Below are positions 1 to 21,792 of a stretch of DNA of 21,792 bases, piece by piece. Made by a program: the position numbers and the translations under genes. The notes beneath the pieces are model-generated. The model had not been told where the DNA came from and made no database searches. It saw only the letters and a program-made list of their open reading frames with translations. Each line of letters opens with the position of its first letter. Position 1 is the first letter of the stretch. The stretch spans positions 1 through 21,792 of IMG/VR virus record IMGVR_UViG_3300020190_000407. One strand, 5' to 3'. This stretch comes from a virus.

Positions 1-412
1 CGACATAGGGATGGATGCCTTTGTTGTAGACCAGTTTGATGAAGGTACTGTTGTAGCACAGTGCCCAGTTGAGTGCCTGACTGAACATCTGATCCGCGTT
101 CGAGTTGAGCCATTCGTCGTTGAGTGCTTGACTGAGTACAGGCACCTTGGAATGTTCTGTCTTAGACACAGACGCGCCGATGGAGATGCTGAACCGGGTG
201 GTTTCTGCGGAGTAAAGAAACGACGCGAGCTGGTCAATGTGGGGGTAGATCTTGTTGTAGTGTGCGGGAGCCTCATCCGGTCCGCTGCCAAACAGGAAGA
301 ACGACCGCAAGGTCTGGTAGTCTGCCCGCCGTTCCTGGATGCTGACCATGCATTTGGTCGCCATCTGGTTGTAGAACGCCTCGCGCTCCAGCGGTTCGAC
401 GGGAATTTTCAT
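1..412 (-). CDS. Portal protein, N-terminal fragment (cut by the window edge)
   Basis: The frame opens at an ATG at 412 and stays open to base 1, giving about 137 residues that begin MKIPVEPLEREAFYNQMA. Portal proteins form the dodecameric ring at the capsid vertex through which DNA is packaged and ejected. The call rests on position (third gene after terL) and on sequence character: an amphipathic N-terminal helix, then a Tyr/Asp-rich stretch (HYNKIYPHIDQLASFLYS) and an alpha/beta segment ending near LCYNSTFIKLVYNKG, as seen in podovirus-type portals. The ATG overlaps the stop of the upstream gene (ATGA at 409-412), so translation is probably coupled. No portal-specific catalytic motif exists to confirm it. 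The C-terminal two thirds lie outside the window. Confidence 0.7.
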   Translation of the reverse strand, partial: MKIPVEPLEREAFYNQMATKCMVSIQERRADYQTLRSFFLFGSGPDEAPAHYNKIYPHIDQLASFLYSAETTRFSISIGASVSKTEHSKVPVLSQALNDEWLNSNADQMFSQALNWALCYNSTFIKLVYNKGIHPYV

Positions 413-828
413 GTAGGCACTTTCAGGTTTTCGTGATCACGCACGACGACTGCCGGACGAAGATGCGGCAAGGGTACGCCAGAATCCCGGATAGACGCAA
501 GTCCTTGCACCTGTTCGCCTTTGATGGAACGCAGGTCGAATTGTCCGATCTGTGCAGGATTGCCCCACTGTACGCCAAAGTTGCGGTTGTTTGGCTTGAG
601 CAAGGCGTGCTGCTGGTGATCGCCTTCGCGGGATGACTTGATGTCGGTCATCTTGAAGTCGCTTGCAAGGGAGCGCAGTGTGGTGTCGGCGTGTTTGGTG
701 CGATCCGACTTCATGGACACGGGTTGCAGGAAGACCAGTTGCACCTCCTCACACCCGTGCGGGCACACGCCTTCGCTGCTCTCAAAGAACCCATGCACGG
801 CGCATTTGTAGTCATGCACGACGGCCAT
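409..828 (-). CDS. Small phage protein with zinc-ribbon-like N-terminus, between terL and portal
   Basis: 139 residues starting MAVVHDYKCAVHGFFES. The N-terminus has C-x2-H and C-P-H-G-C clusters (near residues 9-12 and 22-26), which look like a short zinc-binding ribbon. The rest is polar, with a segment DTTLRSLASDFKMTDIKSS that I associate with small hypothetical proteins in the terminase-portal interval of other phages. The frame extends upstream to 1065, but that part runs opposite the well-supported reading frame of the neighbouring gene. The ATG at 828 gives a 17-base overlap with the upstream stop, in keeping with the local style. It overlaps the portal start by 4 bases. Function is unknown; a structural or packaging accessory role is only an inference from position. 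Confidence 0.75.
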   Translation of the reverse strand: MAVVHDYKCAVHGFFESSEGVCPHGCEEVQLVFLQPVSMKSDRTKHADTTLRSLASDFKMTDIKSSREGDHQQHALLKPNNRNFGVQWGNPAQIGQFDLRSIKGEQVQGLASIRDSGVPLPHLRPAVVVRDHENLKVPT

Positions 829-1225
829 TGATGCTCTCCATTTGTTCATCCAGTCGCAGGATGCGGAAGTCATACTTGTTGCGCACTGCGGAGTGTACTT
901 TGAAACCGTCGGGCGTGAACACAATCCGGGTCTCCCGACGCAAGGCAGGTTTCGGATCCTTGCGGTACTCGATCTCCTCACGCCCCAGGCGGAAGCGCTT
1001 TTGCACCGTCTCGCCTCGAAGCAGCGCCCGGTAAGCCTTGCTTGCACGGTGTTGCAGGCTGGCACTCAAGGGAACCTCTTTGCGCAGGAACACATCCCGG
1101 AAATAGTGGCTTGATATGCCACACAAATCCGCAAACAGGTTGACGCTGATGCCCGGATGTGGATCGTCAAACACCCGGTCGATGAGCCGCATCAACTCCC
1201 GCTTACTGAAGTCTTCTTCCCGCAT
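812..1225 (-). CDS. HTH-like protein downstream of terL; possible small terminase or regulator
   Basis: 137 residues from an ATG at 1225, overlapping the terL stop by 23 bases. A TTG at 1234 would add three residues. Residues about 20-60 read NLFADLCGISSHYFRDVFLR followed by an Arg-rich helix, a spacing resembling the AraC-type or a generic helix-turn-helix. The C-terminal half is basic and beta-rich (RETRIVFTPDGFKVHSAV). Its place directly after terL makes a packaging role possible, such as DNA recognition like a small terminase subunit, although small terminases usually precede terL. It could equally be a regulator. The fold is inferred from residue pattern only. Confidence 0.7.
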   Translation of the reverse strand: MREEDFSKRELMRLIDRVFDDPHPGISVNLFADLCGISSHYFRDVFLRKEVPLSASLQHRASKAYRALLRGETVQKRFRLGREEIEYRKDPKPALRRETRIVFTPDGFKVHSAVRNKYDFRILRLDEQMESINGRRA

Positions 1226-2984
1226 TGATTCCAAAACCTAGCTGCTGTAGGTAGTTGTTCACCTGCCGCCCGACCACTTGCGACTCGGGTGCAATGTCCT
1301 GCTGCTCTTTGACTGTAGCACGCGTCAGTCGCATCTGAATCAACCTCGGCTGAACCTGTTCCGCAAACGCAGCACACGCCAGCGCACTTGCCACCACCCG
1401 GTCATCCTTGTTCCTGCCATACGCATGAATGCTTGATCCGTCCCTCACAATCGCTTTCATCTCCTCAAGCAAGTCTACCGAGTAGACCTTCATCATGCCA
1501 CGCTCAAACAGATCCTTGAAGTAACTCATCATCCGTTCCTTAGTGGCAATCGTCGTCTGCCATCCCAAGGACATCGTCGGGCCTCCCAGCGTGTCGTTTC
1601 TCCGCCACAAGTAGTGCTGCATGTTGCTCAACACTGCCGCCAGCCCAGTCCCGTAACTCTCCTTCACCGAAAACGCCTGCCGTCTCAGGTTCTTCAACTC
1701 ATTCAACACCGCCTGCCCAGGACCGTTCACCTCCAGATTCAAGGTGCTGTTCCGATAAGCACCCGCCAAGTAACAAATCACCCAGGCAAACTGGTAAGTG
1801 TTCAACTCACTGGTCGCAAACTCAGCAACGTGATCCAAACCGTCCGCATACGCCCGGTACACCTGAATACAAAACCGATCCGCCCAATCTGAACTCCCAT
1901 ACGCAGGGTCGGCACCAATCACGTAGTACCCGTTCACATCCGGCTCCTGCCACACCTTCATCGTCGCCAAACGCTCAGTACTGCGCAACAACTCCGTGTC
2001 CACAAAAACCTGCCCAAGACTCACCCGGTAATAATCCACCTCCGCCTTCTTTGCCGCTTTCATCGCATCTGTACAACGTGCATTACTAAAGTAGGAACTG
2101 CCCGTCATGACAAACGCATAGTCCTCCGTCGGAGGAAACTCCTGATACATCAACGCATCATCTTTAATCCCCTCGGCAAGCTTCCATCTCCACCAAGCAA
2201 TCTGCCGACTATTGACCTCAAAGTTGTACTGCCGCTTTACATCCCGCGTCCACTCCTTCTCCTCAGGACTCAACTTCCCATCCCAGTACACCTTGTACAC
2301 ATCCGTGTCGCCTGCAACCTGATACAACTCGTTCCTCCACCAACCACAAAAGATCGCATGCTGCGTCCTCGCCCTCTTGGCCGTAATGTACATGTCATGA
2401 AACATGTTAAACCCACGGGCAGTGCTCTCAAACAAATAAAGCCGGTTCGGATTCGTCTCCGCCAAACTGGCAAGCAAACTCGCTAACCCCTCCTCATCCC
2501 CCCAACTGCTCGTCTCCGTACCATGCAAAAACGTAATCGCCTTCCCCCTCCCCAAACTCCCCTTCGCCCTTATCCCCGCCACCTGATAAAACAACCGACT
2601 CCTGTTCTTCAACACCATCTGATTCCGATTATGCGTCAGCAACGGTATCTTGTACTCAGGAGGCAACCCATCCATGTACATCCCTAACGTCGTCCTGAAC
2701 ACATCCCGATTCTCCTCCGTGTCCGTCGTCAATGTACCCTGAAACCCAGGGTTAATAAAATGCCAATACAAATCCAGCGCCAAACTGATCGTCGTAATCC
2801 CTAACTGCCTTCCCTTCAAAATTACAAAGAAATGCTTCCCCTCCTCTAACCCCTTCCCAATCTGCTCCATCACAAACCTCTGCGTACCCAGCAACTGAGT
2901 ACCCAGCTTTCGCATCCCCTGCTCCTTCGTCTCTACCGTCAACTCACGGCAGAAACGCTCAAACTTCCTCACATCAAACCCCAT
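1203..2984 (-). CDS. terL: Terminase large subunit (DNA-packaging ATPase and nuclease)
   Basis: 593 residues, a normal full length. TerL docks on the portal, pumps DNA into the prohead using ATP and cuts the concatemer. The ATPase domain shows a Walker A-type loop KGRQLGITT (about 57-65), a Walker B-like strand AITFLHGTE (149-157) with the catalytic Glu at its end, and a motif III-like FESTARG (185-191). The RNase H-like nuclease domain shows IGADPAYG (Asp359), LEVNG (Glu418) and KDDRVVASALA (Asp527/528), the expected acidic triad. The ATG at 2984 follows a strong GGAGGTG ribosome site. It is the first gene of the leftward late operon and faces the early genes across a long intergenic region. 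No truncation is seen. Confidence 0.95.
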   Translation of the reverse strand: MGFDVRKFERFCRELTVETKEQGMRKLGTQLLGTQRFVMEQIGKGLEEGKHFFVILKGRQLGITTISLALDLYWHFINPGFQGTLTTDTEENRDVFRTTLGMYMDGLPPEYKIPLLTHNRNQMVLKNRSRLFYQVAGIRAKGSLGRGKAITFLHGTETSSWGDEEGLASLLASLAETNPNRLYLFESTARGFNMFHDMYITAKRARTQHAIFCGWWRNELYQVAGDTDVYKVYWDGKLSPEEKEWTRDVKRQYNFEVNSRQIAWWRWKLAEGIKDDALMYQEFPPTEDYAFVMTGSSYFSNARCTDAMKAAKKAEVDYYRVSLGQVFVDTELLRSTERLATMKVWQEPDVNGYYVIGADPAYGSSDWADRFCIQVYRAYADGLDHVAEFATSELNTYQFAWVICYLAGAYRNSTLNLEVNGPGQAVLNELKNLRRQAFSVKESYGTGLAAVLSNMQHYLWRRNDTLGGPTMSLGWQTTIATKERMMSYFKDLFERGMMKVYSVDLLEEMKAIVRDGSSIHAYGRNKDDRVVASALACAAFAEQVQPRLIQMRLTRATVKEQQDIAPESQVVGRQVNNYLQQLGFGINAGRRLQ

Positions 2985-3294
2985 ATCACACCTCCATCAC
3001 CACCATCCTACCAGAAACACAATTTCTTCTGGGGGGAAGAATGGTGGGGGGCACGCGCCGAGGCACCCCCCTGGCCCATCGATCGACCACCACGCAAGCC
3101 CGAGAGCCGCGCATTGCTACCCAGCCGCCCCATACCCAAGAGCGCCGTCCAGGATCCTAGCAGTGTCCAGCGTGCGCGCTTTCCAGTAGCGCGGCACTGC
3201 CATGCCCGTCCCCATAACCCTGCGCAGTCGCCATAGGCCTGCAATCGAGCATTCGGATGCCATGCAATACCGCACTACCGCCCTACCCCATAAT

Positions 3295-3320
3295 CCGCCC
3301 GAGGCCCCTATAATGGGCGG
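3295..3320. promoter_or_regulatory. Inverted repeat flanking a TATAAT hexamer
   Basis: CCGCCC at 3295-3300 and GGGCGG at 3315-3320 form an inverted repeat around a perfect TATAAT at 3309-3314 on the plus strand. If the hexamer is a -10 box for the early operon, the repeat could be an operator or a structured leader. There is no good -35 match 16-18 bases upstream, so the promoter reading is weak. Confidence 0.25.
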
Positions 3321-3430
3321 ACGGTGATAGACCCCCATTCCATCCCACCAAGCCTAAGATCTATCTATTGTATACGTATTGACCGTCTATCGGCCGGATG
3401 AATGGTACCCCACTTTTGATACTTCCGTAG

Positions 3431-3481
3431 GGGGTGCACCCCTTCTGACTGAGCGCATGATGATGATTGTGCACTCTGCAC
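3431..3481. promoter_or_regulatory. Two palindromes with GTGCAC cores upstream of the first early gene
   Basis: A perfect 12-base palindrome GGGGTGCACCCC lies at 3431-3442. A second inverted repeat, GTGCA-CTC-TGCAC, lies at 3469-3481. Both contain GTGCAC, and the two cores start 35 bases apart. They end 17 bases before the first early ATG (3499). This is a plausible operator pair for the XRE regulator encoded at 5968, but that link is inference. Confidence 0.3.
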
Positions 3482-3498
3482 TTTACAAAGGAGATACC

Positions 3499-3690
3499 AT
3501 GACCATACTCTCTAAACTCCTCACTGTCTTTGCGGCACTGAACGGACTTGCGCTGCTTGCATCCATCGTTTTACCGGTTTTGATGGCGGCCACGGTTATC
3601 ACTCCGGCGCTGTTGATTGGCACGACCGGTGCAGTGTGCGGTGCAGCGATCATTGTCGCGTATGTCGTTTGCTTCGTATTCTTGTCTTAA
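3499..3690 (+). CDS. Small early membrane protein, two predicted TM helices
   Basis: 63 residues, MTILSKLLTVFAALNG onward. Two hydrophobic segments (about 6-31 and 34-62) joined by a very short polar turn suggest a helical hairpin in the inner membrane. The frame is open further upstream, but the ATG at 3499 is chosen because AAAGGAG ends six bases before it. It is the first gene of the rightward early operon, ahead of ardC. Early membrane micro-proteins in phages often act in superinfection exclusion or host takeover, but nothing in this sequence shows which. No known family is recognised. Confidence 0.7.
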   Translation: MTILSKLLTVFAALNGLALLASIVLPVLMAATVITPALLIGTTGAVCGAAIIVAYVVCFVFLS

Positions 3691-3717
3691 CACACTCAAC
3701 AATCTGGAAGGATTACG

Positions 3718-4560
3718 ATGGATATTGCAAAACTCATTACGGATCGCATCATCGCAGAGCTTGAGGCAGGCACTGCGCCTTGGGTTAAACCTTGGTCAGA
3801 GGCATGCGAGGCTTACAACCCACTCTCAGGAACCGTGTACCGTGGCATCAACCAATTCTGGCTTGGGATGCACGGCATGGGACGTTCAAATGCCTGGATG
3901 ACGTTCAAGCAGGCAAGCGCCGCGCGTATGCGCATCAAGGCGGGTTCAAAAGGTGTTCCGGTCGTGTTCTGGAAAACCCTCGAAGTCGAGCGTACTAAGT
4001 CGAACGGTGAGGCGGAGACGGCCACGGTTCCCATGCTTCGCAGCTACTATGTGTTCAATGCAGACGATATCGAGGGTGCTGCATTCTCGCGCGACCGTGC
4101 AGCGTTGACCGGAACCATGGACAGTCGCGTCACTGCCGTTGTTGAGCGATTGTGTCTTGCGGGTGGTGTACAACTCGCTTCCGGTGCATTCTATAACGGT
4201 TCCCGTGACTGCATTGGCATGCCTGCATTCGGGGACTTTAGATCAGAGGCCGACTATGCAGCGACTTTGCTGCATGAATGCACTCACGCCACGGGCCACG
4301 CTTCCCGGCTGGATCGCAAGCTCGCCAACCGCTTTGGCACTGAAGCTTATGCCTACGAAGAACTCATCGCCGAGTTAGGCGCTGCAATGCTGTGTATGCG
4401 CACGGGAGTCGATGGCAAGCTCCAGCATGCATCCTACATCGCCTCATGGTTGCAAGTCCTGCGCGGTGACAAAACTGCAATCGTCAAGGCGGCGAGCGCT
4501 GCGCAAAAGGCGTGCGACTACCTCACCGCAACCCAAGCCGCCGAGGAACTCGCAGCGTAG
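3718..4560 (+). CDS. ardC: ArdC-type antirestriction protein (ssDNA-binding domain plus zincin domain)
   Basis: 280 residues. ArdC proteins protect incoming DNA from host restriction. They combine an N-terminal ssDNA-binding domain (formerly DUF1738) with a C-terminal metallopeptidase-like domain. Residues 1-115 fit the N-domain, with APWVKPW (20-26), NPLSG and YRGIN (41-45), the WMTFKQA strand (60-66), GSKGVPVVFWK (77-86) and YYVFNADDIEG (110-120). Residues 186-194 are HECTHATGH, the zinc-binding HExxH motif with a further His. EELIAELGA (214-222) supplies a likely third ligand. GGAAGGA precedes the ATG at 3718. As second gene of the early operon it fits the need to act soon after DNA entry. 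Confidence 0.9.
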   Translation: MDIAKLITDRIIAELEAGTAPWVKPWSEACEAYNPLSGTVYRGINQFWLGMHGMGRSNAWMTFKQASAARMRIKAGSKGVPVVFWKTLEVERTKSNGEAETATVPMLRSYYVFNADDIEGAAFSRDRAALTGTMDSRVTAVVERLCLAGGVQLASGAFYNGSRDCIGMPAFGDFRSEADYAATLLHECTHATGHASRLDRKLANRFGTEAYAYEELIAELGAAMLCMRTGVDGKLQHASYIASWLQVLRGDKTAIVKAASAAQKACDYLTATQAAEELAA

Positions 4561-4567
4561 CAGAGTC

Positions 4568-4614
4568 TATCGGTTAGCCTACCGATGGTGGGCTACACGA
4601 TGCACTTCGCATCG
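4568..4614 (+). promoter_or_regulatory. Leader with competing stem-loops before the 4634 gene
   Basis: ATCGGT (4569-4574) can pair with ACCGAT (4581-4586). TAGCC in that loop (4575-4579) can instead pair with GGCTA (4591-4595), so the two stems exclude each other. A third stem, CGATGC-acttc-GCATCG (4598-4614), sits just before the AAGGAG ribosome site at 4620-4625. This could act as an attenuator or a translational control leader. No T-tract follows, so it is not a simple terminator. Confidence 0.3.
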
Positions 4615-4633
4615 CAATTAAGGAGACGCCACC

Positions 4634-4882
4634 ATGAAAACCACCACAGTTAAGATATCGGAAGGATTCCACTCCGTTCGGCCCATTACCCTGCGCATAC
4701 GGAATGACAAAATCACGCCGCACCAGCGGATGCGCCTGATGAAGCATATGTGCGGCATCAAGACCTGCACCTGCCAGCCATACCACGGTTGGCGCATCGA
4801 GGGACTGAATGATGGGTGGTTCTTGTTCTTGCTGAGCCATGCAGAATGGAGGGAATATAAAAATAGGCGGGATGCACGATGA
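4634..4882 (+). CDS. Small early protein of unknown function, Cys/His-containing
   Basis: 82 residues. The ATG at 4634 follows TTAAGGAG at good spacing. The first half is basic. Its middle has a cysteine cluster MCGIKTCTCQPYHGW, which may bind metal. The end is aromatic and basic (WFLFLLSHAEWREYKNRRDAR). No known family is recognised. It overlaps the next small gene by an ATGA junction, so the two are probably translationally coupled. Size and place between ardC and the regulator block are typical of early host-interaction genes, but no role can be assigned. Confidence 0.65.
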   Translation: MKTTTVKISEGFHSVRPITLRIRNDKITPHQRMRLMKHMCGIKTCTCQPYHGWRIEGLNDGWFLFLLSHAEWREYKNRRDAR

Positions 4883-4965
4883 AACGCTCCAGCACCCTTA
4901 CCCTCATCATCGGCGGAGCTTCGTTCGGAGCAGTCTTCGCCGTTATCTTGTTCGCCTTTATTTGA
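4879..4965 (+). CDS. 28-residue single-TM micro-protein
   Basis: The ATG at 4879 overlaps the stop of the previous gene (ATGA). The product begins MKRSSTLTLIIGGASFGAVF and continues hydrophobic to its end, that is, a short basic N-terminus followed by one membrane span. GGGATG upstream gives a weak ribosome site, and coupling to the upstream gene is likely. It is too short for family recognition. Support comes from the tight junction, the clear membrane pattern and the close spacing of the next gene. Confidence 0.45.
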   Translation: MKRSSTLTLIIGGASFGAVFAVILFAFI

Positions 4966-4976
4966 TAGGACATAGA

Positions 4977-5102
4977 ATGAACATCCGCTTTGAAAGAACG
5001 TCCTTTGGCTGGAAAGCGTATCATCGCCGAGGGAATGCTTTCGTCTACTTTGGGCATTTCCGCACTCAGCGCGAGGCCCGTGAAGCCCTAGCATCTGACT
5101 GA
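4977..5102 (+). CDS. 41-residue small basic early protein
   Basis: Begins MNIRFERTSFGWKAYHRRG and ends with a helix REAREALASD. TAGGA lies before the ATG at 4977, and it starts 11 bases after the previous stop. The pattern, two short beta strands with aromatic residues and then a charged helix, looks like a compact folded mini-protein. No family is recognised. A stable hairpin follows its stop codon, suggesting a transcript boundary here. Confidence 0.55.
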   Translation: MNIRFERTSFGWKAYHRRGNAFVYFGHFRTQREAREALASD

Positions 5103-5108
5103 TCCACC

Positions 5109-5137
5109 GGGGCTACGGCCCCCAACCCCTCCCACCC
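5109..5137. other. cTACGg tetraloop hairpin followed by a G-quadruplex motif on the minus strand
   Basis: GGGGC (5109-5113) pairs with GCCCC (5118-5122) around TACG, giving the exceptionally stable UNCG-class tetraloop in RNA, six bases after the stop of the 4977 gene. The minus strand of 5119-5137 has four G-runs (GGG-T-GGG-A-GGGG-TT-GGGGG), a strong G-quadruplex pattern. An eight-C run follows at 5151-5158. No T-tract follows the hairpin, so it may be an RNA processing or protection element or an atypical terminator. Confidence 0.4.
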
Positions 5138-5195
5138 ACCTATGCCTAATCCCCCCCCTCCAACCTTTTTCAAAACACATGGTAGGGGGGACCAT

Positions 5196-5402
5196 ATGGA
5201 TGTAGCGCCCATGCAACACTCTTTTTCCATACCCGCATCCGATGCAGACGAAACCCTCTTGGCAGAATGGAGATGCGCCCTCGTTGCCAGGATGCAACAC
5301 CTGCTCTCCGACTCCGTGCACCTCACCCAACCCGCTAGCGAGACCCTTCGAGATCCGGCACCCGTCCCCCCATACCGAAAACCTCACCCGCATTCGCAGT
5401 GA
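5196..5402 (+). CDS. Possible small protein, unknown
   Basis: 68 residues from an ATG at 5196 preceded by a GGGGGG run. The middle (DADETLLAEWRCALVARMQH) looks like a real amphipathic helix. The C-terminus is Pro-rich and low in complexity. An open frame also exists on the opposite strand, and the region has strong C-bias on the plus strand, so this may be chance. No family is recognised. Codon use is not clearly informative at this length. Confidence 0.35.
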   Translation: MDVAPMQHSFSIPASDADETLLAEWRCALVARMQHLLSDSVHLTQPASETLRDPAPVPPYRKPHPHSQ

Positions 5403-5634
5403 TGTGTTTTTGTGCTAAACGCACGCACGGTCTCTAGTTTATCAGGCGTATCAAAGAGTTGCCAGCTCTCTGACCCTCGGCGCTGGTCCCGATGCTTACC
5501 GTTTTTTCCTGTCCAGGACGGCTTGCAAGAAGTACCCCAAAGTTTGGCCCGTTTATCCGCTTCGCTCGACCGACAGCTTGCGAGGACTGGGTTATGGCCC
5601 CCTACTCGACACTCTACCCGCCAGCGAGACCCTT
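5331..5634 (+). repeat. Pair of 18-base direct repeats, one mismatch
   Basis: CCCGCTAGCGAGACCCTT (5331-5348) recurs as CCCGCCAGCGAGACCCTT (5617-5634), 286 bases apart. One copy is in the doubtful 5196 reading frame and the other in non-coding sequence. They may be traces of a local duplication or binding sites. Confidence 0.5.
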
Positions 5635-5737
5635 GTCAACACGCCAAACGGTCGATAGCATCCGATTATCGGCACCCTGTACGGATTATGGACCGTGGTA
5701 TCATCGAACTTCATCAAAACCAGAGCGAATTGCAGCG
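5403..5737 (+). promoter_or_regulatory. Intergenic region with candidate promoter and operator for the regulator block
   Basis: These 335 bases contain no convincing gene. TTGTCA (5633-5638), a 17-base spacer and TAGCAT (5656-5661) form a fair sigma70-like promoter. The 11-base palindrome CCGAT-T-ATCGG (5662-5672) lies where transcription would start, a classic place for autorepression. The downstream genes are the 5738 small protein and the XRE regulator. Promoter and operator are sequence-pattern inferences only. Confidence 0.35.
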
Positions 5738-5971
5738 ATGAGACTAAAAGATTTGGAAGACGGTGAAGTCTTCATCTTGTTTCGGACCGGGGACATTTTC
5801 AAGCTTAACTTTTCGCAGTTTATACAACCTCTTGGTACACTTTATCACTGCGTTTGCGTGAAAAGCGATTGGAAGGAACAAGTCGGGACAGAAATGCATT
5901 TGCATGGTCTCAGCCGCGTGATTCGCATCTCAAAGCAGAACGTGCGCCATTTAAAGGAGCTAACTCCATGA
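5738..5971 (+). CDS. Early paralogue A: small beta-rich domain shared by three early genes
   Basis: 77 residues starting MRLKDLEDGEVFILFRTG. It matches the 7146 gene and the C-terminal part of the 7643 gene in the pattern L-x2-L-x2-G-x2-F-x-L-x-R, then a Leu/Phe strand, then QPLGTLYHC, then GTEMHLHGL-x2-V. The repeated short strands suggest a small beta-barrel or SH3-like fold. The ATG at 5738 is chosen because it aligns exactly with the start of paralogue B; the frame opens much further upstream without support. It overlaps the XRE gene by ATGA, so the two are likely co-translated. Function unknown; DNA or protein binding would fit, as an inference. Confidence 0.75.
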   Translation: MRLKDLEDGEVFILFRTGDIFKLNFSQFIQPLGTLYHCVCVKSDWKEQVGTEMHLHGLSRVIRISKQNVRHLKELTP

Positions 5972-6387
5972 CCACAGAGAACGTGGATGCTATTAAATTT
6001 GGGGCTTTTGTGCGACGCATGCGCCTCGCGCGAAAACTCAGTCTGCGTGGCATGGCAAGAGCAATGCCGAAAATGAGCGCAAGTTACTTATCTCAAATCG
6101 AACAGGCAGGATGCCCACTGCCGACTGAACAACGCATTAAAGATCTAGCGCAAATCTTGGATGTCGATGCGGATGATCTGCTGGCACGTGCTGGTCGCAT
6201 CTCAACCGATCTTGTCAAGATCATTTGTCTTCATCCTTTAGAGTTTGCCAAACTGCTGCGCAACATGCAGGTCATGTCACCGAAGACCATCGCGTTGCTG
6301 GCCTGCGAAGCGCAACGTCTTGTAATGTTGGAGCATTCTGAGACCCATACCCCTCCTCAGGAAGAATGCAATGAGTCTGTTGACTGA
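5968..6387 (+). CDS. XRE-family helix-turn-helix transcriptional regulator
   Basis: 139 residues. Residues 12-74 form a Cro/C1-type HTH domain, with FVRRMRLARKLSLRGMARAM, the turn and recognition helix MSASYLSQIEQAG (36-48), and the closing helices RIKDLAQILDVDADDLLARAG. A short helical tail (P90-LEFAKLLRNM) follows, as in many small XRE regulators without a peptidase domain. AAAGGAG precedes the ATG at 5968, which overlaps the stop of the upstream gene. It probably represses an early or lysogeny promoter; candidate palindromic operators lie at 3431-3481 and 5662-5672. It has no visible RecA-cleavable domain, so induction would need another signal. Confidence 0.88.
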   Translation: MTTENVDAIKFGAFVRRMRLARKLSLRGMARAMPKMSASYLSQIEQAGCPLPTEQRIKDLAQILDVDADDLLARAGRISTDLVKIICLHPLEFAKLLRNMQVMSPKTIALLACEAQRLVMLEHSETHTPPQEECNESVD

Positions 6388-6850
6388 GTTGTTCGACGAA
6401 GCTCGGAGCGAAGTGCTCCAAGAAGACTGGGATAGATGCTTGTTGTCTGCGTGGAGGTCTCCCAAATTTCTTAGAACCGAGAGCGTGGTTGGGAAATTCC
6501 GCGACACGCATAAATTGACGAGAGAAGAGTTCTCAAAACTAAGAAGGGTGCCTCACTTTAGCAATCAATTTAAAACTCGCATTCCGCGTTTCGTGGCAGC
6601 GTACCTTCCCGATCTCAACGAGAAACTTTTTGGGTCAAACTTGTGCGACGAAGATCTCTTGGCGTTCATGCGCAACCTTGAAACTTTGCATCGGCCCTCT
6701 GATCACCGGAACAGCACAGAGGACTTCCGCGTTCGCAAGTCTGGATTAGACACCGATTCCGCAAACCGGCTGTCCGCAAAGATGTCTTCCTCAAAAAATT
6801 TCGCTCACTCACGCAGGTGGGAAACGGTTAAACCAGTTCGTGCGAAATGA
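6371..6850 (+). CDS. Early protein of unknown function following the XRE regulator
   Basis: 159 residues from an ATG at 6371, overlapping the XRE stop by 17 bases with AGGAAG upstream. The N-terminal 100 residues are helical and charged (MSLLTELFDEARSEVLQEDW). The segment LTREEFSKLRRVPHFSNQFK might be a second small HTH-like module, but this is uncertain. The last 50 residues are Ser/Arg/Asn-rich and look disordered. Tight overlap with the regulator suggests a shared role, for example as a partner or antirepressor, which is inference only. Confidence 0.7.
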   Translation: MSLLTELFDEARSEVLQEDWDRCLLSAWRSPKFLRTESVVGKFRDTHKLTREEFSKLRRVPHFSNQFKTRIPRFVAAYLPDLNEKLFGSNLCDEDLLAFMRNLETLHRPSDHRNSTEDFRVRKSGLDTDSANRLSAKMSSSKNFAHSRRWETVKPVRAK

Positions 6851-6861
6851 TGGGTATTGGT

Positions 6862-6890
6862 TTGATATTGTGTGTGACGATTAATATATT
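6862..6890 (+). promoter_or_regulatory. Candidate sigma70 promoter in an AT-rich gap
   Basis: TTGATA (6862-6867), a 17-base spacer and TATATT (6885-6890) each match the consensus at five of six positions. The gap is the most AT-rich stretch nearby. The predicted start near 6897 would fall at the ribosome site of the 6907 gene, leaving an almost leaderless message, which argues against the promoter driving that gene in the usual way. Confidence 0.3.
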
Positions 6891-6906
6891 TTAACAGGAG
6901 ATAAAG

Positions 6907-7146
6907 ATGGACAACTTCTCTGACAGCACCCGTGACGTTTTGCTTCGCTTGATGACCCGCGTTTCGGGTTTGGCTGCTAACCTCACTGAATCTCTTGTCG
7001 CAAAAGACATGGCGACCCTCCAGATCGATTGGCCCCGCCTGCAAACCGTGATGACAGCGCTCGACAAGCACCTCGATGCCTCGTTCGAGGCCGCCAAGGC
7101 ACGGTCACGCATCAAGACCCCCTTTGACGCCCAGGACGATGCGTGA
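6907..7146 (+). CDS. Small helical early protein, unknown
   Basis: 79 residues, almost entirely predicted helix: MDNFSDSTRDVLLRLMTRV, then LAANLTESLVAKDMATLQID and DKHLDASFEAAKARSRIK, ending in an acidic tail DAQDD. AACAGGAG precedes the ATG at 6907. Its stop overlaps the ATG of paralogue B (TGATG at 7144-7148), so the two are coupled. It may form a coiled-coil or helical bundle. No family is recognised. Confidence 0.75.
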   Translation: MDNFSDSTRDVLLRLMTRVSGLAANLTESLVAKDMATLQIDWPRLQTVMTALDKHLDASFEAAKARSRIKTPFDAQDDA

Positions 7147-7355
7147 TGAAGCTCTGCGAGCTGAACATCGGAGATCGCTTCATCCTATTGCGCAGTAAAG
7201 AAGAGTGGAAGCTTGTGCATTCGGAGTTCTTGCAACCGATTGGCACACTCTTCCTTTGCATCAATGCCGAATCGGGTGAAGAGGCGTATCTGCATGGACA
7301 GTGTCGCGTCGAGCGGTTGGTGTTGCGTGCGCCAAGAAAGGCTCAAAGGAATTGA
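7146..7355 (+). CDS. Early paralogue B: small beta-rich domain
   Basis: 69 residues starting MKLCELNIGDRFILLRSK. It is clearly related to the 5738 product: L-x-IGD-x-FILLR, then SEFLQPIGTLFLC, then GEEAYLHGQCRVERL. A GTG one codon earlier (7143) is possible, but the ATG at 7146 aligns with paralogue A and gives a TGATG coupling. This is the shortest copy and so defines the minimal domain, about 58 residues. No known family is recognised. Confidence 0.8.
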   Translation: MKLCELNIGDRFILLRSKEEWKLVHSEFLQPIGTLFLCINAESGEEAYLHGQCRVERLVLRAPRKAQRN

Positions 7356-7358
7356 ACA

Positions 7359-7646
7359 ATGACCATCAAAGCGCGTGTTTACGGTGGCGTGGAGATCGTC
7401 GGCATTACCCCGCCTGACTGCCACAGCCAATTTGACGGGGTGTTGGTGCAACTCATAGGTACAACCTTCCGGGACGGAAAATGGCAGCGTGCCGGCATGG
7501 AAATCGACATGAGTCAGAACGATGCACTGGATTTGGCCCTGGCGTTGTTTATTGCATCCGCGAAGCACGCCGATGAGACCGAACGCGCCTTGACGAAGTT
7601 TGCCAAGATGATCCAGCGACGTGTTGACAAACGAGGGAACAAATGA
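7359..7646 (+). CDS. Small early protein, unknown
   Basis: 95 residues from an ATG at 7359 after CAAAGGAA. The first half is beta-like and Gly-rich (VYGGVEIVGITPPDCHSQFD, then VLVQLIGTTFRDGKW). The second half is a long helix (DALDLALALFIASAKHADET) ending in a basic tail. It ends in an ATGA overlap with the next gene. Domain order beta then helix suggests a compact single domain. No family is recognised. Confidence 0.75.
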   Translation: MTIKARVYGGVEIVGITPPDCHSQFDGVLVQLIGTTFRDGKWQRAGMEIDMSQNDALDLALALFIASAKHADETERALTKFAKMIQRRVDKRGNK

Positions 7647-8128
7647 CCTACCGTGAGATGATGCAACAGGCGTTGGAGGCGCTGGACTCAGACAATCCTG
7701 ACATCCAATTACGGGCGGCAATCGCCTTGCGCGCAGCACTGGACCGGGAGCGCAATAAAACGTGGACGCCGGAACACTGGACAGAGTATGAACGAGGCAT
7801 TGTTGCTGCTGAGCGCGAGAAGGTCTCTCAGTTCATGAAGGATCGAGGATACGTAACTGGTCAATGCGACAGCATTGAAGCCTTGCTCAAACAACTTGGT
7901 TGGCAGATTGACCAACATCTAAAAAACGCTAGCGAAAAACCAAAACCAACGAGAGTATTTAGTCTGCAAGTCGGCGATACTTTTGTCTTGCGACGCACCA
8001 AACAACATTACGAATTGCTTGGGTTGAAATGGATTTCCGGTATGGGAACGCAGTACATTTGCCGCAACCTTGCAACGGGAGAGACCGTGCGATTGCACCA
8101 CAGCATGGCGATTGACAAACTCAAATGA
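7643..8128 (+). CDS. Two-part early protein with C-terminal copy of the triplicated domain
   Basis: 161 residues. Residues 1-95 are helical and charged (MTYREMMQQALEALDSDNPD, then TPEHWTEYERGIVAAEREK). Residues about 104-161 repeat the small domain of the 5738 and 7146 genes: FSLQVGDTFVLRRTK, then GMGTQYICRNLATGETVRLHH and a final AIDKLK. It is thus a fusion of a helical module to the shared domain. It has ATGA overlaps at both ends. The GxGTxYxC core is kept, while the QP of the other copies is replaced by SG. Confidence 0.8.
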   Translation: MTYREMMQQALEALDSDNPDIQLRAAIALRAALDRERNKTWTPEHWTEYERGIVAAEREKVSQFMKDRGYVTGQCDSIEALLKQLGWQIDQHLKNASEKPKPTRVFSLQVGDTFVLRRTKQHYELLGLKWISGMGTQYICRNLATGETVRLHHSMAIDKLK

Positions 8129-8355
8129 ACACAATGATTGCTAAAGAGACGCTAGCGCCGACCGTGCGCACGAAAGTCTATGCGTTGAAAGGGATCATGT
8201 ACCTGCCCTCATACACCGACCGCGCAATGTATGTCGGGCCAGGAAACCTTCGGGAGCGCCGAACCATCGCGGAAGCCGCACTCGTTGATCTCGAAGCAAG
8301 GGCACATTTCGAAATGCTCTGGCCTCGATCCTGGACTAACGTGGTGGATACTTGA
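8125..8355 (+). CDS. Small early protein, unknown
   Basis: 76 residues from an ATG at 8125 in ATGA overlap with the preceding stop; a second ATG at 8134 is an alternative start. It reads MNTMIAKETLAPTVRTKVYA and later LRERRTIAEAALVDLEARAH, a beta-strand region followed by a helix. No family is recognised. It ends 41 bases before the exonuclease gene. Confidence 0.65.
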   Translation: MNTMIAKETLAPTVRTKVYALKGIMYLPSYTDRAMYVGPGNLRERRTIAEAALVDLEARAHFEMLWPRSWTNVVDT

Positions 8356-8396
8356 AGCATCAACGAACTATTTCATTATTGAAAACGGGAGATTTT

Positions 8397-9317
8397 ATGA
8401 CGATGAGTGTACAAACCTTGACTGATGAGACTACCGACCCCTTTGCCCCTGCCTTGCGAAGACGCGCTATTTGGGCTACCGATGCGCGAAAGATCGCCCT
8501 CGGCAAGTCCGATGAAGTCTACGCGGAGAAAACTGGGATGATGGAGCGCCCAGATCTCAGCGATAATGAGGCCGCTCAATGGGGTCTAAAATTGCAAGAC
8601 ATCATCGGGCGTGAGGTCAGTCACCGCCTAAAAATGGAACTCAAGGAAGCCGATTACCAGCTTACCCACCCGAAGCATAATTGGATGAAGAGCCACTTCG
8701 ACTTTATCAGCTACGACGGGAAGACGCTTGTGGAAGTCAAGAACTATCATGCCAGCAAACGCAACAAGTTTGATATCCGCATGATGCCAGCCGAGGACCG
8801 CGCACAGTGCGTTCACGAGGCCGCAGTCCACGGAGTCTCCCGAGTCATCCTGGCTGTGCTGTTTGGAGGCCAAGAGTTGCATATCATTGACTCCGAAATC
8901 GTTGAGGCTGAGAAGGATGAACTCATCAAGACCGAGGCAGCACTCTGGGCTTCGATCACTGCAAAGACCCCGCCTCCCGCTACGTCTCCCGAAACAGCCC
9001 GCATTCTTTGGCCGCAATCTTCGCTTGGACATGTGGTGGCTGACGCTCGATTGGAGCAAATGTGCGCAGCTCTGAAGGCTATCAAGGACAACATAAACAA
9101 ACTGGAAAAGCAAGAAAAGGAGTACACCTCTGCCATCCAGACCGCCATGCAAGCAAATGGAAGTTTGGTGGCTTTCGACGGGACTGTACTTGCAACTTGG
9201 CACACTGCCAAATCCGGCAGGAGTTTTAACAGGGAATTGTTTCAGCAAACCCATCCGACTATGTACGAAAGTTTTGTCCGCGAAACACTTGGATCGCGGA
9301 GGTTTCTTCTCAAATGA
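8397..9317 (+). CDS. YqaJ/lambda-exonuclease-like recombination nuclease
   Basis: 306 residues. These 5'-3' exonucleases resect DNA ends for single-strand annealing recombination. The PD-(D/E)xK core is visible: the N-terminal RRRAIWATDARKIALGKSDE (21-40) with the Arg and Ser-Asp typical of YqaJ nucleases, NEAAQWGLKLQDIIGREV (57-74) with Glu59, HFDFISYDG (Asp102) and LVEVKNY (Glu113, Lys115). A coiled coil near AALKAIKDNINKLEKQEKE precedes a small C-terminal domain. The ATG at 8397 follows GGGAG; an upstream TTG at 8352 is less likely. It is next to a probable annealing protein, the usual exonuclease-annealase pair. Confidence 0.88.
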   Translation: MTMSVQTLTDETTDPFAPALRRRAIWATDARKIALGKSDEVYAEKTGMMERPDLSDNEAAQWGLKLQDIIGREVSHRLKMELKEADYQLTHPKHNWMKSHFDFISYDGKTLVEVKNYHASKRNKFDIRMMPAEDRAQCVHEAAVHGVSRVILAVLFGGQELHIIDSEIVEAEKDELIKTEAALWASITAKTPPPATSPETARILWPQSSLGHVVADARLEQMCAALKAIKDNINKLEKQEKEYTSAIQTAMQANGSLVAFDGTVLATWHTAKSGRSFNRELFQQTHPTMYESFVRETLGSRRFLLK

Positions 9318-9511
9318 TTGAGTTTATCCTCGGCCTGTTCTTCGCACTCGTCTTGCTTTCTGTTGGCCGAGAACTTGGCAAATCTATTCACAAAAGGGGC
9401 TTACATGGATATTACCACTACGCGAACACTGGACCCAGAGATCATCGCAAGCCTTGTCTTGCGCGGAGATCTCTCCGGTCTCGACGAAAAACAATCGGTC
9501 GCGTACTATAA
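9314..9511 (+). CDS. Possible small membrane protein overlapping the annealase gene out of frame
   Basis: 65 residues from an ATG at 9314 in ATGA overlap with the exonuclease stop. Residues 2-17 (IEFILGLFFALVLLSV) are one clear membrane span followed by a basic stretch. Its last 107 bases overlap the next gene in another frame, so the C-terminus is shaped by that gene. The junction and membrane segment support a real gene, while the overlap argues for caution. Confidence 0.4.
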   Translation: MIEFILGLFFALVLLSVGRELGKSIHKRGLHGYYHYANTGPRDHRKPCLARRSLRSRRKTIGRVL

Positions 9512-10253
9512 CTACCGATGCGCGCAAGTAGGCATTGACCCGTCTGCAAAACCGTTTGACATCCTGATCCTTAACGGAAAGAGGATCTTGTATGCAAACG
9601 CCAGCGCCACTCAGCAACTCAGCAAGACTCACGGGTTAAGCGTCGCTATCATCAACAGGGAGCGGATCGAAGCGATCTACGTGGTTACCGCTCGCGTGAC
9701 AGGACCGGATGGACGCTCGACAGAGAATCAAGGGGCAGTCGATTTAGCCCATCAGCAAGGCGAGAAACTCGCTAACTCCATCATGAAGGCTACAACGAAG
9801 GCGATACGAAGGACTGTTCTGGCGCACTGCGGACTGGGGATGCTCGATGAGACTGAGGTGGAAACAATACCAGGGGCTGTGGTGGGTTCGATCCATGTAC
9901 CTACTGTGCCGACGGTCAGCGCTGTCATGGATCGCCCGTTCAAGGTAAATCTCCCTTCCGACAACGCGTCTCCCTCACGCGTTCATTCGAGTTTTGACCA
10001 TCCGCAGGAGTGGATCGGCGGAGTGTTCGAGATCGTCGGCAGGATTGCAAGCTCCACCAAACTCGGACATGAGGAGAAAAACGCCAAACTGGCTGCCTTC
10101 TTTCTCTCGAATCGAGAAGCCTTCAACCGTCTCCGTTCATACGACAAGGCCGATTTCCTTGGCAGGATCGCTGCCTTCAAAGCCGAAGCAGCGTGGGCTA
10201 CTGCCGCACAAGACGATGTTATCGAAGTCCAAACTGAAGAGGTGAGCGCATGA
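9405..10253 (+). CDS. Probable single-strand annealing protein (phage recombinase)
   Basis: 282 residues. The core (about 15-165) has a RecT/Rad52-like layout: SVAYYNYRCAQVGIDP, then KPFDILILNGKRILYANASA, then a beta stretch IEAIYVVTARVTGPDGRST, then KLANSIMKATTKAIRRTVLA and GLGMLDETEVETIPGA. I associate this signature with phage proteins often left as hypothetical. The gene lies between the YqaJ-type nuclease and a protein with an SSB-type tail, the position expected of an annealase. Annealases coat resected ssDNA and pair it with homologous strands. The ATG at 9405 follows AAAGGGG. The C-terminal 100 residues are helical and may recruit partners. The exact family is not certain. Confidence 0.7.
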   Translation: MDITTTRTLDPEIIASLVLRGDLSGLDEKQSVAYYNYRCAQVGIDPSAKPFDILILNGKRILYANASATQQLSKTHGLSVAIINRERIEAIYVVTARVTGPDGRSTENQGAVDLAHQQGEKLANSIMKATTKAIRRTVLAHCGLGMLDETEVETIPGAVVGSIHVPTVPTVSAVMDRPFKVNLPSDNASPSRVHSSFDHPQEWIGGVFEIVGRIASSTKLGHEEKNAKLAAFFLSNREAFNRLRSYDKADFLGRIAAFKAEAAWATAAQDDVIEVQTEEVSA

Positions 10254-10552
10254 GTGAGAAACCAAACCGATGGAAGCACCAGTTTTTTGACAATGTCAAT
10301 CCAGGAGCTGGATGCTTGCTTCACGACAAGGGCATGAATCCGCGAAGCCCGGACTACTTCGGCATCTACAGGTTCGAGGAGGATGCAAACTACAAGGAGG
10401 GGGATATTCTGCGCATTGTGGGGTGGACCAGCAAGTCGGGAAAAGTCATCACGCTGCGAAAGGAGACCGAATACCTTCCTGCACCGCGCACCGAGCGCAA
10501 GCCCGATTACCGCGAAATCACCCGAGGAGGCGACGATGATATCCCGTTCTGA
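10250..10552 (+). CDS. SSB-like protein with DDDIPF acidic tip
   Basis: 100 residues. The C-terminus GGDDDIPF is the hallmark tip of single-stranded-DNA-binding proteins, which docks host repair and replication proteins. The body is only about 85 residues, with beta-rich segments (DYFGIYRFEEDANYKEGDIL and KSGKVITLRKETEY) that could form a minimal OB fold, but no classical SSB motif is clear. It starts in ATGA overlap with the annealase gene and is probably co-expressed. It may be a divergent SSB or a tip-bearing adaptor that recruits host factors. Confidence 0.7.
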   Translation: MSEKPNRWKHQFFDNVNPGAGCLLHDKGMNPRSPDYFGIYRFEEDANYKEGDILRIVGWTSKSGKVITLRKETEYLPAPRTERKPDYREITRGGDDDIPF

Positions 10553-10730
10553 TCTTCAATACTTAGACCACTGCGCACTTGCTGCGATGCAGGCTCTTAT
10601 CGCAAGAGGATCTTTGACGGCCATGCCTCACGCTACGGTTGCCGATGAGGCCTTCCGAATGGCTGAGGCAATGGTCAAAAGCACCCGACGCATCGCCCTG
10701 CAAAAGGAGGCAAAAATTGAAAAGCAGTGA
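10536..10730 (+). CDS. Small helical early protein in the recombination module
   Basis: 64 residues from an ATG at 10536 with GAGGAGG upstream, overlapping the SSB-like stop by 17 bases. It is helical: DLQYLDHCALAAMQALIARG, then VADEAFRMAEAMVKSTRRIA and a Lys/Glu end. Small proteins with this pattern are common next to phage recombination genes; their role is not known to me. Confidence 0.7.
   Translation: MISRSDLQYLDHCALAAMQALIARGSLTAMPHATVADEAFRMAEAMVKSTRRIALQKEAKIEKQ
10704..10710 (+). promoter_or_regulatory. Strong ribosome binding site deciding a TTG start
   Basis: AAGGAGG is a full anti-16S match six bases before the TTG at 10717, and it lies inside the preceding gene. It is the main evidence for the non-ATG start. 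Confidence 0.7.
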
Positions 10731-10920
10731 AGAAACATGGCCTGAACTCATGGACGCGATGGACAAATTCCACGACAAACTGTTCCAGCAACTCCAACTA
10801 CGGGACAAGTTCCTCCTTCGTTTGCTTGACCCAGAAGACTTGGGATGGGGTGTAAGCGCAGAAGTAAGGAAGAAAGTAAAGCAATTTTTAACTTCAACAG
10901 GGATTAAAAATGAATCTTGA
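10717..10920 (+). CDS. Small early protein with TTG start
   Basis: 67 residues. The frame is open upstream, but the TTG at 10717 is the likely start because a perfect AAGGAGG (10704-10710) ends six bases before it. This also leaves a short 14-base overlap with the previous gene. The product begins MKSSEETWPELMDAMDKFHD and continues as a helix rich in Leu/Gln/Arg, ending in a basic tail. No family is recognised. A strong ribosome site with a weak start codon is notable. Confidence 0.65.
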   Translation: MKSSEETWPELMDAMDKFHDKLFQQLQLRDKFLLRLLDPEDLGWGVSAEVRKKVKQFLTSTGIKNES

Positions 10921-11269
10921 AATGATCAACAAACGTATTAGTGAACTGGAACTCCTTCGGGATACCTACCATCAGCGGGTTTCCGCGATGCAGCAGCGCA
11001 AGGAACAACTGGCGATCAATCGAGCGTCAAAGCAGAAAGCGCTCAAGGCGCAGCGCGTCCTCAAGTTGATGCATAACCTCGGCATCACCATCGAGGATCT
11101 GAACGTCGATATGACCTTGCATCCTGTGTTGCGATCAGGATACAAACTGCCCGCGAAGTACAAAGATCCTGAGACAGCTTACACTTGGTCAGGACGCGGG
11201 AAGAAGCCGCTTTGGTTGGTGGATCACCTCGCTGCTGGCCGCACCATCGAAGAATTCCGGGTGCAATGA
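10910..11269 (+). CDS. H-NS-family nucleoid protein encoded by the phage
   Basis: 119 residues. The N-terminal half (1-50) is a coiled-coil-like oligomerisation region (ISELELLRDTYHQRVSAMQQ). The C-terminus has the H-NS DNA-binding signature: KYKDPETAYTWSGRGKKP (83-100), then LWLVDHLAAGRTIEEFRV. H-NS proteins coat AT-rich DNA and silence foreign genes. A phage copy could silence host or phage genes, or interfere with host H-NS by forming mixed oligomers. It overlaps the preceding gene by 11 bases and the resolvase-like gene by ATGA, so it belongs to the early operon. The DNA-binding loop is intact, so it is probably not just a dominant-negative fragment. Confidence 0.88.
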   Translation: MNLEMINKRISELELLRDTYHQRVSAMQQRKEQLAINRASKQKALKAQRVLKLMHNLGITIEDLNVDMTLHPVLRSGYKLPAKYKDPETAYTWSGRGKKPLWLVDHLAAGRTIEEFRVQ

Positions 11270-11583
11270 GCAAACTTGGCAAGTCACGCGGGGCGGATTA
11301 CGAGCGCGAGATCTGCGCGACGTTGTCCGACTATCTTGGCACCAAGGTCAAAAGGATCCTGTCGCAGGCAAGAGACGGTGGAGCCGACATCGAGGTTCCG
11401 CCGTTTCTGATCGAGTGCAAGCGCCGGCGCAAGATTGCCGTCTACGAATGGCTGGAGCAGGCCCAGGCTGCGACCGCAGGAACCGACCGTATCCCTGTGG
11501 TTGTGGCCCGAGCGGACCGCAAGGAAAGCATCGTGATCTTGCGCTTGACAGACGCCCTACACCTCATGCAAAATGAGATGTAG
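11266..11583 (+). CDS. Hjc-like PD-(D/E)xK nuclease, probable Holliday junction resolvase
   Basis: 105 residues. The core motifs are KSRGADYERE (6-15, Glu13), DGGADIEV (37-44, Asp41) and FLIECKRRR (47-55, Glu50 and Lys52), followed by VYEWLEQAQ with the Gln seen in this nuclease superfamily. Such enzymes cut branched DNA and would complete the recombination module or debranch DNA before packaging. It is the last gene of the early operon, its ATG overlaps the H-NS-like stop, and a terminator follows 40 bases later. VRR-NUC or other small nucleases are alternatives. Confidence 0.82.
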   Translation: MSKLGKSRGADYEREICATLSDYLGTKVKRILSQARDGGADIEVPPFLIECKRRRKIAVYEWLEQAQAATAGTDRIPVVVARADRKESIVILRLTDALHLMQNEM

Positions 11584-11622
11584 TTTCGTCAGTGTCTCCT
11601 CGGTGGGGCAATCCCGCCTTGG

Positions 11623-11649
11623 CCCCGCTTAACGGCGGGGTTTTCTTTT
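11623..11649 (+). terminator. Rho-independent terminator of the early operon
   Basis: CCCCGC (11623-11628) pairs with GCGGGG (11635-11640) around TTAACG, followed by TTTTCTTTT (11641-11649). An alternative stem CCCGCC/GGCGGG uses the upstream C-run. It ends rightward early transcription. On the minus strand no U-tract follows, so it should act in one direction only. The stop codon of the converging last late gene lies in its loop. Confidence 0.88.
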
Positions 11650-11775
11650 GGCGGTGCGCTCCGACTGGATGAACGCCTCACGCGTCGGATACCCGACCTG
11701 ACCCGGACGCTTGGCTGGCAGACCCATCTTGCGTCGTCGGTTGATGTTGTAGTACAGCCCTTTCTTCACCGGCAT
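11629..11775 (-). CDS. 48-residue basic protein, last gene of the late operon
   Basis: Begins MPVKKGLYYNINRRRKMGLP and ends in a cluster of Lys/Arg, giving a strongly basic product. AAGGAG lies six bases before the ATG at 11775. Small basic proteins of this MPxKKGLYxNIN kind recur near the ends of phage late regions, but I know of no function. Its TAA (11629-11631) falls in the loop of the opposing terminator. It overlaps the upstream gene by 10 bases. Confidence 0.65.
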   Translation of the reverse strand: MPVKKGLYYNINRRRKMGLPAKRPGQVGYPTREAFIQSERTAKRKPRR

Positions 11776-11996
11776 CCCCATCTCCTTCGCGCTGCTTTGC
11801 CGCGTTCACCCGTCCATCCCCGACTCCGAGCACAGAACGACTTGTGCCTCGGGTTGTTGGGATCTTTGGTCGGGGCTTTCAAATTGTGACCCGCTGCCTT
11901 CGCTTTCGCCCTCCCCTTGGCCGTCAACCCTGCACCGCGAGAGACAGGCAACTTCTCCCCGCGACCGACTGACAGACTCGGGAAAGACTTCCTCAC
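11766..11996 (-). CDS. Small basic phage protein (DUF6321-like)
   Basis: 76 residues from a GTG at 11996 that overlaps the stop of the upstream gene. The core SRGAGLTAKGRAKAKAAGHN, then KSFCARSRG and a final RRWGC, matches my recollection of a widespread small phage family (DUF6321), but I cannot verify the name. It is rich in Arg/Lys/Gly and probably binds nucleic acid or is packaged with DNA, which is inference. An in-frame stop (TGA) overlaps the start of the next gene. Confidence 0.7.
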   Translation of the reverse strand: MRKSFPSLSVGRGEKLPVSRGAGLTAKGRAKAKAAGHNLKAPTKDPNNPRHKSFCARSRGWTGERGKAARRRWGCR

Positions 11997-12334
11997 AAAC
12001 CCTCACCCGGTGTGATGTAGACCAGAGACGTTCCCGACGCCACAATGCCCGAGACATAGAGCGTTGATTGCGCTGCGATGGACGCCTGCGGCACCGAGAA
12101 CACCTGCGTCTGGTTAGTGTGCAGGACCATAGAGTCCGATGGCGTACCGGACACAGGAAACGCTGCCGCTGCTCCTGTCGTCGCACTGAACCGTATCGCC
12201 GCTTCTGCGCCGCCGTTGTGAATTCGGACTTGATTGCACGGCGTATACGCATTCACGGCCACCTCGGCAGACGTTGTCCCAAGGTTCAGACGATAGGTCT
12301 GGCCCATCGCTTGGAATGCTGTCGTGTTAGCCAC
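11993..12334 (-). CDS. Small beta-rich late protein, paralogue of the 21380 gene
   Basis: 113 residues from a GTG at 12334. The sequence is Thr/Ala/Ser-rich beta sandwich-like, with an internal QVRIHNGG strand and the C-terminal VYITPGEGL. The 21380 product has the same layout: QYRIINAS in the middle and MYITPGTGS at the end. The two probably arose by duplication and are likely virion surface or accessory proteins, though which part of the virion is unknown. It has short overlaps with both neighbours (8 and 4 bases). Confidence 0.75.
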   Translation of the reverse strand: MANTTAFQAMGQTYRLNLGTTSAEVAVNAYTPCNQVRIHNGGAEAAIRFSATTGAAAAFPVSGTPSDSMVLHTNQTQVFSVPQASIAAQSTLYVSGIVASGTSLVYITPGEGL

Positions 12335-12464
12335 GTTTCTTGCCCCACTGTTCCGCTGCGGTCATGGTGCCATAGCACGGCACACCCGGAGCCGTGAACT
12401 TCTGCTTCATGAGCGGGAAGACGGGGAGCTGCGGACGCGGAGCATCACTGAGCGTCCGTATCAT
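12327..12464 (-). CDS. 45-residue late protein, unknown
   Basis: Begins MIRTLSDAPRPQLPVFPLMK and ends with a conserved-looking VPCYGTMTAAEQWGKKRG. It starts inside the end of the 2-TM gene (20-base overlap) and overlaps the next GTG by 8 bases. The TMTAAEQW ending is familiar from small proteins in other phage late regions. Its reading frame is otherwise unexplained in this 138-base stretch, which supports it as real. Confidence 0.6.
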   Translation of the reverse strand: MIRTLSDAPRPQLPVFPLMKQKFTAPGVPCYGTMTAAEQWGKKRG

Positions 12465-12687
12465 CGACTTGCTTACCCTGATTGCGATCATGCTTGCGCT
12501 CCTTCAAAAGACATGGTAGGAAAACCAACACACTGAACCCAATGGCGACCGAGATCCTCTCCACCTCTGGACCCCAGGCAGCCCAGCAGTACAGACCGAA
12601 AGTCATCAGCAACGCGCTTACCGTGAGCACGCGGTCGGTCAGCACCGACAGTGCGACGCGGAGTATGGAGATCGGAGAAGAAGTCAT
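12445..12687 (-). CDS. Small two-TM membrane protein, holin-like
   Basis: 80 residues. Two membrane spans (VLTVSALLMTFGLYCWAAWG at about 19-38, then ISVAIGFSVLVFLPCLL at about 45-61) are joined by a short acidic turn, and a charged tail follows (KERKHDRNQGKQ). This resembles class II holins or pinholins in size and topology, but a better holin fragment lies at the right edge, so it may be another lysis or membrane protein. CAGGGG precedes the ATG at 12687. Confidence 0.7.
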   Translation of the reverse strand: MTSSPISILRVALSVLTDRVLTVSALLMTFGLYCWAAWGPEVERISVAIGFSVLVFLPCLLKERKHDRNQGKQVDDTDAQ

Positions 12688-12722
12688 GATAGCCCCTGAT
12701 TGGAAAGATCGGAGTCACCATT

Positions 12723-12929
12723 CTACTCGCTCTCTTCATCGTCAAGGAACCCGCTTCCCCACTGATCATCACTCGCCTTCAATCGGATGGCTTCGAGCTT
12801 GAGCGCCCGGTCGATCACCCGGGACTTGTCAGTCAAACTTGCCTCGGGATCTTGCATCACCTGCCTCAACAAATCCGAAATCGCCTTCTCCAGGTCAGGG
12901 TTGATGCCGGTGATCTTCTTGCGCCTCAC
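12723..12929 (-). CDS. Small helical protein; possible small-terminase-like candidate
   Basis: 68 residues from a GTG at 12929 overlapping the stop of the upstream gene. It reads MRRKKITGINPDLEKAISDL, then VMQDPEASLTDKSRVIDRAL, then WGSGFLDDEESE. The acidic C-terminus and helical core are typical of a recurrent small phage family of unknown role. In some podoviruses small terminase genes lie near the end of the late region beside lysis genes, so this is one TerS candidate. The link is weak. Confidence 0.65.
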   Translation of the reverse strand: MRRKKITGINPDLEKAISDLLRQVMQDPEASLTDKSRVIDRALKLEAIRLKASDDQWGSGFLDDEESE

Positions 12930-13063
12930 CGCCTCTCCCTCTTTGCCTTGCGTGCCACATTCAGCGCAATCGCCACCGCCTGCTTCTGTGGCCTGCCACG
13001 CTTGAGTTCTGTACGGATGTTCTCACCAATACTGGTACGGGTAAAACCTTTCTTCAAGGGCAT
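12926..13063 (-). CDS. 45-residue basic phage protein (DUF6496-like)
   Basis: Begins MPLKKGFTRTSIGENIRTEL and continues KRGRPQKQAVAIALNVARKA, a pattern common in small phage proteins (I recall DUF6496, not verified). GAGGAG precedes the ATG at 13063. The stretch GGAGTAAATCATGCC at its start is identical to that of the 13067-14461 gene. Its stop overlaps the next GTG. It is strongly basic; function unknown. Confidence 0.75.
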   Translation of the reverse strand: MPLKKGFTRTSIGENIRTELKRGRPQKQAVAIALNVARKAKRERR

Positions 13064-13066
13064 GAT

Positions 13067-14461
13067 TTACTCCTCTTGCTCACGAAATTGTCCGGCAACT
13101 GCACCACCAACCATCGCAGCCGGTCTGCTATACGATTGACCCACATTCGGTAATCTCGCAAGCTGACGCTGCGCTGTCCTTGCCATGCGACCCCTAGGAA
13201 TTCCTAACAACGCAGCCGTTGCTAAGTCTCCTGCAACGCCAGTCATTCTCCCTAACATCGCATTCGTGCCTGCCATTGGTATCGCACCACCTCCTGCACT
13301 TTCCCATCTTGCTCTCAACCTCAGATCCCGACCTAACCTTCCAAGCTCATCAATATCCATGCCGCCTCGACGAACCGCATCACGTTGACTGCCAAGCATG
13401 TTGCCAAGTTGCTCAAGACTGATGTTGCCTTGTTGAATACCATTCCTTCGCATCAAATCTTCAAGAATGATAGTGTTACGGTATTGCGGCCTAAGAGCTT
13501 GGAGACTTTCAGCGATATTTGCATGATTTCGTTGAATGGAATCATCGATCAAGTCTACTAGATTGTAGATTTCGTGGGCATCACCTCGGCTGCTTGTAGA
13601 CCGAGCAGACTCCGACAAAGCATTTCTAAGCCTTTGTAATTGCTCACCTTCTATGCCAAACGTATTAGGCTGCGCTCCCGGCCTCCTTGCTAACCGCTGA
13701 AAGTTATTGATAATGTTGTTTGCCGTCTGCTGCACTGCTAGCGTTGTTGCGACCCCTGGCAATTGGTTTTGTATATTGGCAATAGCGCGAATAGCATCAA
13801 CGGCTTGTGGATCAATATTGAAGATTCTCCCTTGATAAAGATTGTCAAACCGTCTTCCGAGGCTGACGAAACGCCCTCTAAGGAAGTTCCGATTAATTTC
13901 GTCGCGCTGTAGACCAGTGCCTCGGCTTGCAAGTCTATTTGCTAGTGTTTGGTTTTCTTCAGCGTATCCAGTTGCGCCTCTCATTGGCACAGGCTGATCA
14001 CCGCGCACTTGAGCAGGCGACACTCGAAACCCTAATTGCTCTGCCCGCAGAGCTGCTGCTTCGCTGGTGCGAGTAGGAGTTCCAACGACGGAGCGAGCAA
14101 GCCTTGGCACTGCGGTTAAGCCTGGGCCAAGCAGTTCCCCTAAAGCTCTTGCCCCGCTAACCTCTTCTCTAGGCTTTGGTATACCAACTTTTGCCAGCCC
14201 TTTTTCCACCTCTTTAATGGTTGGAAAGATTGTTTCTCTTCCCAAAAACTTTTCTTTTGGCTGATCCGGCTCTCTAAACCCGAGCATTTCCGGCACTTTG
14301 GAAGCACCAAACGTTTCCAGCTCACCAAGACCTCCTGCAAGTCCTGTAGCCATACCGTATAGCGTCGCACCCACTCTTTCCCCAACGCTCGGTGATTCAT
14401 ACATTTCCACGTCGGGTATAAACCTTCCCTTCGGCGCTTCTGGATCTGGCTTGAATGGCAT
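13067..14461 (-). CDS. Internal virion / DNA-ejection-type protein
   Basis: 464 residues. The N-terminal 100 residues are Pro/Gly-rich with a hydrophobic patch (GMATGLAGGLGELETFG). The centre is long and helical, with QLGFRVSPAQVRGDQPVPMR and ENQTLANRLASRG, a pattern I associate with ejection proteins of podoviruses. The C-terminus is basic and Gly/Ala-rich (AGDLATAALLGIPRGRMART). It follows two other helical virion proteins in the same operon. Ejection proteins leave the capsid first and form a channel across the cell envelope. No enzyme motif is seen. Confidence 0.65.
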   Translation of the reverse strand: MPFKPDPEAPKGRFIPDVEMYESPSVGERVGATLYGMATGLAGGLGELETFGASKVPEMLGFREPDQPKEKFLGRETIFPTIKEVEKGLAKVGIPKPREEVSGARALGELLGPGLTAVPRLARSVVGTPTRTSEAAALRAEQLGFRVSPAQVRGDQPVPMRGATGYAEENQTLANRLASRGTGLQRDEINRNFLRGRFVSLGRRFDNLYQGRIFNIDPQAVDAIRAIANIQNQLPGVATTLAVQQTANNIINNFQRLARRPGAQPNTFGIEGEQLQRLRNALSESARSTSSRGDAHEIYNLVDLIDDSIQRNHANIAESLQALRPQYRNTIILEDLMRRNGIQQGNISLEQLGNMLGSQRDAVRRGGMDIDELGRLGRDLRLRARWESAGGGAIPMAGTNAMLGRMTGVAGDLATAALLGIPRGRMARTAQRQLARLPNVGQSYSRPAAMVGGAVAGQFREQEE

Positions 14462-14464
14462 GAT

Positions 14465-16042
14465 TTACTCCCACGTTCCCGGTTTACCACCAATCGTGAC
14501 ACGGTCGCCTTTCTTTAATGTTCCTTCGTTGAATGCTTTAGTTGCCTCTGCCTCGTTGGCAAATACTTTGCCTCCAGCAACTTTGGCTGTAGTTCCTTCA
14601 CGCATCGTTTGACGGCCTCGCGTAATAGCTTCCACAACTTCATTGGTTGTGTAAGGAATCGCTGCTTCCATACGCTTTACCTGTTCCGCTGCCGCATTTG
14701 TCATTTGTTTGGGGAACAAGCCAGACGCAATGACGGCTTCTATCGCTTCTGTAGAAACTCGACGGATATCAGCAAGTTTGAGTGCAATGTCTTGCACCTT
14801 GTCGCCAGCAACCGGATAGAGTTTTTCCATTTGTTTTGACAGTCCCACAAGACCGACTGCGCTGCCATTTGCCTCAATGGTTGCCAAATAACGTGTAAGT
14901 CCAGTAAACAAGGTTTCAATAGCTTTTTGATCGCTTGGCGTTAAACTTCTTGCTCCGTAATTACGCACATAATTGAACATTCCGTCTTTTGTTGTCAAAT
15001 TTGGCAATATCCCTGCGGTCGCGCCTGAAGGCAATTTCATTACTGATTCCATCGACGATGCCGCACCCCGCAGCGCCGTCACCATTCTCTGTGCTATGAA
15101 CATCTGTTGATTTGTTTTAGCATCGCCGCCTTTCGCTCTAATTTCTGCGAGATCTCTCCTCAGTTGTCGTTCTGCTTTCGCACGCTCCTCCGCTGATGCC
15201 CGATTTTGTTGCGCTATATCTTCCCGTGATTTCCTGCCCGCCTCAGCCTCCGCTGCCCTTGCTGCCCTATCTTCTTCCGCTTTGCGCAAATCTAAGGCAA
15301 TTTTCAACGACTCCCCTGACTGGCGCACTTGGTCTTTCAAATCGGCATACACCTTGGCTGTATTGTTAAGTTGCAAATCAATGCCTGCCACGCTGTTGCC
15401 CAGCTCGGCCTTGAGTCGCTCCATCTTTGCCAGTCCTAACTGACGGTCGGTTTGCAGCAACGACATCGCATCTTCAAAATCCCGCTGCACCCTCCTATTG
15501 GTGGCATCGATGCTTTTGAGTTGCTTTTCGAACTTAACCTGTTCGTTCTTGAAGAGATCCCGCCTTCCTTCTGCAAACCCTTTCATCATGCCGTTAAGAC
15601 TGTTGAGAGCATACATCGCGCCTGACTTTCCCGATGTTCCTGCAAGCATTCCAATCCCAACCAGCATACCTGCCAGATTCCGGTAGTCATCCAACTCCAT
15701 CTTGGACGGCTTGAACTCGGGTTCTGCCACCGTTTGCGCGCGTCGCGTTTCCCGTGCTTCCTTGGACCCTATTCCATATTGCTCTTCAAGTTTGACAGCT
15801 TCCCTTGCAAGTCGCTCGGTGTTGGCCTGTTGTGCCTGGATTTTTTGTTCTGTGAGATACCGCTCACGCTCACGCTGCACTGGAAGCTGCGCCTCTGCTC
15901 TCTCGCCTCTGCGTATCCTCTCCCTAAGAACCTCGCTTGGCACCAGCGAAGTCAGATCACGCAAAGCATCCCCAGAAGGCGCTGTTGTTGAAGAAGCCAA
16001 AACTGCACCTTCGCCAGTGCTTGCGGCAGTTGTTGTTGCCAT
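14465..16042 (-). CDS. Coiled-coil internal virion-type protein
   Basis: 525 residues. Three in-frame ATGs (16048, 16045, 16042) are tandem; the last has AGAGG at the best distance. Residues about 45-100 and 150-320 are long charged coiled coils (for example LRKAEEDRAARAAEAEAGRK). A Gly/Met-rich hydrophobic patch LAGMLVGIGMLAGTSGKSG lies between them. The C-terminal part, from about residue 330, is globular with SLTPSDQKAIETLFTGL. The architecture fits a core or ejection protein like the T7 internal proteins, though no similarity to T7 is visible. It overlaps or abuts both neighbours. Confidence 0.65.
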   Translation of the reverse strand: MATTTAASTGEGAVLASSTTAPSGDALRDLTSLVPSEVLRERIRRGERAEAQLPVQRERERYLTEQKIQAQQANTERLAREAVKLEEQYGIGSKEARETRRAQTVAEPEFKPSKMELDDYRNLAGMLVGIGMLAGTSGKSGAMYALNSLNGMMKGFAEGRRDLFKNEQVKFEKQLKSIDATNRRVQRDFEDAMSLLQTDRQLGLAKMERLKAELGNSVAGIDLQLNNTAKVYADLKDQVRQSGESLKIALDLRKAEEDRAARAAEAEAGRKSREDIAQQNRASAEERAKAERQLRRDLAEIRAKGGDAKTNQQMFIAQRMVTALRGAASSMESVMKLPSGATAGILPNLTTKDGMFNYVRNYGARSLTPSDQKAIETLFTGLTRYLATIEANGSAVGLVGLSKQMEKLYPVAGDKVQDIALKLADIRRVSTEAIEAVIASGLFPKQMTNAAAEQVKRMEAAIPYTTNEVVEAITRGRQTMREGTTAKVAGGKVFANEAEATKAFNEGTLKKGDRVTIGGKPGTWE

Positions 16043-16044
16043 CA

Positions 16045-17166
16045 TCATCCTCTAAGCGGTGTGGTTGGCGTGCTAGTCGGTGTTGTCGTCGTCGTGCCGG
16101 GTTGTCCTGCCAGGACGCGCATGTAGTTCTGGAAGAAGTTGCCAAGCAGTTGTTGCGCCTGAGCGTCTGCGGCGTACTGCGCACGGATCGCCCGCTCGGT
16201 GTACTGATCGGCAACCTGGAGGAGTCGCATACCTTGGTTGAGCGTGTCCTCAAGGAATCGGCCTTTCTGCTCCTGCAAACTGCGTTCCACCTGTTGCGCT
16301 GCGGTTCCTCCGGCAATGCCGCGTCGAGACAAATTCTGCATGGCTGCGGCTCGCTGCGCGTTGAGTGCCTGTTGCTGCGCTGCCGTAACTTGCCCGCCAC
16401 GCGCCTGTGCCACAAGTTGCTGCCCTTGCGTTCGTGCTTCTTGCCCCAGCCGGCCAAGTTCCTCGCGCATCCCGCGTGCCTGTTGCGACGCTCGACGGGC
16501 CTGCAAGAGCGCAGGAATCCCTCCGATGGCACCATACCCGAGTGGCGTTTTGACGAACTCACCTGCCTGCTTTGCAGCACCTCGGAGCGCATCCTGAATG
16601 CCACCTTGCGCTTGCAACGGACGGGTTTCTATTACATCTCGCTGGGCTTGCGCGCTTAACGGATCAACTACTGGTAGAAACCCTTGTTCCGAAAATGGTT
16701 GGCGTTGGACACCACCCGCTGCGGTCATTGCAATATCGGGCAGTGCTTGCCTTGGCGCTGGGGGAACTGCTAAATTTTGGGGGGCGGAGGACGGCACAGC
16801 GCCTCGAAATGACGGACCTGTGTCCCCATCGGCAGTCGGTGGCGCAGGATACTGAAATGCACCCTCACCTATATCGCCTAAAGATGTTGCCTGAACCACT
16901 GGCAGCCTTTGCGGCGGCTCAACAAATTCGGTAGCTTCGGGGACGTTGTATGCGTAGTCCGCAATAACATCATCAGGAGGAAAATCCAAAAATTCTGGCA
17001 ACCCTGTTGCAGGATTGATCGTTCCTGACCCGCCGCGTGCCCTGAGCAGCTCGGCCTCTTGCGGCGTGATGTGTGCCAACATGGTATCTCGCCCTCGTCC
17101 AGCGCGACGAACACGCTCGGCCATCTGGGATAGATCCGTCCTCAACAACGCTGGCAACTGACTCAT
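16045..17166 (-). CDS. Helical internal virion-type protein
   Basis: 373 residues from the ATG at 17166, which has AAGGA seven bases upstream; the frame extends to 17214 but would run into the preceding gene. The N-terminal third is Pro-rich and probably extended. Residues about 195-350 are helical with Gln/Ala/Arg-rich coiled coil (ARRASQQARGMREELGRLGQ, then NLSRRGIAGGTAAQQVERSL) and a helical segment LLGNFFQNYMRVLAG. The very end is a Thr/Pro-rich tail. It resembles small core proteins such as T7 gp14 in size order only. Confidence 0.62.
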   Translation of the reverse strand: MSQLPALLRTDLSQMAERVRRAGRGRDTMLAHITPQEAELLRARGGSGTINPATGLPEFLDFPPDDVIADYAYNVPEATEFVEPPQRLPVVQATSLGDIGEGAFQYPAPPTADGDTGPSFRGAVPSSAPQNLAVPPAPRQALPDIAMTAAGGVQRQPFSEQGFLPVVDPLSAQAQRDVIETRPLQAQGGIQDALRGAAKQAGEFVKTPLGYGAIGGIPALLQARRASQQARGMREELGRLGQEARTQGQQLVAQARGGQVTAAQQQALNAQRAAAMQNLSRRGIAGGTAAQQVERSLQEQKGRFLEDTLNQGMRLLQVADQYTERAIRAQYAADAQAQQLLGNFFQNYMRVLAGQPGTTTTTPTSTPTTPLRG

Positions 17167-17168
17167 AA

Positions 17169-20100
17169 TTAGATCCTTAATGCTTTGCGCAGCTTGAGAC
17201 TGCGAATGTTCCACACAGGTTGCTGTTCTTCTTCCGGCGTTCCGTACACACCTTCTCCAGGCTCTTCTGACAATGCTACGCGAGTCGGCGTCAGTTGTGA
17301 AGCACCTACCAACCTTGTTCCTGGCGGGACACGCACTTTTGGAACAGTGGCCGGACGAATCACAAGAGGATCTAAGACGTTGATGTCTGTCGTAATGTCT
17401 GTGATAGGCGGTTCTTCAAACTCTGGCAGTGTAATTTCCTCACCTTCTACTGGTGGAACAGTTGGCGTACCAATGTTGAAGAACGGATCGTCAATAAGCT
17501 CTGGAGGATACTCCAAATCTGGGAACGGTATTGGTTCTCCTTCGGTTTCTGGAATATTGGGCGGTTGCACTTCAATTTCCACCGGAGGTACTATTTCTGG
17601 GGGAGGCACAAACTCTGGCGGCAGTATTGGTGCGCCTTCCGTCGGCGGACTCGGGATTGGTTGTACCTGAATATCCGGTAAGGGAAGCGGAAACGGCAGA
17701 GGGTCAACAAAGGGAAACGGTAACGGCTCTCCTTCTGGTTGAGGCTGCGGTTGTGGTTGTACCTGAATATCCGGTAGGGGCAGAGGTATTGGAAGAGGCT
17801 GAACAAAAGGAAATGGAAGAGGCTCTCCTTCCGGCTTAGGTTGAGGCTGAGGCTGTACTTGGATATCGGGTAACGGAATCGGTTGCACAACAGGATCAAC
17901 AAAAGGAAATGGAAGAGGATCTCCTTCCGGCTTTACTTCTGGTTTATCCTTTCCTTCTGGTCCTGGCAGAGGCAGAGGTAGCGGCAAACCGCCCGGTTTT
18001 TGTGATGGACCCGCGTCCGGCCTCGTCTGTGGTGCAACGTCTGCAACCGTTGTTGTCGCTGTGCCCGTTGGCACATCCACGCGTACTTGCTCCCCTACTT
18101 GCAGCTGTCGCTGTGTTGCCGGATCGACCGCACGCACAGGAACCAACTCCCCGCTCGGTTGTAAAACAAACGCGGTGTTGTTTGCTGCATTGACATCAAT
18201 CACCGTGCCTCTTGCTCGTGCAGGATTTTGTTCTTGTTCCGGGGTTTGCCCTGTAGGCGTAGTATCCGTAACCGTAAATCTACCTGTCGTTGGATCCAAA
18301 CTACCAATGTCTTTGCCTCCAACAGTGACGCGGTTTCCAATAATCACGGTTCCGGCGTCTACGCCAGCAGTGCGGTCGCGGTCGCTTGGCAACAGGTTCT
18401 GAGGTAATTTGCTCAACAAGTCCGCGTCGTACGTAAAAGCACCTGTTGCAGGACGCACCTTCAAACCTTCATTCGTCAACACTATTGCCATTCTGGTGTC
18501 TGGATCTACGCTGATCACCACCCCTTGGCTAGGCAGCGTCGGGCGCACTTCAGGTTGGGGTTGTGGATCGGGCTGAGGCTGAGGCTGAGGTTGCGGAACT
18601 GCCGTGCTACGGCTCGGTAATACGTTGATCACCTCTGGAGAAATAAGGATGTCTGGATCTGGCGGCACTCGTCTTCCGGCCACTACCACACGGTTGGTAA
18701 CCTCTTCCGGGTTAATATTCGGATTTGTCGCCTGCTGATTCAACGCATCGGCAATTGGTTTTGCGTCCTCCCGCTCTGCAAAAAATCCTATCATTGGGCC
18801 AACTGCTGTTGGTCCTGTCGTGATGACAATTCCAAGCACCGCGGCAAGTTGCCGAATCACACTTGATCCTGCAATCGCTGCTGCCGTTTCTGGGGCTACT
18901 GCTTCTATTGCTTGCACCACTCTTGGGAGCGCGTACCTTGCAAGCACTGCGGCTGCTTCGCGAGCTGCTGCGGACTCGGCAGCGCTGAGAGCAACTCCTA
19001 CGGCAGGAGCCAACGCCAATTGCGGAAGTTCCCCAGACGCCAGCGCTTGTTGCCGCGCATCTGCAAGGATAGAACTTACTGAAAGCTCTGCTTGTATTTG
19101 TGTGTACGGATCAGGTGCTGGAACGGGTGTTGGTGTAACCGGCGCTTCCCCTATGAATCCTGCTCTACTTACAGCACTGTCACGGCGGACTCTCTCCTGC
19201 TCCGCTGCTCCACCCAGGCCGCGTGACAACCCTGCAATCGCCGACGCACTGACATCCGCTCCTGTTGCCAGTGCTTGTACCGCACTTGTCGCAGCCGAAA
19301 CAATGCCGCTGTCAAGCACGCGATCTCCTGTGATAGACACCCCACTTAAATTCTGCACTGCGCCTGTTTGAATCAATGAATTGGCAAGCGCATCCTCAAC
19401 TGGCTGCCCTGTAAGCGCCGCTGTGGCTACAGAACGCACCGCATTGTCAACGTAAGGATTACCTGTAAAGTTGGGCACAATGGTTTGCACACCCGCTGTC
19501 GCCACTGCGTTCCGTATTGCTTTCTCTACCGGAACACCCGATGCGACTTGCAACCCTGCTTGAATGATGGCATTCCCAACTACTGTCGCTGCCGCCGCAG
19601 GAACACCCAGGGCTGTTCCTAATGCCGCTCCTGCCCCTGGAACAGCGATGTTGAGGGCAAACGCTACAAGGGGAACAATGGTCGCCCTATCACTGGTGTC
19701 GATGCCCTCAGTGGAAAAGCGTGGCTTGCCATCTGCACCGATATCTAACGCATAACGCGTTCCACCTCCTAATTCACTTCCTGTAAACGTGTTTCCGAGG
19801 TTTATTTCTTGTCCGGTCGGGCCTACACTTGCGCTTCTTGTTTGATAATACCCGTCTCCCGCATCACTAGTCGGAACAAACTCCGACACTTCCCCTTTTT
19901 TAATTTGACTAACGTCTGTGATTCCGGCGTTTAACAGGTTCCGCGCCATGTCTAGAATTACCATTTGCGCGGCGTTCGGCGTCTGTCCGAATAGCTTGGC
20001 CGCCTCGACTGCATTGAACCCAATGTTGATAGACTCTGGGTCATTGGTTAAGGCGTCACGGACATCATTCCCAAATGCGCTTCCCGCAAACTGCGTATCC

Positions 20101-20624
20101 AGATTCGGCACAATCTGGTTGTAGAGCTTGATCAGGTCTGACGCGTTGTAGGATTTCCCTGTTTCCGCATCTTTGAGTTGCAGGCTGGCAATCGGACTTT
20201 GTTTTGTCTCCTCAGCGGCAATACTCTGACGTTCATTCGCTAAATAATTGTCCACCGACTGTTGTGTATATCCCGTAGCCTCTGCAATACGCTCATTACT
20301 TATCCCATATTGTTCTGCTGCGGTCGCAATGACCCGAGCTTTATCTGCATCCGATCCAGTTCCTGCAAGTACGTCTTGAATGAATGTATTAATTTGTTCA
20401 TCTGACACTGAGGGCAATGGCGCAGTGGCAGAGGCAGGAGGTGGAGGTTCAAGATATGCATCGACTATGTCTTGGCTGTATCCCGTTGCTTGCGAAATTT
20501 GTTCATTACTGATTCCATAGGCTTGTGCTGCCGCATTGATCGTCGCGGCTTTTTCCGCATCTGACCCAGACCCCGAAAGCACCATTGCAACGTAGGCGGC
20601 GACATCTTCGTTTGAAATAGCCAT
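17169..20624 (-). CDS. Large repeat-rich virion protein, probable ejection or tail-tip protein
   Basis: 1151 residues, the largest gene here. Domains in order: two ungapped 56-residue helical repeats (3-58, 73-128) joined by a Pro linker; a polar region to 313; a hydrophobic Gly/Ala-rich helical zone (314-475) that could interact with membranes; a second hydrophobic zone (535-615); a Pro-Gln tract (677-691); two related beta segments GVVISVDPD (701) and GTVIDVNAA (806); then six Pro-rich 32-residue repeats (900-1091) and a basic tail. No enzyme motif is seen. GAGGTTGC precedes the ATG. Downstream genes are ejection-type proteins, so a role in DNA delivery is inferred. Confidence 0.8.
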   Translation of the reverse strand: MAISNEDVAAYVAMVLSGSGSDAEKAATINAAAQAYGISNEQISQATGYSQDIVDAYLEPPPPASATAPLPSVSDEQINTFIQDVLAGTGSDADKARVIATAAEQYGISNERIAEATGYTQQSVDNYLANERQSIAAEETKQSPIASLQLKDAETGKSYNASDLIKLYNQIVPNLDTQFAGSAFGNDVRDALTNDPESINIGFNAVEAAKLFGQTPNAAQMVILDMARNLLNAGITDVSQIKKGEVSEFVPTSDAGDGYYQTRSASVGPTGQEINLGNTFTGSELGGGTRYALDIGADGKPRFSTEGIDTSDRATIVPLVAFALNIAVPGAGAALGTALGVPAAAATVVGNAIIQAGLQVASGVPVEKAIRNAVATAGVQTIVPNFTGNPYVDNAVRSVATAALTGQPVEDALANSLIQTGAVQNLSGVSITGDRVLDSGIVSAATSAVQALATGADVSASAIAGLSRGLGGAAEQERVRRDSAVSRAGFIGEAPVTPTPVPAPDPYTQIQAELSVSSILADARQQALASGELPQLALAPAVGVALSAAESAAAREAAAVLARYALPRVVQAIEAVAPETAAAIAGSSVIRQLAAVLGIVITTGPTAVGPMIGFFAEREDAKPIADALNQQATNPNINPEEVTNRVVVAGRRVPPDPDILISPEVINVLPSRSTAVPQPQPQPQPDPQPQPEVRPTLPSQGVVISVDPDTRMAIVLTNEGLKVRPATGAFTYDADLLSKLPQNLLPSDRDRTAGVDAGTVIIGNRVTVGGKDIGSLDPTTGRFTVTDTTPTGQTPEQEQNPARARGTVIDVNAANNTAFVLQPSGELVPVRAVDPATQRQLQVGEQVRVDVPTGTATTTVADVAPQTRPDAGPSQKPGGLPLPLPLPGPEGKDKPEVKPEGDPLPFPFVDPVVQPIPLPDIQVQPQPQPKPEGEPLPFPFVQPLPIPLPLPDIQVQPQPQPQPEGEPLPFPFVDPLPFPLPLPDIQVQPIPSPPTEGAPILPPEFVPPPEIVPPVEIEVQPPNIPETEGEPIPFPDLEYPPELIDDPFFNIGTPTVPPVEGEEITLPEFEEPPITDITTDINVLDPLVIRPATVPKVRVPPGTRLVGASQLTPTRVALSEEPGEGVYGTPEEEQQPVWNIRSLKLRKALRI
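17352..17927 (-). repeat. Six tandem 96-base (32-residue) repeats
   Basis: Each unit of residues 900-1091 begins with Glu-Gly, then usually a Pro-rich segment. Units 1-3 (17640-17927) are nearly identical, with PLPFPFV, then PLPDIQVQP. Units 4-6 are diverged but keep the exact length and the EG start, with no insertions or deletions. Constant length across divergence suggests selection on structure, not drift of a simple Pro-rich tract. Confidence 0.85.
20241..20618 (-). repeat. Two 56-residue protein repeats at the N-terminus of the 1151-residue protein
   Basis: Residues 3-58 and 73-128 align without gaps. Shared features are a VL-[SA]-G-x-GSDA-[ED]-KA block, then [AQ]-YGISNE-[QR]-I, then ATGY-[ST]-Q and a final YL. 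The region between is a 14-residue Pro/Ala linker. Each unit probably folds as a small helical bundle. Confidence 0.9.
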
Positions 20625-20631
20625 TGCAACC

Positions 20632-20970
20632 TCACAATCCTAATGTTGCTGCAAGTTCTTGATGCAGCAGAAGATGTGCTTGCGTCCAGTCATTGAAATC
20701 GTCTTCCTGATTCCAATCCGTGTCAATCAACTCAAAGGGAGAGGCGGTTCCTAATGTCTCTGCCAGCGACAGATGCTGGTTGTAATGCAACAGAAGCCAG
20801 TCATCAAGATCCGTGAAATCCGCATCGCCTAATGGATAGAAGGTTGTCAATTTGTTCTGGTCGGCTAACACATTAAAAAACAATTGATGTTGAATCTGAT
20901 TTTCAAACAGCATGACGCGCAATCCGTCCTTGTCGCCAAATTCCACTGCGGATAGAGAATCCATGTTCAT
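20632..20970 (-). CDS. Small acidic late protein, unknown
   Basis: 112 residues from an ATG at 20970 in ATGA overlap with the fibre-like gene. It is rich in Asp/Glu and Leu (DADFTDLDDWLLLHYNQHLS, then DTDWNQEDDFNDWTQAHLLL). Acidic helical proteins beside fibre genes can be chaperones or assembly factors, but no specific signature is present. It ends seven bases before the 1151-residue gene. Confidence 0.7.
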   Translation of the reverse strand: MNMDSLSAVEFGDKDGLRVMLFENQIQHQLFFNVLADQNKLTTFYPLGDADFTDLDDWLLLHYNQHLSLAETLGTASPFELIDTDWNQEDDFNDWTQAHLLLHQELAATLGL

Positions 20971-21377
20971 GGTGCGTAAAACGGAATCTTTTTTGCCGCT
21001 CCGCTGACTTGAATCTCGATGTAACCTTCCGGCACTAGGAGCAGAGAACTCGTCGCAAATGTTGCTACTGCGGCTGTTGAAGTTGTGAAATTGACACCTG
21101 CAAGTGTTGCCAGAGTGTTGACGCTAATCGTCGTAAAATTGCCCGTGCTTCCGCCGTCTACTTTTTGCCATACTGTTCCGTTAAAAGTAGCCCAGTCTCC
21201 AACACCCCACAGTGTCTCGCCGTTGAGGTTGGTAGTGCCTGCCACCGCAACGACATAGTAGTCTCCCTTGACTCCCACGCTTGAGGTCAAGGTTGGCGTA
21301 TTTGTCGCTGCATTCCATGTCCCTTGGAAATTTAGCGCTCCTAGCGCGTTGACAAAGTACGCGTTGGTCTTGAGCAT
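20967..21377 (-). CDS. Fibre-like virion protein with a Gly/Trp/Thr beta repeat
   Basis: 136 residues from an ATG at 21377 preceded by GGGGAG; a longer frame start is unlikely because it would sit inside the upstream gene. The N-terminal half reads NFQGTWNAATNTPTLTSSVG, then KGDYYVVAVAGTT and GDWATFNGTVWQKVDGG, the carbohydrate-contact-like pattern frequent in tail fibre and spike proteins. The C-terminal half is Thr/Ala/Val-rich. It is short for a whole fibre, so it may be an accessory or adaptor fibre domain. Confidence 0.75.
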   Translation of the reverse strand: MLKTNAYFVNALGALNFQGTWNAATNTPTLTSSVGVKGDYYVVAVAGTTNLNGETLWGVGDWATFNGTVWQKVDGGSTGNFTTISVNTLATLAGVNFTTSTAAVATFATSSLLLVPEGYIEIQVSGAAKKIPFYAP

Positions 21378-21379
21378 GA

Positions 21380-21709
21380 TCAGCTCCCCGTTCCCGGAGT
21401 GATGTACATCACCGCAGTGCTTGATGCGGTTGCACCTGTGAACCATGCGTTGGGAGTGAACGTCAAGATTTCATCCGTACCCGGCAATACAGGGATGGTG
21501 CGCGCTGGCAGTGTTGTGGTTGCATTCGCAAGCGCAGCAGCGGCTGTGGTGCCTACACCAAGGAACACCGTCGTCTGTGAGGACGCGTTGATGATGCGGT
21601 ACTGCGTTGCCGCTCCTGTCGTACTTGTCACGTTTACTGCTGCTGGAGGCGTCACCGCTCCTGTGAACGTCTGCGTGTCCCCTTGCGGGTTAAATGCCAT
21701 GATCGTCAT
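21380..21709 (-). CDS. Small beta-rich virion-type protein, paralogue of the 11993 gene
   Basis: 109 residues from an ATG at 21709 with GAGG before it. The sequence is Thr/Ala-rich and beta-like, with QYRIINASSQTTVFLGVG in the centre and the end VMYITPGTGS. The 11993 product shares the ordering and the YITPG-x-G end. It lies between the holin and the fibre-like gene, and its paralogue lies at the far end of the same operon. Its place in the virion is unknown. Confidence 0.75.
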   Translation of the reverse strand: MTIMAFNPQGDTQTFTGAVTPPAAVNVTSTTGAATQYRIINASSQTTVFLGVGTTAAAALANATTTLPARTIPVLPGTDEILTFTPNAWFTGATASSTAVMYITPGTGS

Positions 21710-21712
21710 AAT

Positions 21713-21792
21713 TTACCTCGTCACACCTTTAGTTTTTTCAAACGTCCGGAGACCGCCAATTCCAAGCAGTCCTGACACAACTACCCATAGAA
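21713..21792 (-). CDS. Holin C-terminus (cut by the right edge)
   Basis: The frame is open to base 21792. The last 25 residues are hydrophobic (LWVVVSGLLGIGGLRTF) and end in the charged EKTKGVTR. This ending is typical of small three-TM phage holins of the gene-transfer-agent-holin type, recognised from memory. Its stop overlaps the ribosome site of the next gene. Only the tail is visible, so the family is likely but not certain. Confidence 0.6.
   Translation of the reverse strand, partial: LWVVVSGLLGIGGLRTFEKTKGVTR

Follow-up and report, generated by a model that had tools for sequence, protein, structure and literature searches.

Why does a freshwater phage carry what looks like the same small domain in three closely spaced genes, and what might such a domain bind? 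The window (i.e. the whole stretch of DNA analyzed here) spans 21,792 bases and is a linear fragment (21.8 kb) from a virus record, and IMG/VR contig 3300020183_000766 is 99.99% identical to it across 16,052 bases. A sequence-only reading of this DNA had noticed a recurrent motif in the products of the genes at 5738 and 7146 and in the C-terminus of the product at 7643, and had proposed an undescribed domain, possibly a beta-barrel, that combines with different partners. All three copies, hereafter A, B and C, were found at these places.

The three genes are on the plus strand, in a segment (4634–8355) bordered on the left by an ArdC-type anti-restriction protein gene (3718–4560, plus strand; Pfam ArdcN, E = 8e-31; MPTase-PolyVal, E = 6e-41; PHROG anti-restriction, E = 1.5e-70) and on the right by a YqaJ/RecE-like recombination exonuclease gene (8352–9317, plus strand; PHROG 434, E = 5e-42; Pfam YqaJ, E = 3e-8). 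Copy A is a free-standing domain of 77 amino acids (5738–5971). It lies beside the gene of an XRE-type helix-turn-helix regulator (5968–6387, plus strand; Pfam HTH_31, E = 1e-11), as the sequence-only reading had it, the stop codon of A overlapping the XRE start codon (ATGA). An early ORF without a family match (6371–6850, plus strand) separates the regulator from the cluster around copy B. A weakly supported promoter-like site (6862–6890, plus strand; 10 of 12 positions matching) lies upstream of a gene pair in this cluster, namely a 79-aa ORF (6907–7146, plus strand) and copy B, a free-standing domain of 69 amino acids (7146–7355). Copy C belongs to a 161-aa protein (7643–8128) that follows a 95-aa ORF (7359–7646, plus strand). 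The start codons of B and C overlap the stop codons of the ORFs at 6907 (TGATG) and 7359 (ATGA), respectively. Because of these overlaps, A, B and C are each likely to be coupled in translation to a different neighbor gene. Beyond the exonuclease, the plus strand also encodes a PDDEXK nuclease that matches a Holliday-junction-resolvase PHROG, as well as an H-NS-like protein (10910–11269; Pfam H-NS C-terminal domain, E = 7e-15). The gene content suggests that A, B and C are early genes. Models of defense systems gave only generic helix-turn-helix matches, to the XRE protein. A 25-nt direct repeat (5324–5348 and 5610–5634; 88% identical, 286 nt apart) was also observed upstream of copy A in a stretch without assigned genes; it may serve the XRE protein as an operator or as a pair of regulatory sites.

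When the whole record was searched with copy B, exactly three places matched: the query's own gene, A at 45% identity (E = 1e-10) and C at 30% identity (E = 9e-10). BLASTP gave E = 8e-13 for B against C and E = 1e-5 for A against C, and Smith-Waterman z scores against 2,000 shuffles were 22.6 (A–B), 20.1 (B–C) and 8.3 (A–C). The alignment and profile that the sequence-only reading had called for bore out its claim. Profiles were built from four sequences (A, B, C and one outside homolog), each time without the copy being scored, and the omitted copy scored 34.2, 60.8, 65.5 and 74.9 bits, the maxima of 5,000 shuffles being 8.9–10.2. The alignment of copies A and B with the C-terminal part of C spans about 57 residues, with 12 columns invariant in all four sequences (L6, G9, F12, L14, R16, L23, G33, T34, C38, G44, L49 and H50). 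These scores show that the three products carry one homologous domain. The proposed three-element motif held in general, except that the third element of A reads GT-x3-LH instead of GE-x3-LH and is preceded by six extra residues, which are inserted after predicted strand 3 and before strand 4. No further ORF was significant in a search of the whole window for a fourth copy.

The fold was modeled with AlphaFold2 for copy B, the only copy modeled, from a 4-row alignment that included the A and C sequences. The mean pLDDT was 89.4 (93–96 at residues 1–60) and the pTM 0.71; four of the five models had a pLDDT of 88–89 and the fifth 48. Five strands were predicted (residues 11–14, 19–29, 33–40, 46–50 and 54–58), and these have lengths suitable for an SH3/Sm-type barrel within about 60 residues. 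The beta-barrel that had been raised as one possibility stands as a small all-beta, five-strand prediction for copy B, its closure being suggested by the strand order and lengths in the model. The domain (about 57 residues) is most likely a closed small barrel of the SH3/Sm type. Since the A and C sequences entered the alignment, the B model is not independent proof of a common fold, and the agreement of A and C with it would follow from their homology.

As had been suggested, the domain appears to be undescribed. No family in Pfam, PHROGs, NCBIfam, PADLOC or PDB sequence searches matched it, and when 50,697 phage records and 72,556 plasmid records were searched with tblastn, no convincing relative emerged (none at all in the plasmids). 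Pattern scans of 2.9 million viral contigs recovered only the copies of this phage and those of one further phage type, represented by four contigs (3300020179_000285, 3300020183_000104, 3300020083_000907 and 3300020190_000542). Two pattern scans of genome contigs detected no relative of the domain; the sole match there to the N-terminal module of C (module 1, see below) was a weak one in an Elusimicrobia MAG. As the scans require short near-exact stretches, distant relatives may escape them. With two phage types carrying it, the domain is rare and, at the sensitivity of these searches, not widespread, and we regard it as a new, unannotated family. Several weak matches were considered, and most of them were rejected. 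Delftia phage PhiW-14 gp141 matched by tblastn over 67 residues (E = 0.1) and by profile over only 28 columns (E = 0.015), probably by chance. A match in Salmonella phage KE31 (E = 1) was antisense to an annotated gene and was attributed to chance. Klebsiella, Listeria and other weak matches to copy C (E = 0.6–8) covered short stretches, several of them in tail-sheath genes. A hand-made consensus matched phrog_7431 over its full length at E = 0.11, but no real copy did, and matches to phrog_26863 and PGM1_C were partial and below threshold.

Copy C, which the sequence-only reading had described as a fusion to a helical module, is a mosaic of three parts, and its N-terminal part probably forms a helical stem, judging from its residues. 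Module 1 (aa 1–36, MQQALEALDSDNPDIQLRAAIALRAAL; 7643–7750, plus strand) is common to many viral contigs and was found in about 30 fetched viral loci with other C-termini. Module 2 (aa 37–98, TWTPEHW...EREKVSQFMKDRGYVTG...; 7751–7936, plus strand) recurs in other phages with other N-termini, including Limnohabitans phage DC33, and also with other C-termini. Module 3 (aa 105–161; 7955–8125, plus strand) is the shared beta domain. A homologous gene in a 53-kb phage contig (G002), which has a single copy of the domain, joins module 1 straight to the domain without module 2. The two genes differ by 195 nt (65 codons) in frame, and their DNA is 82% identical over 94 nt and 68% identical over 146 nt on the two sides of this length difference. 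Their domains are 59% identical in amino acid sequence, and the remainder of the two phages has almost nothing in common. In the domain region, pN was 0.23 and pS 0.72; this excess of pS, despite the saturation of synonymous sites, indicates that the domain of C is under purifying selection. The expectation that the domain recombines with different partners is supported. It is free-standing in A and B and carried by a mosaic in C, and it thus serves as one of the heads within a wider collection of parts that small phage proteins exchange.

Other modular arrangements were seen in the fetched loci. The 53-kb contig has two consecutive genes (locus L007, 5631–5999 and 5989–6294) that both open with an ALEAL-type module, the second bearing the beta domain. 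Small phage proteins in loci L036–L070 and L084 are composed of recurrent modules in many combinations (ALEALDSDNPDIQ, PVAW..PLYT, WVGLTDEEI, AKLKEKN, AIRARG, WMI.RGYATG and WTxEHW), and no Pfam family covered those of them that were searched. In the window, a 1151-aa protein encoded on the minus strand (17169–20624) contains a repeat of about 56 residues twice near its N-terminus (aa 8–63 and 78–134; ISNE..YV..VL.G.GSDAEKA...YGISNE.I..ATGY), which also occurs in a large ORF of the 53-kb contig and has weak Pfam HTH matches. Minus-strand frames at 11632–12002 show 44–53% protein similarity to an ORF of that contig (L028, 9047–9595), this being one of the few other pieces common to the two phages.

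Judged by the terminase, which is 72% identical, the nearest records in the phage collection are MW202825 and MW202753, circular genomes of 34 and 36 kb assembled from Manatee Spring water, the former flagged UNVERIFIED_CONTAM in its record. The YqaJ exonuclease is kept in both (46–50%) and ArdC in MW202753 only (44%). Neither genome has a match to any gene that the window carries between 4634 and 8355, the domain copies included, and the interval between ArdC and the exonuclease in MW202753 is occupied by different small modular genes. The three copies therefore lie in an accessory segment that varies among related phages and adjoins the anti-restriction gene. Such a location is compatible with a possible role in host interaction.

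We tentatively favor, without quite giving it an even chance, the explanation that the domain is a portable binding domain in a fast-changing early accessory segment, used free in A and B and as the C-terminal head of a mosaic of swappable modules in C. The barrel would bind a single class of partner, in all likelihood a protein of the host or of the phage. Oligomerization or a second contact would come from the helical part of C, and A and B, whether monomeric or in small assemblies, might target these partners or related ones. These proteins might have a role in host takeover. A protein seems the more likely ligand than nucleic acid, with a modest preference, since charge is not conserved among the copies and the precedents of the same architecture discussed below act, or are thought to act, on proteins.

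Small barrels are often nucleic-acid binders, and the domain may instead recognize phage or host RNA or single-stranded DNA in the manner of Sm, KOW or cold-shock proteins, with C tethering it by the stem. This is the less probable but still plausible alternative. The domain of C and its homolog in the 53-kb contig have a pI of 10, A and B have basic tails, and the operon includes the exonuclease, the H-NS-like protein and the Holliday-junction-type nuclease. However, once its tail is left out, the core of B is acidic (pI 5.6), which shows that charge is not a conserved property of the domain, and sequence searches linked the domain to no nucleic-acid-binding family and to no PDB chain. It is unlikely that the domain is a module for self- or cross-association, by which A, B and C would bind each other, and A (coupled to XRE) and B would modulate the regulator or a complex of C. 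Three close-set homologs with overlapping start and stop codons, A lying directly 5′ of XRE, would suit such an arrangement, but their mutual identity is only 30–45%, and the single copy in the 53-kb contig means that association of three copies cannot be the basic function. That the copies are recent redundant duplications without a selected function is very improbable. The segment is indeed variable and missing in relatives, but DNA identity between A and B is only 54% across 43 codons, which marks the copies as old by their divergence, the 12 invariant residues and open frames have been kept, and C bears the mark of purifying selection. Chance similarity, for which one could invoke the shortness of the proteins and the degenerate motif element of A, is practically negligible given leave-one-out scores of 34–75 bits against at most 10.2 in 5,000 shuffles.

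A bolder form of the favored explanation, which we consider rather doubtful, is that the domain founds a new family of adaptors for host takeover or counter-defense, with the barrel serving as free inhibitors in A and B and as an exchangeable head in C. If so, one binding solution would be aimed at several partners through shuffled stems. The finding brings to light a domain family that has no annotation, and it clearly illustrates how modules are shuffled among small early proteins of phages, which are usually left "hypothetical". Should the target be a host or defense protein, the three natural versions in one genome and the fourth in another phage would provide a comparison set for finding it.

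Among known systems, the SH3/Sm-type small beta-barrels resemble the domain in size (about 60 aa), in their five strands as predicted for copy B, in the L-x-x-G-D-x-F start and in the glycine turns between strands 2 and 3 and strands 3 and 4. No profile similarity to any described SH3-like family and no sequence similarity to their members were detected in Pfam, PHROGs or PDB sequence searches.

Lambda Ea22 and phage Nip are taken as functional precedents, not as relatives. In Ea22, an early protein, a coiled-coil stem carries a variable C-terminal domain, for which contact with an unknown host protein has been proposed (PMC10834534). Like C, it is encoded by an early gene near an exonuclease and combines a short N-terminus, a helical stem and a portable, very variable C-terminal domain (PMC10834534, PMC7093339). 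The same layout is seen in C, whose gene stops some 0.2 kb short of the YqaJ ORF, its stem helicity and early expression being predicted, and the swappable C-terminal head has its counterpart in the different module content of the same gene in the 53-kb contig. Further hallmarks of the Ead/Ea22-like proteins are a tetrameric state and a pro-lysogenic effect. However, the C-terminal domain of Ea22 forms a dimer of mixed alpha-beta structure, whereas that of C is predicted to be all-beta with five strands, and a Pfam scan of the 161-aa protein detected neither Ead_Ea22 nor DUF551, the only match being YihI below threshold. For all the likeness in layout and position, C is therefore not a member of the Ead/Ea22-like proteins.

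Nip of phage phi3T, an early product for which two SH3-like domains are predicted, binds and inhibits a host NADase, contacting the TIR domain of SpbK (PMC11984713). A, B and C share with it the early phage origin, and copy B also the SH3-like prediction, which for Nip has itself low to moderate confidence; Nip acts by binding a host protein (PMC11984713). Unlike them, Nip has 279 amino acids and an HU-dimerization-like domain. Finally, Smug et al. (2023) reported that unrelated phage proteins share and swap domains (PMC10684548). The abstract of that work puts the weight on receptor-binding proteins, endolysins and replication proteins, whereas the present proteins are small early ones with no assigned function; C, its homolog in the 53-kb contig and the related modular proteins are a clear instance of such mosaicism (PMC10684548).
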